DNA from: Odoribacter laneus YIT 12061
GTDB taxonomy: Bacteria; Bacteroidota; Bacteroidia; Bacteroidales; Marinifilaceae
Length of the DNA: 64,000 nucleotides
Direction of reading: 5' to 3'
NCBI RefSeq assembly: GCF_000243215.1
Contig: NZ_JH594596.1
Location: 927,297-991,296 of the forward strand
A model generated the notes under the pieces. That model made no database searches, was not told the origin of the DNA, and saw nothing but the letters and a program-made list of their open reading frames with translations. Shown in pieces: positions 1-64,000 of the stretch. Made by a program: the position numbers and the translations under genes. The first letter of the stretch is position 1; the number at the start of each line of letters is the position of its first letter.

Positions 1-267
1 TGCCGTACGCATCGGGTAGGTGAAAAACAGCCGAATGAGTTGGGCTTATACGATATGAATGGTAATGTATGGGAATGGTGTGAAGACTGGTACGGAAATT
101 ATAGTAGTGTTTCTCAGAGAGACCCGTCAGGAGCTACTAGTGGTTCTTTCCGGATGCTCCGGGGCGGTAGCTGGAGCGACGGAGCCAGGAGCTGTCGCGG
201 GTCGTATCGTAGCTACAACACGCCTGGCGACCGTTACTACGACCTCGGCTTCCGGTTAGTATGTTAG
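1..267 (+). CDS. C-terminal part of an FGE-sulfatase (C-type-lectin-fold) domain protein, 5' end outside the window
   Basis: The reading frame is open from base 1 and ends with TAG at 265-267. The 88 visible residues carry the classic end of the formylglycine-generating-enzyme/SUMF1 family: NELGLYDMNGNVWEWC, then RGGSW, then GFRLV just before the stop. This family adopts a C-type-lectin-like fold and is used both as an enzyme and as a ligand-binding display module. The visible part does not show whether this member is catalytic. Codon use changes sharply inside the fragment: before about base 148 pyrimidine-ending codons mostly end in T, afterwards mostly in C (see the variable-region entry). 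The gene lies directly upstream of three PEGA paralogs whose own C-termini are also display domains, so it may be a fourth member of that series. The N-terminus is not visible, so this is inference. Confidence 0.88.
   Translation, partial: CRTHRVGEKQPNELGLYDMNGNVWEWCEDWYGNYSSVSQRDPSGATSGSFRMLRGGSWSDGARSCRGSYRSYNTPGDRYYDLGFRLVC
148..264 (+). other. Putative variable region (VR) of a diversity-generating retroelement
   Basis: In the last 39 codons of the FGE-type gene, positions that are asparagine (AAC) in templates of retroelement-diversified FGE-fold proteins read AGC, GAC, TAC, GGC or AAC here. Examples are AGC GAC at 175-180, AGC TAC AAC at 211-219, GGC GAC at 226-231 and TAC TAC GAC at 235-243, ending GGC TTC CGG. 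This is the pattern left by adenine-directed mutagenesis of an AAC-rich template. From 157 on I count 18 C-ending against 7 T-ending pyrimidine codons, the reverse of the preceding part (5 against 11). No template repeat, accessory avd gene or reverse transcriptase is present in the window, so they would have to lie upstream or elsewhere. The alternative is an ordinary FGE-like C-terminus with chance codon bias. Confidence 0.5.
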
Positions 268-704
268 TTCCCAACCTTCCGGTCTTAAATCGAGCTAAAA
301 AAGAGGGAAGAAGTCGTACGGAGGGTCTCTCGGAAAGGGCGGTTGCCGCCGCCCAAAAGGGAGATCGGACGGGAGACGGTGGGTGGTACAGGCCAAAAAG
401 GAGATTTAAATGGATCTGCCTTCGTAATCGGTACACTGCTGACGGGCAACCTTTTGGGGCTGATGGCCGGAACTCTGTTCCCGAGAAAAATTTGACAAGG
501 AAAAACAATAGTAGATTTTATCCGAACACAAGATTCGTTCATGAATACTGTAAGAGTATCAGTCCTTTTTGAGTAAATGAAAAAGAAAGTTTAAAAAAGG
601 TAGGAATTCTAAAAAGAGAATATAATTTTGAAGTATAAAATGTTCGGAAGGCCAGAGAGATTCGATAGGCGGACGGATTTTTTAATGAAGATAAATTTTT
701 TCCG
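268..704. other. Intergenic region with a GC-rich stop-free stretch, a hairpin and a promoter-like box
   Basis: The first half (289-495) is distinctly GC-richer than the AT-rich second half. It contains a perfect 6-bp GC hairpin, GGGCGG at 337-342 pairing with CCGCCC at 349-354. Frame 1 is open from 289 to a TGA at 493-495 and would encode a hydrophobic segment (about 415-480), but it has no ATG upstream of that segment. A strong Shine-Dalgarno-like AAGGAG (399-404) precedes an ATG at 410 in another frame that stops after five codons. This could be a decayed small gene or a structured RNA; I do not recognise it. No copy of the preceding variable region is found here. A TAATTTTG box at 623-630 is a likely -7 element for the PEGA gene at 705. 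Confidence 0.5.
623..630 (+). promoter_or_regulatory. Possible -7 box (TAATTTTG) for the first PEGA gene
   Basis: TAATTTTG matches the Bacteroidota -7 consensus TAnnTTTG. It would give a 5' leader of roughly 65-70 bases before the ATG at 705. No clear TTTG -33 box is found at the expected distance, so the assignment is tentative. Confidence 0.35.
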
Positions 705-2756
705 ATGAAAAGTGTTTTAGGAATAGTGTTATTATTTTTCGTTTCTTTGGCGGAGGCCCAGCAGATTTCAGTACAATCGTTCCGGAAACTGGAGAACGAT
801 CTTTCGGCCCGAGGGAGTGAGGGGCGTACGGACCAAAATGGAGACCGGTGTGCGATTATTAAAGTGGTGACGCCGGGAACGGACTTTGTGTTTGAACCGG
901 ATGCTTTGGGAACGATGGGGACGGTGCAGAAAACAGGGGAGATCTGGTTGTATGTACCTTATGGGGCGAAACACTTGACAATTAAACACTTGGATCTGGG
1001 TATATTGCGGAATTATGCTTATCCGGAACGAATAGAAAAGGCTTGTGTATACGAAATGATATTGACGACGGGGCGGGTGAAGACGGTTGTGGAAGAAGAT
1101 GTCGGCGGACAGTGGTTGGTGATTATGGCCGAACCTCAGGAAGCAATGGTGTATATTGACGAAATCTACGAAGCCGGGGAGGCCGGACGGGTACAGAAAT
1201 TTTTACCCTTAGGACGGCATACGTACCGGGTGGATTGTGCCTTATATCATCCGGAGGCGGGACAGGTGGAACTTTCTGCCGAGAATAAACAGGAGTTATC
1301 TGTTCGCTTGCGCCCCGCATTCGGCTATGTGGAAATAAATTCGGAACCCGAAGCGGGAGCCCGGGTATGGATAGACGGGGAAGAGGTGGGACGAACCCCT
1401 TACCGGAGTGAGCGCTTAAAGAGTGGGGAGCATTCTGTAGAAGTGGTAAAAGCGATGTATGCGCCAATTCGTCAGACGATAAAGGTCACGGACGGAGAGA
1501 CGCTTCCACTGCGGCTGAACCTGTCGGCTAATTACGGATTACTGACCGTTACGACCGACCGGGAAGCTGAAATCTGGATCAATGATGAAAAGAAAGAACA
1601 AGGAAGATGGAACGGTCGGTTGACTGCAGGCATGTATGTGGTGGAAGCTCGTCGTCCTTCCCACCGTGTCGTTCGTCAGTCTATAGAAATAAAAGCCGGA
1701 GAAAACCGTGAGTTAACTATCGGTTCGCCTGAACCGATTTACGGAACATTAAATATCAACAGCAATCCGGGAGGAGCCGATATTCTTTTAAACGGAGAAA
1801 GTTGCGGAACGACCCCTCAGATTGTTCGGCAGGTATTGATCGGAGAGAATAGAGTGGAATTAATCAAACCGGGATATGAGAAAATAACCCGCTTTTGTAC
1901 GGTGGAGGAAGGGAAAGTGTCGGCACTTGACCTGACGTTATCACCGGAGAGTGCGAAAGTTTGGAACGAGGCAGACATCGACTTTTCGGGCGTTCCTTCC
2001 TACACTTCCAGAACAAATCCCCTTATCCTGGGACAACAGGCTTATGTCTTGTTTGTCCAGCGGGAGTGTTCTCCCAGCTATACGGCCTCTGTCTTTGCTA
2101 AAGACGAAGCTCAAAGTCGTGTTTCCGGAAGGACGATAAACAAATATTACCACTTTAAAGCCCATAAAGAAACGGTTTCTGTAAGGGGATTTTACAAATA
2201 TGATTTTCCTTCGAAAAAGTGGATTGCCTGTGCCCTTCCTCCTTATGCAGCCCGTACGGTAGAAGTGTCAGAAAATATAAAATTTCCGTTGGGCGAAAGT
2301 CGGGTAGATTGGGGATTAGCAGCTATGGGGAATGCTATTTTTACTTTAGGACAGGATTATATTTATCAGTCGGGGCTGGATAAATGGGCTCCTGTTCCGG
2401 TTGTATGGAGGTGGACTACAAAGTATTGGTTTCAGCATAAGATTGTTTTCTCTTCCTCGGAAAAGAATGGGTATTCGGTATCCGTATATGATCCGGAGGA
2501 AAATCGTTCGGAATTAGTGCTGACGATTCCCGCCAAGAAAGGGTATTTTGCTCATTTTGCCGTGGAGGAGGGAAAAATGTATTTTGTGGTCGGACCGGCG
2601 AACAAAAAGAAGATAAATACGGTTCAGGTATATTTTATTCATGTCGGAAAGAAAAAGGCGGAACAAATAAAGGGCGTGGACGATGCATTTTACAAAAAGT
2701 TAATGGAGTCATCGGCAGACCCATATAAAATAGAATTAAAAACAAGTAATTTATAA
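705..2756 (+). CDS. Secreted PEGA-repeat protein with a propeller-like C-terminal region (paralog 1)
   Basis: This is a 683-residue protein with a signal peptide (about residues 1-19, ending AEAQ). A conserved N-terminal domain (20-135) is shared with the next two genes. About four PEGA or PEGA-like repeats follow (roughly 136-204, 205-272, 277-343 and 346-415), with typical cores such as ARVWIDGEEVGRTPY. PEGA domains are short beta-sandwich modules common in bacterial cell-surface proteins. Residues 420-683 are aromatic-rich with kelch-like motifs (YKYDFPSKKW and similar), which suggests a beta-propeller, though no family is certain. The gene is 11 bases upstream of its paralog at 2768 and begins the operon running to 9112. 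Bases 743-813 are almost identical to 2806-2876 in that paralog, pointing to recent duplication or gene conversion. The ligand or function is unknown. Confidence 0.8.
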   Translation: MKSVLGIVLLFFVSLAEAQQISVQSFRKLENDLSARGSEGRTDQNGDRCAIIKVVTPGTDFVFEPDALGTMGTVQKTGEIWLYVPYGAKHLTIKHLDLGILRNYAYPERIEKACVYEMILTTGRVKTVVEEDVGGQWLVIMAEPQEAMVYIDEIYEAGEAGRVQKFLPLGRHTYRVDCALYHPEAGQVELSAENKQELSVRLRPAFGYVEINSEPEAGARVWIDGEEVGRTPYRSERLKSGEHSVEVVKAMYAPIRQTIKVTDGETLPLRLNLSANYGLLTVTTDREAEIWINDEKKEQGRWNGRLTAGMYVVEARRPSHRVVRQSIEIKAGENRELTIGSPEPIYGTLNINSNPGGADILLNGESCGTTPQIVRQVLIGENRVELIKPGYEKITRFCTVEEGKVSALDLTLSPESAKVWNEADIDFSGVPSYTSRTNPLILGQQAYVLFVQRECSPSYTASVFAKDEAQSRVSGRTINKYYHFKAHKETVSVRGFYKYDFPSKKWIACALPPYAARTVEVSENIKFPLGESRVDWGLAAMGNAIFTLGQDYIYQSGLDKWAPVPVVWRWTTKYWFQHKIVFSSSEKNGYSVSVYDPEENRSELVLTIPAKKGYFAHFAVEEGKMYFVVGPANKKKINTVQVYFIHVGKKKAEQIKGVDDAFYKKLMESSADPYKIELKTSNL

Positions 2757-2767
2757 AGTTAGCTTGC

Positions 2768-5707
2768 ATGAAATTTATATTATTTATGGTATTGGTTATG
2801 GGTATTTCTTTGGCGGAAGCCCAGCAGATTTCAGTACAATCGTTCCGCAAACTGGAGAACGATCTCTCGGCCCGTACGGAGAAGCGTGTAGATCAGAACG
2901 GGGATATATGTGCTATCGTCAAGGTAGTTGCACCGGAACAGGGATTTTACTTTGACGGGGACGGGAACGGGATTGTTGCGGTGGAACGGAAAATCGGGGA
3001 GTATTGGGTGTATGTTCCTTATGGCTCCCGCTATCTTACCGTAAAACACGACAAACTGGGAGTGCTCCGGGCTTATGCTTATAAGGAGCGGATAGACAAG
3101 GCTTGTGTATACGAAATGGTATTGACAACGGGTAAGGTGATCACGACGGTGGAGAATGCCCTGACGGAACAGTGGCTGGTGATTCGGGTGGAACCTAAGG
3201 AAGCCATGGTTTATATAGACGATGTGTATGAGGCGGCTACGGAAGGGGTGGTACAGAAATACATGAAGTTCGGGCAGTATTCATACCGGATTACGGCTCC
3301 TTTGTACCGGACGGAAGCCGGTACGGTGGAAGTAAAAGCCGATCAAAAGGCGGAGTTGGATATACGGTTGAAGCCTGCTTTCGGATACCTGACTCTTACT
3401 TCACAGCCGGAAACCGGGGCAAGGGTATGGGTGGATGAGGAAGAAGTCGGACTCACTCCTTATAAAAGCGGACGTTTGAAAGAAGGAAAACACCGGATAA
3501 GGGTGGCCAAAAACTTTTTTCATCCGGTAGAACAGGAAGTGAATCTGACGGCCGGATCCACGGAAGATTTATCTCTGACCATGCCGTCGGCTTATGGCTT
3601 TCTAGCGGTCACTTCGCAGCCGGAAACCGGTGCGGACGTGTATATCGACGGAGTAAAGGTGGGACAGACTCCCTATAAGAGCGAGCGTTTAAAGAGCGGA
3701 GAATACCGGGTACAAGTGGTGTGTTCGATGTATCAGCCGGTGGAGCAACTGGTGACCGTATCTGATAATCAGACAGCTACCGTAGACGCCGGACTTTCGG
3801 CTAATTTTGCTTCGGTTACCGTGACGACGGATCCGGAAGCGGAATTGTGGATCAACAATGAGCAGAAGGGAAAGGGAAAATGGAGCGGTCGGTTGAGTGC
3901 TGGGGTATGCGTTGTGGAAGCCCGCAGACCTTCCCACCGGACAGTTCGGAAATCATTGGAATTACAAGCGGGAGATACCAAGGCGATTGTGCTGGAAGCT
4001 CCTCAGCCGATTTATGGAGCTTTGAATGTCAGTTCTGTGCCCGCAGGAGCGGAGATTCGCATAGACGGGAAAAAATGGGGGAATACTCCTTTGGTACTTC
4101 CGAAAGTGTTGATTGGGGAGTGCCGGCTGGAAATTTTGAAAGAGGGATATAATTCCTATGTCCGGAATCTCCGGATTACCGAAGGAAAGCTCGAAGAAGT
4201 AAAAGCGGAACTGGAAGTTTTCCGCTTTACAGCTGCGGAATTGAATGCCAAGGGAGACTCTGCAGCCCTGCTAGGCCAATACGAAGAGGCTGCCGGTTTT
4301 TACAAGCAGGCTTGTGAGCGGGGAGACGGAAGAGGATATTACAATATGGCCGTTTTATACAAAGACGGAAGGGGAGTGGAAAAAAATTCGATACAGGCTG
4401 TGCTGTTTTTTAAGCGGGCTATGGAAGCCGGGGACGAGAAAGCTTTACAGGCGAATGGAAAATTGTTTCAAAAAGGAAAATGGAGAAAGAGGGCAGCTCC
4501 TCCTTTTTCTGTCCGCTATGGGGGAATTAGTTTTGCCTTCGGACAAAAAATATATGTAGGAGGCCGGTATGGCACTGATTTTTGGGAATACGATACGGAA
4601 CAGGACAAATGGTCGAAAAAAGGAAAACTGCCTCAGGAAATTTATGCTCCGGTATTTTTTGTTATCGGCGATAGAGGATATATGGGAGCGGCTTCCGGTT
4701 ATAAGGGATCCCGGAAATTTTGGGAGTATAATCCGCAGACGGATAGCTGGATGGCAAAACGGGATTTTAAAGGGAATATCAGTTATAACACTTACGGATT
4801 CGCTTACCAAGGGAAAGGATATGTGGGAGAGCGGAAAAAAAACAAGTGGTGGGAATATGATCCGCGAACGGATCAATGGACGGAAAAGGGAGCTGATCCG
4901 GGAGGATATCATGGATTTTCGAATGCAGAGAAGGCCTATATTCTGGCAAATAAAAACCTCTATGAGCTGGATCCGGTAACGATGCAGAAAACGGCTGTAC
5001 CGGATTATCCGGGTGCAACGCTTCATTTTGTCGGATGTGCCACTACCCAGTATTTGTATTTTTCCGGGCATATAACCGGGAAAAACAGATCCTTCTATGG
5101 CTTTGACATAAACCATAAACAATGGCAAATCTTGCCGGAAGCAGATTTTAAAGATTTCCAATGCATTTGTACCGGGCTAGGCGATAAATTGTACGTTTTT
5201 GAAGGGGAATCTACCTGGGAATACGACCCCTCGGAAATCCTGCTTCTTGAAAATAGTGGGGGAAACTCTTCGAAAACCTCCATCGATCGCAGTCAGGGAA
5301 ATACGCCTCCTACGACTACGACGGAAACTAAAACATATAAGATAGGGGATTTATATGAGCGGGGAGGTTTAAAAGGTATGGTCTATCGGGTAGAAAAGGG
5401 GGGACAACACGGCTGGGCCATTTCTTTCCATCAATTAGCTGATATTTCCTGGAACGAAGCAAAAAGCTGGTGTGAAGGAAAAGGCTGGCGTTTGCCAACT
5501 CTGGAAGAAATCAAATTTTTATATTCCATAAAAAAGGCGATTAATACTTTGTTTTCCTATCTTGAAGGTACGCCTTTAGACAAGATATATTGGACTTCTA
5601 CAGCTTATGGGGGAGGACTGATGTATACCTGTAGTTTTCAAACGGGTATATGTAATAATGGAAGTAAAGACAATAAACGGGCTGTTTTTGCAGTTTATAA
5701 ATTTTAA
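2768..5707 (+). CDS. Secreted PEGA, Sel1/TPR, kelch and DUF1566-type multidomain protein (paralog 2)
   Basis: This 979-residue protein starts with a signal peptide (MKFILFMVLVMGISLAEAQ) and the conserved N-terminal domain of the array. About five PEGA-type repeats span roughly 136-487 (for example ADVYIDGVKVGQTPYKSERL). A short Sel1/TPR region (about 486-565) follows, with a repeat reading YYNMAVLYKDGRGVEKN. Then come kelch-type beta-propeller blades (about 571-820: WEYDTEQDKW, WEYNPQTDSW, WWEYDPRTDQW), a Thr/Ser-rich linker (about 835-850) and a C-terminal DUF1566-like domain (about 857-978) with SWNEAKSWCEGKGWRLPTLE. DUF1566 resembles the C-type lectin fold. The architecture suggests an envelope scaffold that presents a C-terminal recognition module; no enzymatic residues are recognised. 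It lies 11 bases after paralog 1 and ends 10 bases before paralog 3. Confidence 0.85.
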   Translation: MKFILFMVLVMGISLAEAQQISVQSFRKLENDLSARTEKRVDQNGDICAIVKVVAPEQGFYFDGDGNGIVAVERKIGEYWVYVPYGSRYLTVKHDKLGVLRAYAYKERIDKACVYEMVLTTGKVITTVENALTEQWLVIRVEPKEAMVYIDDVYEAATEGVVQKYMKFGQYSYRITAPLYRTEAGTVEVKADQKAELDIRLKPAFGYLTLTSQPETGARVWVDEEEVGLTPYKSGRLKEGKHRIRVAKNFFHPVEQEVNLTAGSTEDLSLTMPSAYGFLAVTSQPETGADVYIDGVKVGQTPYKSERLKSGEYRVQVVCSMYQPVEQLVTVSDNQTATVDAGLSANFASVTVTTDPEAELWINNEQKGKGKWSGRLSAGVCVVEARRPSHRTVRKSLELQAGDTKAIVLEAPQPIYGALNVSSVPAGAEIRIDGKKWGNTPLVLPKVLIGECRLEILKEGYNSYVRNLRITEGKLEEVKAELEVFRFTAAELNAKGDSAALLGQYEEAAGFYKQACERGDGRGYYNMAVLYKDGRGVEKNSIQAVLFFKRAMEAGDEKALQANGKLFQKGKWRKRAAPPFSVRYGGISFAFGQKIYVGGRYGTDFWEYDTEQDKWSKKGKLPQEIYAPVFFVIGDRGYMGAASGYKGSRKFWEYNPQTDSWMAKRDFKGNISYNTYGFAYQGKGYVGERKKNKWWEYDPRTDQWTEKGADPGGYHGFSNAEKAYILANKNLYELDPVTMQKTAVPDYPGATLHFVGCATTQYLYFSGHITGKNRSFYGFDINHKQWQILPEADFKDFQCICTGLGDKLYVFEGESTWEYDPSEILLLENSGGNSSKTSIDRSQGNTPPTTTTETKTYKIGDLYERGGLKGMVYRVEKGGQHGWAISFHQLADISWNEAKSWCEGKGWRLPTLEEIKFLYSIKKAINTLFSYLEGTPLDKIYWTSTAYGGGLMYTCSFQTGICNNGSKDNKRAVFAVYKF

Positions 5708-5717
5708 AAGCGAAACG

Positions 5718-7898
5718 ATGAAATTACTCTTGTTGCTTTTGTTCTTTTTCACTTTAGGAGGGGTACAGGCCCAACAAATTTCGGTTCAATCTTTCCGGAA
5801 ATTGGAAACCGATTTATCGGCTCGGGGAAGTGAGGGACGTACGGACCAGAATGGGGATCGTTGTGCGATTATCAAGATCGTGACGACAGAGACCGGATTT
5901 GATTTTGATCCGGATGCTTTGGGCAGTATGGGCAGTATACAAAAGAAAGGGGAAGTCTGGTTGTATGTGCCCTATGGGGCCAGGCGACTGACGATCCGGC
6001 ATGCCCGTTTGGGGATTTTGCGTGATTATCTTTATCCGGAACGGATTGAAAAGGCTTGTGTGTACGAAATGGTGCTGACAACGGGAACAATAGAAACAAT
6101 TGTACACGAAATTGTACAAAAACAATATTTGGTTGTCACAACAGAACCGGAAGAGTCATTAGTATATGTAGATAACGAATATGTAGGAAGCGGACAGGAA
6201 ATGGTACATAAATTATTGTCTTTGGGAAAACATACCTATCGGGTGGAAGCTCCGATGTATCACACGGAAGCGGGAACGGTAGAATTGACGGCGGAAAAGA
6301 AGTCAGAACTTCGTGTCGCATTGCGTCCGGCTTTTGGATTTATTAAAATTGTTACGGAACCGGAAAACGGAGCTCAGGTGATCGTGGATGAAGAGTTGAC
6401 AGCTTTGATAACCCCTTGCGTAACGGAAAAAGTGAAAAGCGGTACTCACCGGATTAAAGTGATAAAATCCATGTATCAGCCTGTTGTCCGGGAGGTGACT
6501 GTGGAAGACGGGAAAACCAGCCTGGTGCATATCGATTTGCAACCCAATTTTGCCGAGCTGACGTTAATAGGAGAAGGGGGAGCTTCTTTGTGGGTCAATG
6601 GAGAGGAGAAAGGGACGGGAAGCTGGAAAGGAAGAGTGAATGCCGGGTTGTGCAGTATCGAGCAACGCATGCCTTCCTGTCGGACTCAACGGAAAGATAT
6701 CGAAGTAAAAGCCGGAGAGGAGCTGACCTTGAAATTGGAACCGCTGGTCCGGATATATGGTATTCTGGATGTCAGCAGTGAGCCGGCGGGGGCTACTATT
6801 TATGTGGACGAGGAGGTTTTCGGGACTACCCCCAATTTGATTCAGAAAATGGGAGTAGGAGAGCATAAGATCCGGCTAGCCCTTGAAGGGTATAAGGACG
6901 AGGAAAAAACAGTGATGATACAGGAAGGAAAAATCTGTGCCCTGAACATGGTTTTGGAAAAAGGGCTTTCTCCGGAGACGGTGATGATTCAGGGAGAGGC
7001 TTTTTATCAGGCTGGTAATTATTCGGAGGCTTATATTTGTTTCCGGAAAGCTGCAGAAGCCGGAAATATTATTGCCCAGAATTGGGTCGGAATATTGTTG
7101 GAAACGGGGAAAGGCGTCAGGGAAAGTAAAGTACAGGCGGCTAATTGGTATCGGCGGGCGGCTTTGCAAGGGAATGCGGATGCTCAATATCATTTAGGGC
7201 GTCTGTATGAAAACGGAGAAGGGGTGGAAAGAGACCCGGCTCAGGCAGATTCCTGGTATGAGAAAGCGGCTGCTCAGGGGCAGGAAAAGGCTGCGGCTGC
7301 TTTAAAGCGAAGGAGGGGAGAGAGGGATACTTTCGTTTGTGGTGCTGTTTTTGTGGATCCCCGCGATGGACAACAGTATCCGACGATACAAATCGGGAAC
7401 CAATGCTGGATGGCTAAAAATATGAATGTCGGGGAATGGGTAAAAATTCGGGATGTACAGACCCATCGGAAAGCAGGTATACAGAAGTTTGCATACGGGG
7501 ATCAGCAGGCGAACAATGAGGTTTATGGCGGATTGTACACCTGGTGGGAAGCGATGTTCGGAGAGAGCACAAGCGGCATTAAATATGTAGAAGGCAGTTG
7601 GACGGAAATTCAGGGTATTTGCCCGGATGGATGGCATATACCCAGTGAAGCGGAATGGAACATGTTAGCGGGAAATTCACTCGGGCAACTGATACAAGGG
7701 ATGCTTGCCGGAGGTTACCGTTCCCCGGAAGGAAGTTTTTTAAAGGCCAGTGCATACGGGTATTGGTGGTTGTCTACTTCTGTGAATAGTAATGAAGCTT
7801 ATGGATTGGAACTGGAGTCTAACAGGAAAAAATATAAATTGAGTAAAAAAAGTGGAGAAAAAGAAAGGGGATTTAGTGTGCGTTGCATTCGTAATTAA
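5718..7898 (+). CDS. Secreted PEGA, Sel1 and FISUMP-type protein (paralog 3)
   Basis: The ATG at 5718 is chosen because it opens a proper signal peptide (MKLLLLLLFFFTLGGVQAQ); the in-frame ATG at 5658 lies inside the preceding gene. The 726-residue product has the shared N-terminal domain, about four PEGA-type repeats (roughly 135-415) and Sel1-like repeats at about 415-530 (NADAQYHLGRLYENGEGVER). The C-terminus (about 539-726) matches the Fibrobacter succinogenes major paralogous domain: DPRDGQQYPTIQIGNQCWMA, GLYTWWEAM, GICPDGWHIPSEAEW, and a closing RGFSVRCIRN. That domain is also C-type-lectin-like and is found in surface proteins. The gene is therefore a third display variant on the same scaffold. 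It ends 17 bases before the lytic transglycosylase gene, with which it is probably co-transcribed. Confidence 0.86.
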   Translation: MKLLLLLLFFFTLGGVQAQQISVQSFRKLETDLSARGSEGRTDQNGDRCAIIKIVTTETGFDFDPDALGSMGSIQKKGEVWLYVPYGARRLTIRHARLGILRDYLYPERIEKACVYEMVLTTGTIETIVHEIVQKQYLVVTTEPEESLVYVDNEYVGSGQEMVHKLLSLGKHTYRVEAPMYHTEAGTVELTAEKKSELRVALRPAFGFIKIVTEPENGAQVIVDEELTALITPCVTEKVKSGTHRIKVIKSMYQPVVREVTVEDGKTSLVHIDLQPNFAELTLIGEGGASLWVNGEEKGTGSWKGRVNAGLCSIEQRMPSCRTQRKDIEVKAGEELTLKLEPLVRIYGILDVSSEPAGATIYVDEEVFGTTPNLIQKMGVGEHKIRLALEGYKDEEKTVMIQEGKICALNMVLEKGLSPETVMIQGEAFYQAGNYSEAYICFRKAAEAGNIIAQNWVGILLETGKGVRESKVQAANWYRRAALQGNADAQYHLGRLYENGEGVERDPAQADSWYEKAAAQGQEKAAAALKRRRGERDTFVCGAVFVDPRDGQQYPTIQIGNQCWMAKNMNVGEWVKIRDVQTHRKAGIQKFAYGDQQANNEVYGGLYTWWEAMFGESTSGIKYVEGSWTEIQGICPDGWHIPSEAEWNMLAGNSLGQLIQGMLAGGYRSPEGSFLKASAYGYWWLSTSVNSNEAYGLELESNRKKYKLSKKSGEKERGFSVRCIRN

Positions 7899-7915
7899 TA
7901 TAAAACCGAGATAAT

Positions 7916-9112
7916 ATGAAAAAGACAGTCGTTATTTTGCTATTGGTTTTTCTGCCTTTTTTGGTGTGGAGTCAGAGTAAAAGAGAATTGGAAGAGTTTG
8001 CCCGTAAACAAGAACAGGAACGGGAACAGTTAAAGCAGGAACAGAAAAAGGGGCTTAGCGATTTGCTTGCTGAGTATGAAAAATATGTGAAAGCCGAACA
8101 GGAAGCCTATGCTGCTTTTAAAAAGCAGGTGGAGAAGGAATGGGGAAAAGGAAATGCCGTAGAAAGTACCAATAAAGATTGGGTAGAATATTCGGATGAC
8201 CATAAAAGCCGGACTGTGGTGGATTTTGAAAAAGGGGAAGCGAAAATAGAAATAATTGTAGGAGAGAATGAGGTACAGGATACGGGGGAATTAAAACGGA
8301 AATTGGAAGAAGAGGTGACCCGTTTGATGGAGAACAGGGGGACTTCTAAAGATTACGATACGGAATACGAGAAACGGCGGCAATTGAGTGAAGAACCGGT
8401 ATTGGCAGGGCAGGTGGAGACCCCGGAAGGCGGAAAAATTTCCAAGGAAAATCTTCCGGAAGCGGTGAAAGAAATTGTAGAAAAAGGAGAGCCCAAGATC
8501 GAAAAAGTAAAAGGAGAAGACGGGGAAGAGCGGGAAGTCGTTGTATTTTCCTTGCCTTTAGCTCCCGATCATATCCGGGTAAGGGCCAAACGTTATGAAA
8601 CAGAGGTAGAGAACTTTTGCCGGAAATACAGCTTTGATCCGGCTTTGGTATATGCGGTTATTCATACGGAATCTTATTTTAATCCCAAGGCTAAATCTTA
8701 CGTTCCGGCTTACGGTTTGATGCAAATCGTGCCCCATTATGCAGGCAAAGACGCTTATCGCTATGTTTACGGAAAAGACAAACGTCCTACGGCTAATTAT
8801 TTGTACGAGCCTCATAATAATGTTGAATTAGGGACTGCTTATTTGCATTTATTGTATACGCGTTCTTTTCAGCAGGTAAAGGATTCCAAAAGCCGGATGT
8901 TGTGCGTGATTGCCGCCTATAATACGGGAGCTGGCAACGTAAGCCGGGCTTTTACCGGTAATACTCGCTTAAGTAATGCTATTTCTAAAATAAACAGCTA
9001 CAGTTACGAGGATTTGTATGCTTATCTTTCCAAGCGGTTGCCGGCACAGGAAACCCGGGATTATATCCGGAAAGTAACAGAGAGAATGCAGCAATATAAG
9101 GAATGGAGATAA
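7916..9112 (+). CDS. MltC-like membrane-associated murein lytic transglycosylase
   Basis: The 398-residue protein has a signal peptide (to about residue 19, LVWSQS), a highly charged coiled-coil stretch (20-65), and a middle domain resembling the MltC N-terminal domain. An SLT/goose-lysozyme-type catalytic domain follows (about 225-398). The catalytic glutamate lies in VIHTESYFNPKA, followed by the family motifs YGLMQIVPHYAG and VIAAYNTGAGNVSRAF. Such enzymes cleave the glycan strands of peptidoglycan in the periplasm. E. coli MltC is a lipoprotein of about 360 residues, whereas this one has no lipobox cysteine. It follows the PEGA array by 17 bases, which suggests a role in cell-wall remodelling tied to envelope assembly of those proteins (inference). 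Confidence 0.85.
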   Translation: MKKTVVILLLVFLPFLVWSQSKRELEEFARKQEQEREQLKQEQKKGLSDLLAEYEKYVKAEQEAYAAFKKQVEKEWGKGNAVESTNKDWVEYSDDHKSRTVVDFEKGEAKIEIIVGENEVQDTGELKRKLEEEVTRLMENRGTSKDYDTEYEKRRQLSEEPVLAGQVETPEGGKISKENLPEAVKEIVEKGEPKIEKVKGEDGEEREVVVFSLPLAPDHIRVRAKRYETEVENFCRKYSFDPALVYAVIHTESYFNPKAKSYVPAYGLMQIVPHYAGKDAYRYVYGKDKRPTANYLYEPHNNVELGTAYLHLLYTRSFQQVKDSKSRMLCVIAAYNTGAGNVSRAFTGNTRLSNAISKINSYSYEDLYAYLSKRLPAQETRDYIRKVTERMQQYKEWR

Positions 9113-9166
9113 ACCCAGAGACGGTGTTGTTTATCTTAAGGTAGATTTATTTGCTTCCCCTTCTTC

Positions 9167-9355
9167 GGTTGTTTGCGTTTTTCAGTCGTGCTTCACTCGC
9201 TTTTCTGTAAGCTCAAGCTCCGTTAAAACACCAAAACTTCCTCCTTTTAGACAGGCTTTGCCTGCCTAAAGTCGGCGGACAAATGGTGTTTTTTACACTC
9301 CGCTTTCGCACAGAAAGACGCTCCTTCCCGCAATGACTGAAAAACACAAACAACC
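9167..9355. repeat. Structured intergenic element 1: ~190-base imperfect hairpin with conserved core
   Basis: The arms 9167-9187 and 9335-9355 are 21-base inverted repeats matching at 20 positions (the exception can form G-U). Inside lie a 9-bp arm, AAAACACCA (9225-9233) with TGGTGTTTT (9284-9292), and a core of CTTCCTCCTTTTAG (9237-9250), a small hairpin (CAGGC-TTT-GCCTG, 9252-9264), CCTAA and GTCGGCGGACAA (9271-9282). The same core occurs in inverted orientation at 9494-9562. No protein-coding role is evident. It may be an RNA, a short palindromic element related to mobile elements, or a DNA structure. Confidence 0.7.
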
Positions 9356-9429
9356 TCCGATGCCCGCCACATCCTCCCCTCGTTACTTCTTTAAATGTTT
9401 TCCCGAAGCGCCTGTGTTTGAAGCCGGAG

Positions 9430-9621
9430 CCTTGTTTCGGGAAAGAGGTATGGCGGGAGAGAGCGTAATTTTGTCAGGAAGTCGTACTGTTAAAAAACGC
9501 AGGGTTGTCCGCCGACGTTAGGCACACGAAGTGTGACTAAAAGGAGGAAGCATCTGCGTTTTAGGGGAGACTGACTATACAAAATAGCGAACGGAGCCTC
9601 CAGCTCTTTCCCGAAATAAGG
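9430..9621. repeat. Structured intergenic element 2: inverted sister copy of element 1
   Basis: The outer arms 9430-9447 and 9604-9621 are inverted repeats matching at 17 of 18 positions. The inner 9-bp arm is AAAACGCAG (9494-9502) with CTGCGTTTT (9554-9562). Read on the minus strand, the core repeats element 1 exactly at CTTCCTCCTTTTAG and GTCGGCGGACAA, but the small hairpin is CACAC-TTC-GTGTG. The stems differ between the copies while pairing is preserved at about five base pairs, so the structure rather than the sequence seems to be maintained. The rest of 9113-9829 shows no gene. Confidence 0.7.
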
Positions 9622-9698
9622 CGGAGGAATACCTAAGAAAAATAAACAAGTAAATTAAATCTGCCCTTCACTTTTGGGTTTTAAAGCTGTTTGAAGGC

Positions 9699-9740
9699 AA
9701 AAATGACGTATGAAAAAATTTGATTCCATACGTCATTTTT
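9699..9740. terminator. Bidirectional-type hairpin terminator
   Basis: A perfect 14-bp stem (9699-9712 with 9727-9740) has a 14-base loop. The stem ends in A-runs on the left and T-runs on the right, so it could terminate transcription in either direction. It lies between the structured elements and the convergent S9 peptidase gene on the minus strand. Confidence 0.7.
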
Positions 9741-9829
9741 TAGATTCTTGAAGATTTAAAGACTGTCCTTAAAGCACTTTTTATCGTTAAACGATGAATC
9801 AGTAGGACACCCTTCCTCGTCCCAGAGGG

Positions 9830-11905
9830 TTATTTTAGCCATTTATCCAACCAGGCTTTAAATGTTCGTTGCCAGAGAATACCGTCCTGACAGCCTAACA
9901 CCCAATGACATTCTTCCGGGAAATATAAATATTGGGCCGGAATACCGCGCATACGAGCAGCATTGAAAGCAGCCATTCCCTGAGAGGCGTCGATACGGAA
10001 ATCTTTTTGTCCATGAATCACTAAAATCGGAGTATCCCAATTGCCCACAAATTTATGGGGAGAATTAGCATAAGTACGTTGAGCTATCTTGTTATTTTTT
10101 TCCCAAGGAGCTCCGCCTAAATCCCAGTGGGCAAACCACATTTCTTCGGTCGTATAATATTGCATTTCCAGATCGAAAATACCGCAGTGAGCGATAAATG
10201 CTTTAAAGCGGTTGTTGTGATGACCTGCCAGATAATAAACGGAATAACCGCCATAAGAAGCTCCGATACATCCCAGCCGGTTTTCGTCGATATACGGTTC
10301 CTTTTTAGCTTCGTCGATAGCTGAAAGATAGTCTTTGATATTTTGTCCGGAATAGTCTCCGCTGATTTGCTCCAGCCACTCCTGACCAAATCCCGGCAGG
10401 CCGCGCCGGTTAGGTGCTACGATGATATAACCGTTGGCAGCCATCTGCTGGAAATTCCAGCGGTAGCTCCAGAATTGGCTGACTGTACTTTGGGGACCTC
10501 CTTCACAATACAGAATGGCCGGGTATTTTTGATTCGGGTCGAAATGGGGCGGATAGATCATCCACACCAGCATATCTTTGTTGTCGGTGGTTTTTACCCA
10601 GCGTTTTTCCACTTTTCCCATCGTCAGTTGGTCCAGGAGCGGTTTGTTGATAAAGGAAAGCTCTTCATCTTTGCCGGTAGCTGGGTCTGTCCGGTAAATT
10701 TCTGCGGGTTTACTCATAGAAACCTGAGTGGTGATCAGGCTTCCGTTTACCGGAACTACGGAAGTATAATTGTGAATGCCGTCCGTGTGTTTTTTGATTT
10801 CCCCGCTCGTTGTATTGAGGGAATAAATTTCGTCTGTTGCGTGGTAGTCCGAGATAAACCAAACGGTATTATTATCCTTATCCCAAGCCAGATTGCCCAC
10901 ACTTTGGTCAAAATTTTTCGTAAAGTCCTTTTTCTTTCCGGTTTCCAAATCCATGACGAAAAGCCTGTTTTTATCAGCTTCATAGCCGTCCCTTTCCATA
11001 CTTTCCCAAGCCATTTTTTTCCCATCCGGGGAGAGAACCGGGTTTTTATCGTATCCCATCATCCCTTCGGTCAGGTTGACGGTCGTTCCGTCAGCCGTGT
11101 TATAAGCGTAGAGGTCGGTATTGGTGGAAAAGGCATAATCGATACCATATTTTTTACGGCAGGTATAGATAAGCTTTTGGCCGTCCCGGGTCCAAGCCAG
11201 TTGTTCGGTTCCTCCCCACGGACGTACGGGGGATTCCCATTTTTCGTCCTTCATGATATCCTGTCCGGAAGTAATGGGCTGGGCGGGAGTATAATCGGCG
11301 ATAAAAATATGGGTATATCCTTCTACCCAGTCGTTCCAATGCCGGTAGAACTGATCATTGATGATCCGGGCTTTGGCTTTTGGAAGGTCCGGGTGCATAT
11401 CCTGTACAGTCGGTTCCATTTTTATGTCTTTGTAGTAGGCGATTTTACTCCCATCGGGGGCATACAAATAACCGTTAATACCTCCTTCGATCTGAGTAAT
11501 TTGTTTTGCTCCGGAACCGTCCGGATTCATTTCCCAGAGTTGTCCTTTCGCCAAATAAGAAATTCTTTTGCCGTCCGGAGTCCAGTTGGCATCCGATTCA
11601 TTGTAATCGGTATCGGTAATTTGGGTGATTTTCCCGTCTGCCAGATTCATAACATAGAGGTCCGTATAAGAACGGTCTTCCTCTTTGTTGAAATAAGTTA
11701 CTCCATAGACAGCCTTGCTTCCGTCCGGAGAGATGGCGGGATTACTGATACGACCGAAAGACCAGAGTACTTCCGGTGTCATGATGTCGGAACTGAGTTT
11801 TTGTTCCGGCGTTTTATAACCTTTCCGGGCTTCCGGATTTTCTTTTTTATTATCGCAAGCCATAAGTGATAATAAGATCAGGGTGGGGTAAATAATATTT
11901 TTCAT
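9830..11905 (-). CDS. S9 family prolyl oligopeptidase-type peptidase, lipoprotein
   Basis: The 691-residue protein begins with a lipoprotein signal peptide (ILLSLMAC, then the acidic-rich DNKKENPE). The N-terminal two thirds is a beta-propeller built of WD40/PD40-like repeats with recurring SPDG motifs (ISPDGSKAVYG, LSPDGKKMAW). The C-terminal alpha/beta-hydrolase has the catalytic Ser in GASYGGY (about residue 548), Asp in HGQKDFRID (about 633) and His in EECHWVLG (about 667). Family S9 enzymes remove dipeptides or cut short peptides. Length and layout resemble Bacteroidales DPP5/acylaminoacyl-peptidase-like exopeptidases, but specificity cannot be read from the sequence. It probably supports peptide use in the periplasm. 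It appears monocistronic, upstream and outside of the recA unit. Confidence 0.88.
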   Translation of the reverse strand: MKNIIYPTLILLSLMACDNKKENPEARKGYKTPEQKLSSDIMTPEVLWSFGRISNPAISPDGSKAVYGVTYFNKEEDRSYTDLYVMNLADGKITQITDTDYNESDANWTPDGKRISYLAKGQLWEMNPDGSGAKQITQIEGGINGYLYAPDGSKIAYYKDIKMEPTVQDMHPDLPKAKARIINDQFYRHWNDWVEGYTHIFIADYTPAQPITSGQDIMKDEKWESPVRPWGGTEQLAWTRDGQKLIYTCRKKYGIDYAFSTNTDLYAYNTADGTTVNLTEGMMGYDKNPVLSPDGKKMAWESMERDGYEADKNRLFVMDLETGKKKDFTKNFDQSVGNLAWDKDNNTVWFISDYHATDEIYSLNTTSGEIKKHTDGIHNYTSVVPVNGSLITTQVSMSKPAEIYRTDPATGKDEELSFINKPLLDQLTMGKVEKRWVKTTDNKDMLVWMIYPPHFDPNQKYPAILYCEGGPQSTVSQFWSYRWNFQQMAANGYIIVAPNRRGLPGFGQEWLEQISGDYSGQNIKDYLSAIDEAKKEPYIDENRLGCIGASYGGYSVYYLAGHHNNRFKAFIAHCGIFDLEMQYYTTEEMWFAHWDLGGAPWEKNNKIAQRTYANSPHKFVGNWDTPILVIHGQKDFRIDASQGMAAFNAARMRGIPAQYLYFPEECHWVLGCQDGILWQRTFKAWLDKWLK

Positions 11906-12115
11906 AGGTAAATGATGAGGAGTCCGTAGACTGATTGAAAAAACATTGTGTTTGTGTAAACAGTTTATTTATAGCTTATTAAATTATTTATATACACTCT
12001 TGAAGGGCGGAAATTTCCAAAAATCCAAAGAAAAAGGAGAAAGTTAATAGGTTCCGCACTTATCACTTTCTCCCTCTGTGTTTATCCTCCGCACTTTTTA
12101 TTTTCGGCGGCTCAT

Positions 12116-13156
12116 TTAACTTTCTGCAATTTCTGCATCTGTTGGATGGTATTCAGAACCGTTCATAGCGGCTACGATTTTCAGGCGCAACTCTTCTGCC
12201 AGTTCGGGATTATCCATAATCATTTGCTTAACGGTTTCGCGGCCTTGGCCGAGTTTACTATCTCCATAAGAGAACCAGCTTCCGCTTTTCTTAATCACAT
12301 TGTATTCCACCCCTAAATCTACGATTTCGCCGGACAGAGAGATTCCTTCTCCGTACATGATATCGAATTCGGCTTTCCGGAAAGGAGGTGCCACTTTGTT
12401 CTTGACCACTTTTACACGGGTATGATTTCCGAGAATTTCTTCTCCGTCTTTAATCGGACCGATTTTCCGGATGTCCAGTCGTACGGAAGCGTAAAATTTC
12501 AAGGCGTTTCCACCGGTTGTCGTTTCGGGGTTTCCGAACATGATTCCGATTTTTTCCCGAAGCTGGTTGATAAAAACGCAACAGGTATTGGTCTTACTGA
12601 TCGTTCCGGTCAGTTTTCTCAAAGCCTGCGACATCAGCCGGGCTTGTAAGCCCATGACGCTGTCGCCCATGTCCCCTTCGATTTCCGCTTTCGGCGTCAG
12701 GGCAGCTACCGAATCGATCACAATGATGTCGATGGCTGCTGAACGAATCAACTGGTCGGCAATTTCCAAGGCTTGTTCCCCGTTGTCCGGTTGGGAAATA
12801 AAAAGATTTTCCGTATCGACACCCAGTTTCTCTGCATAAGCGCGGTCGAAGGCGTGTTCTGCATCGATGATGGCGGCTATTCCGCCTTGTTTCTGTGCTT
12901 CTGCAATGGCATGGATAGCCAGAGTCGTTTTGCCGGAAGATTCCGGACCGTAGATTTCAATGACCCGTCCTTTCGGATATCCTCCTACTCCCAAAGCTTT
13001 ATCCAAAGAAATTGAACCGGATGGAATAACCGGAATATTTTCGATTTCGTTTGCTCCCAGCTTCATAATGCTCCCTTTCCCGAAATTCTTTTCGATTTTG
13101 TCCAATGTAAGTTGTAAGGCTTTTAATTTGTCTTGATTGATTTCTTTTGAAGTCAT
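12116..13156 (-). CDS. recA: Recombinase RecA
   Basis: RecA is the DNA strand-exchange ATPase that also triggers SOS repressor cleavage. The start chosen at 13156 ([15 protein letters not shown]) gives 346 residues, the usual length in Bacteroidales; an in-frame ATG at 13180 would add eight poorly conserved residues. Visible features are the Walker A motif [10 protein letters not shown], the KGSIMKLG segment of the N-terminal domain, the [12 protein letters not shown] strand and the L2/[17 protein letters not shown] region. The C-terminus is short (ending [11 protein letters not shown]). A terminator lies just upstream at 13196-13217, behind bcp, so recA must have its own promoter in the short leader. 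I saw no clear LexA-type operator there. Confidence 0.97.
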
Positions 13157-13195
13157 GCTATTTAAATTAATGATAAACAATAAATATACCGGTAA

Positions 13196-13217
13196 AAAAA
13201 GAACTGCAGTTCTTTTT
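13196..13217 (-). terminator. Intrinsic terminator of bcp
   Basis: A perfect 22-base palindrome (GAACTG-CAGTTC centre with A5/T5 ends) begins immediately after the bcp stop codon at 13219-13221. On the minus strand it is followed by a run of seven T. It separates bcp from recA. Confidence 0.8.
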
Positions 13218-13218
13218 G

Positions 13219-13671
13219 CTAACCGATAATCTGAGAGACATGATCTTTCGTATTCACTTTAGTAATGATTCTTTCGATCCTGCCTTTTTCGTTTATAAGA
13301 AAGGTGGTACGAAGTACCCCCATATATTTTCGTCCGTACATGGATTTTTCTGCCCATACGCCGTATTTCTCCAGAATCTGCTTCTCCGTGTCGGCAATTA
13401 AATGAAAAGCCAGGTTGTATTTGGCTATAAATTTCAAATGGGAAGCCGGCGAATCGGGGCTTACTCCTACGACTTCATATCCCTGGGCTGTCAGGCTGGC
13501 ATAATGATCATTCAAATTGCAGGCTTCTGCCGTACAACCGGAAGTATTGTCTTTCGGATAAAAATACAGAATGAGTTTTTTACCTTGAAAATCATTCAGT
13601 GAAATTTCTTTTCCCTCCTGATTTATACCTTTGAAGTCCGGAGCTTTATCTCCTTCTTTTAATTGAATCAT
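13219..13671 (-). CDS. bcp: Thioredoxin-dependent peroxiredoxin, BCP/PrxQ type
   Basis: The 150-residue cytoplasmic peroxidase reduces hydrogen peroxide and alkyl hydroperoxides using thioredoxin. The peroxidatic cysteine is in [20 protein letters not shown], with the typical C-x4-C spacing of the two-cysteine PrxQ group; the Arg needed for catalysis is in [10 protein letters not shown]. Length and the start ([13 protein letters not shown]) match the family. It sits just upstream of recA, an order I recall from other Bacteroidales, but the hairpin between them makes co-transcription unlikely. Confidence 0.94.
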
Positions 13672-13818
13672 GCTGATTTTTTTTCTTTTAGAATTTTCTT
13701 TTTTTCAACGCTTTTCCCTTCTTTTTCCGGGAAGACCACTTATACAAAAGTACGAATATTTTGTTGAATACGGATGTTTTTCCCCTTGTTTATTTACGGC
13801 TTATGGCTTAAAAAATCT

Positions 13819-13826
13819 TATCTTTG
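13819..13826 (+). promoter_or_regulatory. -7 promoter box (TATCTTTG) for the DUF4491 gene
   Basis: TATCTTTG fits TAnnTTTG perfectly and lies 24 bases before the ATG at 13851. A -33 TTTG is not clear; TTG at about 13787 is off-register. Confidence 0.55.
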
Positions 13827-13850
13827 CGCATAGAATGTAAAGAGGGAAAA

Positions 13851-14171
13851 ATGGAATTTATAGAAAGCTATCATCTGACCGGTTTGTTGATCGGGATATG
13901 TACTTTTTTAATTATCGGTTTATTTCATCCGTTGGTAATTAAATGTGAATACTATTTCGGAACACGCTGTTGGTGGATGTTTTTATTGTGGGGAATAGGA
14001 GGGATTATCGGAGCCTTATATGTCAGGGAAGTGTTTTGGTCTTCCTTGCTGGGCGTGTTTGCTTTTTCTTCTTTTTGGACCATTTTGGAAATCTTCGAAC
14101 AAAAAGGCAGGGTGAAAAAAGGCTGGTTTCCGATGAATCCGAAGCGGAAGGCGGATTATGAAGACAAGTAA
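13851..14171 (+). CDS. DUF4491 family inner-membrane protein
   Basis: The product is a small membrane protein of 106 residues. The ATG at 13851 is chosen because a purine-rich GAGGG precedes it and it aligns with the family start (MEFIESYHLTGLLIGICTFL). Three hydrophobic segments are visible (about 9-30, 40-60 and 62-80), followed by a short positively charged tail carrying FEQKGRVKKGWFPMNPKR, which is highly conserved in this Bacteroidota family. Function is unknown. It is followed 23 bases later by a thioesterase gene and is probably in the same transcript. Confidence 0.82.
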   Translation: MEFIESYHLTGLLIGICTFLIIGLFHPLVIKCEYYFGTRCWWMFLLWGIGGIIGALYVREVFWSSLLGVFAFSSFWTILEIFEQKGRVKKGWFPMNPKRKADYEDK

Positions 14172-14194
14172 GGGGAATTTAGTTTGAAAAAAAC

Positions 14195-14605
14195 ATGGAA
14201 GAATATTTACAGCAATTGAGTGAAAGTTGTCGCCATACTTTGGTGGAATGGCTGGGGATGGAATTTACGGCCATTGGAGAAGGCTGGCTGGAAGTGCGTA
14301 TGCCTGTAGACCACCGTACCTGTCGTCCGGACGGAGCTTTGCACGGAGGAGCGAATATGGCATTGGCGGAGACGGTAAGCGGGGCTTTGAGTTCCATATC
14401 GGTACCCCGGGAATTGCGTTATCAAGTATACGGTATTGAGATCAATGGAAACCACATAAAACGGGCTAGCGGACGTTATGTGACCGGCAAAGCGTTTTTC
14501 CTTCATAAAGGAAGGCGCACCCACGTGGTACAGGTGGAAATACGGGACGAAGACAATACATTGATCACGGTAAACCGGGTGACCAATATGGTGGTAGAAG
14601 GATAA
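14195..14605 (+). CDS. Hotdog-fold thioesterase, PaaI/MenI type
   Basis: The 136-residue protein has the hotdog motif HGGANMALAETVSG, where the H-G-G and the downstream acidic residue form the acyl-CoA thioesterase active site. The N-terminus (LVEWLGMEFTAIGEGWLEVRM) is also family-typical. Such enzymes hydrolyse acyl- or aryl-CoA thioesters; in organisms making menaquinone, members of this group hydrolyse DHNA-CoA. No menaquinone gene is adjacent, so substrate assignment stays open. It is likely co-transcribed with the DUF4491 gene and converges with the sulfotransferase operon. Confidence 0.85.
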   Translation: MEEYLQQLSESCRHTLVEWLGMEFTAIGEGWLEVRMPVDHRTCRPDGALHGGANMALAETVSGALSSISVPRELRYQVYGIEINGNHIKRASGRYVTGKAFFLHKGRRTHVVQVEIRDEDNTLITVNRVTNMVVEG

Positions 14606-14624
14606 AGGAAAATCTCACGGCCGT

Positions 14625-15737
14625 TTAGCCCAAGCGCTCATAACCCCATTGTTTCAAGGCGAAATCCCAGTTCTTTTCTACCAGTTCTATCGTGCGGTCT
14701 TCGTATTTGTAAGCATTCTTTTTATATCCCTTTTTCTTATCCAGGTAACGGGCAATATCTGCTTTCGCATTTTCAAAACCCGGAAGGGACAAGGTTTTAT
14801 AAATCTTTTCCGTTATAGCTAAGGCGTCTTTTTCGTAGTCTTCGAATTTGATTTCGATCAGGTTGCCTGCTGGTATGAGTTGTTTGTCCTGTTCGTACCT
14901 CCGGTAAAGGCGTTTGTATACTTCTAAGATGTTATTTTCCAGTTCTTCATCGGAAATATGTTGTAATTTGAGAGGTTGTATGGTATTGCAAAAAAAACTT
15001 CGGGTGGATTCAAATACTGTGTAGGGATTTCGTACCAGATAAATGAATTTAGCATTGGGGAACATTTCCAGAATTTGCCGGATATGTCCTGTATGGGGCG
15101 GGTTTTTGGAGAGAAATTGTTCTCCTTTGGTATTCCAGAGTGAAATTTTAATAAGTTTCAAAAAAGTAGTTTTAAAAAGCTGTTTTTCTTCTGCCGTAGC
15201 CTTTTCCATCGTAAGGTATTTGTCACAGTATTCCAGCATATTTTGGGGCAGAAACCAAAAATTATAGTAGCTGTAAGGGAACATATTGGAAAGAGCGAAT
15301 TCTTCTTCCTGGGGGAGGTCGACGTTCAGTTCCATATTATCTGTGGGACGTTTGTCGGGCATCAGCCAGGACATGGTCTTTTTAAAAAAGGGTTGTCCCC
15401 ATAACATCAGGTGAGGGAACACGGTCTGATAGGTAGTGGTGTAGCCGAAATGTTTATCATGGGCCAAGACATTGTGGACGAAGGTTGTACCGCTGCGCCA
15501 GTGTCCGAGAATAAAAACGGGTTCCGCATTGACGGGCAGCTCTTTCAGCCTTTTTCGGTAGCGGCTGGCTTCCAGCCCGTTCAGTCGGCTTAAAAGCCAG
15601 CAAATCGCTTTGGTCAGCCGGTATTTGGTCCGGTAACCCTTGTCGATTGTTTGGTGTGCCGTGATTCCTTTAAACGTTTTCCAGTCGGCTCCTACTAAAG
15701 TATTGACTGGTAGCTTCTGAAATTCGAGTAAACCCAT
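14625..15737 (-). CDS. PAPS-dependent sulfotransferase (Sulfotransfer_3 type)
   Basis: The 370-residue enzyme transfers the sulfonate group of PAPS to an acceptor hydroxyl. The 5'-phosphosulfate loop is HWRSGTTFVHN near residue 80, and the 3'-phosphate region is FIYLVRNPYTVFESTRSF near 230-250. No signal peptide or membrane helix is obvious. It is the last gene of the cysQ-cysC-cysD-cysN-sulfotransferase unit, 33 bases after cysN, so PAPS supply and use are encoded together. A very similar arrangement in Bacteroides thetaiotaomicron (BT_0416 and neighbours) sulfonates cholesterol and other steroids, which makes a sterol, steroid or lipid acceptor plausible here. The acceptor cannot be derived from the sequence. 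Confidence 0.88.
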   Translation of the reverse strand: MGLLEFQKLPVNTLVGADWKTFKGITAHQTIDKGYRTKYRLTKAICWLLSRLNGLEASRYRKRLKELPVNAEPVFILGHWRSGTTFVHNVLAHDKHFGYTTTYQTVFPHLMLWGQPFFKKTMSWLMPDKRPTDNMELNVDLPQEEEFALSNMFPYSYYNFWFLPQNMLEYCDKYLTMEKATAEEKQLFKTTFLKLIKISLWNTKGEQFLSKNPPHTGHIRQILEMFPNAKFIYLVRNPYTVFESTRSFFCNTIQPLKLQHISDEELENNILEVYKRLYRRYEQDKQLIPAGNLIEIKFEDYEKDALAITEKIYKTLSLPGFENAKADIARYLDKKKGYKKNAYKYEDRTIELVEKNWDFALKQWGYERLG

Positions 15738-15770
15738 CTTGCTGTCTTACAATTTAATTTTTTCCGGATC

Positions 15771-17429
15771 TTATAATTTTTTCAGCACATCTTCTACGGA
15801 AGAGGATACTTTATTGGTTTCGGCTTTGCAGTTCGTGATGTATTTGCCGTTGGCCGAGTAGCCGATACAAATGACAATTAAGCCTTGCTTGCAGAGGGTA
15901 TCTGCAACTTTTTCGATATCGGTGATTTCCCGGCTGTTCAGAACCACTACGGTTTTTCCGATATCAAACAACCGGCGTTCCAGCGTATAACCGAATTCTG
16001 TGGCCGCTTCTCCGGAAATAGCATATATATGCCCTTGCTGCTCGTAGAGACGGGCGCGGGATTCCGGACTTACGATCGAATACCCGTCCCTCATATACCG
16101 ACGGTCCTCTTCGGTTATATTGGTCGATAAATCCCGGGCATTTACCTTATCGATGATCATACCGACTGCACAGGTATTGTTTGTAATCGGGTCGATCAGA
16201 ATAAAAGCTCCTGTGTTTTTGTTTTTCCGGTAAGGATCGAAAAACAAAGGTTTATTGGAAGTAAATACGACTCTGCCGATTTCATTCAGTTCCAGAGTAT
16301 CCGTCATGGATTGTTCCAGGGTATTTACATTGACTTTATAGCGAATCTGGTCGATTTTGACACGGGTTAGATTGGTCGTGTGTTTAATGAAGAATTGCTG
16401 TTCCGGATCCATTTTCGTTTCATCCATCCATACCAACATGGCCTCAAAATTACGGTCTATAAAAGGTAAATTGTCCGGATGCACTAACATTTCTCCCCGG
16501 GATACGTCAATTTCATCTTCCAGGGTAAGGGTAATGGCCTGAGGAGGAAATGCCATGTCCAATTCCCCGTCATAAGTGACGATCGATTTTATCCGGGATT
16601 TTTTCATGGAGGGAAGGGCGATTACTTCATCTCCTTTCCGGACAATACCGGAAGCTACCGTACTGCTAAAACCTCTGAAATCCAGATTGGGGCGGAGTAC
16701 ATATTGAACGGGATAACGGAAATCCGTAAAATTCTTATCGCTTTCGATCTTTACTGTTTCCAGGAATTCCAATAAAGGTTGTCCTTTATACCATTTCATA
16801 TAAGGGGAGTGTTCTACCACATTATCTCCTTTTAAAGCCGATAGGGGAATACAGTGTATGTCCGGAATACCCAGAGGGGTGGCAAAATCCCGGTAATCGC
16901 TCACGATTTTATCAAACACCTGCTGGCTGTAATCCACCAGGTCCATTTTATTGACGGCCAATACGAGGTGTTGTATGCCCAGTAGGGATACCAGATAAGT
17001 GTGACGCCGGGTCTGAGTAATCACACCGGTTCGGGCGTCTACCAGGATAATGGCCAGATTGGCAGTAGAGCCTCCCGTAATCATATTGCGGGTATATTGC
17101 TCGTGTCCCGGAGTATCGGCAATGATGAATTTCCGGTTGTTAGTGGAGAAATACCGGTATGCGACATCAATGGTAATTCCTTGTTCCCGCTCCGCTTTCA
17201 ATCCATCGAGTAATAAAGCGTAGTCGATATTATCCCCTGCGTTTCCGTACCTTTTGGTATCCCGTTCCAGGGCGTCGAGTTGGTCCTCGTATAATTTTTT
17301 ACTGTCGAACAACAACCGGCCGATTAGGGTGGACTTTCCGTCGTCTACCGATCCGGCAGTCAATAGACGTAATAGATCCTTTTTCTCGTCCCGGTCGAGG
17401 AATTCCTTTATATTTAATTTTTCTGCCAT
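15771..17429 (-). CDS. cysN: Sulfate adenylyltransferase subunit 1 (GTPase)
   Basis: CysN is the GTPase subunit that drives APS synthesis with CysD. The G1 loop is [23 protein letters not shown] (G3) and NKMD (G4) are also present, followed by the EF-Tu-like beta-barrel domains. At 552 residues it is longer than E. coli CysN (about 475). The last ~85 residues ([20 protein letters not shown]... then [13 protein letters not shown]) look like parts of an APS kinase fold without its P-loop, as if a CysNC fusion had lost its kinase activity. A separate intact cysC is present in the same cluster. A 105-base gap with two hairpins separates it from cysD. Confidence 0.94.
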
Positions 17430-17487
17430 TGCGCTTGAATTTACGATTTATGCCCGGAAGCTTCCGGAAACAGCTTCCGGTTTATCT

Positions 17488-17512
17488 AGTAAAAAAAGGC
17501 TTTATGCCTTTT
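17488..17512 (-). terminator. Weak intrinsic terminator-like hairpin between cysD and cysN
   Basis: On the minus strand AAAAGGC (17512-17506) pairs with GCCTTTT (17500-17494) around a five-base loop and is followed by more T. A second hairpin, CCGGAAGC/GCTTCCGG (17454-17461 with 17473-17480), follows. Together they could reduce cysN transcript level relative to cysD, or mark processing. Confidence 0.4.
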
Positions 17513-17534
17513 CCGTTTTCCGGACGTTTTCTGT

Positions 17535-18443
17535 TTAAAAATACCCTTCCCGTTTCTTTTGTTCCATACTGGCGTCTTGGTCGAAGTCGATCACCCGCGT
17601 AGTCCTTTCAGATTTGGTTGTAGTCATCATTTCTTCGACGATTTTTTCTATGGTGTCTGCTTCGGATTCCACAGCTCCTGTCAGGGGATAACATCCCAAG
17701 GTGCGAAAGCGTACTTTTTTCATTTCCATCTTGTCGCGGTATTCTTGGGGCATACGCTCATCGTCTACCAGGATCAGATTGCCGTCTATATTGACGATCG
17801 GACGTTCTTTAGCAAAATAGAGGGGCACAATGGGTATATTTTCCATTCGGATATATTGCCAGATATCTAATTCTGTCCAATTGGAAAGGGGGAATACCCG
17901 GATTGATTCTCCCTTGTGAACCCGTGCGTTATAGAGGTTCCACAATTCAGGCCGTTGATTTTTAGGGTCCCACTGATGGAATTTATCCCGGAAAGAATAA
18001 ATCCGTTCTTTTGCCCGGGATTTTTCTTCGTCCCGCCTTGCTCCTCCGAAAGCAGCGTCGAATTTATATTTGTCGAGCGCATTCAGCAAAGCCTGGGTTT
18101 TCATCAGGTCGGTATGGACTTTGCTACCGTGTGTAAAAGGGCCTACACCTTCTTGGAAGGCTTTCATATTGGATTCCACGATCAGGTCCCAGTCGTATTC
18201 TTTGGCATATTTGTCCCGGAATTCGATCATTTCCTTAAACTTCCACTTCGAGTCGATATGCATCAGAGGGAAGGGAACCTTTCCCGGGTAAAAAGCTTTT
18301 TCTGCCAGCCGCACCATTACGGAAGAATCTTTTCCGATAGAATAAAGCATGACCGGATTTTCAAATTCCGCCACCACTTCCCGGATAATGTGAATGGATT
18401 CCGCCTCCAGTTCTTTGAGATGAGTTAATTTATATTCTGACAT
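17535..18443 (-). CDS. cysD: Sulfate adenylyltransferase subunit 2
   Basis: CysD (302 residues, the normal family length) carries the catalytic adenylyltransferase activity forming APS from sulfate and ATP, with CysN as GTPase partner. It belongs to the PAPS-reductase-like PP-loop family: the motif [17 protein letters not shown] is visible near residue 35, with [16 protein letters not shown] and IDIWQYI-type motifs further on. It starts 78 bases after the stop of cysC. The cluster has no cysH, cysI or cysJ, so the product is directed to PAPS rather than to sulfide within this locus. Confidence 0.96.
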
Positions 18444-18521
18444 ATTTCTTGTATAATCAATAGAATCTTTCCTTCTGCCGGATTTCTTTCTTGCCGATTG
18501 TTTTATAGGCGCATAAAGATT

Positions 18522-19130
18522 TCAAGGCACAAATTTAATTTTCGCTTCAATGGCTTCCAATAGTATTTTTACCGATTCTTCCAAGGAATGACAGGAAGTA
18601 TCTATTTCCAAAAAAGGATGAAGGGGAGCTTCGAAAGGAGCGGATATACCTGTAAAATCCCGGATTTCTCCTTTTCGGGCTTTTTTATACAGGCCTTTAA
18701 CATCTCTTTTTTCGCACTCTTCCAGAGGGGTACTCACATATACTTCTAAAAAATCGTCTTTTCCGATGATTTCCCGTGCCATTTGCCGGATAGCTCTTGT
18801 GGGACTGATGAAAGCCGCAATCGTTACAATTCCGCAGTCTACAAATAATTTGGAAACTTCTGCAATCCGCCGAATGTTTTCCGTACGGTCGGCTTCGGAA
18901 AAACCCAGATTATTGTTAATACCGCTGCGGATATTGTCTCCATCCAGAATACGGGTCAGGAATCCCCTCTTGTATAATTCCCGTTCTAAAGCGATAGCCA
19001 ATGTACTTTTACCCGAACCAGAAAGACCGGTAAACCAGATCATTACACTTTTCTGTCGCAACAGTTGTTCCCGGTCCGATCGTTGTAACATTTGTTCGAA
19101 TATCGGGTAAATATTGGTGTTTTTTTCCAT
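18522..19130 (-). CDS. cysC: Adenylylsulfate (APS) kinase
   Basis: The 202-residue kinase phosphorylates APS to PAPS. The Walker A loop is [12 protein letters not shown] near residue 35, followed by the APS-binding [20 protein letters not shown], the lid-region [15 protein letters not shown] and the [11 protein letters not shown] motif. The first ~25 residues ([16 protein letters not shown]...) are a short extension before the core. It lies between cysQ and cysD and completes sulfate activation in the cluster. Confidence 0.95.
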
Positions 19131-19417
19131 ACGATATAAAAAATTTATACCCTGTCATTTGTTTGGCTTTGGGGATATTTGCTGTCTTAAACTTCTGCTT
19201 TGCTTCATTTATTTCCTTTGCCAGACAGGTCTTACATACGTGTTTAGCTGTGGTTGGCCTTCTTTTGCCGATTCCTTTTTGTTCTTTTTACTATTTAAGC
19301 TTATTTTATTCTCCTTTTCATAAAAATAACCTTTATCGGAAGGATAAAGGCAGTCTGGAAAGGATTTTTTATTTACCGTTTACTTTTCATCTTCTATACT
19401 GGTTTTACAAACCTTTC

Positions 19418-20218
19418 CTATTTTACAATAAACCAAGGATTGTGTAGGTCTTCTTTATTGTATTGAAGCGGAGTTTTTTCGTCTGTCTGGTATATATTTT
19501 TACCAGCCGCTAGTGCGATTGCATGTCCTGCTGCCGTATCCCATTCCATGGTGGGAGCAAAGCGGGGATAAATATTGGCGGTTCCCTCTGCAACCAGGCA
19601 AATTTTCAGAGAACTTCCGATAGAGGTTAATTTCACCTGTTTATATTCTGCTTTCAGATGTTCGATAAATTGCTGGGTCTCCGGTGTTAAATGAGAACGG
19701 GAGGCTACGATCGTATAAGGATAATTTCCTTTTACGAGAGGCAGACGAAGGGCGCGGGAACGAACTTCTGCAATAGCAGAAACACGCAATGGTTCTACTG
19801 CCAGAGCTTTATAGGCGCCGTTTTCCAGAGAACCGTAATACAATTCTTTTTTTACCGGTACATATATAACTCCCAAAACCGGACTTCCTTCAGAAATCAG
19901 GGCGATATTGACGGTAAACTCCCCGTTCCGCTTGATAAATTCTTTTGTGCCGTCCAGGGGATCCACTATCCAGAAGGTTTTCCATTGCTGCCGTTTTTCA
20001 TAGTCCGCAAGCATTCCTTCCTCACTCAATACGGGGTAAGAAGTGTTTTCTAATAAATTAACAATCGTTTTGTGTGCTTCTTTATCGGCTTGCGTCAAAG
20101 GAGAATCATCTGCTTTCCGTTCAATATCCAGATGAGAAGTCGGGTCATTGTATATTTTCAGTATTGCTTCTCCAGCTCTTAAAGCGGCTTCTATAGCCAG
20201 GTTTAATAATTTTTCCAT
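19418..20218 (-). CDS. cysQ: 3'(2'),5'-bisphosphate nucleotidase
   Basis: The 266-residue inositol-monophosphatase-fold enzyme hydrolyses PAP, the by-product of sulfotransfer, to AMP. Metal-binding motifs are LSEEG (near residue 65), DPLDGTKEFI (near 87) and WDTAAGHAIAL (near 225). It is the first gene of the sulfonation unit, 287 bases before cysC. That gap holds no recognised gene, so cysC onward could have an additional promoter. Removal of PAP relieves product inhibition of the sulfotransferase, so its place here fits a dedicated sulfonation pathway. Confidence 0.93.
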   Translation of the reverse strand: MEKLLNLAIEAALRAGEAILKIYNDPTSHLDIERKADDSPLTQADKEAHKTIVNLLENTSYPVLSEEGMLADYEKRQQWKTFWIVDPLDGTKEFIKRNGEFTVNIALISEGSPVLGVIYVPVKKELYYGSLENGAYKALAVEPLRVSAIAEVRSRALRLPLVKGNYPYTIVASRSHLTPETQQFIEHLKAEYKQVKLTSIGSSLKICLVAEGTANIYPRFAPTMEWDTAAGHAIALAAGKNIYQTDEKTPLQYNKEDLHNPWFIVK

Positions 20219-20241
20219 CCTTCTTTCTTTCTGTAGCCGTG

Positions 20242-20249
20242 CAAAGATA
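20242..20249 (-). promoter_or_regulatory. -7 promoter box (TATCTTTG) for the cysQ-sulfotransferase unit
   Basis: On the minus strand TATCTTTG matches TAnnTTTG exactly, 23 bases before the cysQ ATG at 20218. No perfect -33 TTTG is visible at 19-21 bases upstream. Confidence 0.55.
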
Positions 20250-20507
20250 GTATTTATTTTGGAAAATGAGTTTATCCGGAATACGGGTTTCTCGGAGAAG
20301 ATATTTTTCTTTACAAATGTGTAAAGGTATGGGGGGATAAGGAGAAAGATTTCCCAAAACTATGGGGTACTTTGTATCGGATGAATCTCCTTTTAACGAA
20401 TTGCTGATGAACGAACCCTTCCTTCTGACGTATTTTCTTTTGTCAGCCGTGGGGGCGTTCATCAGCAATGATTTTACTTCCTTTGAGAAGTATTCTTTTT
20501 TGTTCCT

Positions 20508-22616
20508 TTAATTCAGTCCTCTTCGTTTCAATAATGGTTCGATAGAGGGGTCTTTGCCCCGGAATTCCCGGTACAATTTCATGGCATCGTCGCTACCTCC
20601 TTTGGCGAGAACATATTGGCGGAAAGCCAAAGCTTTTTCCGGGTTAAAAATATCTCCGGTTTCCTTAAAGGCTTGGAAAGCATCGGCATCCAGCACTTCC
20701 GCCCAGGTATAAGCATAATAACCGGCCGAGTATCCGCTGTCGAAAATATGAGAGAAATAAGTACTTCTGTAACGGACGGTGATTTCCGGTATCAGCCCCA
20801 GCTTATCTAAGGTTTCTTTTTCAAATTTTTCTACATGGATAGGCTCTGTTGTCTTCACTGTATGATAAGCCATGTCCAATAAAGCGGCTGCCATAAATTC
20901 CGTGGTGGCAAAACCTTGATTGAAGTGACTGCTTTTTTGCAATTTATCGATCAGTTCCTGCGGAATAGGTTCGCCGGTTTTATAATGACGGGCATATACT
21001 TTTAATACTTCGGGATCTCCGGCCCAGTTTTCCATAATTTGAGAAGGGAGTTCTACAAAGTCGTGCACGACATTTGTGCCGGCCACACTGGGATAAGTAC
21101 ATTTGGATAACAAACCGTGCAGGGCATGCCCGAATTCGTGGAAAAGCGTCTGGACTTCATCGAAAGTTAACAAAGCCGGTGTTTCTCCGGTCGGTTTTGT
21201 AAAATTACATACATTGGTAATAACGGGAGTCGATTCCAGTAAAAAAGATTGGGAGCGGAAAGCGTCCATCCAGGCCCCTTGACTTTTGCTGGGACGGGGA
21301 AAATAGTCGGCATAGTAAATTCCGATAAAGCTCCCGTCGGCATCTTTCAATTCGAATGCTTTGGCTTCCGGATGGGGAAGAGGTAAATCGGTGCGTGGCT
21401 CGAAAGTGATACCATACAACTTATGGGCGGTGTAGAATGCTCCTTCCCGTACTTGTTCCAGCGGGAAATATTGCCGGAGTTCATTTTCATCCAGGCCGTA
21501 TTGAGCTTGCTTTACTTTTTCAGCATAATACCGCCAATCCCAAGGCTGGAGTTGGAACGAACCATCGGTTTTGTTTATCATTTTCTGGAGAGTTGCGGCT
21601 TCTTTTTTAGCGACTTTAAGTGCTGCTTCCCAGATTTGATTACACAAACTATATACATTTTCAGGGTTTTTAGCCATGTTCTCGTCTAAAACATAACTGG
21701 CATAATCCGGAAATCCCAATAGATTTGCCTTTTCCGTCTTCAAGGCGATCAGCTTACTGATTACTTCTTTGTTGTCGTATTCGTTGTTATTATTTCCCCG
21801 GTTGGTATAAGCCCGGTAGATTTGTTCCCTTAAATTCCGGTTATCTGCATATTGCAGAAAAGGCATCACACTCGGATTATGAAGTGTAAATACCCATTTC
21901 CCTTCCAGGCCGGCTTCTTTGGCTGTCTCAGCAGCTGCGGCAACTACCCCTGCCGGCAGCCCTGATAAATCTTTTTCGTTGTCGATAACCAACCGATAAT
22001 TATTGGTTTCCTTCAGCAGATTGTTTCCGAATTTAATAGCCAATAGCGATAACTCATTATTGATTTTTTTCAGTTTTTCCTTGTCTTCTGCTGAAAGATT
22101 CGCTCCTCCGCGGACAAAATCTTTATAATATTTATTTAAAACCTTCCTTTGTTCTGTATTGAGGTTTTCTTTTTCTTTATTGTCGTATACGGTTTTGATG
22201 CGTTGGAACAGTTTTTCATTCAGGTTGATCCCATCTTCGTGTGCGGAGAGCAGAGGAGCAACTTGTTCCGCTATCCTTTGCATTGAATCGTTGGTATTGG
22301 CTTCCCGTAAATTGATAAAAACGGCCTGTACCTTTTGTAACAGTTGTCCGGATTTTTCCATGGCAACAATTGTATTTTCAAAAGTAGGAGCGTCCGGATT
22401 ATTGACGATAGCTTCGATTTCAGTTTCCTGTTGCTTTACACCTTCCTGAAAAGCGGGCAGATAATGGCTGTTGTGGATCAGCTGAAAAGGAGGCACTCCG
22501 TGAGGCGTATCGAAATCCTTCAAAAAAGGGTTTTCCTGTTTTACTTCACTGTTACAGGCTTGTACCATCAGGCCTGCAAAGCAAATCAGATAAGTGAGTT
22601 TTTTCATTTTATACAT
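20508..22616 (-). CDS. M3 family zinc metallopeptidase (Dcp-like peptidyl-dipeptidase), lipoprotein
   Basis: The product is 702 residues, or 699 if the ATG at 22607 is used; both are in frame and close together. The N-terminus is a lipoprotein signal (ICFAGLMVQACNS). Zinc binding and catalysis are in LFHEFGHALHGLLSK near residue 490, the HExxH of thimet-oligopeptidase/Dcp enzymes. The C-terminal DSGYSAGYYAYTWAEVLDAD motif is also typical and contributes the Tyr residues that bind substrate. It removes C-terminal dipeptides or cuts short oligopeptides, here in the periplasm. The neighbouring sulfonation unit is unrelated. It is divergent from the FMN/NapH gene at 22802. Confidence 0.92.
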   Translation of the reverse strand: MYKMKKLTYLICFAGLMVQACNSEVKQENPFLKDFDTPHGVPPFQLIHNSHYLPAFQEGVKQQETEIEAIVNNPDAPTFENTIVAMEKSGQLLQKVQAVFINLREANTNDSMQRIAEQVAPLLSAHEDGINLNEKLFQRIKTVYDNKEKENLNTEQRKVLNKYYKDFVRGGANLSAEDKEKLKKINNELSLLAIKFGNNLLKETNNYRLVIDNEKDLSGLPAGVVAAAAETAKEAGLEGKWVFTLHNPSVMPFLQYADNRNLREQIYRAYTNRGNNNNEYDNKEVISKLIALKTEKANLLGFPDYASYVLDENMAKNPENVYSLCNQIWEAALKVAKKEAATLQKMINKTDGSFQLQPWDWRYYAEKVKQAQYGLDENELRQYFPLEQVREGAFYTAHKLYGITFEPRTDLPLPHPEAKAFELKDADGSFIGIYYADYFPRPSKSQGAWMDAFRSQSFLLESTPVITNVCNFTKPTGETPALLTFDEVQTLFHEFGHALHGLLSKCTYPSVAGTNVVHDFVELPSQIMENWAGDPEVLKVYARHYKTGEPIPQELIDKLQKSSHFNQGFATTEFMAAALLDMAYHTVKTTEPIHVEKFEKETLDKLGLIPEITVRYRSTYFSHIFDSGYSAGYYAYTWAEVLDADAFQAFKETGDIFNPEKALAFRQYVLAKGGSDDAMKLYREFRGKDPSIEPLLKRRGLN

Positions 22617-22801
22617 ATTTTCTAATCAGATTAATATTTGTTTATTGAAAATATCCGGATTTTAATACCTAAAAATTCAGAAAATGAATAAAGTTGTTCC
22701 GAAAAATTAAGATAAATAGCAAAAATAATATTTTTTTAACGGAAGAGAAGGAAAACCTTAGAATTAATGCATTAATTTTGAGACCCTGAATAAAAAAGTG
22801 C

Positions 22802-24046
22802 ATGATGAACGAGAAAGGACGTGCTTGGATTTCAAAATTACCGGGGATACTTTTCCTGTTTCTGATTTTGTTTTTGATTTCTTGGCAGTATCGGCAGGAA
22901 GAGCGAAAAGAAAGCAAGGAAGAAAAAATTTCTGCGGAACAAAAAGTACCGGCAGAGATCGCCGAGGAATTTTTTCCGGGTCATACTGAATTGGTGCAGG
23001 AATCAGAAGTGTTGATGCGGGTAGAGAAAGGGAGAAAAGTGGTAGGTTCTTTTATCGTCACGACTTCTATTGCCGATGGGGTGACGGGATTTGCCGGGAA
23101 AGTACCGGTCGTCCTGGCGTTGAATACAGAAGGAAAAATCATCGGACTTCGTTTATTAGAAAACCAGGAGTCGCCGGGTTTTATAAAACGGATAGCCCGC
23201 AAAGGTTTTTTCGATTCGTGGAACGATAAAACGCCTGAAGAAGCTTTGGAGTTGCAGGTGGAAGCGGTGAGTGGGGCTACTCTGTCGAGTGAAGCGGTAA
23301 AAGAGAATGTACGGAGAGCATTGACGTATTATTTACAACGGGAGGCGGAAGGGAAAGAGGTCCGCTGGATGGATTTGCTCAAAAATGGCTTGGGTTTTGT
23401 GCTAGTGATGTTCGCTTTATTGAGCATGTTTCCCATAAAAATATTAAAAAAATACCGTTGGGTATTGATGGCCGGTTCGGTCTTGATTTTAGGATTTTGG
23501 AACGGCTATTTTCTTTCTTTCACCTTATTATACGGGTGGTTGACTCACGGTATCCCCTGGGGAGGGAAAATCTTGTTGCTGGTTATGGCATTTCTGGCTT
23601 TTTTCATTCCTTTATTCTTTGGTAAATCTTACTATTGCTATTACCTCTGTCCTTTTGGAGCTGCTCAGGAACTGGCTGGTAAAATCAGAAAAAAGAAAAC
23701 GATACCGAAGGGGTATTTGAAGATCATTTTAAAATACAGTCGTTGGGTTTACTTCAGCGTAGTAGTGGGCCTTTTATTGGTGGGAGTAACCCTCGATTTG
23801 ACATTATTTGAGCCTTTAGCTGCTTTTATGTTCAATGCTGCAGGACGTTGGATACTGGCTTTGGCTTTGACCTTTTTATTTCTATCCGTATTTTTTTCCC
23901 GTCCTTGGTGTAATTATTTTTGTTTAACAGGGCAATTATTAGAAATAATTCGTCGCGGGAAAGTGAATAAAAGTAACCGGAGAATCTGGATAGAATGGAG
24001 TAGTATATTGATATTAGTAGCCCTTGTCCTATTTGTCGTCTGGTAA
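22802..24046 (+). CDS. Flavinylated membrane redox protein: FMN-binding domain fused to NapH/NosR-like 4Fe-4S membrane domain
   Basis: This 414-residue protein has an N-terminal membrane anchor (about 12-29) and an extracytoplasmic FMN_bind domain (about 95-190). Its VSGATLSS motif (S156-T159) is the site where ApbE-type transferases attach FMN through a phosphoester bond to Thr. A NapH/NosR-like membrane domain with about five helices follows. It carries two cysteine pairs, CYYLCPFG (about 278-285) and CNYFCLTG (about 369-376), expected to hold iron-sulfur cofactors. This is the layout of NosR- and RnfG-like electron-transfer proteins that move electrons across the membrane to extracytoplasmic flavin. 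No apbE or partner reductase is in the window. The partner and terminal acceptor are unknown. Confidence 0.85.
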   Translation: MMNEKGRAWISKLPGILFLFLILFLISWQYRQEERKESKEEKISAEQKVPAEIAEEFFPGHTELVQESEVLMRVEKGRKVVGSFIVTTSIADGVTGFAGKVPVVLALNTEGKIIGLRLLENQESPGFIKRIARKGFFDSWNDKTPEEALELQVEAVSGATLSSEAVKENVRRALTYYLQREAEGKEVRWMDLLKNGLGFVLVMFALLSMFPIKILKKYRWVLMAGSVLILGFWNGYFLSFTLLYGWLTHGIPWGGKILLLVMAFLAFFIPLFFGKSYYCYYLCPFGAAQELAGKIRKKKTIPKGYLKIILKYSRWVYFSVVVGLLLVGVTLDLTLFEPLAAFMFNAAGRWILALALTFLFLSVFFSRPWCNYFCLTGQLLEIIRRGKVNKSNRRIWIEWSSILILVALVLFVVW

Positions 24047-24152
24047 TTTCCTGCAGAGAAAAAATAGGATACTCTAGAGAAAGAGGAGAAAACAATTGTG
24101 TATTTATTTTATTATTTAGGAATAAATAATTGCAAATTTTTTTCTCTGAATA

Positions 24153-24184
24153 TTTGATTATATGGATAAAAAGCACTTAATTTG
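24153..24184 (+). promoter_or_regulatory. Promoter of the rpmB-rpmG-DUF4295 operon
   Basis: TTTG (24153-24156) is followed after exactly 20 bases by TTAATTTG (24177-24184), one base off the TAnnTTTG consensus. It would start transcription about 30 bases upstream of rpmB. Confidence 0.6.
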
Positions 24185-24222
24185 CAACCTGTTTGGAAAG
24201 CGTTTAAAAAAAATACTGAGAG

Positions 24223-24465
24223 ATGTCAAGAGTTTGTCAAATAACCGGAAAAAAAGCAATGGGTGGAAACAGTGTATCTCACTCTAAGAGAAGAGTAAAG
24301 AGAACATTCTCGATCAACCTGTTTAAGAGAAATTTTTATTGGCCGGAAGAAGACAGATGGATTCGTTTGAACGTATCTGCTGCTGGTCTTCGTCTGATTA
24401 ATAAGAAAGGTCTGAATGCATGTTTAAAAAATGCGACGGCTGAAGGATTAATTAAAAATGTTTAA
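24223..24465 (+). CDS. rpmB: 50S ribosomal protein L28
   Basis: The 80-residue protein of the large ribosomal subunit starts [20 protein letters not shown] and includes [18 protein letters not shown] and the conserved tail [12 protein letters not shown]. The length is normal for Bacteroidota. It is the first gene of the short operon rpmB-rpmG-DUF4295 (gaps of 11 and 8 bases), which ends at a strong terminator. Confidence 0.97.
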
Positions 24466-24476
24466 AATCACTGAAG

Positions 24477-24665
24477 ATGGCAAAGAAAGCTAAAGGAAAT
24501 AGAGTACAGGTGATTCTTGAGTGTACAGAACATAAAGAATCCGGTATGCCGGGAACTTCACGGTATATTACTACCAAGAACAGAAAGAATACTCCGGAGA
24601 GATTGGAACTGAGAAAGTACAATCCGATATTGAAAAAAGTAACTTTACACAGAGAAATTAAATAA
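24477..24665 (+). CDS. rpmG: 50S ribosomal protein L33
   Basis: The 62-residue ribosomal protein ([20 protein letters not shown], then [21 protein letters not shown]) is typical of Bacteroidota L33. It contains only one Cys (in ILECTEH), so it is a zinc-independent form lacking the CxxC pairs. It is located between rpmB and the DUF4295 gene. Confidence 0.96.
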
Positions 24666-24673
24666 TTTGAACT

Positions 24674-24826
24674 ATGGCAAAGAAGGTTGTAGCAACATTG
24701 AAGACCGGAGACGGCCGGGGATACGCTAAAGTAATTAAAATGGTGAAATCTCCGAAATCGGGTGCCTATACGTTCAAACAACAAATGATAAGCACCGACG
24801 AAGTGAAAGCTTATTTCAAAAAATAA
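24674..24826 (+). CDS. DUF4295 family small basic protein
   Basis: A 50-residue ORF starts with ATG at 24674, 8 bases after rpmG, and stops with TAA at 24824-24826. The product (MAKKVVATLKTGDGRGYAKV, ending YFKK) is lysine-rich. In Bacteroidota this family regularly follows rpmG and is thought to be ribosome-associated on that basis alone; no biochemical role can be read from the sequence. Confidence 0.9.
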   Translation: MAKKVVATLKTGDGRGYAKVIKMVKSPKSGAYTFKQQMISTDEVKAYFKK

Positions 24827-24844
24827 GATCTCATTCATTTATAT

Positions 24845-24875
24845 AAAAAGTCGTCTTGAATCAAGACGACTTTTT
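24845..24875 (+). terminator. Intrinsic terminator of the rpmB operon
   Basis: A perfect 15-bp inverted repeat (24845-24859 with 24861-24875, core GTCGTCTTGA) is followed by a T-run, 18 bases after the DUF4295 stop. The symmetric A/T ends might also allow termination from the opposite side. Confidence 0.85.
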
Positions 24876-25041
24876 TATTGTTCAAAGGTTTAAGAAGTTC
24901 GGCATTTAATCTGATAAATTCTCATTGACCGTCCGTTATGGATGGAAAAATCAGCAGTCTTCATTTCTTTGAAAGAGAGGATTCTTTCGATAAAGGAATG
25001 AGAATTTTCGAATAGTTAAACATTTAAGAGGAGCTGTATCC

Positions 25042-28000
25042 TCACAATAAAATCAGATGCATTTCCAGAAGAGAGAGGATTTTTTTCTTGAGAGTTTTGG
25101 CATCTATCGGTTTGGATGCATAATCGTTAAATCCGCTTTGCAGAATCTGCTGTTCATCTTCGGCATAGGCATAGGCTGTCACCGCGAGAATGGGAACAGT
25201 GATAGAATACTTCCGAATTTCCCGGGTTGCTTCAAAACCATTCAGGACAGGCATATTGATATCCATCAGAATTAAATGAGGTAAATGTTCCTGGAAGAGT
25301 TCCACTGCTTCCTGACCGTTTCGGGCATGAATTAATTGATACTCTTTTTTCAAAATAGATTCAAATAACTTATAATTACTATTGTTATCTTCTGCAATCA
25401 GAATTTTCAATTTATCTTTAGTTATTGTTTCCGGTTCAAATGGCAGAGACGGAGGGAGTATATCGGTTGGTTTAGCCGATTTATAGGGTAGGGTAAACCA
25501 AAATCTGGATCCTTTTCCCATTTCGGATTCTACTCCGATTTCTCCGCCTAATTTGTGGATGATGGTTTCGCAAATAGAAAGTCCTAGACCTGTCCCCTGG
25601 GCAAAATCGTTTAATTTGACAAAACGTCCGAAAATGGTATCTTTCTTTTCTTGAGGGATACCGCAACCTGTATCGGTGACATGAAAATAAAGAAATTTAC
25701 TGTCCGTCGATAAATGATAACCGAAATGAATATTCCCTTCCGATGTAAATTTAATAGCATTATTAAGCAGGTTCAGAATTACTTGCATCAATCGGTTTTT
25801 ATCCGTATGAATCCGGCAATGAGGCAAAGAATCGGTGAAGGATAATTCTACTTTGTCCCGGTTAATTTTTAGCAGGGAGGTTTGTTCAATTTCTCTTAAT
25901 ACTTCGTTGAGGTTAAAATCGGAAGGAACGAATTCCAAGGTGCCTGCTTCGATTTTGGAAAGATCCAGAATATCGCCGATGAGTTGTAATAATAATGTAT
26001 TATTGTTTTCAATGATATTGATGTATTCCTTTTTCTCATCTTCTCCTTCTGCTGTAGATAAAATATTAGAAAATCCGATGATGGCATTGAGAGGTGTCCG
26101 GATTTCATGGCTCATATTGGCTAGAAAAGCGGATTTTAGGCGATTGGATTCTTCTGCTTTTTCTTTGGCCTCCCTCAATTCGTTTTCCATTTTTTTCCGT
26201 TCTGTAATAAGCACAGAAGAACCCACTAATGTTTTGGGGCGTCCGTTCGGATAACGGGAATCAACCGTAGCCTGAGCTTCCACCCATTCCAGTCCGGTAT
26301 GCTGTTGTTGTTTGTGTAGGATCCGGAATTCTTCTTTTACTTTGTGGATACGTCCTTCCACCAAATTACGGTAGGCCTTTTCTACCCGGTCCCGGTCCTG
26401 TTTGTGTATCTTAGCGAAATATTCCGATTCCGGGACAGATAAAACTTCTTCGCTCATTTCTTTATCTTTCAGTTCGACGGGACGGTTCACATCGCAGAGT
26501 ATAACTTTTTTTTCCAGGTCCCATTTCCAGGGAACGACATTAGCTACGTCGAGAGCCATCACTAGTTTGTGATTGACAGATTCGAGTAAAGCACTCATTT
26601 TTCGGATTTTGGTCGTATCTACGCAAAAAACATCCAATATATCTTTTTCGTTAGAAGTGACCCATGCTTCGTAATATCGGTCGGTTTCCGGATAATAATA
26701 TTCAAAGGTGTAAGAACGCTTATTTCCGACAACTTGTTTACAAAGTGTCAGGTATTCAGGTAATATAAATTTAGCCATTTGTTTTCCATACATTCCGATA
26801 GCTTTTTCTTTCGGTATAAAATATTTTTCAAAAATATGGTTTACATCCAGAATAACATAATCGACCATTTCTCCCTGTTCGTCATATATTATTTTTTCCT
26901 GAATATAAGCAATCGGCATACTATTAACCAGATTTTTGAATTTTATCAACAGTTGCATTTCCGAAAGACGTCTCTTTTTTTCCCGGGTCATGGAGCGTAT
27001 ATACATGTACATAAGCCATAGCAAAAGAAGCAGGAAAATAATCCCCATGATAGTATATCGGTTTGTTTCCCAGAAACTCTGAGGTTTCATATAATAATGA
27101 GCATCTTTGGGATAAAGTTTAGGGGATATTCCTGCTTTCTGGAGTACATTGTAGCACAAATAATTTCCTTCTTCTCCTGCGGTATACCAGGAATCTACGG
27201 GTTGATTGGATAAAATTCTTTTGAGTGTATTATCGAGGGTTTTATCGAGGTCCTGATTACAATAGAAATGGCCGCCGGCCATCGTTCCGTCATGTACGCC
27301 AATATCTATAGGAGTAAACAAAGGATGAGCGGTGAGATTTACAATATTTTTATAATTATTGGTGGTTAAATATTTATATCCCGATTGCATATTTTTCTGG
27401 AACCAGCTATAATACAATATACCGGTAAATTCGTCATACCTTTTCAAGGTATCGATCACCTCATCCATTGTCAGCTGTCCTTCTGTGAGATAATCGACCT
27501 GGATCTTCGGAAAATAGTTTTCTATTGTTTCTTTCATTTCTTTACGACCGATAGTACTCACATAACGTCGATCGGAAATAAAAGCTATTTTTTTCATCTT
27601 TGGAAGGAGACGTTGCATGAGTTGGATAGTACCTTTCAGGTGAACAGGACAATCGATAACGGTCACCTTTGTTTCCTGAATACTCTCTCGTAAAGGGCGT
27701 AAAGAATCCCAGGGAATTTCTTTTTCCAGATAGTAACAGCTTGGAGGAGCCAGTTCTTGTCCGTCAGCACACAATACAAGGGGGATATCTTTCCAAAGGG
27801 TCTGGACCTCTTCCTGGAAAAGGGCCCAAGCTCCATTTCCGAGAAAAACGATGACAATAGGTTTGATGTCCTTGTATTTACGTCTTATGTCCTGTTTTAT
27901 TTCCTCCATTTCTTCTTTAGCATCAATATCCAGGATATGGAGGGATTCGGTATATAAGTTCAGATTTTTTCGAGGTTCTGAAATATCGTTTCGGATTTTA

Positions 28001-28155
28001 TCGATGATATGGGAAGACCAAGGGCTGGAATCCAGATAAGTATTTATAACTAATATATATCCTTTTTTCTCTTGGGAAACTTCTTGACAAAAGGCTATCA
28101 GGGATAAGCTTAATACAGAAAGTAATAAACTTAATCGTTTTAAAATTGAATACAT
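25042..28155 (-). CDS. Hybrid sensor histidine kinase/response regulator with periplasmic binding-protein-like sensor
   Basis: The 1037-residue membrane sensor has, in order: a signal peptide (1-23), a periplasmic region resembling an ABC-transporter substrate-binding fold (about 30-345), one membrane helix (about 366-386), two PAS-type regions (about 400-530 and 535-660), HisKA with the phosphorylated His in [16 protein letters not shown] (about 677), HATPase_c (about 785-905; N box [10 protein letters not shown] motifs DTGCGIP and GTGLGLSI) and a receiver domain (about 925-1037) with Asp in [13 protein letters not shown]. No DNA-binding domain follows, so output must pass through another protein or another phosphotransfer step. 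No transport or catabolic genes lie next to it, so the signal sensed is unknown. It is transcribed alone. Confidence 0.93.
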
Positions 28156-28899
28156 GTTTTATTATTAATGGCGAATAAGCGGACGAAGTTATAAAATAAC
28201 TGAAATTTAAGCATAAATCTATCGGATAATTTCAGGAAAAAAGAGTTAATTCGTAAATTCAAAAATTTATGGATTGAGGCGTTTACAGAATAGCAGTGTT
28301 AAAAGGATCTCTTAGGAGATAAATGCAATCTTAGAAGATATAAATAAACCCATCAAAAAAGTGCTCGGCAGTGAACAAAGAAACGCTTATCGTTTTCCGA
28401 TAAAGCCGGAAAAACCGACTCGAAATCATTTGTGTTTTTTCAAAATTCGCCCTTTTTGAACCTTTCTCTATTCGCCTTTTTGAAGCTTTTCGTCAGTTAT
28501 TTTCCTTTTTTTCAAAAAAAATATTAGATATAATATACTGATTATTAGATGTCTATTAAAATAAATTATTTTTTTTAGAAAAAAAGAGGAAAAAATGTAA
28601 CCCGGACTTATTTCTTCCCGTTAAAGAGAGTGTAAATGATGATTGAAATTTATGATTTTATTTAGCTGTTATTTAGATTAAATTATTTAGCACACACCAC
28701 GAGGGAGGGGATAGCTTATAAACAAGCTGGTTTTCAAAAGAGTTCTTTAAATGATTGGAATATGGCCTACAGGACAAATATTACACCACGCACATACACA
28801 CCACACACAGACGCACGCACACATACATACAACATCTTTTCATAGTCCTACATATTTCGGCTTTAAAGATTCTGCGGGATGCCTCCCTTTTATTTTTAT

Positions 28900-28925
28900 A
28901 CGTTCAGGTTTTCGAACGTTTTTTG
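28900..28925 (+). terminator. Terminator-like hairpin, orphan
   Basis: ACGTTC (28900-28905) pairs with GAACGT (28914-28919) and is followed by TTTTTT. It lies 21 bases before a stronger terminator; no clear gene is upstream on the plus strand. Confidence 0.45.
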
Positions 28926-28945
28926 AAAATTTTATCCCAAAATAC

Positions 28946-28976
28946 AAAGGCTGTCGGTTTTCGACAGCCTTTTTTC
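28946..28976 (+). terminator. Strong intrinsic terminator, orphan
   Basis: AAAGGCTGTCG (28946-28956) pairs perfectly with CGACAGCCTTT (28962-28972) around a five-base loop and is followed by T. It is a textbook terminator, but the preceding ~800 bases on the plus strand contain no recognised gene, so it may end a small RNA or a leader transcript. Confidence 0.75.
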
Positions 28977-28980
28977 ATTT

Positions 28981-29019
28981 AAAATTACACATTAGGGACG
29001 TGCCCTAATGTGTAATTTT
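28981..29019. repeat. Palindromic repeat, copy A (perfect 17-bp stem)
   Basis: The stem 28981-28997 (containing TTACACATTAGGG) pairs perfectly with 29003-29019 (CCCTAATGTGTAA) around the loop ACGTG. Three more copies lie at 61069-61106, 61991-62025 and 62063-62100. It immediately follows the orphan terminator. Confidence 0.85.
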
Positions 29020-29299
29020 CCGTATTTTCATTCTGTCTCGTTTGTTTTTCCGATTCTTGGAGAGAAAATATAATTCTTCCCTTACGCGTAATACTATTCG
29101 TTTTGTCCTGAACTTTGGCTGCTGAGAGAGGAGAATAAATTTATATCGGAAAATTATTTATAGTCTTTTCCTTTCCAGGATTACGTTGTTTTTTAGAAAA
29201 AAATAATGGTTATCCTTTGTATCTGATTTTACGAACGTTTTTTAGGGAAAATTAGGTTTCCTCTGTTTACAAATGTTTTCTTTTACGATGTATTTATTG

Positions 29300-29307
29300 T
29301 AAATTTG
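29300..29307 (+). promoter_or_regulatory. -7 promoter box (TAAATTTG) for uvrA
   Basis: TAAATTTG matches TAnnTTTG and lies 24 bases upstream of the ATG at 29332. No LexA-like operator was recognised. Confidence 0.5.
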
Positions 29308-29331
29308 CAGGTTCTTAAAAAAGAAGGAAAT

Positions 29332-32232
29332 ATGAAGGAATATCAGGAAGAGGAGGGGGTTATTGCTATTTACGGTGCCAGGGAGCATAATCTGAAAAAC
29401 ATAGATTTGACTATCCCGCGAAACAGTTTGACGGTTATTACCGGGTTAAGCGGAAGTGGAAAGTCATCTCTTGCTTTCGATACGATTTATGCGGAAGGAC
29501 AGCGTCGGTATATGGAGACGTTCTCTGCTTATGCCCGTCAGTTTTTAGGGGGAATGGAACGTCCGGACGTAGATAAAATAACAGGATTAAGTCCTGTCAT
29601 CTCGATAGAACAAAAGACAACCAATAAAAATCCTCGGTCTACCGTGGGAACTACCACTGAAATATACGATTTTCTGCGTTTATTATTCGCGAGGGCTGGA
29701 GAAGCTTATTCGTATATGACGGGGAGTAAGATGGTAAAATATACGGATGAAAAAATCATCGAATTGATTCAGAGTGATTTTGCCGGGAAAAAAATTTTAT
29801 TACTGGCACCCGTTGTAAAAGGCCGTAAAGGAAATTACAAAGAGTTATTCGAAAATTTGAGAAAAAAGGGATTTATTTCCGTTCGGGTAGATGGAGAGAT
29901 TCGGGAGATTACGGTAGGGATGAGTGTAGATCGGTATAAAATGCACGATATTGAGATCGTTGTCGATAAGATTGTAATTGACCAGCCGGATCTGAAACGT
30001 TTGAAAGCTTCTGTGGCTACGGCTATGAAATACGGGGAAGGAGTGCTGACGATCAAAGATTATGAAAGCGAAGAGATTAAATATTATAGTCGGCGGTTAA
30101 TGTGTCCGGATACCGGGATTTCTTATAAAGATCCGGCTCCGCATTCTTTTTCTTTCAATTCGCCTCACGGAGCCTGTCCGAAGTGTAAAGGGTTGGGGTA
30201 TGTGACTGCTGTCGATATGGAAAAAATTGTTCCGGATAAGACCTTATCCATCTACCAGGGGGGAATTCTGCCTTTGGGAAAATATAAAAACAGTATTTTA
30301 TTTTGGCAGATTGATACGGTTTTAAAGAAACATGGGGCAACTATACATACCCGCATTCAGGATTTACCAGAGGAAGCTTTGACGGATATACTTTATGGGT
30401 ATCCCGGTCAAATTCGTTTGGAAAATAAAGAACTGGGTGTTCTTTCCAATTCGTTATACACTTTCGAAGGAATTATCAAATACATTACCTTACAGGAAGA
30501 GAATAGTACTTCCAAAAAAGCGAATAAGTGGGCGGAGCAATTTATTTCGGTGGTAAAATGTGATGTTTGTCAGGGGCAGCGGTTAAATCAGGCTTCTTTG
30601 CATTTCAGGATTGCAGGGAAAAACATAGCAGAGTTGGCTCAGATGGAATTGACGGATTTGTACGACTGGGTTTGTGAAACAGAGTCCCGTTTAGAAGAGA
30701 AACAGCGTCAGATTGCCGGAGAAATATTTAAAGAAATTCGAACCCGTTTGAAATTTTTACTGGATGTCGGATTGGAATATCTTTCTCTCGACCGGCAGTC
30801 GATGACGCTCAGTGGGGGGGAATCCCAGCGGATTCGGTTGGCTACTCAAATCGGCTCTCAGTTGGTAAATGTATTATACATTTTAGATGAGCCCAGTATC
30901 GGATTGCACCAGAAAGATAACCGGAAATTGATCCGGTCTTTGCAACAATTGAGGGATGCCGGTAATTCTGTTATCGTTGTAGAGCACGATAAAGAGATGA
31001 TGGAGCATGCAGATTATATTGTAGATATGGGACCTCTGGCTGGCCGAAAGGGGGGAGAAGTCATGGCTATTGGTCCGATAGAAGAGATACAGAAAAGTAA
31101 TAGTTTGACGGCCCAATATTTAAATGGGCAAAAAGAAATCCGGATTCCGGAAGAAAGGCGTTCGGGAAACGGGAAATTTCTGATACTAAAAGGTTGCACT
31201 GGAAACAATCTGAAAGAAGTGGATGTCCGTATTCCCTTGGGAATGCTGGTGTGTGTGACCGGGGTGAGTGGAAGTGGTAAGTCTTCTTTGATTAACGGGA
31301 CTTTACATCCGATTCTAAGTGAGAAGTTCTACCGGGCAGTGGTGACGCCCTTACCTTATCAGTCGATAGAGGGAGTAGAAAATATTGATAAGGTGGTGGT
31401 GGTGGATCAAAGTCCTTTGGGGCGTACCCCTCGTTCCAATCCGGCTACCTATACCGGTATTTTTTCCGATATCCGGAAAATTTTTGAAAAATTGCCTGAA
31501 TCCCAGATCCGGGGATATTCTGCGGGACGTTTTTCTTTCAATATTCCCGGGGGACGTTGTGAAGAGTGTAAGGGAGCTGGTGTGAAGACAATTGAGATGA
31601 ATTTTTTACCGGATGTATACGTACATTGTGAAGCTTGTAACGGGAAACGCTATAACAAAGAAACACTGGAAGTCCGTTATAAAGGAAAATCCATTGGAGA
31701 TGTGCTGAATATGACGATCAACCAAGCCGTAGAATTTTTTGAAAATGTTTCTTACCTTCAGCAGAAATTAAAAGTTTTGCAGGATGTGGGACTGGGGTAT
31801 ATTAAATTGGGACAACAGTGTACTACGCTTAGCGGAGGCGAGTCCCAACGGATCAAATTGGCCACCGAACTTTCCAAAAAAGATACGGGAAAAACCTTAT
31901 ATATTCTGGATGAACCGACTACCGGATTACATTTTGAGGATATCCATATCTTGTTGGAAGTCATACAGAAATTGGTGAATAAGGGGAATTCCGTGATTAT
32001 CATAGAACACAACCTGGATGTGATTAAGGTTGCTGACTATCTGATCGATATGGGACCCGGTGGGGGAAAAGAAGGGGGAAGGATAGTAGCTACCGGTACT
32101 CCGGAAGAAGTGGCTAAAGTGAAAGAATCGGAGACCGGGAAATTTCTGGAAGAAGAATTGAAAAAAATAAAAAACGTCCGTAGGAGCAGTGGAAAAAGCG
32201 AGGTACGAGCTTTCAGAAAGACCAGTCCGTAA
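29332..32232 (+). CDS. uvrA: Excinuclease ABC subunit A
   Basis: UvrA is the damage-recognition ATPase of nucleotide excision repair. The ATG at 29332 ([20 protein letters not shown], preceded by AAGAAGGAAAT) is chosen over an upstream TTG; the product is 966 residues. There are two ABC modules: Walker [15 protein letters not shown] near the N-terminus and [14 protein letters not shown] in the second half, each with an LSGGESQRI signature and a [12 protein letters not shown] Walker B. Zinc-finger cysteines are visible in CPDTG...CPKCKGLGY and CEECKGAG...CEACNGKRY. The last ~20 residues are a basic, low-complexity tail. It is followed 43 bases later by a small monooxygenase gene. Confidence 0.96.
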
Positions 32233-32275
32233 GGCCGGAGGAAGAGGCGGACACAAACTTTTAAATAAAAATCCT

Positions 32276-32551
32276 ATGATCAGATTAAATGTATTTGTAA
32301 AAGTGAAATCCGAAAATCGGAAAGAAGTTTTGGACACTTTATTGGAATTGGCAGAGCAGTCGCAGAAAGAAAAAGGGTGTATTGCTTATGGAATTTTTGA
32401 AAGCAGTACGGATAAGGAAGTTTTGATGATTTGTGAAACCTGGTCCGGAGAAGAAGAACTGTCTGCCCATGAAAAAACCCATCATTTCGTTACTCTGGTA
32501 GGTAAAACACAGCAATTAGCCGAAATGAAGCTGGAACGGTTTATGTTTTAA
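32276..32551 (+). CDS. Antibiotic biosynthesis monooxygenase (ABM) domain protein, YgiN-like
   Basis: The 91-residue protein is a ferredoxin-like dimeric alpha/beta barrel domain (MIRLNVFVKVKSENRKEVLD, then EKGCIAYGIFESSTDKEVLM and ETWSGEEELSAHEKTHHF). Relatives act as quinol or small-aromatic monooxygenases, or simply bind small molecules. The start at 32276 gives the family length; an upstream in-frame start would overlap the uvrA tail. The substrate is unknown. Confidence 0.85.
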   Translation: MIRLNVFVKVKSENRKEVLDTLLELAEQSQKEKGCIAYGIFESSTDKEVLMICETWSGEEELSAHEKTHHFVTLVGKTQQLAEMKLERFMF

Positions 32552-32939
32552 AAACATAAATAGTTGAGTACTCCAAAGTTAATTCTTCATTCAAAGTTTT
32601 GGTAAAGGAATAAATAACTTTTCTTTTACCAAAACTAGAGGTATACTAACGAGAGAGCTGCCGGACGAATCTCAATCGTTCGGTCATTTACCTTCCCGAA
32701 AAACAAAAAGCATTTCTTCCTTCCCTGATAGTACTGCGTAGATAGGTGTGCCTACGATGCTGGGCAGCGAACCTTTGGGTTGAATGGAGTTTGCTGTTTT
32801 TCAATCTTAAATTTTTCTCAAAAACATAAGTTTCGTTAATTTTCGAATCGAATACGCGTATTTAGCTAGCATGGATGGCTATTCGTTATTTTTACATTCA
32901 AACCTGAACTTCCGGTTGTGGAATTCTCCTTTCCAGTTG
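32552..32939. other. Intergenic region with two inverted repeats
   Basis: No gene is seen in these 388 bases. There is a perfect 12-bp inverted repeat with an 18-base loop (32595-32606 with 32625-32636) without a T-run, and an 8-bp hairpin CCGGACGA/TCGTTCGG (32661-32668 with 32676-32683). They lie between the convergent ABM and transporter genes and may act in transcript ending or stability. Confidence 0.5.
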
Positions 32940-34298
32940 TCAAACCTTATTCAGGATTCCTAAAACATTCAGGAGGATCAATAAGATACAGACCGGAGCT
33001 ATATAGCGGAGAATAAAGACATAGAGTTTGAAAAAATAAATTTTCAGACTACCGTTATTGCTGATCTCGCTGTAAAGTATTGCTTTATTGAGATACCAGC
33101 CAGCAAAGATACAGATTAAGATACCTCCTATGGGTAATAAAATGTTGGAGCAAAGATAATCGCAGGCTTCGAAAAAAGACATCCCGAAGAGGTGTACTTC
33201 TTTAAGGGGGCCGAAAGATAAGGTATTAAAACTGCCTAAAAAGGTAATGGCGAAAGTGGCTATTAAAGAAGCCAAGGGGCGTCGTATTTTCTTCTCTTCC
33301 ACCAGATAGGCAACGGGCACTTCCAGTAGAGAAATGGCAGAAGTCAAGGCAGCAAAAGTGAGGAGGATAAAAAAGAGGATCGCCCATATTTGTCCGGCCG
33401 GCAGACTTTGGAAAACTTTGGGGAGGGTCAGGAACACCAGTCCCGGACCAGCCTGAGGATCAATATCAAAGGAAAAGACGGCGGGTAAAATAGCTATTCC
33501 CGCCAATATAGCGACGAGCGTATCGGTAAAAATGACTTTTAAAGATATTCCGACCAGATTGTCGTTTTTGGGAATATAGGAAGCATAGGTAAGCAATATA
33601 CCCATACCGACCGAAAGGGAAAAGAAGGCCTGTCCCAAGGCCGATAAAATGCTATCTGCTGTCAATTCGGAGAATTTCGGAAAAAATAAAAATTCCAGAC
33701 CTTTGCGGGAACCGCTGAGTGTACAGGCACTGATACTCAAAGCTATGATAATAATGAATAACAACGGCATCATGATTTTAGTATAGCGTTCAATGCCTTT
33801 TTGTATACCAGCCATTACAATTGCTCCTGTGAGTAACATGAATCCGGTTTGCCAGAGGACAGCTTTGTAAGGATGGGAGATAAACGTATTGAATATCGTA
33901 TTGATATCCTCGGCGCTCTGGTCTTTAAAGGCATTACTCAGGGATAACCATACATACTCCAGGGTCCAGCCGGACACTGTTCCGTAAAAAGACAATATTA
34001 GAGAGGCGGCAATAATCGATAAAATCCCAAAAAGAAACCATTTGGTTTTAGGGGCCAAGGTTTGAAAAGTGCCGAAGGCATTCCGCTGAGACCGGCGTCC
34101 TAAAGAGAATTCTGCCAGCATAACCGGAAATCCGATGGCCAATGTAAAAAAAATATATACTATCAGGAAAGCGCCTCCTCCATTGCTGCCGGCTTCGTAG
34201 GGAAACTTCCAGATATTTCCCAAACCTACGGCAGAACCCGCCAGGGCAGCTATGGCCCCGAATTTTGATTTAAAACTATCTCTCGTATTAGAATGCAT
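32940..34298 (-). CDS. Neurotransmitter:sodium symporter family transporter
   Basis: The 452-residue LeuT-fold inner-membrane protein has about 11-12 helices. The signature region near the N-terminus, ALAGSAVGLGNIWKFPYEAG, forms the sodium and substrate site; other family motifs include GFPVMLAEFSLGRRS and FFSLSVGMGILLTYASYI. Bacterial members take up amino acids (Trp, Leu, Tyr or others) with sodium. It is transcribed alone on the minus strand, and its substrate cannot be told from the sequence. Confidence 0.92.
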   Translation of the reverse strand: MHSNTRDSFKSKFGAIAALAGSAVGLGNIWKFPYEAGSNGGGAFLIVYIFFTLAIGFPVMLAEFSLGRRSQRNAFGTFQTLAPKTKWFLFGILSIIAASLILSFYGTVSGWTLEYVWLSLSNAFKDQSAEDINTIFNTFISHPYKAVLWQTGFMLLTGAIVMAGIQKGIERYTKIMMPLLFIIIIALSISACTLSGSRKGLEFLFFPKFSELTADSILSALGQAFFSLSVGMGILLTYASYIPKNDNLVGISLKVIFTDTLVAILAGIAILPAVFSFDIDPQAGPGLVFLTLPKVFQSLPAGQIWAILFFILLTFAALTSAISLLEVPVAYLVEEKKIRRPLASLIATFAITFLGSFNTLSFGPLKEVHLFGMSFFEACDYLCSNILLPIGGILICIFAGWYLNKAILYSEISNNGSLKIYFFKLYVFILRYIAPVCILLILLNVLGILNKV

Positions 34299-34528
34299 GT
34301 TTTTATCCGTATTTTGCTTTCAAAATTAACATATTCCTGTGTTTAAAAGAGCAAGATCGCAAAGTTTAACAATTTGTTTTGCAGTATATTACATAAAATA
34401 ACTTTTCACTTACGATTTGATACTATTCTGCTCTATATTGGTAACGATTTTACATTTTAAAAGGAAAGAGAGGAAGCACTGCCCTTGCTTTTTCAGCTTC
34501 CAACTTTTTACTTTTTCCCTTAAAAAGT

Positions 34529-34536
34529 TATCTTTG
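34529..34536 (+). promoter_or_regulatory. -7 promoter box (TATCTTTG) for guaA
   Basis: TATCTTTG is a perfect TAnnTTTG match, giving a leader of about 100 bases before the guaA ATG at 34644. No purine riboswitch fold was recognised in that leader. Confidence 0.55.
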
Positions 34537-34643
34537 TCCTGTCGAATAGGGAATATAAAAGAAAGAAAAAATACTGTCGGGAGATTATCCTTATTCGTTA
34601 AAGACTTAGAGATGTAAATCAGCCATTTATAATACCTAATACA

Positions 34644-36173
34644 ATGCAGGAAAAAATTTTGATATTGGATTTCGGTTCGCAATATACTCAGTTAATTGCG
34701 CGCAGAATACGGGAACTGAATGTTTATTGTGAAATTTATCCTTATAATCACTATCCCGCTCCGGACGAATCGGTAAAAGGAGTAATCCTCTCGGGAAGTC
34801 CTTTTTCCGTTAGGGATAAAAATGCTCCCCGGCCCGACTTGAGTGGTATAAAGGGGAAATTACCTTTATTGGGGGTTTGTTTCGGAGCCCAATATCTGGC
34901 TCAGCATTTTGGAGGAGAAGTGAGAGCTTGTAATAAGCGGGAGTACGGAAGGGCTAATTTGGCTTATATCGACAAAGAAAGTTTATTATTTAATGGAATC
35001 AGTGAACATTCCCAGGTATGGATGTCCCACGGGGATACGATTGAAAAACTGCCGGTTGACTGCCGGATAATTGCCAGTACTGCTGATGTCAAAAACGCTG
35101 CTTTTAAAATAGAGGATGAGATAACCTATGGGATACAGTTTCATCCGGAGGTATATCATAGTACAGAAGGAAAATGGTTGTTGCGGAATTTTGTCGTGAA
35201 TATTTGCGGTTGTTCGCAAAATTGGACTCCTGATTCTTTTGTAGAAACGACAGTAAAAGAATTAAGGGAAAAACTGGGGACAGACCGGGTAATTTTGGGC
35301 TTATCCGGGGGAGTGGATTCAACGGTAGCAGCGATGTTGTTGCATAAAGCTGTCGGGGAAAACCTGACCTGTATTTTTGTCGACAACGGTTTGTTGCGGA
35401 AAAACGAATTCAAAAACGTATTGGAGAATTATAAAGAGTTGGGATTGAATGTAGTGGGAGCAGAAGCCGGGGATTTGTTCCTGGATCGTCTGGCCGGGGT
35501 AAAAGAACCGGAAAAGAAGCGGAAAATTATTGGAAGTACCTTTATAGATGTTTTTGATAAAGAAGCTTCTAAGATAAAAGATGCAAGATGGCTGGGACAA
35601 GGTACCATTTATCCGGATGTTATTGAATCTCTTTCGGTAAACGGCCCTTCTCAGACCATAAAGTCGCATCACAATGTGGGTGGGTTACCGGATTATATGA
35701 AGTTGAAATTAGTGGAACCTTTGCGTTTGCTTTTTAAAGATGAGGTAAGAAGGGTGGGAAAGAGCTTGGGTTTGGCCGATAAGTTTTTGCAGAGGCATCC
35801 CTTTCCTGGCCCGGGATTGGCTATTCGTATTCTGGGAGAGATTACCCGTGAAAAAGTAACCTTACTGCAGGAAGCGGATCATATTTTCGTCTCCATGTTG
35901 CAGGAAGAGGGACTTTATAATCAAGTATGGCAGGCCGGAGTGATGTTATTACCGGTGCAAAGCGTTGGTGTAATGGGGGATGAGCGTACTTATGAAAGTG
36001 TGGTTGCTTTGCGGGCTGTTGAATCCACGGATGGGATGACTGCCGATTGGTGTCATTTGCCTTACGACTTTCTGGCCCGGGTATCCAACCGCATCATCAA
36101 CAACGTCAGAGGGATTAACCGCGTGGTTTACGACATCAGTTCCAAACCACCTGCCACGATCGAGTGGGAATAA
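34644..36173 (+). CDS. guaA: GMP synthase (glutamine-hydrolysing)
   Basis: GuaA converts XMP to GMP with ATP and glutamine. The 509-residue protein has a class I glutamine amidotransferase domain (1-190; nucleophile Cys in [13 protein letters not shown], with His/Glu in QFHPEVYH), the PP-loop ATP pyrophosphatase domain ([13 protein letters not shown] near 216) and the C-terminal dimerisation domain ending KPPATIEWE. The length is normal. It ends at a strong terminator at 36218-36249 and is monocistronic. Confidence 0.97.
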
Positions 36174-36217
36174 AAGCGGGTCAATAACCCTGCTAAAGAG
36201 TATATCTCAATCCATTC

Positions 36218-36249
36218 AAACCAGTCATTTGCATGTAAATGACTGGTTT
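36218..36249 (+). terminator. Intrinsic terminator of guaA
   Basis: AAACCAGTCATTT (36218-36230) pairs perfectly with AAATGACTGGTTT (36237-36249) around a six-base loop and is followed by CCTTTTTAT. Confidence 0.8.
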
Positions 36250-36605
36250 CCTTTTTATCGTGTTTTTGAAAATGAATCTTTGGTGAGTTTCTTATAATAC
36301 CTTCTTGCGGCTGTAGTGAATTTCTTAAACTTTTTAATATATTTTCATTTCCTTTGGGCGGGAATAAAAAAATATTTACCTTTGTCCAATCAATCCCTTT
36401 TTAAATTTTAAACAGATGTTCCTGATGCCTGCCGGCAGAAAGGAGATTTTTATTTTATTCATTATGGACGGATTGTTCTGATTGTGTTAAACAGTTGAAA
36501 TGGCTCGAAGGCTTGGGAAAATTTCCCCAAAAAGGGGGAATTATGCCTTGAAATGTCCTTTGACAGGCTGTTTTAAAACAATGTTTAACATTAAAAACCA
36601 GAACG
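36250..36605 (+). other. Leader region upstream of the hypothetical gene at 36606, containing a promoter and a tiny ORF
   Basis: The promoter at 36353-36384 would give a leader of about 215 bases. The leader holds a 21-codon ORF (36416-36481; MFLMPAGRKEIFILFIMDGLF), a CTGCCGGCAG self-complementary site inside that ORF, and an A/T-rich end. The ORF has no clear ribosome site and is uncertain. No other gene is seen. Confidence 0.4.
36353..36384 (+). promoter_or_regulatory. Consensus Bacteroidota promoter (TTTG-N20-TACCTTTG)
   Basis: TTTG (36353-36356), a spacer of exactly 20 bases and TACCTTTG (36377-36384) fully match the housekeeping promoter consensus. The next annotated gene begins 222 bases downstream. 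Confidence 0.7.
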
Positions 36606-36971
36606 ATGGAAAAAAAAGATTGTGTTTTAGTTGCTTTTACTTTTCAAGGGAGAGTTGAAATTTTCGGAAAATCTTTAGAAGAAGTTTTTCAATTGCATCG
36701 GAAGGCCATTGAAAAAGCAAATCGTCCGGACTTAAAAGCTATAGAAATGGGACGTTATGTCATTTTTATGCTAGAGCAATGGAGAAATTTCGGAAATCAT
36801 AGTTTGGAGAGGAGGCGGATAATAGCAGATCTTCTGAATTATGCCGTGACGACTTTGCAGGAGGATGGCAGGAGAAATTACAGGGAATCTCCTATTTTGA
36901 AGCTGTTTCAGGAAAAACTAGGGGAAGCGATGGAGTTTGCCTATTCCTGTGAAGAAAGAGGAGCGGCTTAA
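36606..36971 (+). CDS. Hypothetical protein, 121 residues
   Basis: I do not recognise this protein. It starts MEKKDCVLVAFTFQGRVEIF and is predicted to be mostly helical and charged, with no signal peptide or membrane helix; the C-terminus (EFAYSCEERGAA) has a single Cys. A consensus promoter 222 bases upstream and the hairpin at 36988-37019 suggest a genuine single-gene unit. Confidence 0.6.
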   Translation: MEKKDCVLVAFTFQGRVEIFGKSLEEVFQLHRKAIEKANRPDLKAIEMGRYVIFMLEQWRNFGNHSLERRRIIADLLNYAVTTLQEDGRRNYRESPILKLFQEKLGEAMEFAYSCEERGAA

Positions 36972-36987
36972 ACCGGGAAGAATGTGG

Positions 36988-37019
36988 ACAGGTCGGAAAA
37001 ACAGTTTTTCCGAACCTGT
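36988..37019. terminator. Hairpin after the hypothetical gene
   Basis: ACAGGT plus CGGAAAAA (36988-37001) pairs with TTTTTCCG plus ACCTGT (37005-37019) with one bulged base and a three-base loop. There is no following T-run, so it may be a terminator or an mRNA-end stabiliser. The remaining stretch to 37270 shows no convincing gene. Confidence 0.45.
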
Positions 37020-37218
37020 TCCTCCAAACCAGCGAAGTGTTTGGCGACAGAAGCGGGTGAAGGAGACTGGCCTTCCCGATTTCCTCTGCTTCCGGACTGT
37101 CGTTAATCAGAGAGATGTGGGACAGGATTTCGTCCGGTATGAAAGAGTTATGGGCTACTTCATTCGAAAATTGTTAGGAAAAATAAATTCGTAAAAACAG
37201 AAGTCGGGTAAATAATCC

Positions 37219-37226
37219 TATCTTTG
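37219..37226 (+). promoter_or_regulatory. -7 promoter box (TATCTTTG) for the DHH phosphoesterase gene
   Basis: A perfect TAnnTTTG match lies 44 bases upstream of the ATG at 37271. The -33 element is not clear. Confidence 0.5.
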
Positions 37227-37270
37227 CAAACTTAATTGTAATCAGTTATCGAATATTATTCCGTTTGTAT

Positions 37271-38293
37271 ATGGAGCAGATTTATAAGGAAATAGAGCGA
37301 TTAAAGCAACGGTTAGCGCAGGAAAATTTAAAGGCTGTTATTATTCCGCATATTTCTCCTGACGGGGATGCGGTGGGCGCATGCTCGGCTTTTTATACGG
37401 CCTTGACAAAGGCTGGGATTGTCTGTCATATTCTGACTTGTGATTATTTTCCGGAATACCTCCGATGGTTGAAAAATATTACCCGCTCTGTTTCTTTTCA
37501 GGACAAGCCTGATGTGTGCAGACGTCTGATTGCCGGTGCCGATTTGCTTTTTATGCTGGATCATAACACTGTAAAAAGGGAGGGGGATTTAGAACCTTTT
37601 GTTTCAGTTTTCAGAGGAGATAAGGTGATTATCGATCATCATCCGGATCCGGAGGAGGCGGAGTATATGATTTCGGATATACGGGTATCTTCCACCTGTG
37701 AACTTTTGTATACGGTTATTACCGGAATATGGGGAAGGGAAGCCATTGATCCTGATATGGCGAACGCTTTGTATACCGGTATTAATACGGATACCGGCGG
37801 TTTAAGTCATAATTCCTCCCGTCCGCAAACCTATCGGGTGATTGCCGATTTGTTGGAATTAGGGTTGAATAAGGAATTGGTACATCATTATTTGTACCAA
37901 ATGAATAAATTAACCCGTTTGCGGCTTATCGGACATGCCTTATTGAATAAGCTGACCGTAAATCCGGATTTTCCGCTGGCTATAATTCCCATTACCTTAG
38001 AAGAACTGGAAAAGTATAATTACCGGGAGGGGGATTTGGAGGGATTGGTGAATATACCTCTTTCTGTCGAAGATATTTGTGTTTCCATACAGATTACACA
38101 ACGAAAAGAAAGGGTAAAATTATCTTTCCGTTCTAAAGGAACAGTTCCGGTAAACGAATGGGCTAAAACATTTTTTAAGGGGGGCGGGCATTTAAATGCG
38201 GCCGGAGGTCAGATGAATCTTCCGCTTGAACAGGTGATCCAGAAAATTAATGAGACAGCTCCTTGGTTTTTTCAGACTTATGTAAAGCGATAA
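37271..38293 (+). CDS. DHH family phosphoesterase, NrnA-like (nanoRNase/PAP phosphatase)
   Basis: The 340-residue protein starts at ATG 37271 (MEQIYKEIERLKQRL). The DHH domain shows SPDGDAVGACSA, LDHNTVKREG (about residue 96) and the signature VIIDHHPDP (about 122); the DHHA1 domain ends with FKGGGHLNAAGGQMNLP. NrnA-type enzymes degrade very short RNA oligonucleotides, and many also dephosphorylate PAP to AMP, so it could back up cysQ. It is cytoplasmic, monocistronic and convergent with the patatin gene. Confidence 0.9.
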   Translation: MEQIYKEIERLKQRLAQENLKAVIIPHISPDGDAVGACSAFYTALTKAGIVCHILTCDYFPEYLRWLKNITRSVSFQDKPDVCRRLIAGADLLFMLDHNTVKREGDLEPFVSVFRGDKVIIDHHPDPEEAEYMISDIRVSSTCELLYTVITGIWGREAIDPDMANALYTGINTDTGGLSHNSSRPQTYRVIADLLELGLNKELVHHYLYQMNKLTRLRLIGHALLNKLTVNPDFPLAIIPITLEELEKYNYREGDLEGLVNIPLSVEDICVSIQITQRKERVKLSFRSKGTVPVNEWAKTFFKGGGHLNAAGGQMNLPLEQVIQKINETAPWFFQTYVKR

Positions 38294-38344
38294 GGTATTC
38301 TATCGCGGCATACTCCTAGCCCGGAAGAGCCTTAAAATTTCTCT

Positions 38345-39169
38345 TTAATTAGCGATGACTATGGGGGTATGGATAACTTTGTTAAAATCCTTGAGGACTT
38401 CTTTGGCTTTTTTATAGCCGATTTCAAAAATTTCCTCGATATGATTTAAATCGAACATGCCGTATTTGATCATATTCTCCGGAGAAATAAAAATATCGGA
38501 TAATTTTTTGTCAATGCGGGTGTTGGCCGCCAGTCCCAGATGAAAAGAACGTTCTGCCATATGGATCATATTGCTGACTTTTTCATGGGAATCGATGGAA
38601 TTGATTTCTACGGCAATAATTTTTTCACAAATATCCCGTATGGGGCGGACCGGTAAATTCATGAATAATCCCCCGTCTACATAAATAATTCCATTGATTT
38701 CGACCGGAATAAAGATCACAGGAATGGAACAGGAAGCCAATACACAGGGTATCAGTTCGCCTGCATTGAAATGTACCGATACAGAATTGTTGATATCACT
38801 GGCTGTGACCACTAAAGGGATCGGCAATTCATCAAAGGTTTTAACACCTAAGAACTTTTTCAGCTTTTCTTCCATACCACACATCGACATAAGTCCCATT
38901 TTCGACATGGTGAACCGGGCGAACTGGAGGACTTTCGTATGGTGAAAAAATTCGATACATTCTTCCGGGGTTTTCCCTGCAGCAATCATTGCTCCGACTA
39001 AAGCTCCGGCACTTGTTCCAGAGATGATATCAGGTCTGATTCCGTATTCGTTCATGGCTTTTATCACACCTAAGTGGGCAAATCCCCTGGCACCACCACC
39101 GCTTAATGCAAGTCCCAGCTTGTATTTTGTCTTTGTTCGGACTGTATTCATATCGTTTTCTACTTCCAT
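38345..39169 (-). CDS. Patatin-like phospholipase, RssA/YlbK-like
   Basis: The start at 39169 (MEVENDMNTVRTK) is preferred to an upstream TTG; the ATG at 39151 is also possible. The ~274-residue protein carries the patatin catalytic dyad: the oxyanion motif LSGGGARGFAHLG, nucleophile Ser in SGTSAGALVG, and Asp in YVDGGLF. Patatin domains hydrolyse acyl chains from lipids. It has no signal peptide and is probably cytoplasmic or membrane-peripheral. It appears to be a single-gene unit. Confidence 0.87.
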   Translation of the reverse strand: MEVENDMNTVRTKTKYKLGLALSGGGARGFAHLGVIKAMNEYGIRPDIISGTSAGALVGAMIAAGKTPEECIEFFHHTKVLQFARFTMSKMGLMSMCGMEEKLKKFLGVKTFDELPIPLVVTASDINNSVSVHFNAGELIPCVLASCSIPVIFIPVEINGIIYVDGGLFMNLPVRPIRDICEKIIAVEINSIDSHEKVSNMIHMAERSFHLGLAANTRIDKKLSDIFISPENMIKYGMFDLNHIEEIFEIGYKKAKEVLKDFNKVIHTPIVIAN

Positions 39170-39214
39170 ATATTTACGCTTTTTAGGGGCAAGTGTTACG
39201 GACAATTCTGTTTA

Positions 39215-39222
39215 CAAAGATA
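39215..39222 (-). promoter_or_regulatory. -7 promoter box (TATCTTTG) for the patatin gene
   Basis: On the minus strand TATCTTTG is a perfect TAnnTTTG match about 45 bases upstream of the chosen start. It lies downstream of the alternative TTG start's codon region, which favours the ATG at 39169. Confidence 0.5.
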
Positions 39223-39292
39223 TAAAAATTAAAAATTTGAATAAAGAAGAGAAGGCCAAAGGAGAAATTTAGAGAACGAGGGGGGATAAGGC

Positions 39293-39328
39293 AAAAAAGA
39301 ACCGACCGGAAGTTCTGTTTCCGGTCGG
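39293..39328 (-). terminator. Intrinsic terminator after pheT
   Basis: CCGACCGGAA (39302-39311) pairs with TTCCGGTCGG (39319-39328). On the minus strand the hairpin is followed by a T-rich run (39293-39301), and it lies 11 bases after the pheT stop. Confidence 0.8.
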
Positions 39329-39339
39329 CTTCTGGATTC

Positions 39340-41787
39340 TTATCGTATGTCTGCTCCTAACAAATGTTTATAGGCGCCGATCAATTTATTCATGATCTTG
39401 TCGATTTGTTTATCTGTCAAGGTTTTTTCATCGTCTTGCAGGGTAAAACTAACGGCATAGGATTTTTTGTCCGGACCGAGTTTTTCGCCTTCGTATACGT
39501 CGAAGAGACTTACATTTTTCAGTAAAGTTTTCTCTGTGCGCAGGGCGATTTCCTTCACTTCTTTAAAGGTGATATGTTTGTCCAGTAATAAAGCCAGGTC
39601 CCGTTTTACGGACGGGAATTTAGGCATGGGAGTGAAGCGTATGGTATGGTTTTTCAGTTCTTTCAATACATTTTCCCAGGAAAGTTCTGCATAATATACT
39701 TCCTGATCGATATCCATCGCTTTTAAAAGCTTATGGCTGATGCTGCCGATGCTCAGCAGGAGTTGACCGTTCTGGGTATATCTCAGGCCTTCCCGGAAGA
39801 TATCTCTGGTATCTTCTTCCGTCGTCAGGTAGTCGACCGAGAAGCCCAGACGATTCAATATTGTTTCACTATAGGCTTTTAAAGTATAAAAATCGGTTTT
39901 GTTTTCTTTAGCGTTCCAGGAAGCAATATTTTTGTTACCGGTGATAAATAAAGCCAGTTTATTTTCTTCCCGGTATTGTTTCAGGGGATTACCTCCCTCT
40001 TTTTTGTGGAAAGTATAGGTTTTCCCGAACTCAAACAATTTGAGATTTTCGTTCTTCCGGTTAATGTTGTAGGCAATGGATTCCAAACCTCCGAACAACA
40101 GGCTTTGGCGCATAGCATTCAGATCCGAACTCAGGGGATTGAAAAGAAGAACCGTATTTTCCGGCTTATACGTATCTAGTCCTTCGAAATAAGAGGCTTT
40201 TGTCAGGGAGTTGTTCATGATCTCGTGAAAGCCTTTGGCGGCTAACAGGTCGCCAATAATGTTTTTTAACCGATAATCGTCCGGTTTTTGTGTATAACTC
40301 AGCGTAGAGTTTACTTTTGCCGGTACTTCTACATTATTGAAGCCATAAATCCGGAGGATGTCTTCGATAACATCTGCTTCCCGGCGGACATCCACCCGGT
40401 AGGGGGGAACATGTAGCAGCAAACTTTCTTCAGTTTCCTGTACAATTTTTATTTCCAGGGCTTTTAATATTTTCCGGATATTTTCTTTTCCGATTTCTTT
40501 TCCGATCAGTCGGTCGATATGCGTATATCTAACTTCGATTTCGAAATCTTTTACCGGTTGCGGATAAATGTCAATGATTTCAGAAGTGATTTCTCCTCCT
40601 GCTAATTCTTTAATTAATAAGGCAGCCCTTTTCAAAGCATAGAGGACTATATTGGGGTCCGTTCCTCTTTCAAAACGGAAGGAAGCGTCTGTATTCAGGC
40701 CGTGGCGGCGGGCTGTTTTCCGTACGAAAACGGGGTCGAAACAGGCACTTTCCAAAAATACATTTTGCGTTTGGGGGGTGATCCCGCTGTCCAGACCACC
40801 AAATACGCCTGCAATACACATGGGTTCTTCGGCATTGCACACCATAAGGTCATCCTGGTTTAATTCCCGTTCTACACCGTCCAGTGTGACAAATTTGGTA
40901 CCCGTAGGAAAACTGCGGATAACCACTTTATTCCCTTTTATTTTGTCTTTGTCAAAGGAGTGGAGAGGTTGTCCTAACTCAAAAAGAATGAAATTAGTGA
41001 TATCTACAATATTGTTGATCGGATTCAGACCAATTGCCTTTAACCGGGTTCTTAGCCATTCCGGAGATTCTTTTACTTTCACTCCTTCGATACAAACACC
41101 AGCATAGCGGATACAGGCTTCCGGACGTTGCACTTCTATCGTCAGACCGGCAGTGTTTCTGTCCGCAGCAAAATGATCTACGGAAGGAAGGGAATAGGAA
41201 ATGACTTGTCTTTGTTGCAAATAGGCTGCCAGGTCTCTCGCCACTCCTAAATGAGAAGCTCCGTCTGCCCGATTGGGGGTAATGTCGATTTCAATTGTAT
41301 AATCTTCTGTAATGCCGTAATAAGCTGCAGCCGGGGTTCCTACTTTTGCATCAGAGGGTAATACGATAATTCCGGCATGGTCATTGCCAATACCGATTTC
41401 ATCCTCTGCACAAATCATTCCTTCCGATTCCTGTCCCCGGATTTTTGATTTTTTGATGACGAATTCTTTATCGGCTTCGTAAAGTGTCGTACCGATAGTT
41501 GCCACTACAACTTTCTGGCCGGCGGCTACATTCGGAGCTCCGCAAACAATCGGTGTAAGGCGTCCATCTCCCAGATCGACAGTTGTAATATGCAGGTGAT
41601 CGGAATCGGGATGAGCCTCACAGGTCTTTACTTCTCCGATAACTAATCCTCTTAAGCCGCCTTTAATAGATTCAATTTTTTCATATCCGGCTACTTCCAG
41701 CCCAATGCTGGTGAGGATCTCACAGATTTCTTTCACATCCAGATCAATTTTCAGATACTCTTTCAGCCAGTTTAATGAGATATTCAT
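39340..41787 (-). CDS. pheT: Phenylalanine--tRNA ligase beta subunit
   Basis: The 815-residue beta subunit of the alpha2-beta2 enzyme charges tRNA-Phe. Domains visible are the EMAP/OB-type tRNA-binding domain (about 40-150, with HPDSDHLHITTVDLG and VCGAPNVAAGQ), the B3/4 editing domain (about 220-380), B5 (about 405-475), the catalytic-like core, and a C-terminal FDX-ACB anticodon-binding domain (FPSVKRDLALLLDKH onward). The alpha subunit is not nearby. The gene begins only 9 bases after nadA, so it probably shares the NAD operon transcript. Confidence 0.96.
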   Translation of the reverse strand: MNISLNWLKEYLKIDLDVKEICEILTSIGLEVAGYEKIESIKGGLRGLVIGEVKTCEAHPDSDHLHITTVDLGDGRLTPIVCGAPNVAAGQKVVVATIGTTLYEADKEFVIKKSKIRGQESEGMICAEDEIGIGNDHAGIIVLPSDAKVGTPAAAYYGITEDYTIEIDITPNRADGASHLGVARDLAAYLQQRQVISYSLPSVDHFAADRNTAGLTIEVQRPEACIRYAGVCIEGVKVKESPEWLRTRLKAIGLNPINNIVDITNFILFELGQPLHSFDKDKIKGNKVVIRSFPTGTKFVTLDGVERELNQDDLMVCNAEEPMCIAGVFGGLDSGITPQTQNVFLESACFDPVFVRKTARRHGLNTDASFRFERGTDPNIVLYALKRAALLIKELAGGEITSEIIDIYPQPVKDFEIEVRYTHIDRLIGKEIGKENIRKILKALEIKIVQETEESLLLHVPPYRVDVRREADVIEDILRIYGFNNVEVPAKVNSTLSYTQKPDDYRLKNIIGDLLAAKGFHEIMNNSLTKASYFEGLDTYKPENTVLLFNPLSSDLNAMRQSLLFGGLESIAYNINRKNENLKLFEFGKTYTFHKKEGGNPLKQYREENKLALFITGNKNIASWNAKENKTDFYTLKAYSETILNRLGFSVDYLTTEEDTRDIFREGLRYTQNGQLLLSIGSISHKLLKAMDIDQEVYYAELSWENVLKELKNHTIRFTPMPKFPSVKRDLALLLDKHITFKEVKEIALRTEKTLLKNVSLFDVYEGEKLGPDKKSYAVSFTLQDDEKTLTDKQIDKIMNKLIGAYKHLLGADIR

Positions 41788-41796
41788 ATTTTTGAT

Positions 41797-42723
41797 TTAA
41801 TTGATTTTCAACATTCTTTCTATCGGAAGTTTCGCTTTTTCCCGGATAGCTTCGGGGACTTTCACTTCGTATTGTTCTTTTTCCAAAGCTTCCCATACAT
41901 TTTCAAGCGTTACTTTTTTCATTTGTCCGCATATGGTTTGGGGATGTATCGGGATGAATTCTTTCGTCGTATTGTCTTTTTTCAGTTTGTATATGGTTTC
42001 GATTTCCGTCGCAATGATAAATTGTTTTTTAGAAGAATGAAAAGCGTGTTTAATCATGCCGGCTGTGGAATACATATACGCTTGAGGTAAATTCAGAATC
42101 GCATCGTCGTGTGAACAATGGGATTCCGGGTGGATCAGGATGTCGGCTTCCGGGTATTCCTGGCTTTTCTGCAGAATCATTTCGGAAGTAATCCGTTCGT
42201 GCACACAGCAATCTCCTTGCCATAATTCCAGTGCGCGTCCTGTTTTTTTCTGTATCCAGGCGCCCAGATTTTTGTCCGGAACAAAGAGAATTTTCCGGTC
42301 TTCCGGTAAACTTTCCACGACTTTCAAGGCATTGGCAGAAGTGCAGCAGATGTCTGTCCACGCTTTTACCTCGGCTGTTGTGTTGACATAACTGACGACG
42401 ATCCCCTCCGGATTGGCTTTTTTCCATTCCCTCAGTTCGTAACCGGTAAGACTTTCGGCCAGGGAGCATCCGGCATGCTGAGCCGGGATAAGTACTTTTT
42501 TATCGGGAGATATAATAGACGCCGTCTCTGCCATAAAATGTACTCCGCAGAAAACGATAATATCCGCTTTTGTTTTTCCCGCTTCCTGCGACAAGCCCAA
42601 CGAATCGCCCAGGTAATCAGCAATATCCTGTACTTCCGGACGAGTGTAGTAATGGGCTAAAATAACGGCATTTTTTTCTTTTTTCAGTTGTTTGATCCTG
42701 TCGGTTATCTCCGTATGAGTCAT
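41797..42723 (-). CDS. nadA: Quinolinate synthase A
   Basis: The 308-residue 4Fe-4S enzyme condenses iminoaspartate with dihydroxyacetone phosphate to quinolinate. Expected features are AHYYTRPEVQDIADYLGDSL near the N-terminus, cysteines in IVFCGVHFMAETA, WTDICCTSANA and PQTICGQMKK, and HPESHCSHDDAI. It works between NadB and NadC, both encoded upstream on the same strand. It lies 197 bases from nadC and 9 bases from pheT. Confidence 0.96.
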   Translation of the reverse strand: MTHTEITDRIKQLKKEKNAVILAHYYTRPEVQDIADYLGDSLGLSQEAGKTKADIIVFCGVHFMAETASIISPDKKVLIPAQHAGCSLAESLTGYELREWKKANPEGIVVSYVNTTAEVKAWTDICCTSANALKVVESLPEDRKILFVPDKNLGAWIQKKTGRALELWQGDCCVHERITSEMILQKSQEYPEADILIHPESHCSHDDAILNLPQAYMYSTAGMIKHAFHSSKKQFIIATEIETIYKLKKDNTTKEFIPIHPQTICGQMKKVTLENVWEALEKEQYEVKVPEAIREKAKLPIERMLKIN

Positions 42724-42920
42724 AGCTTTTCGATTTTCGGGCCAAAGATAGCAAAAAAGTGCAAATGTTTAGGGGTTCCCTTGTTCAAAAGTTCAAGGGG
42801 GAAAATGAGCAGATGTAAAAATGTTTAAACCTTTGCAGGCTCCATTTAGGAGAGTTTATTCACTCTGTACCGGAAAATAGCAGCATCGACCGGATTAAAC
42901 ATTTTTACAGGAAAACTTCA

Positions 42921-43757
42921 TTAAGATTTGATATTCATACTGATGTCCAGGGCAGTTACCGAGTGGGTTAAAGCTCCTACACTGATAAAGTCGACTCCGG
43001 TAGCGGCTACTTCTTTCAGGCGGGGAATACTCATATTCCCGGAAGCTTCGGTTTGGGCTTGCCCGTGAATCAGTTTGACGGCTTCAGACATCGTGGCATT
43101 GTCCATATTATCCAGCATGATGATATCGGCTTTTGCTGCCAAGGCTTCTTTCACTTCCTCGAGATTAGTTGTTTCCACTTCAATCTTTATACCGGCCGGA
43201 AGATTGGCTCTTACAGCTTTTACTGCATTCGGAATGCCTCCGGCAACTTTAATATGATTGTCTTTGATCATAGCCATATCGTATAAACCCATGCGGTGAT
43301 TGGTGCCTCCTCCGTCTTTAACAGCCATTTTGTCGAGTAGGCGGAGCCCGGGTGCCGTTTTACGGGTATCCAGCAGTTGAGTCCGGGTCCCGGCTAATTC
43401 TTTGACATATTTGGCCGTTTCTGTCGCAATTCCGCTCATGCGCTGTAAAATATTCAGAGAAAGTCGTTCCCCTAACAGAAGACAACGGTAACTGGCTTCT
43501 ATGCGAAGGATAATTTCTCCTTTTTGGACCCGATCGCCGTCTTTGACCAGCGGAGTCCATACGATATCTTTTTCGAAACGTTCGTACACCCGCCGGATGA
43601 CTTTTAAACCGGAAACCACTCCGTCGGCCTTCATTTTCATTTCGGCAATTGCTCTGGAATGAGCCGGAATGATAGAATTGGTCGTTACATCTCCGCTGGC
43701 AATGTCTTCTTTTATAGCAAGGTCGATCAATTGATCTATTAATTTATCAGATTCCAT
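42921..43757 (-). CDS. nadC: Nicotinate-nucleotide pyrophosphorylase (quinolinate phosphoribosyltransferase)
   Basis: The 278-residue enzyme converts quinolinate plus PRPP to nicotinate mononucleotide. Typical motifs are EDIASGDVTTNSI, LLGERLSLNILQRMSGIAT, LDTRKTAPGLRLLDKMAV, GGGTNHRMGLYDMAMIKDNH and IMLDNMDN. Its length matches the family. It is the middle gene of nadB-nadC-nadA. Confidence 0.96.
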   Translation of the reverse strand: MESDKLIDQLIDLAIKEDIASGDVTTNSIIPAHSRAIAEMKMKADGVVSGLKVIRRVYERFEKDIVWTPLVKDGDRVQKGEIILRIEASYRCLLLGERLSLNILQRMSGIATETAKYVKELAGTRTQLLDTRKTAPGLRLLDKMAVKDGGGTNHRMGLYDMAMIKDNHIKVAGGIPNAVKAVRANLPAGIKIEVETTNLEEVKEALAAKADIIMLDNMDNATMSEAVKLIHGQAQTEASGNMSIPRLKEVAATGVDFISVGALTHSVTALDISMNIKS

Positions 43758-43865
43758 AAATTCGTTACAATTTGATTTTAAAAATTTGTATTTTACCGTT
43801 TACTTGGCTTTACCTTTGTTTTTGAAGTTTATTTTCTACTTTTGGCTGCTTTTTCCGGGCTTTCT

Positions 43866-45437
43866 TTATTTCAGCTTATTGTTTACTGGAATTTTTTGAA
43901 TCTCTTTTCCTTTTTGTTGTACAATATGATAGAGATAAGCATCGTCGTTTTGGGGAAAATCTTCCCGGTAATGCCCGCCTCTGCTTTCTTTCCGATAGAG
44001 GGCGGAGCGGATGATGAGCTCAGCCACTAAAATCAGATTCCGGCTGATAAGATTATAGTATTCGTTATTTTCCTGAGGCAATTGTTCGGCTAATGTTTCC
44101 AGTTTACAAAGGCCTTGGTACAACAGTTCTTCATTCCGGATAATCCCGGCATGCTCTGTCATAATGGTAGAGATTTCTTTTTTCAACTGTATGTAACTTT
44201 CTGCCCGGTTTTCATTAGCATAGTAGATCGGTTGAAAGTCAGGTATAGTCGTATCTTCCACATTTTTTCTGGCTGTTTCCACGGCCCGTTTTCCGAATAC
44301 CAGGCATTCGATAAGGGAGTTGGAGGCTAAACGATTGGCTCCCATAATACCGGAGGAAGCGAGTTCTCCGCATACGAAAAGATGTCCGATATTCGTTTGG
44401 CCGTTGATATCAGTACGGACACCTCCTACTGTGTAGTGGGCAGCTGGTGCGACCGGAATGCGGTTGCACATGTCTATACCCAGTTCCTTACACTTTTCGT
44501 AGATGTTGGGGAAACGGTGTTTTACCAGTTCCGGATTGAGGTGCTTTAGAGAAAGCCAGACAAAATTCTGGTGAAACTTCTGCATTTGCCGGTAGATAGA
44601 TTGGGCAACGATATCCCGGGGAGCGAGTTCAGCCAGTTCGTGTATGGCGGGCATAAAGCGCTCTCCATTCTGGTTGATCAAATGAGCCCCTTCGCCGCGT
44701 ACCGCCTCGCTGATCAGAAAAGCTTCTTCCGATTGAGTATAAATGGCGGAAGGGTGAAACTGGATAAACTCCATATCTGCGATTTCACAACCGGTGTTAT
44801 AAGCCAGGGCCAATCCGTCTCCGATAGTGGTGTGTGGATTGGTGGTCCGTTTGTAGATGGCCGATGTTCCTCCTAAAGTAAGGAAAGTATTGGTACCCAG
44901 GAAAAGCTCTTCTTTTTCAGTTGTCAGATTCCAAGAGCGGACACCATAACAACGTTTTTCATTTTTCAATAATCCGATGACCGAATGATTTTCGAATATA
45001 TCGATATTGGAATTATTGATGACTTTTCCGATCATAAAGCTGGTCACCATTCTACCCGTAGCATCTCCGCCGGCATGTAGAATCCGTTTTTTGTGATGTC
45101 CGCCTTCCAAGCCGAGGGCCAGGCTTCCGTCTTCCATATCGAAATGCATACCGGCGTTGATTAAATCCTGTATGCGTTGGGGGCCTTCGTTGACCAGAAT
45201 ATTTACAGAAGGGTAATCGCATAAGCCGCGTCCGGCTATAATGGTATCCTCAAAGTGGAGAGCCGGAGCATCGTCTTCGTCTGTAACGGCGGCAATCCCT
45301 CCTTGTGCAAAATAGGAGTTACTTTCAGTAATTCCGCATTTAGTTAGTAAGGCAACCTTTCCGTAAGCAGCCGCCAGATAAGCGGTATAAAGACCTGCCA
45401 ATCCGCTTCCTGCTATAATATAATCATAATGACGCAT
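43866..45437 (-). CDS. nadB: L-aspartate oxidase
   Basis: The 523-residue flavoprotein oxidises L-aspartate to iminoaspartate, the first step of de novo NAD synthesis. The FAD-binding GSGLAGLYTAYLAA motif is at the N-terminus, FAQGGIAAV follows, and the succinate-dehydrogenase-type motif with HPSAIYTQSEEAFLISEAVRGEG lies near the middle; GANRLASNSLIECLVFGKRA is near 375. It is the first gene of the nad unit, 108 bases from nadC. Confidence 0.96.
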   Translation of the reverse strand: MRHYDYIIAGSGLAGLYTAYLAAAYGKVALLTKCGITESNSYFAQGGIAAVTDEDDAPALHFEDTIIAGRGLCDYPSVNILVNEGPQRIQDLINAGMHFDMEDGSLALGLEGGHHKKRILHAGGDATGRMVTSFMIGKVINNSNIDIFENHSVIGLLKNEKRCYGVRSWNLTTEKEELFLGTNTFLTLGGTSAIYKRTTNPHTTIGDGLALAYNTGCEIADMEFIQFHPSAIYTQSEEAFLISEAVRGEGAHLINQNGERFMPAIHELAELAPRDIVAQSIYRQMQKFHQNFVWLSLKHLNPELVKHRFPNIYEKCKELGIDMCNRIPVAPAAHYTVGGVRTDINGQTNIGHLFVCGELASSGIMGANRLASNSLIECLVFGKRAVETARKNVEDTTIPDFQPIYYANENRAESYIQLKKEISTIMTEHAGIIRNEELLYQGLCKLETLAEQLPQENNEYYNLISRNLILVAELIIRSALYRKESRGGHYREDFPQNDDAYLYHIVQQKGKEIQKIPVNNKLK

Positions 45438-45586
45438 TTTCGAAATATGTAAATTAGTGCGAAAGTATCATTTTTTTGTAAAAGGAAGATGAATTCGGGA
45501 GATTTTTTTGGATGAAAAGATGATTTAAGGAAAACAGTAAAAGCTTAATTTTCGGTTTTAATTCTCCGTTTTCCATTATTTTGTCG

Positions 45587-45594
45587 TATTTTTG
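45587..45594 (+). promoter_or_regulatory. -7 promoter box (TATTTTTG) for slyD
   Basis: TATTTTTG matches TAnnTTTG and lies 26 bases upstream of the slyD ATG. No TTTG is found at the -33 spacing. Confidence 0.4.
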
Positions 45595-45620
45595 TCCAAA
45601 ATTAATTAAAAACAGAAAGA

Positions 45621-46172
45621 ATGATTACAAAGAATAAAGTTGTATCGGTAAGCTATGAATTGAAAACAGAGCCGGACGGAGGTATTTTGGAAACTGCAGA
45701 TGCCGGTCATCCGCTGGAATTTATTTGCGGACAAGGGCAAACCCTGGAATATTTTGAAATGAATTTACTCAATAAAAAAGTAGGGGATAAATTCGATTTT
45801 AAAATTCCTGCAGCTCAGGCTTACGGAGAAGTGAATGAAGATATGGTAGTCGATCTTCCCAAAGATATCTTTAAAGAAGTTCAGCCTGAAGATATGGTGG
45901 TCGGAAATGTATTACCGATGATGGACAGTATCGGTCGGCATTTAGAAGGAAAAATCGTTGAAATCGGAGAAGAAGAGGTGCGGATTGATTTTAATCATCA
46001 GCTGGCAGGTAAAGATCTTTATTTCAAAGGAGAAGTATTGGCTGTACGGGATGCTACAGATGAAGAACTGGAAGCGTTGAAGTCGCATAAATGTGGGGGA
46101 TGCAGTGGTTGCGGTTCAGAAGGAGGATGCGATTCTCATGAAGACAGCTGTGGCTGCGGAGGATGTCATTAG
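45621..46172 (+). CDS. slyD: FKBP-type peptidyl-prolyl isomerase, SlyD-like metal-binding type
   Basis: The 183-residue cytoplasmic chaperone/isomerase has the split FKBP core (SYELKT..., LEFICGQGQTLEYFEMNL, QAYGE) with the insert-in-flap chaperone domain (VDLPKDIFKEVQPEDM). The C-terminal tail is rich in Cys, His and Gly (HKCGGCSGCGSEGGCDSHED then CGCGGCH), like the nickel/zinc-binding tail of E. coli SlyD that serves hydrogenase maturation. No hydrogenase genes are in the window. It is monocistronic. Confidence 0.92.
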   Translation: MITKNKVVSVSYELKTEPDGGILETADAGHPLEFICGQGQTLEYFEMNLLNKKVGDKFDFKIPAAQAYGEVNEDMVVDLPKDIFKEVQPEDMVVGNVLPMMDSIGRHLEGKIVEIGEEEVRIDFNHQLAGKDLYFKGEVLAVRDATDEELEALKSHKCGGCSGCGSEGGCDSHEDSCGCGGCH

Positions 46173-46456
46173 TAGGATTTGTAAACAGCAGAAGCTGGAA
46201 ATAAAAGAATGCCCAAAAAGTCCCTTTAGTTGAGTAACGGCGTATTGTGATTGATTTATATGGGTCTGATTCACAGATTAGAAACTTTCGGTTCGGTTGA
46301 AGGTTTTCTCCGGTTGGGAATTTTTAGTGAATTAGCAGAATATTTATCGACTTCCGGGAGGAAGCATTAATCAGTTGTTTCAATAAAGGGCTTCTCGGGC
46401 ATTTTTGTATGGAATAAAGGGAATTTTTTTTTATTTTTAACCCTCATTTCAGGAGA

Positions 46457-47533
46457 ATGGCAGGAAATTTATTTGGTAAATTATATCGGCTGAGTTCGTT
46501 TGGGGAGTCACACGGAGCAGCAGTAGGGGGAGTGATTGACGGATGTCCGGCAGGCATAGCCTTGTCGGTGGAAGGTATACAACAGGAATTAAACAGGCGA
46601 AGACCGGGACAGTCGGATGTATCCACCCCCCGTTATGAAGCGGATGAAGTGGAAATTCTTTCGGGTCTTTTTGAAGGGAGGACAACGGGGATGCCTATTG
46701 CTTTTATCGTTTGGAATAAAAATCAGAACAGTAAGGATTATACGGATTTAAAAGAACTTTACCGTCCTTCTCATGCCGATTATTCCTGGCAGCAGAAATA
46801 TGGGATAAGAGATTACCGGGGGGGAGGGCGCTCGTCTGCCCGGGAACATATTGCCCGGGTGGTAGGAGGAGCGGTGGCGAAGCAAATTCTGGCGGGATAT
46901 GGAATAGGTATTTACGCCTATACTTCTCAAGTAGGGGGGATCTGCCTGCCTTGTTCTTACCGGGAAATAGATATTGAAAAGAGAGAGACCAATATCGTAC
47001 GTTGTCCGGACGAAGAAACGGCAAAGCGAATGATCGGGTTGATACGGGAAGTAAAAGAGGCTGGAGACAGTGTGGGAGGAGTCGTCAGCTGCCTTATTCG
47101 CGGAGTAATGCCCGGTCTGGGAGAGCCTGTATTCGATCGTTTTCAGGCTCGCTTGGCTCAGGCTGTAATGAGTATCAATGCTACCAAGGGATTTGAATAC
47201 GGGACGGGTTTTTCGGCTGCCGGTATGCGGGGAAGCGAGCATAACGACCCTTTTGTGATCCGGGACGGACAGGTGAGGACCGAAACAAACCGGTCCGGAG
47301 GGATACAGGGAGGAGTGACAAATGGCGAAGATATTTATTTCCGGGTAGCTTTTAAACCGGTCGCTACGATTATGCGGGAACAGGAGACTGTCAACCACAG
47401 GGGAGAAGAGATTACCTTTGAAGCACAGGGCAGGCATGATCCTTGTGTCGTACCGAGAGCCGTGCCTGTTGTAGAAGCAATGGCTGCCATGGTCGTGTTG
47501 GATATGTTGTTGGAATCCAGAACTGTAAGATAA
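46457..47533 (+). CDS. aroC: Chorismate synthase
   Basis: The 358-residue FMN-dependent enzyme converts EPSP to chorismate, the last common step of aromatic biosynthesis. Signatures are [21 protein letters not shown] at the N-terminus, [14 protein letters not shown], the [10 protein letters not shown] motif (near 125) and [12 protein letters not shown]; the C-terminus has [18 protein letters not shown]. It is followed by a symporter gene only 4 bases later. Confidence 0.97.
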
Positions 47534-47537
47534 TTTT

Positions 47538-48836
47538 ATGTGGAAACGAATCCCTCTTTATGTAAAGATTTTGCTCGGAATGACGGCCGGCATTTTGCTC
47601 GGATTTATAGCTTGTGCCCTGCATTTTGAAGGATTTGTTTCAGATTGGGTGAAACCCTGGGGGACGATTTTTATCCGTTTATTAAAGTTTGTGGCAGTGC
47701 CTTTGGTTTTTATTTCCTTGATCAAGGGGATAGGCGGACTGAAAGATATCAGCCGTCTTTCCCATATGGGATTTAGAACCGTTGCGATTTATATCGGTAC
47801 CACCGTAATGGCTATTACAGTCGGTTTGCTACTGGTGAATCTCATCCATCCCGGAAAAGTCTTTCCGCGGGAAAAAGCAGAAGAATACCGCGGACGGTAC
47901 GAGCAAACGGTAGATGAAAAAAAGAAGGCAGCCGAGGAGATTAAAGATGCGGGCCCTCTGGCTTTTCTTGTGGATATGGTGCCTGAAAATCTGATTCAGG
48001 CCGGATCGGATAATACAAAAATGTTGCAAATTATATTTGTGGCCTTATTGTTTGGAATTGCCATGGTAGCTGTCGGAGGCGAGAAGATGAAAGTTCTGAT
48101 GTCGGCTTTGGATGCTGCCGATACAGTTATTTTGAAGATTATTGATTATATTATGGAATTTGCTCCATTGGGGGTGTTGGGATTAATGGCTTCTTTGGTA
48201 GTCGATTCTGCAGGGAATGGAGAAATTTTTGCGGCTTTGGGGATGTATGCTTTTACCGTGGCATTCAGTTTATTCTTGCTGATTTTCCTCTTCTATCCGG
48301 CCTTGCTTCGTCTGTTTACCTCTGTCAAAATCAAGCAATTTTTTTGGGCAATGTCTCCCGTGCAACTATTGGCTTTTTCTACCAGTTCGAGTGCCGCGAC
48401 TTTGCCTTTAACGCTGGAACGGACTGAACAGGAATTGAAGATTTCCAATGAAGTAGTTTCTTTTGTCCTGCCTGTAGGAGTAACCATTAACATGGATGGA
48501 ACCAGTTGTTATCAGGCTGTGGCGACTGTTTTTATTGCTCAGGTAATGGGATTGGAGCTGACTCTTTCCCAGATGTTGCTGATCATTTTTATGACAACTT
48601 TATCCTCTATTGGTACGCCGGGAATCCCGGGAGGGAGTATCGTCATGTTTGTCATGGTCCTTTCTTCGGTCGGAATTCCCGTAGAGGGGTTGGCTTTGAT
48701 TTTAGGTATGGACCGGCCTCTGGATATGTTACGTACGGTGGTGAATGTAACGGGAGATGCGACGGTGGCTTGTATGGTGGAAGAGGGAGAGAAAAATCGT
48801 AAAGGGAAGCACCGGCTTAGGGGTACGGATAGTTAA
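47538..48836 (+). CDS. Dicarboxylate/amino acid:cation symporter (GltP/DctA family)
   Basis: The 432-residue inner-membrane carrier of the DAACS family has about eight membrane helices plus two re-entrant loops. The serine-rich loop STSSSAATLPLTLERTE and the NMDGTSCYQAVATVFIAQ motif form the substrate and cation site. Likely substrates are C4-dicarboxylates, glutamate/aspartate or serine/threonine, driven by sodium or protons. The 4-base spacing implies translational coupling with aroC, although a functional link is not obvious. A charged insert (PREKAEEYRGRYEQTVDEKK) lies in an extramembrane loop. Confidence 0.93.
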   Translation: MWKRIPLYVKILLGMTAGILLGFIACALHFEGFVSDWVKPWGTIFIRLLKFVAVPLVFISLIKGIGGLKDISRLSHMGFRTVAIYIGTTVMAITVGLLLVNLIHPGKVFPREKAEEYRGRYEQTVDEKKKAAEEIKDAGPLAFLVDMVPENLIQAGSDNTKMLQIIFVALLFGIAMVAVGGEKMKVLMSALDAADTVILKIIDYIMEFAPLGVLGLMASLVVDSAGNGEIFAALGMYAFTVAFSLFLLIFLFYPALLRLFTSVKIKQFFWAMSPVQLLAFSTSSSAATLPLTLERTEQELKISNEVVSFVLPVGVTINMDGTSCYQAVATVFIAQVMGLELTLSQMLLIIFMTTLSSIGTPGIPGGSIVMFVMVLSSVGIPVEGLALILGMDRPLDMLRTVVNVTGDATVACMVEEGEKNRKGKHRLRGTDS

Positions 48837-49164
48837 CTACTTAATACCACCCAACCTCATTTTCAATTTTTTCTTCGGTGTATTTGATTCTATAAAGAAG
48901 TTTATAAACGTTGTCCCCTTGAAAAAGAAATAAGAGTCTATTCCTGACAAATAATACATGGGGATGGTGCTTGACGGAAAATAGGCGACCCGGATTTACT
49001 TAAAGCAGAAATTCCTTGTCTGTTCCGTACTGGCAGCAGTTAAAAGACTGCTTTAACAATGGGGAAGAAATAAATAATAAATTCGGGCTTACCTTGGAGA
49101 TTTTCCGTTTTTAGTAAAACAGGAGCAATCTTCCGGTAAGCCCGAAATTTATTTTTGAATTCAA
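48837..49164. other. Intergenic region; holds the terminator of the minus-strand lipoprotein
   Basis: The first ~240 bases show no recognised element. A 12-bp inverted repeat (49082-49093 with 49135-49146, core CGGGCTTACC) has an inner partly paired loop. On the minus strand it follows the stop of the lipocalin-like gene at 49165 closely and could end its transcript. Confidence 0.5.
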
Positions 49165-49692
49165 TTAGTTAATTCGTTTCATACGGTAATATATACTGGC
49201 AGATGCAATTTGATCTACAACTGTTTTAAAGGTTGCATCCTTTGCTGCTAGAGCTTGTAAGAGTTTCATATAAGAATCTCCAGCAAAAGTTATTTTCAGT
49301 ACATTGTCCGTTAAATCGATGTCGCCCAGCAGGTCGGGAACTCCGGCCATCGGAGAAGCGATGGACATGATACCGTCATTTAATACATACTGGTAGGTTT
49401 TAGACTGAGTAGTCCCTCCATTTACGGATAAAGGAAAAGTTACGGATTTGTTTGTAATCACAATCCGGGAATTGACAGCAATCAAGAGGTAATTGGCAAT
49501 TTGAGACTCTAATTGTTCCTCCGTTTGGGTTGCTGTAGCCACAGGTGTTACATCCGCTTTCGATTCTACCAGATTCCAGGTTCCGATAACTGTTGTTTGG
49601 TCATTTTTGTCATCATCGTCACAGGCAGCTGTAAGAAATACCGCGGTGAAAACGATCCCCGCCACAATCATAATTCTTCTTATTGTTTTCAT
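49165..49692 (-). CDS. Lipocalin-like surface lipoprotein
   Basis: The 175-residue protein has a lipoprotein signal (FLTAAC) immediately followed by DDDDKND. Acidic residues after the lipobox are the Bacteroidota signal for export of lipoproteins to the outer face of the outer membrane. The mature part begins with IGTWNLVES, the GxW motif of calycin/lipocalin folds, and ends with a predicted beta-rich region and YYRMKRIN. A related lipoprotein lies at 57467-57964 (shared SYM-x-x-LQ and a closing Y-x-M-x-R). No known ligand. It is divergent from the BspA-like pair. Confidence 0.75.
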   Translation of the reverse strand: MKTIRRIMIVAGIVFTAVFLTAACDDDDKNDQTTVIGTWNLVESKADVTPVATATQTEEQLESQIANYLLIAVNSRIVITNKSVTFPLSVNGGTTQSKTYQYVLNDGIMSIASPMAGVPDLLGDIDLTDNVLKITFAGDSYMKLLQALAAKDATFKTVVDQIASASIYYRMKRIN

Positions 49693-50421
49693 AATAGGTA
49701 TTAGTTTAATTGGTTTATTCGTAGGATTAAACGTTGTAACTTATACTAAGTTTGCAGAATCAGCGATTTTTAACTTTAATCTGTTTTTCTTATTGAATAA
49801 GGGAGAATTAGCCCTCAAAAAGTGCCGTTTTTAAAGGTTTGTTCGCATTCGTTAAACGTAGATAGGGTAAAATAAAAACAAAACAACCTTTTTACTAGAC
49901 AGAAGACGACTGGGGTTATTTTAGAATTTTGCTTGGGATGGGGTAAAACAGGAGACAACAAATAAGGAGGATATACTTAAAATATCGTTCGTTTTTTATA
50001 GCAATCCTTTTAAATATTTTGTAACAAAATTAAACAATTTATTGAAATCTCAAAATCCTTTGGCTCAAAATATTATTGGTTTACTTCCTAAACTTATCTG
50101 ATGTTATAATTCATCCAATTTTAACGAACATTTATATTTGTTTGTATATTTTAAAAATAGATTTTATTCCTAACTATAAAGCCAGAAGTTATTGTTAAGG
50201 AAAAAATAAACCGAGTATTCATTAAAACTAAACTGCCTATGAAAAAATCGTTTCAACCGTTTATTATCTTATTTTATGAATTTTATCACTGTTGGAAAGA
50301 CAGTTTGTAAGAGATTGAATTGAAAAATAATTAATCTTTTATTTTTATGGCGGGTGTGCATTCTATCGGCTAGTTCGTCATGAAATTCTAACTAAATCAA
50401 CTAACTAAATTCTTCAACATT
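49693..50421. other. Intergenic region between divergent lipoprotein genes
   Basis: These 729 AT-rich bases have no plausible gene. They should hold promoters for both the minus-strand lipoprotein and the BACON/BspA gene at 50422. A TATATTTG box (50133-50140) fits TAnnTTTG on the plus strand and would give a leader of about 280 bases. AACTAA-type short repeats occur just before the ATG at 50422. I see no strong hairpins. Confidence 0.5.
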
Positions 50422-51936
50422 ATGAAAAAACTTTATCTGATACTGGGAATAGCCTTATTGTTCGCTTGCAGTGACGATAACACGGAACCTCCCGCTCCTG
50501 TGCCTGTTGAGCCGGACGAAGCAAGTGTAGAACTGAATTTAACGGAGGTTCAAATCCCCCGTGCCGGCGGTTCTGCAGAAGTAACCGTTGTGTCAAATTA
50601 TGAGGACTGGGAGGTGGAGTGTGGAGAGACTTGGCTTTCGATTCAAAAGTCTGGGAACAAATTAATCCTTTCTGCTGCCGAAAACGCTTCCTTAAAACGT
50701 AATGTTGCTACGGTTACTATTACGGTTCAGGGAGAAGGGGAGAATAATACGGCTTCTGCTACGCTCAGTGTTATACAGAATGATGCCGCTTTAGTTATCG
50801 GGATAGAATTGCCGGATGGGGCGAAAATGACGGCTCCGGTCGTAGGTCAGATGAATTGTACGATAGATTGGGGAGACGGTACGGTAGATGCGATCGAAGG
50901 ATATTTCGACGGACTTTTTACACCGCAACCTTCACACATATATAGGAAAGGCGGAACTTATCAGATCCGTATTGCCGGACAGATGCCGATGATGGATATC
51001 GGATTGTCGTTTGACGATATTCAGGCCGGTTATATTACCGAAGTAATTCAATGGGGAAATACCGGTCTCGTTTCTATGGACAGGGCGCTTAAAGGTTGTG
51101 TCAATCTGATTCGCATACCCGGTGATACAGATGGTTCTTTTACGGAAGTAACCGAATTCTCAAATGCTTTTTATAATTGTAAATCGCTGACAAAGATCCC
51201 GGCTGATTTGTTCGTGAATTGCAGTAAGGTTACGACTTTTGCATTTTGTTTTCAGGATGCGGGATTGAGAGCTGTACCAGCTGGTTTGTTTGACAATTGT
51301 AGTGCGGCAAAGACCTTTATTAGTGCTTTTTCGAATTGTTATATGAACTCTTTGCCGGACGAGCTTTTTAGTAAATGCGTTTCGGTTACGACGTTTAGTA
51401 GCGTATTTTATCGCTGTCAGTTGTTGCAAAGTATACCTGAAAATCTATTTAAAGGCTGTGAAAATGTGGAAAAATTTTCTTATGCTTTTCGCGGTTGTCC
51501 TTCGCTGACAGAGATCCCGGAAGGTTTATTTCGTTTTTGTCCGCTTGCTAATGATTTCAGTGGTGTATTTACAATGTGTTATTCTCTTAAAACGCTCCCC
51601 GAAGGTCTGTTCGCTGGTAATCCGAAAGCTGAAAGTTTTGGATATTGTTTTATGGATTGCACTTCTTTGGCTGAGATCCCTGCCGGATTATTCTCCGCTA
51701 ACCGGGCGGTTAAGAGTTTCCAGGGGACGTTCCGCGGTTGTCTTCGGGTGAGTGGAGAGTCGCCTTATGTAGTGGTGAACGGGACGAAGGTGCACCTTTA
51801 TGAACGGAGTAAATATGGAGGACAGTTTATCGCTCCCGACAAATATGAATATTGTTTCAGTGATTGTACCGGACTGACGGATTATTCATATATGGAAAAG
51901 AATTATCCGGAATGGTCGAATACCTATCTTAAGTAA
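50422..51936 (+). CDS. Surface lipoprotein: BACON domain plus eight BspA-like leucine-rich units
   Basis: The 504-residue protein starts with a lipoprotein signal (LFACSDDNTEPP), whose acidic +2/+3 residues predict surface exposure. It has one BACON domain (about residues 30-125, GGSAEVTVVSNYEDWEVECG), then a WGDGT-type region (about 130-190, CTIDWGDGTVD...SHIYRKGGTYQIRIAG). Eight repeats of about 25 residues follow with the pattern IP-x2-LF-x2-C-x5-F-x2-xF-x2-C-x-x-L, of the BspA/DUF285 type. A C-terminal cap (SGESPYVVVNGTKVHLYER...CFSDCTGLTDYS) closes the protein. BACON domains are often linked to glycan binding, while BspA-like repeats mediate adhesion in oral species. Its sister gene follows 27 bases downstream. 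Confidence 0.82.
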   Translation: MKKLYLILGIALLFACSDDNTEPPAPVPVEPDEASVELNLTEVQIPRAGGSAEVTVVSNYEDWEVECGETWLSIQKSGNKLILSAAENASLKRNVATVTITVQGEGENNTASATLSVIQNDAALVIGIELPDGAKMTAPVVGQMNCTIDWGDGTVDAIEGYFDGLFTPQPSHIYRKGGTYQIRIAGQMPMMDIGLSFDDIQAGYITEVIQWGNTGLVSMDRALKGCVNLIRIPGDTDGSFTEVTEFSNAFYNCKSLTKIPADLFVNCSKVTTFAFCFQDAGLRAVPAGLFDNCSAAKTFISAFSNCYMNSLPDELFSKCVSVTTFSSVFYRCQLLQSIPENLFKGCENVEKFSYAFRGCPSLTEIPEGLFRFCPLANDFSGVFTMCYSLKTLPEGLFAGNPKAESFGYCFMDCTSLAEIPAGLFSANRAVKSFQGTFRGCLRVSGESPYVVVNGTKVHLYERSKYGGQFIAPDKYEYCFSDCTGLTDYSYMEKNYPEWSNTYLK

Positions 51937-51963
51937 AAACGATAACCTATAAAATTCAGACAA

Positions 51964-53910
51964 ATGAAAAGATGTATACGATATATATCCGCTTTACTTG
52001 CGGTATTGGCTTTTTTTGCATGTTCTGATGACGATGAACCTGCTTTTATTCCGGCTTCGTTCGAACTGATATCCGGAGAAGGAACGGCAATCGATATCGA
52101 TCCGGACGGTACAACGGGTACCGTAAAATTTTCGTATGAAAAAGATTCTGTTTCTATTCAAGTGAAGACCAACCAGGAAAATTGGCAGTATACTTTCGAA
52201 CAACCCGCAGAGCATTTTACTGTTGTACGGGAAGGCGATAAACTGACGATTTCTGTTCCGGAAAATAAAACCTCTCTTTTTTATAAGGGTACTCTGACCC
52301 TTACTACCGGAACCGAAAGTAATTTTGCTCGTTGTGTATTGTCTCTTTCTCAATCCCCCGCTCCTGATCCTGAAGTCACTGTCGAACCCGGAATTGTTGA
52401 ATTTCCTTATCAGGGTGGAGAAACGGAACTGACCGTTACGACAACTCACGAACGGTGGACCGTCCGTAAAATGCTGGATAATTATACGGATGATTTTATT
52501 ATTGTGTCCCAAGTAGGGGATAAGGTCATTGTAAAAACACAGGAGAATCATACCCCATTGCTGTTAAATGGTACGGTGATTGTTACTTGCGGAGAAGGTG
52601 ACCGTATCGTCGAAGCAGAAGTATCTGTAACCCAACAGGGAGCTCCTCCTGTCTCTCTTAGCGTGGATAAGACTTCGATTGAGTTTACCTCAGAAGGCGG
52701 AACCGATACTGTTGCTGTAACTGTGGAAAATGTTGAAGATTGGAATTTTCAGTGTAAGGAAACCTGGTTGACGGTTAAGCGTGAGGGTAACTTCCTATTG
52801 CTTACCGCTCCCGCAAATCATTCGGCCAATACTCCTACTGCAGAAATATTAGTGTACGCTGGTAATAAAGATTATAAGAATTATGATGAACGTCGCATTA
52901 CAATTACCCAGAAAAGTTGGGAAAATGCCGGTGCATTGGTATTTGAGCTCACTATCCCTGAACCCCAGGACGGAGGGGTTACCGCATTGCTGCCTTTGAT
53001 TGGGTTGACGAACTGTACAATCGATTGGGGAGACGGAAGCGAACTCGCCCATCCGACTGAAAAAATTCCGTCGCATATATATGCCGCAGCCGGTGTATAC
53101 AAAGTTGCTGTCAGGGGAGGTGTGGAAAAATTATATAGTCAGGATTTTGCATTTTCTTATCCGTATAAAGAGGCTCCGGGCTATATAACAGCAATACTGA
53201 GCTGGGGAAATACCGGTCTCATATCGATGGAAAGAGGACTCTATAAATGTTATAATCTGAAGCGTATTCCGGACGATACAGAGGGCGCTTTTACCAATGT
53301 GACTACTTTCTCTGATGCCTTCAATGGATGCGAATCCCTGGAAAGTATTCCGGCTGGCTTATTTACGTATGCGAAATCCGCTCAGGATTTTAGGGGATGT
53401 TTTCAGTATTGCAATGCTCTCAGAGAAATCCCAGCCACATTGTTTATCCATTGCGAGTCTGCTGAAAAATTCTACGGCACGTTTTCCAGTTGCGAAGAAC
53501 TTACTTCAGTGCCCGACGGTTTGTTTGCCGGACGTTCGAAAGTAACGACGTTTACAAGTGTATTCGGTCGTAATCCTAACTTGGAAACTGTAGGAAAGGA
53601 TGTTTTCAAAGGTTGTACGGAGAATACTTCTTTTAATCAGGCATTTTCCAGTTGTGAAAAACTCAGGTCTGTGCCTGCAGATATCTTTGACGACTGCCGT
53701 AAAGTAACGGATTTCCGCTTTGCTTTCCGTTATAATACTGCCATGAGTGGCGAATCCCCCTATACCTTGGTGGATGGAAAAAAGGTGCATCTTTATGAGC
53801 GGAACGCTTATCCGGATCATTTTAGTGCCATACCTAACTATAAAAGCTGCTTTACTGATTGTACAGGGCTTTCCGATTATAATGCTATCGTGGAGGCCGG
53901 TTGGAATTAA
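51964..53910 (+). CDS. Surface lipoprotein: three BACON-type domains plus six BspA-like units
   Basis: This 648-residue paralog of the preceding gene has the lipoprotein signal AFFACSDDDEPAF. It has three tandem BACON-like domains (about 30-135, 140-235 and 235-325; the last with EGGTDTVAVTVENVEDWNFQ), then the WGDGS region (about 335-390), six BspA-like repeat units against eight in the neighbour, and the same cap (SGESPYTLVDGKKVHLYER...CFTDCTGLSDYN). Extra BACON modules and fewer repeats suggest domain shuffling after duplication. The gene ends in a strong terminator. Confidence 0.82.
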   Translation: MKRCIRYISALLAVLAFFACSDDDEPAFIPASFELISGEGTAIDIDPDGTTGTVKFSYEKDSVSIQVKTNQENWQYTFEQPAEHFTVVREGDKLTISVPENKTSLFYKGTLTLTTGTESNFARCVLSLSQSPAPDPEVTVEPGIVEFPYQGGETELTVTTTHERWTVRKMLDNYTDDFIIVSQVGDKVIVKTQENHTPLLLNGTVIVTCGEGDRIVEAEVSVTQQGAPPVSLSVDKTSIEFTSEGGTDTVAVTVENVEDWNFQCKETWLTVKREGNFLLLTAPANHSANTPTAEILVYAGNKDYKNYDERRITITQKSWENAGALVFELTIPEPQDGGVTALLPLIGLTNCTIDWGDGSELAHPTEKIPSHIYAAAGVYKVAVRGGVEKLYSQDFAFSYPYKEAPGYITAILSWGNTGLISMERGLYKCYNLKRIPDDTEGAFTNVTTFSDAFNGCESLESIPAGLFTYAKSAQDFRGCFQYCNALREIPATLFIHCESAEKFYGTFSSCEELTSVPDGLFAGRSKVTTFTSVFGRNPNLETVGKDVFKGCTENTSFNQAFSSCEKLRSVPADIFDDCRKVTDFRFAFRYNTAMSGESPYTLVDGKKVHLYERNAYPDHFSAIPNYKSCFTDCTGLSDYNAIVEAGWN

Positions 53911-53933
53911 AAGATTCTGCTTTATATAAATGG

Positions 53934-53983
53934 AAGAGGGATCTCTCCAAAGGTAAAATGTTACTTTTTAGGAGATCCCTCTT
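53934..53983 (+). terminator. Terminator between the BspA-like operon and the convergent S9 gene
   Basis: AAGAGGGATCTC (53934-53945) pairs perfectly with GAGATCCCTCTT (53972-53983); a TCCTTTA stretch follows. It lies between the stops of convergent genes and may serve both. Confidence 0.7.
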
Positions 53984-54015
53984 TCCTTTAAACTTGCATA
54001 AAGGAAGGATAATGT

Positions 54016-55929
54016 TTATTCTGTTTTGTCGTTTTTAAGGTGTTTGTCGAAGAATTTTTCCATGGCCCGGTAAAATTCGAAACGATTTTCTTCGTTATGG
54101 AATCCGTGGCCTTCGTTTTCTTTCACCATGTAATCGACTTCAACTCCCCTTTGTTTTAAAGCAGCTACCATCTGGTCTGATTCTGCTTTGTTGACACGTG
54201 GATCATTGGCTCCCTGTACGACGAACAGAGGCGCTTTTATCTTATCAGCATGTAAGGCAGGAGAATAGTTTGCCAGCATAACGCTGTCCTGTACCGGATG
54301 GCCTACCATTTCATACATCATGTCCAGCATCGGTTTCCAATAAGGAGGAATGGTATTCAAAAAGGTGAAAAGATTGGATACTCCTACATAATCCACGGCG
54401 CAAGCATACAGATCCGGTGTAAAAGCAAGGCCGGCCAATGTGGCATAACCTCCATAACTACCTCCGTAAATGGCAATTTTGGAAGGATCGACAATTCCTT
54501 GTTCAATGAGCCATTGAACGCCGTCAGTGATGTCGTTCTGCATGTTTTGTCCCCATTGTTTATAAGAGGATTCTGTAAATTTACGCCCATAACCGGTAGA
54601 TCCCCGGAAATTCATCTGTAATACAGCATAACCGCGGTTTGCCAGAAATTGGACTTCCGGATTATAACCCCACATATCTCTTGCCCAAGGTCCTCCGTGC
54701 GGATTTACAATCACCGGTAAATTACGGGCATTTTTCAGCGTATAACCTGACGGCAGAGTGAGATAACCTTCTATTTCCAGTCCATCGCGGCTTTTGTAGG
54801 TAATCGGCAGCATGGAGGCCATTTCATTCGGATTGATCCAAGGAGCGAGATCTGCGATTTTTGTCAGCTGATCTTTGTTTACGTCATAGAGATAGTAACT
54901 TCCCCGGGTTTTGTCGTTTGCTGCATAGATAATTTTCATATCTTCCGCTTTATTCATGGCAGTAGTTCCGATTTCGTAATCTGGAAGCTGAGCTTGTATT
55001 TTTTTATACTGAGTTTCCGCTTCTTTGTCAAAGAAATGGCGCTTCATACCTTTGTGTGCCAGATATCCGGTATTGGTGATCTTTTTCTGTGCATTCGAAT
55101 AACCTATTCCTGCAATGTCATAACGATCGTTGGCATATAATTCTTCTATTTCCTGGCAGGTGGAAGGATCCACTATGACCAGAGCAGCTTTATCGCGTCC
55201 CAGATTAGATACAGCGTATACCAGTTTATTGTCCGGAGTGAAAGTCTCAAAATTCAGCTCTTCTTTAAAAGAAGTCGTTAAAACCGGGCGAAAAGGCTCT
55301 TTTTCTGTTTCTCTGTAGAGGATCTGAGTATTTACACCGTCGACAATAGCGTAGGCTACCCGTAATTTCCCGTCGTGATCTGTCATCCAGCCTTGGATAT
55401 TTCCTGGATTTTCCGCCAATAACGTCATTTCTCCGGTTTCCAGATTCAGTCGATAGGGGTCGAAAACTTGCGGGTTTCTTTGATTGGTACCGATAATAAT
55501 TAAGGAATCGATTTCTTCCAGCGGATCAATGATAGTCGTTCTTACGCCCGGAATGGCCGTATAAGCTTTAGCATCGCTTCCGTCTAAATTGATACCGTAA
55601 AGTTGATAATTTTCATCTCCTCCTGTATCCTTGAGGTAGAGAAGACGATTGTTATTTCCCCAGAAATATCCGGCAATATCCCGTTCTGTTTCGTTGGTGA
55701 TCCGTATCGCAGTATCCCTGCCCACTTCCTGAATGTATATATTCAGGCGATTCTGGTAGGGAGCCATATAAGAAAAATATTTTCCGTCGGGGGAAATCGA
55801 ATAAGAAGTTTTTTCAGAATTTTTGAAAAAATCTTCTAAAGGGATCTGACGTACTTCCTTAGGGGTACAGGCATGTAGGAAAAACAGGGCGAATGTCCAT
55901 ATTCCTATATTTAAATAATTACTTTTCAT
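54016..55929 (-). CDS. S9 family peptidase (DPP IV/acylaminoacyl peptidase type), lipoprotein
   Basis: The 637-residue protein starts with a lipoprotein signal (FFLHACTPKEV). A beta-propeller (about 30-380; ISPDGKYFSYM) precedes an alpha/beta-hydrolase domain (about 400-637). The catalytic Ser is in IAIYGGSYGGYATLAG (about 488), Asp in QGANDPRVNKAES (about 571) and His in NEGHGFHNEENR (about 606). It is a second, diverged S9 enzyme besides that at 9830. It probably acts in the periplasm on peptides; exact specificity is not determinable. It is transcribed alone. Confidence 0.9.
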   Translation of the reverse strand: MKSNYLNIGIWTFALFFLHACTPKEVRQIPLEDFFKNSEKTSYSISPDGKYFSYMAPYQNRLNIYIQEVGRDTAIRITNETERDIAGYFWGNNNRLLYLKDTGGDENYQLYGINLDGSDAKAYTAIPGVRTTIIDPLEEIDSLIIIGTNQRNPQVFDPYRLNLETGEMTLLAENPGNIQGWMTDHDGKLRVAYAIVDGVNTQILYRETEKEPFRPVLTTSFKEELNFETFTPDNKLVYAVSNLGRDKAALVIVDPSTCQEIEELYANDRYDIAGIGYSNAQKKITNTGYLAHKGMKRHFFDKEAETQYKKIQAQLPDYEIGTTAMNKAEDMKIIYAANDKTRGSYYLYDVNKDQLTKIADLAPWINPNEMASMLPITYKSRDGLEIEGYLTLPSGYTLKNARNLPVIVNPHGGPWARDMWGYNPEVQFLANRGYAVLQMNFRGSTGYGRKFTESSYKQWGQNMQNDITDGVQWLIEQGIVDPSKIAIYGGSYGGYATLAGLAFTPDLYACAVDYVGVSNLFTFLNTIPPYWKPMLDMMYEMVGHPVQDSVMLANYSPALHADKIKAPLFVVQGANDPRVNKAESDQMVAALKQRGVEVDYMVKENEGHGFHNEENRFEFYRAMEKFFDKHLKNDKTE

Positions 55930-56354
55930 AGGCTTAGATTTAATTGATTATTCTTTGTTTTTTGTTTATTATAGATAAAATATAGTTTATAAAAATGAGG
56001 AATCTGATGCCAGAGGAGTGGACAAACAAAAGTAATAAAATATTTAGTTATGTCAAGATAAGAAAGATAAAAACATATATTTTCCAATGGGAAAGTATGC
56101 TTAAAAGAGAAGAGATGGTGATATGTTTATGGGGCCACTTGCCGGACAAGGTGTTTTCCGTGCTGAAAGAGTGAAATTAACCGGAAAGGGAGTGATTTTC
56201 AGGTGCGAATTATTCTTCTGCTTCCGGAGTGAGCTGGGATTGTTTTCCCTTTGAGGCTTTCCACACTTGAATCTTCAGACAAATTATTAAAAAGAAAAAT
56301 TTGTATCCCACAAATGCTTTTTATACTTTTGAGAAAATTTAAACGAAATGCATT
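55930..56354. other. Intergenic region between divergent genes
   Basis: No gene is visible. Apart from the promoter at 56300-56331 for the gene at 56355, I see no repeats or strong hairpins in the AT-rich left part and only an unremarkable GC-richer middle (about 56130-56260). Confidence 0.5.
56300..56331 (+). promoter_or_regulatory. Consensus promoter (TTTG-N20-TACTTTTG) for the small gene at 56355
   Basis: TTTG (56300-56303), exactly 20 bases, then TACTTTTG (56324-56331). The ATG follows 24 bases later. Confidence 0.75.
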
Positions 56355-56645
56355 ATGGCAAGTATTAGAAGACTCAAGAAAGATGTAGATTATCTGACTT
56401 TTTCAGTAATAGGCGACTGTTTTAATTATAGCATCATAAGCGGTAAAAATAATCCTCATGTCAGTGAAATTGTGAAAAATATCATTGCTACCCGGAACGA
56501 TTTGAGGGATAGGATTAATGCAGGCAGAAAAAAACAGGAGAAAAAAGAGGTGAAAAAGTATTACGATGCTATTTTTAATGATTTATTAAAGAGTGTGGAC
56601 CAGGCTTTTACTGAACTGAGTGAGGCAGTGAAAAAAGCAGAATAA
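56355..56645 (+). CDS. Conserved small helical protein, function unknown
   Basis: The 96-residue product (MASIRRLKKDVDYLTFSVIG) is charged and largely helical, with a lysine-rich middle (GRKKQEKKEVKKYYD) and no signal peptide. I recall similar uncharacterised proteins in Bacteroidales but cannot assign a family with certainty. A consensus promoter just upstream supports expression. It is followed by the YgjP-like metalloprotease gene, 117 bases on. Confidence 0.7.
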   Translation: MASIRRLKKDVDYLTFSVIGDCFNYSIISGKNNPHVSEIVKNIIATRNDLRDRINAGRKKQEKKEVKKYYDAIFNDLLKSVDQAFTELSEAVKKAE

Positions 56646-56762
56646 ATGATTTTTTGATGAATAAAAATTCGGACTTTTGTTTTCCGAATGTTCGATGTAA
56701 ATAGTTAAAGAAGCCGGAAAAAATTGTTTTACGGCTTCTTTTCTTTTAGAAAAGGGGGAGAT

Positions 56763-57470
56763 ATGGAATTTGTCGATGTGGAAGGAGTTGGGAAAGTTAA
56801 AGTAAGGAGAGGAGCTCATATTCGTTTTCTTACAGTCCGGGTAGCCGCTGGAAAAGGAGTGTGGGTGACAGTACCACGTGGTGTCAGTAAACGGCAATTA
56901 AGGGATTTTTTAGTAGAGAAGAGGGATTGGATTCTGCAGACGGGAGAGCAGATGAAACAATACGAACGGGAAACCGGATTGGGGATAAAGATCGGGGCTG
57001 AGATAAAGACTAAGTTACATGTATTGAAGATTGCAGAATCGGAGGGAGAAAAACCGGCTTACCGGATCGAAGGAAAGTATATTACACTTTGGGTCCCCCG
57101 AGGAATAAACCTGTCCGGAGTGGAAGAGATTGTTAAAAAGTTTGTGCTGGAAATATACCGGCTGGAATGCCGTCGGCTTTTGCCGGAGCGTGTCCGTTTA
57201 TTTGCGGAGAAATATGGTTTTACATATACCCGTCTGTCGTTTCGGAATAATGTATCGAATTGGGGGAGTTGTTCCCAGGACGATCACATCTGCTTAAATA
57301 TCAAACTGATGAAACTTCCCGATGAATTGATCGATTATGTGATTCTTCACGAGTTATGTCATACTTTAGAAAAGAACCATTCTGCGGCTTTTTGGGCATT
57401 GGTCAAAAAAGTTTGTCCGGATTATGCGGCGTACAGAAAGGCCCTTCGTGCTTACAATACCCGTCTTTAG
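56763..57470 (+). CDS. YgjP-like (M48/SprT-type) metallopeptidase domain protein
   Basis: The start is set at ATG 56763, preceded by GGGGGAGAT; the 235-residue protein has no signal peptide. The conserved zinc motif is HELCHTLEKNHSAAFWALV (near 195), preceded by NNVSNWGSCSQDDHICLNI, both hallmarks of the YgjP/DUF45 family. The family is predicted to be cytoplasmic zinc peptidases, often of unknown substrate and sometimes found beside restriction enzymes, which is not the case here. It overlaps the convergent lipoprotein gene by 4 bases at the 3' end. Confidence 0.87.
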   Translation: MEFVDVEGVGKVKVRRGAHIRFLTVRVAAGKGVWVTVPRGVSKRQLRDFLVEKRDWILQTGEQMKQYERETGLGIKIGAEIKTKLHVLKIAESEGEKPAYRIEGKYITLWVPRGINLSGVEEIVKKFVLEIYRLECRRLLPERVRLFAEKYGFTYTRLSFRNNVSNWGSCSQDDHICLNIKLMKLPDELIDYVILHELCHTLEKNHSAAFWALVKKVCPDYAAYRKALRAYNTRL

Positions 57471-57964
57471 TTTTGTCGTTGCATAAAGTAACTTACGTTA
57501 GCAGACAAAATACGGTCGTAAAAAGAGGGATGTAACAGCTGGAGAATAGACATATAGGACTCCGTAGTCAGTGTAAATTGTAGCACCGGATTTTGGAATT
57601 CAACGCTGCCTTCCAAGAGTAAAGGCAGTTGATCCGGAGGTGTGATTTTCAGGTAATTTTTGTGATACGAATAGGGTAAAACAGCCGGGCGCTGCCATTC
57701 CATGTAATCAATGGTCAGGCGTACACTGTCGTCTTGAAAAGTGACGACGGAGCCTTCCTTGAAAAAAGTGTAGTCTGTCAGTGAATCGCGTAGGGCTGCT
57801 TCGTCTTCCCCGGGTCGGGGCCATACGGTAATGGTTTTGTTCTGGATGACCCAACTCCCTTGCAGTTGCTCGTTTTTAGAATCGTTATCGTCGTTTCCGC
57901 AAGCAATGAATAGAAGAAGACTGATGAGATAACTGATAAATCGAAAGTTGTTGTAAATACTCAT
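57467..57964 (-). CDS. Lipocalin-like surface lipoprotein (relative of 49165-49692)
   Basis: The 165-residue protein has a lipoprotein signal (LLLFIACGNDDNDSKN) with acidic residues after the Cys, a surface-export cue. The mature chain starts with LQGSWVIQNK, a GxW-type calycin start, and later has FTLTTESYMSILQLLH, matching the pattern of the lipoprotein at 49165 (SYM-x-x-LQ). Its C-terminus is SYFMQRQN. Function unknown. The stop codon overlaps the convergent metalloprotease gene by 4 bases. Confidence 0.7.
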   Translation of the reverse strand: MSIYNNFRFISYLISLLLFIACGNDDNDSKNEQLQGSWVIQNKTITVWPRPGEDEAALRDSLTDYTFFKEGSVVTFQDDSVRLTIDYMEWQRPAVLPYSYHKNYLKITPPDQLPLLLEGSVEFQNPVLQFTLTTESYMSILQLLHPSFYDRILSANVSYFMQRQN

Positions 57965-58072
57965 TTCCGGTCGATTTTTTGTTGATAATAGATTACCTAG
58001 GAATAATACGGTGAAAAAAATAAGAGGTTATACAAATCCCCTTTTTTACTGAAATAAGTATGTAAAAAATCG

Positions 58073-58080
58073 TATCTTTG
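58073..58080 (+). promoter_or_regulatory. -7 promoter box (TATCTTTG) for mrp
   Basis: A perfect TAnnTTTG match lies 65 bases upstream of the mrp ATG at 58146. The -33 region is T-rich but without an exact TTTG. Confidence 0.5.
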
Positions 58081-58145
58081 TGTCAGGAAGATATCCTGGA
58101 CAAAGGGAAATTCGGAGTAAAAAAGAAAAATAAAATTTTAAAAAT

Positions 58146-59231
58146 ATGTTACAAAACCAATTAAAACACATACGGGACATTCTGTCGGAAGTAAAGTATC
58201 CGGGAACGTCTAAAGATATTGTATCCTTGGATATGGTGCAAGGAATTAAAATCGAAGGAGAAAAAGTGATTTTCCGTTTAGTGTTTCAGAAAGCAAATGA
58301 TCCTTTTGTATCTGCCGTAAAAAAGAAGTGCGAGGCGGCCATACGGGAAAATACGGAGTTTAAGGACATAGACATGGAAGTTGTTTTCCAGCAGGATTTA
58401 GAACGACCTTTGTCTTTGGAAAAAGTTTCCTATATTATTGCTGTTTCTTCGGGAAAAGGAGGAGTCGGCAAATCGACCGTTGCGGCAAATCTGGCTGTTG
58501 CCTTGGCTTTGCAAGGTTATAAGGTCGGTTTAGTAGATGCTGATATTTTCGGACCTTCTATACCAAAAATGTTTGGTTGTGAAGAGGCTCAACCTTATAT
58601 GACGGAAGTGGATGGTAAAGAATATATTGTTCCGGTCGAAAAATATGGGGTAAAATTGCTGTCTATTGGTTTTTTTGTAGATCCGGCTTCTGCAACGGTA
58701 TGGAGAGGGCCTATGGCTTCCAACGCCTTGAAACAAATGGTGGAACAGGGGTATTGGGAAGAATTGGATTATATGCTGATCGATTTACCTCCCGGCACGA
58801 GTGATATCCACCTGACGTTGGTGCAAACTGTGGCGTTGACGGGAGCTATTGTAGTGACGACTCCCCAACAGGTTGCTTTGGCCGATGCCGTCAAAGGGAT
58901 TAATATGTTTGAGTCTCCCGGTATTCAAGTTCCTGTTTTGGGACTCGTTGAAAATATGTCATGGTTTACTCCTGCCGAATTACCGGAAAATAAGTATTAT
59001 CTCTTTGGGAAAGAAGGCGGTAAACTACTGGCAGAAGAGAAAGGATTGCGTTTGTTGGGACAAATACCGGTGGTACAGCGTATTTGCGAGGGAGGTGATG
59101 CCGGCACACCCGTCGCTTTGGATCCGGATTCTATTACAGGGAAAGCATTTACAGAGCTGGCTGAGCATGTCGTAGAGGCAGTAGAAGCTACTCCGGATCA
59201 GGCTCGTCGAGTGAGAGTCCAGAGACATTGA
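58146..59231 (+). CDS. mrp: Mrp/NBP35 family iron-sulfur cluster carrier ATPase
   Basis: The 361-residue protein (also named ApbC) binds and transfers 4Fe-4S clusters. A short N-terminal MIP18/DUF59-like domain (about 1-90) is followed by the P-loop ATPase with deviant Walker A SSGKGGVGKSTVAANLA (near 103), VDADIFGPSIPKMFG and YMLIDLPPGTSDIHL. The CxxC cluster site usual near the C-terminus of this family is not obvious: ENMSWFTPAELPENKYYLFG appears where CPHCG would be expected in many relatives. This Cys-less variant could bind clusters differently. It lies 67 bases upstream of tsaE. Confidence 0.92.
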   Translation: MLQNQLKHIRDILSEVKYPGTSKDIVSLDMVQGIKIEGEKVIFRLVFQKANDPFVSAVKKKCEAAIRENTEFKDIDMEVVFQQDLERPLSLEKVSYIIAVSSGKGGVGKSTVAANLAVALALQGYKVGLVDADIFGPSIPKMFGCEEAQPYMTEVDGKEYIVPVEKYGVKLLSIGFFVDPASATVWRGPMASNALKQMVEQGYWEELDYMLIDLPPGTSDIHLTLVQTVALTGAIVVTTPQQVALADAVKGINMFESPGIQVPVLGLVENMSWFTPAELPENKYYLFGKEGGKLLAEEKGLRLLGQIPVVQRICEGGDAGTPVALDPDSITGKAFTELAEHVVEAVEATPDQARRVRVQRH

Positions 59232-59298
59232 AAAGAAACCCGCGTATGAAAAATCTTTATAAAAGATCGTCTAAAGAATGCTTAAAAAGGAAGGGAAT

Positions 59299-59715
59299 AT
59301 GAAGTGGACAATAAATAGCCTGGAAGAGCTTCAGGAGGTGGCCCGGAAGTTTTTGGAATATGTGGGGGAGAGGAAAATTTTTGCTCTTTACGGGGCAATG
59401 GGTGTGGGGAAAACCACTTTTGTAAAAGCAATAGGGAATTGTGCCGGAGTTACGGATGATATCAGTTCGCCTACTTTTGCGATTGTAAATGAATATCAGA
59501 CAAAGACGGGAAAAGTCATATACCATTTTGATTTTTATCGTATAAATACCATAGCGGAAGCGATGGATTTTGGGTATGAAGAATATTTTTACGGAGGAGC
59601 TCCCTGTTTTATCGAATGGCCTGAAAAAATTGCTGAGTTGTTACCTTCGGATACCGTGGGTTGCTATTTTACAGAATTACCAAACGGAAGCCGGGAACTG
59701 GAAGTAAAACTTTAA
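59299..59715 (+). CDS. tsaE: tRNA threonylcarbamoyladenosine biosynthesis ATPase TsaE
   Basis: The ATG at 59299, preceded by AAGGAAGGGAAT, gives 138 residues. The P-loop is ALYGAMGVGKTTFVKAI near residue 32; further motifs are SSPTFAIVNEY and HFDFYRI, and FIEWPEKI near 105. With TsaB and TsaD it drives t6A formation at position 37 of ANN-decoding tRNAs. Adjacent to alanine dehydrogenase, an order I recall from other Bacteroidales. Confidence 0.95.
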   Translation: MKWTINSLEELQEVARKFLEYVGERKIFALYGAMGVGKTTFVKAIGNCAGVTDDISSPTFAIVNEYQTKTGKVIYHFDFYRINTIAEAMDFGYEEYFYGGAPCFIEWPEKIAELLPSDTVGCYFTELPNGSRELEVKL

Positions 59716-59756
59716 GGAAAAGGTAGATAAAAACAAGATTTATAAAACGTTCAGCT

Positions 59757-60971
59757 ATGGATAATACCGGTAATAGGGGGCCTTTGGGAAAAGAGTGGTT
59801 ATTCTGTCAGGAAAAGCATATCTTTTTGAGTAAAAAACAGAAAAAGTTGGTACTCGGTATTCCCTATGAACTGGATAAAAATGAAAATCGAGTGTGTTTG
59901 ACTCCGGAGTCTGTGCAGATACTTGTCTCTATGGGGCATACCGTCTTATTACAAAGGGGAGCGGGGATGAATGCCAATTATTCGGATACAGAATATTGTG
60001 ATTCCGGAGCTTTTATTGTAGAAACAGCCACAGAAGTTTATACAGCCGATATCGTTTTAAAAGCAACTTCTGTTTCCTTACCGGAAGCGCGGTTGATGCA
60101 TGATAAGCAGATTATTCTTTCTCCGTTAAAATTATTTGATCTGCGGAAAGAAGCTGTTATGGAGATGATGCAGAAAAAGGTAACAGCTTTGGGGTTTGAT
60201 TTTATAAAGGATGAAGATGGTTTTTATCCGGTGATGCGGATTATGAGTGAGATTGCCGGAAATTGCGCCATTATGATTGCCAGTGAATATTTGGGGAATT
60301 CCCGGGGAGGTAAAGGTGTCATATTGGGAGGGATAAGTGGGATTACTCCGACAGAGGTGGTTATTCTGGGGGCAGGGACTTTGGGGGAATACGCGGCTCG
60401 TACGGCTTTGGGACTGGGAGCAACAGTGAAAGTGTTTGATCATTCTGTAAACCGGTTACGGCAACTGACGACGAAGTTAGGACAACGAATTTATACTTCT
60501 GTCTTTCACAAACCCGTATTGGAGCGGGCTCTGTCAACAACCGATGTGTTGGTCGGTGCCATGCGGTGTTTTGGAAATGAGGAAGATATAGTGGTCAGCG
60601 AAGAGCAGGTGAAATTAATGAAAAGAGGATCCGTTATCGTCGATTTGTCAATCGATCAGGGAGGATGTATCGGTACTTCCGGTCCAACGACTCACGAACA
60701 TCCCACTTATGCTTATGAAGGCGTCATCCATTATTGTGTTCCCAATGTACTTTCAAGAGTAGCCCGGACAGCTTCCATCGCTTTTAGCAATGTTTTTTTA
60801 CCTTTACTACAGGAAGTAGCTTGGGCCGGAGGTTTTCCGAATGCTATCCGGAACAATGCGGGATTGAGAAATGGTGTTTATATTTATAACGGGATTCTCA
60901 CTAAAGAAGCGATTGCAGATAAATTCGGCTTGCTTTCCAGAGATATAAACTTATTGATCGCCGCTTTGTAA
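59757..60971 (+). CDS. ald: Alanine dehydrogenase
   Basis: The 404-residue NAD-dependent enzyme interconverts L-alanine and pyruvate plus ammonia. The alanine dehydrogenase/PNT N-terminal domain (GIPYELDKNENRVCLTPESV, VLLQRGAGMNANYSD) is followed by the Rossmann domain with VVILGAGTLGEYAARTALGL near 203, then VDLSIDQGGCIGTSGPTTHE. The first ~30 residues (MDNTGNRGPLGKEWLFC...) are an extension relative to many homologs. It may assimilate or release ammonium. Probably in the tsaE transcript (41-base gap). Confidence 0.94.
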   Translation: MDNTGNRGPLGKEWLFCQEKHIFLSKKQKKLVLGIPYELDKNENRVCLTPESVQILVSMGHTVLLQRGAGMNANYSDTEYCDSGAFIVETATEVYTADIVLKATSVSLPEARLMHDKQIILSPLKLFDLRKEAVMEMMQKKVTALGFDFIKDEDGFYPVMRIMSEIAGNCAIMIASEYLGNSRGGKGVILGGISGITPTEVVILGAGTLGEYAARTALGLGATVKVFDHSVNRLRQLTTKLGQRIYTSVFHKPVLERALSTTDVLVGAMRCFGNEEDIVVSEEQVKLMKRGSVIVDLSIDQGGCIGTSGPTTHEHPTYAYEGVIHYCVPNVLSRVARTASIAFSNVFLPLLQEVAWAGGFPNAIRNNAGLRNGVYIYNGILTKEAIADKFGLLSRDINLLIAAL

Positions 60972-61068
60972 AAACCGAACTTGCCTCTCCTTTCCGATTA
61001 TCGTCGTTGGGTGAGTTACTTGTTCGCTTTAGAATGCTGCCTCTGTCAATATCGTTTATCTTATGCTG

Positions 61069-61106
61069 GAATTACACATTAGGGACGTGCCCTTTTGTGT
61101 AATTTT
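61069..61106. repeat. Palindromic repeat, copy B (diverged arm)
   Basis: Left arm AATTACACATTAGGG and centre ACGTG match copy A; the right arm reads CCCTTTTGTGTAATT, differing from the perfect arm CCCTAATGTGTAATT by two bases at 61094-61095. The change creates a TTTG used by the next promoter. Confidence 0.8.
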
Positions 61107-61125
61107 AAATAAGCTTGTACTTTTG
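61094..61125 (+). promoter_or_regulatory. Consensus promoter (TTTG-N20-TACTTTTG) for the DUF4923 gene, embedded in palindrome copy B
   Basis: TTTG (61094-61097), exactly 20 bases, then TACTTTTG (61118-61125); the ATG is at 61149. The TTTG is formed by the two substitutions that distinguish this palindrome copy from the others. Confidence 0.72.
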
Positions 61126-61148
61126 TATGTTTTAATAAATATTATGTT

Positions 61149-61751
61149 ATGAAAAATTTTTGTATAAAAAGCGTCGTCTTTCTGTCTTTCGTTTTGATAA
61201 ATAGTGGAATACTTTGTGCTCAATCTTTAGAAGATTTGTTGAAATCTGAGACAGCAAAAAAAATGTTGAATACAGTAAAAGAAAAAACGGGAGTTAAAAG
61301 TATAGAGGGAACCTGGCAATATGAAGGGGCTGCGTGTCAGTTTAAAAGTGATGATTTGCTCCAAAAAGCCGGAGGGATAGCTATGGCAGAAGGAATGAAA
61401 ACAAAATTAGAAGCGGCTTATGCTAAAGCTGGAATTGTATCTGGAAACTTATCGTATACTTTTTCTGCCGATTCAACGTTTACCAGTCAGTTTGGTCAAA
61501 AAACTTTTAAGGGTACTTATTCTTATAATGCTTCGACAGGAATTTTAACGCTTAATTATTATTCACTTTTCCGTATGGAAGCTAGTGTGGTAAAAACATT
61601 AAAGGGTATTTCTATATTGTTTGATGCCGATCGGTTGTTGAAATTTGTTACCCTGTTGTCTGGTATTTCCAAGAGCTCTACTTTAGCTGCCGTGGGTAAA
61701 GTTGCAGCACAATATGATGGAATGAGATTGGGATTTGAATTAAAACAATAA
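61149..61751 (+). CDS. DUF4923 family secreted protein
   Basis: The 200-residue protein has a signal peptide (SVVFLSFVLINSGILCAQ). The mature part has SIEGTWQYEGAACQFKSDDL, then YTFSADSTFTSQFGQKTFKG, which are typical of DUF4923, a lipocalin-like beta-rich family of Bacteroidota. Function unknown; it is predicted periplasmic or outer-membrane-associated. It lies between palindromic repeat copies B and C, has its own consensus promoter, and ends in a strong terminator. Confidence 0.8.
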   Translation: MKNFCIKSVVFLSFVLINSGILCAQSLEDLLKSETAKKMLNTVKEKTGVKSIEGTWQYEGAACQFKSDDLLQKAGGIAMAEGMKTKLEAAYAKAGIVSGNLSYTFSADSTFTSQFGQKTFKGTYSYNASTGILTLNYYSLFRMEASVVKTLKGISILFDADRLLKFVTLLSGISKSSTLAAVGKVAAQYDGMRLGFELKQ

Positions 61752-61779
61752 CGTAACTTTGTCCGATAGTAAATTCGCC

Positions 61780-61828
61780 AGGCAATTCCTGTAAAGAAAT
61801 TATTTTTACAGGGATTGCCTGAATTTTT
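61780..61828 (+). terminator. Intrinsic terminator of the DUF4923 gene
   Basis: AGGCAATTCCTGTAAA (61780-61795) pairs with TTTACAGGGATTGCCT (61805-61820), with one G-U pair, followed by GAATTTTT. Confidence 0.85.
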
Positions 61829-61990
61829 AGATTATTAGGCGGTTTGCCTGTTATTTTTAATTTGTGTTTAAACTCTATTATAGAATATGAGGGGAAAAAG
61901 TAGCTATGGAATTAAAAAAGAAAATCAGGTTTATGTTGTATGATTCGGTTCCTTATGAACTTTATTTGAATATTCGGGGAAAAGGGAAAA

Positions 61991-62025
61991 AATTACACAC
62001 TAGGGCACGTCCCTAATGTGTAAAA
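61991..62025. repeat. Palindromic repeat, copy C
   Basis: TTACACACTAGGG and CCCTAATGTGTAA flank the centre CACGT; one base pair becomes G-U. The centre is in the opposite orientation to copies A and B. Confidence 0.8.
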
Positions 62026-62062
62026 GTTGTATATTTACAGATAATGGGAATGCCTGGTGAAT

Positions 62063-62100
62063 AAATTACACATTAGGGCACGTCCCTAGTGTGTAAAAAG
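62063..62100. repeat. Palindromic repeat, copy D, adjoining the M28 peptidase ribosome-binding site
   Basis: TTACACATTAGGG and CCCTAGTGTGTAA flank CACGT. The repeat ends 10 bases before the ATG at 62111 and runs into AAAGGGAGG, the likely ribosome-binding site, so a hairpin here would border the translation start. Confidence 0.8.
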
Positions 62101-62110
62101 GGAGGTTATT

Positions 62111-63751
62111 ATGAAAAGATATATGTATGGTTTAGGAATAATGGTGGGGATGTTGGGATGTGTGGTATCTAGGTCTTCAGAGGAAATAGAATTAGCGAAA
62201 CGGACTGTTACAATTGAGAAATTGAGACAGCATACAGAAATACTAGCGGATGATTCCTGTCAGGGGAGGAAACCTTTTTCAGAAGGGGCGCAAAGGGCTG
62301 TGAATTACATAGCGGGGCAAATGAAAGAAATCGGATTGAAGCCTTTTCGGGGAAATTCTTATTTACAGGAAGTTCCTTTGGTATTGTCGGTCACTGAAGT
62401 CTCGCCGGAGATGTGTCTAAGAACTCCAAAACAAAATAGGATTTTACGCAGATCTGATGATTTTATCGCTTTTACCGCAAGGATAGAACCATCCATTGAG
62501 ATAGAAGAGGCTGAATTGGTATTTGCAGGTTATGGTATTGTCGCTCCCGAATATGGAAAGAACGATTATGCAGGTATTGAAAATCCCCAAAATAAAATAG
62601 CTGTAGTTTTAATTAATGATCCGGGATTGGGGAAAGGGGATGATTCTTATTTTAAAGGGGATGTAATGACTTATTACGGTCGTTGGACGTATAAATTTGA
62701 AGAGGGAGCCAGACAGGGATTGAAGGGGGTTTTGATTATTCATGAATCTTATGGAGCCGGTTATCCTTGGAGTGTACCTCAAAATTCTGCAAAAGCGAAG
62801 TTGTATATCGATGAAGATCAGCAAAATTATACCTGTGCTTTAACCGGTTGGTTACAGGCTGACGTGGCTGGAACTTTACTGGAAGATTGCGGGTTGGAGT
62901 TGGAAAAGTTGAAAGAGGCCGCAAAATTGCCGGAATTCCACCCTTTCTCCTTAAAGTCTTTTGTTTCTGTCTCTCTGAAAAATAAATTTGTAAAACAGAC
63001 AAGTCCCAATGTGATCGGATACATTGAAGGTTCCGGAAAAACTGACGAGAGCATTGTTTACCTGGCCCATTGGGATCATTTGGGATACGGTACTCCGATT
63101 GATGGAGATTCGATCATCAACGGGGCTACGGATAATGCTACGGCTGTAGCTTGGTTACTTGAAACGGCCCGCTGTTTTCATGCCTTAAAGGAAAAACCTC
63201 GCCGGAATGTTATTTTTCTTTCTCCGACCTGTGAAGAAACAGGGTTCTGGGGTACGAAATATTATGTTGATCACCCGCTTTTTCCTATAACAAAAATAGC
63301 TGCTGTTATCAATCTGGACGTCATTCCTTTATGGGGAGAAAATAAGGATGTGACCATAACAGGATATGGACATTCCACTTTGGACGAAAGTGTAGCTGAA
63401 TTAGCTTCTGCTTACGATCGCTACGTCCTGCCAGATCCGGACGCCCATAACGGTATGTTTTACCGTTCCGATCATTTCCCTTTTGTACAGAAAGGGATTC
63501 CTGCGATGTTTGCGAAAGGATGGAATGACAATCGTAGACATGGAAAGGAATGGGCAAAGGAAAAAATCAAGCACTATTGGATAGAAATTTACCATAAGCC
63601 TACGGATCAGACGCATCCGGAAACGGACGATTACGGTGGATTAATGCAAGAAGTAAAATTATTTTTCGATTTGGGTTATCTCTGGGCCAATACGGAAGAT
63701 TATCCCCAATGGAAACCAGAATCTGAATTTGCCCGTATTTTGGAGCGATAA
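62111..63751 (+). CDS. M28 family zinc aminopeptidase, lipoprotein
   Basis: The 546-residue protein has a lipoprotein signal peptide (GMLGCVVS). A PA domain insert (about 120-300) precedes and interrupts the M28 catalytic domain. Zinc and catalytic residues follow the family order: HWDHLGYG (about 319-326), GATDNATAVAWLLE (about 338), TCEETGFWGTKY (about 374), INLDVIPL (about 400) and the last zinc His in YRSDHFPFVQKGIPA (about 452). M28 enzymes remove N-terminal residues from peptides. It is likely periplasmic. Palindromic repeats abut its 5' end. Confidence 0.9.
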   Translation: MKRYMYGLGIMVGMLGCVVSRSSEEIELAKRTVTIEKLRQHTEILADDSCQGRKPFSEGAQRAVNYIAGQMKEIGLKPFRGNSYLQEVPLVLSVTEVSPEMCLRTPKQNRILRRSDDFIAFTARIEPSIEIEEAELVFAGYGIVAPEYGKNDYAGIENPQNKIAVVLINDPGLGKGDDSYFKGDVMTYYGRWTYKFEEGARQGLKGVLIIHESYGAGYPWSVPQNSAKAKLYIDEDQQNYTCALTGWLQADVAGTLLEDCGLELEKLKEAAKLPEFHPFSLKSFVSVSLKNKFVKQTSPNVIGYIEGSGKTDESIVYLAHWDHLGYGTPIDGDSIINGATDNATAVAWLLETARCFHALKEKPRRNVIFLSPTCEETGFWGTKYYVDHPLFPITKIAAVINLDVIPLWGENKDVTITGYGHSTLDESVAELASAYDRYVLPDPDAHNGMFYRSDHFPFVQKGIPAMFAKGWNDNRRHGKEWAKEKIKHYWIEIYHKPTDQTHPETDDYGGLMQEVKLFFDLGYLWANTEDYPQWKPESEFARILER

Positions 63752-63871
63752 ACAGGGATTTTTTGTCAAGAGGTAAAATGTTTATTTCTAGTGAGTAATC
63801 TTTCAATCTTTTATGGGAAAAAATAATCGTTCCACTGATGTATCTGGATTTACGGACATTTTTTATAAAAA

Positions 63872-63907
63872 AAGGATGACCAAAATCCTTACATTCTGGT
63901 CATCCTT
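63872..63907 (-). terminator. Intrinsic terminator of the incoming minus-strand gene
   Basis: AAGGATGACCA (63872-63882) pairs perfectly with TGGTCATCCTT (63897-63907). On the minus strand the stem is followed by a run of T (63866-63873), and it lies just after the stop at 63928. Confidence 0.8.
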
Positions 63908-63927
63908 CCCTATAAATTTACCTGTGT

Positions 63928-64000
63928 CTATTCGGCTGCAGGCATAAATATCACTTTTCCGAGCTGTGAGTTATCTACTTGGTGGAAAATCACCTGTTCG
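63928..64000 (-). CDS. C-terminal end of an unidentified protein, continuing beyond the window
   Basis: The minus strand has an open frame from the window edge to TAG at 63930-63928. It encodes 23 residues ending QVDNSQLGKVIFMPAAE. The terminator directly downstream supports a real gene end. The fragment is too short to identify a family. Confidence 0.6.
   Translation of the reverse strand, partial: EQVIFHQVDNSQLGKVIFMPAAE

Follow-up and report, generated by a model that had tools for sequence, protein, structure and literature searches.

The stretch of DNA analysed here (the window, 64,000 nucleotides of Odoribacter laneus YIT 12061, C1:927297-991296, from a genome of 3.77 Mb in 9 contigs with completeness given as 100%) opens inside the 3' end of an FGE-domain gene, and the question that this locus raises is whether the last bases of that gene are the variable region (VR) of a diversity-generating retroelement (DGR) and, if so, what became of the template and the reverse transcriptase (RT) that would have written it. 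The features concerned, all on the + strand, are these:

1..267, +, 3' end of a PEGA-FGE target gene (Pfam FGE-sulfatase on window 1-264)
148..243, +, DGR variable region strongly supported by its sequence pattern, its variable codons running from 2 to 33 in the alignment (adenine-linked variation, better-conserved flanks)
244..267, +, constant 3' end CTCGGCTTCCGG...TAG, nearly identical in the genome's own copies; the template of the relative G047 also reads CTCGGCTTCCG
268..344, +, conserved non-coding stretch past the stop codon, common to the closest copies (copy alignment)
705..2756, +, PEGA protein with the same N-terminal domain and no FGE end (Pfam, alignment)
2768..5707, +, PEGA and Kelch protein with the same N-terminal domain and a weak Lcl_C-like end below the cut-off (Pfam, alignment)
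5718..7898, +, PEGA, Sel1 and Fib_succ_major protein with the same N-terminal domain (Pfam, alignment)

The FGE-sulfatase domain (PF03781, E 7.6e-23 in Pfam, a similarity at the level of the domain) occupies the gene end at window 1-267, the reading frame of which terminates GFRLVC-stop, in agreement with the GFRLV end described in the sequence-only reading of this DNA. The gene begins at about C1:925390, left of the window, and its remainder is split by a 360-base run of N that stops where window base 1 begins. Its 5' part (L020:5391-6935) contains three PEGA stretches (Pfam, E 6.7e-46) and its N-terminus looks signal-like, giving the order signal-like N-terminus, family N-terminal domain, PEGA repeats and FGE domain. 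The best-scoring solved relative of the window fragment is TvpA, a variable protein of a Treponema DGR (2y3c, E 8.4e-19).

The family found at window 705-7898 and C1:914.8-927.6 kb combines a common N-terminal domain and PEGA with C-terminal modules that differ: FGE, Kelch or Fib_succ_major, and in some genes no recognised module. When genome contigs were scanned with the N-terminal domain, 16 loci were recovered (44-55% identity), the named relatives being Bacteroidales or Bacteroidetes assemblies, and a BLAST comparison of phage records with window 1-700 yielded two matches, both to Microcystis phage and confined to bases 7-87. The repeated PEGA/FGE genes of C1:884-935 kb are interrupted by assembly gaps, 100 to 1106 N long. 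A 40-nt palindromic repeat of the type AATTACACATTAGGGACGTGCCCTAATGTGTAATT is dispersed in the window (28978-29017, 61065-61104, 61986-62025 and 62059-62098).

The codon composition of the gene end changes within the reading frame. AGC, GAC, TAC, GGC and AAC account for 14 of the 39 codons of 148-264, and the third bases, 20 T to 6 C in window 1-147, are 7 T to 20 C in 148-264 (Fisher p 3e-4); by this shift the switch from T-ending to C-ending codons is real, and the earlier description of an FGE-domain gene ending in such codons is borne out.

A protein search of the same genome identified seven FGE ends (C1:889.8, 892.0, 916.7, 919.4, 922.6, 924.8 and 927.3 kb), named here by kilobase as g889, g892, g916, g919, g922, g924 and g927, the last being the copy in the window. 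Six of the seven belong to genes that start with the family N-terminal domain; g889, which is separated by an N gap from the kinase-like ORF that precedes it, is not counted as a PEGA gene. Near g889 there are three Pfam-positive protein kinase genes, two of them with MORN repeats (L018 10-11168), and the kinase-like ORF just before it, a fourth, is cut by a gap. A VR-type segment is carried by five of the ends (g927, g922, g924, g889 and g892), in each case at the C-terminus of the FGE-sulfatase domain, whose C-type-lectin/FGE fold is assigned here from sequence.

Since no template was found in this genome, adenine positions were defined by the templates of two relatives of the same family, G047 and G023. 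Against the G047 template, the three closest copies (g927, g922 and g924) vary at 26 of 32 adenine positions and at 10 of 88 others (p 8e-13); against the G023 template, the same three vary at 27 of 32 and 9 of 88, respectively (p 2e-14). With g889 added, the counts on the G047 template become 29/32 and 17/88, and with g892 as well they become 30/32 and 24/88. Within the 14 codons of the G047 template that start with AA, the three closest copies are variable at 23 of the 28 first and second positions but at only 2 of 14 third positions (p 4e-5), rising to 26/28 and 5/14 when g889 is included and to 27/28 and 8/14 when g892 is included too. As a control, in the 120 bases that precede the VR, g927 and g924 differ at 6 first, 6 second and 4 third codon positions, versus 11, 11 and 2, respectively, in the VR.

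The variation is bounded on both sides. Among the six pairs of four copies, identity is 69-75% over 148-243, 79-93% over the 87 bases before it, and 92-98% over 244-344, where 91-99 of 99-101 bases are identical in all six pairs. The constant stretch at 244..267 is where a homing (IMH-like) anchor would lie, a putative role; no homing hairpin is proposed, the DNA fold of window 241-390 being not unusual (z 0.51).

How independently the copies were randomised was judged from their agreement at adenine positions. In none of the ten copy pairs does this agreement exceed that of shuffles significantly (p 0.10-0.67), but it lies above the shuffle mean in nine of the ten (120 matches versus 99.7 expected); randomisation was therefore largely, not provably wholly, independent, and some shared descent or conversion among the copies is compatible with the data. 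The copies g924 and g889 have GCG-CTT in common at codons 26-27. Departures of the single copies from their majority at 87 non-adenine positions number 2 (g927), 2 (g922), 5 (g924), 10 (g889) and 14 (g892). The remaining two ends, g916 and g919, differ from each other at 18 of 32 adenine positions, 31 of 88 other positions (p 0.03) and 23 of 40 third codon positions, and were not counted as VRs of this type, the pattern not being clear.

The template inferred from the genome's own copies was searched for in 56 genomes of the family (E 1e-6) and 393 of the order (E 1e-10, at most two candidates being scored per order genome), and 24 places were found outside the genome itself (2 in the family, 22 in the order). 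Of these, 22 retain 24 or more of the 28 or 29 aligned adenines, 23 have an RT encoded in the surrounding locus (1.6 to 3.1 kb), and 19 have HRDC-type matches. The exceptions are L109, which keeps 14 of 28 adenines and has no RT, and L112, which keeps 19 of 28, shares a contig with L092 and resembles a VR next to the L092 template. Adenine was placed wherever the own copies differ, which biases the search towards templates from the outset, and the adjacent RTs are its independent part; because L065 and L066 were matched by RT queries that were their own, the order-level places are also counted alone, 21 of 22 having an RT. By the same measure, each of the five own copies retains 12 to 17 of 30 adenines, and their loci lack an RT.

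Two of the relatives show how such a template is arranged. G047 carries an HRDC gene, an RT and the template on a 3.5-kb contig, on which no VR was found. G023 has a complete locus, in which a PEGA-FGE gene with a VR is followed by the template, an HRDC gene and an RT; the N-terminal domains of this gene and of the window family match each other (E 2e-23). Template and VR of G023 differ at 18 of 120 positions, all 18 of them among the 32 adenines of the template, and the VR shows no departure at the 88 non-adenine positions. IGxxxSQ marks DGR RTs; the RTs of both G047 and G023 contain IGNLTSQ as well as YMDD. By eye, the stretch after the G023 VR contains the reverse complement of the stretch that follows the template, like an inverted flank (L066 1480-1800).

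Across the 56 family genomes, 11 match a Bacteroides phage DGR RT (E 1e-5), some of them weakly, and 13 match the N-terminal domain. Both are matched in G005, G008, G014 and G023, and G023 alone has an RT and an N-terminal-domain gene within a few kb on one contig. In two genomes of the same genus, neither the DGR RT nor the template nor the N-terminal domain had a match at the thresholds applied. Among the nearest N-terminal-domain relatives are a G031 gene with an FGE-like end and a G053 gene with another end, and the template scan detected no VR of this type at either; a text filter detected no FGE end in the examined stretches of G035, G024 and contigs C65 and C25 of G023. Viral contigs gave no match to two exact template patterns and one degenerate pattern, and 32 viral loci have RTs 26-42% identical to those of G047 and G023.

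In the window, the search found neither an RT nor a template, as had been noted from the sequence: tblastn with four DGR RTs and one HRDC protein (E<=1) produced only a 16-residue HRDC match (E 0.027), with no DGR RT match, and 148-264 takes part in no direct repeat of at least 40 nt. The wider search of the genome for a near-identical repeat and a DGR-type RT, proposed in the sequence-only reading as a check, recovered neither one. BLAST with the VR and with the inferred template (E<=10) returned, for each, the five VR copies and four short chance matches. The sole PF00078 match in the genome is a 459-residue RT at C1:117 kb, which was rejected as a DGR RT: it is assigned to UG17 by PADLOC (E 1.1e-123), stands beside an RT-associated SLATT protein, and is a defence RT. 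This UG17 (DRT-type) locus (L021 2510-4976, C1:115.5-118.0 kb) also includes a 158-aa ORF that matches the start of the PtuA/PDC-M01A models. The Bacteroides phage DGR RT had no match in the genome at E 1e-5, and the G047 RT (E<=10) had no matches other than the UG17 RT and, at C1:2145071, a stretch of 84 RT-like residues, which was dismissed as chance (E 0.068, inside a 4877-residue open frame). No HRDC-type accessory gene was found near an RT; the two matches of the HRDC query fall within longer reading frames, of 755 and 745 aa (C1:1718093 and C1:290312), which were rejected as cassette parts and are probably RecQ-type helicases.

The adenine-linked variation, the conserved flanks, the G023 locus with its PEGA-FGE gene, template, HRDC gene and RT, and the likeness to TvpA strongly support the assignment of window 148-243 as a variable region written by a DGR, and with it the central proposal of the earlier reading, which now draws on the templates of two relatives and a DGR locus within the family. 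Because the sequence pattern and the relatives' templates are positive evidence, the lack of a template, which the earlier reading had named as a refuting result, is read as orphaning and not as refutation; and since neither a template nor a DGR-type RT was found in the genome, 148-243 is probably an orphan DGR VR, one of five copies written from one type of template. Loss of the cassette is the likeliest cause of the orphan status, ahead of a cassette hidden in an assembly gap or one acting in trans. Against the orphan-VR reading stand, besides the excess of adenine-position agreement over the shuffle mean and the unclear pattern of g916 and g919, three observations: the writing step is without a witness in the genome, the template being absent there; non-adenine differences are present (10/88 in three copies, 24/88 in five), unlike in G023 (0/88); and N gaps leave room for missed sequence.

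The last of these bears on the idea that an intact DGR cassette lies in an unresolved gap or an unassembled piece and that a working DGR has the VRs as its ordinary remote targets. Six genes of the two examined clusters do contain N gaps, 100 to 1106 bases long, and g927 and g922, with only 2 of 87 non-adenine departures each, may have been rewritten recently; however, the gap sizes as given fit ordinary genes of 1.9-2.4 kb around them, over 1.5 kb would be required for a template, an HRDC gene and an RT, the RT is no repeat and should assemble, and the stated completeness is 100%. Such a hidden cassette is unlikely. That no DGR was ever involved, and that tandem paralogues diverged through point mutations, gene conversion and diversifying selection acting at the FGE-fold surface, is extremely improbable, given that the variation falls on the adenine positions of templates from other genomes, that third bases stay constant where first and second bases vary, and that a member of the family has a complete DGR on such a gene. 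The clustering of the genes as paralogues, the failure to find any DGR part in the genome, the GCG-CTT common to g924 and g889, the slight excess of adenine-position agreement over the shuffle mean and the ordinary-looking divergence of g916 and g919 are what speak for it.

Alternatively, the FGE genes may be a substrate rewritten in trans by a cassette that resides on a mobile element or in other strains. Five targets with no writer found would suit this, as would the spread of non-adenine departures (2, 2, 5, 10 and 14 of 87), which would fit different times of rewriting, and the patchy distribution of DGR RTs among the family's genomes (matches at E 1e-5 in 11 of 56, some of them weak); yet no carrier was found, the exact and degenerate template patterns being without a match in viral contigs, and rewriting of this kind is very unlikely. 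A related conception, in which the five VRs are a kept array of substrates that a come-and-go cassette rewrites in trans while cells without the cassette hold locked variants, is distinctly unlikely.

Under the preferred reading of an orphan VR, a DGR RT with an HRDC-type accessory protein, present in an ancestor or in strains that have the cassette, would have copied an adenine-rich template, misreading its adenines; the template would encode roughly RGGSWNNNARNCRVSNRNNNTPxNRNNNLGFR. The cDNA would then have taken the place of the corresponding 3' end in five or more paralogous FGE genes, presumably by retrohoming, and each gene would thereby have gained its own set of surface residues. The five copies would most likely have been frozen when the cassette was lost; less likely, they are served by a cassette hidden in a gap or by one that comes and goes. 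The unequal numbers of non-adenine departures fit copies that were last rewritten at different times and have drifted since, and could also come from different templates. By analogy, the PEGA protein may be exported and bind a ligand through a surface made of the varied residues.

Parts of this arrangement have counterparts in known systems. TvpA of Treponema denticola (PDB 2y3c) is similar in sequence to residues 2-88 of the window fragment and likewise has a C-terminal VR, and the adenine-linked variation is like that of TvpA and of the prototype DGR of Bordetella phage BPP-1; in contrast to these DGRs, template and RT were not found in the genome of the window, and the target carries PEGA repeats. 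The G023 DGR shares the N-terminal domain family, PEGA, FGE and a similar template, whereas the complete cassette and the absence of non-adenine VR departures (0/88) are particular to G023. Among the Nanoarchaeota, partial DGRs with adenine-directed VRs at sites that lack an RT, as do the targets here, are read in the available part of PMC4372165 as fossils or remote targets; there, according to the same part, RT-bearing DGRs occur in the same genomes and the targets have no sequence relatives, whereas here no DGR RT was found and the targets are of the FGE type. The accessible portion of PMC7517822 reports dispersed C-lectin VR paralogues, often kinases, in cyanobacterial genomes that also have DGR loci. 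Several paralogous VR proteins per genome are common to both cases, and g889 too follows a kinase-like ORF, but most of the targets here are PEGA-FGE genes and no DGR locus was found.

A global survey finds annotated VR regions to be systematically C-lectin folds (PMC8144416, in the part available), and PMC7159879, as far as its available text goes, ties FGE-type domains to DGRs and mentions PEGA separately. A literature search on DGRs and PEGA did not find PEGA proteins described as DGR targets (available text of PMC7159879), which is no proof of novelty. DGR targets without an RT are thus already known, and what is unusual here is the presence of five differently written targets with no writer found. 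Such a set is a naturally preserved trace of a diversification system that came to a halt or moved elsewhere, in which the non-adenine departures may rank how long ago each copy was last rewritten, and it ties the PEGA proteins of Bacteroidales to DGR diversification.
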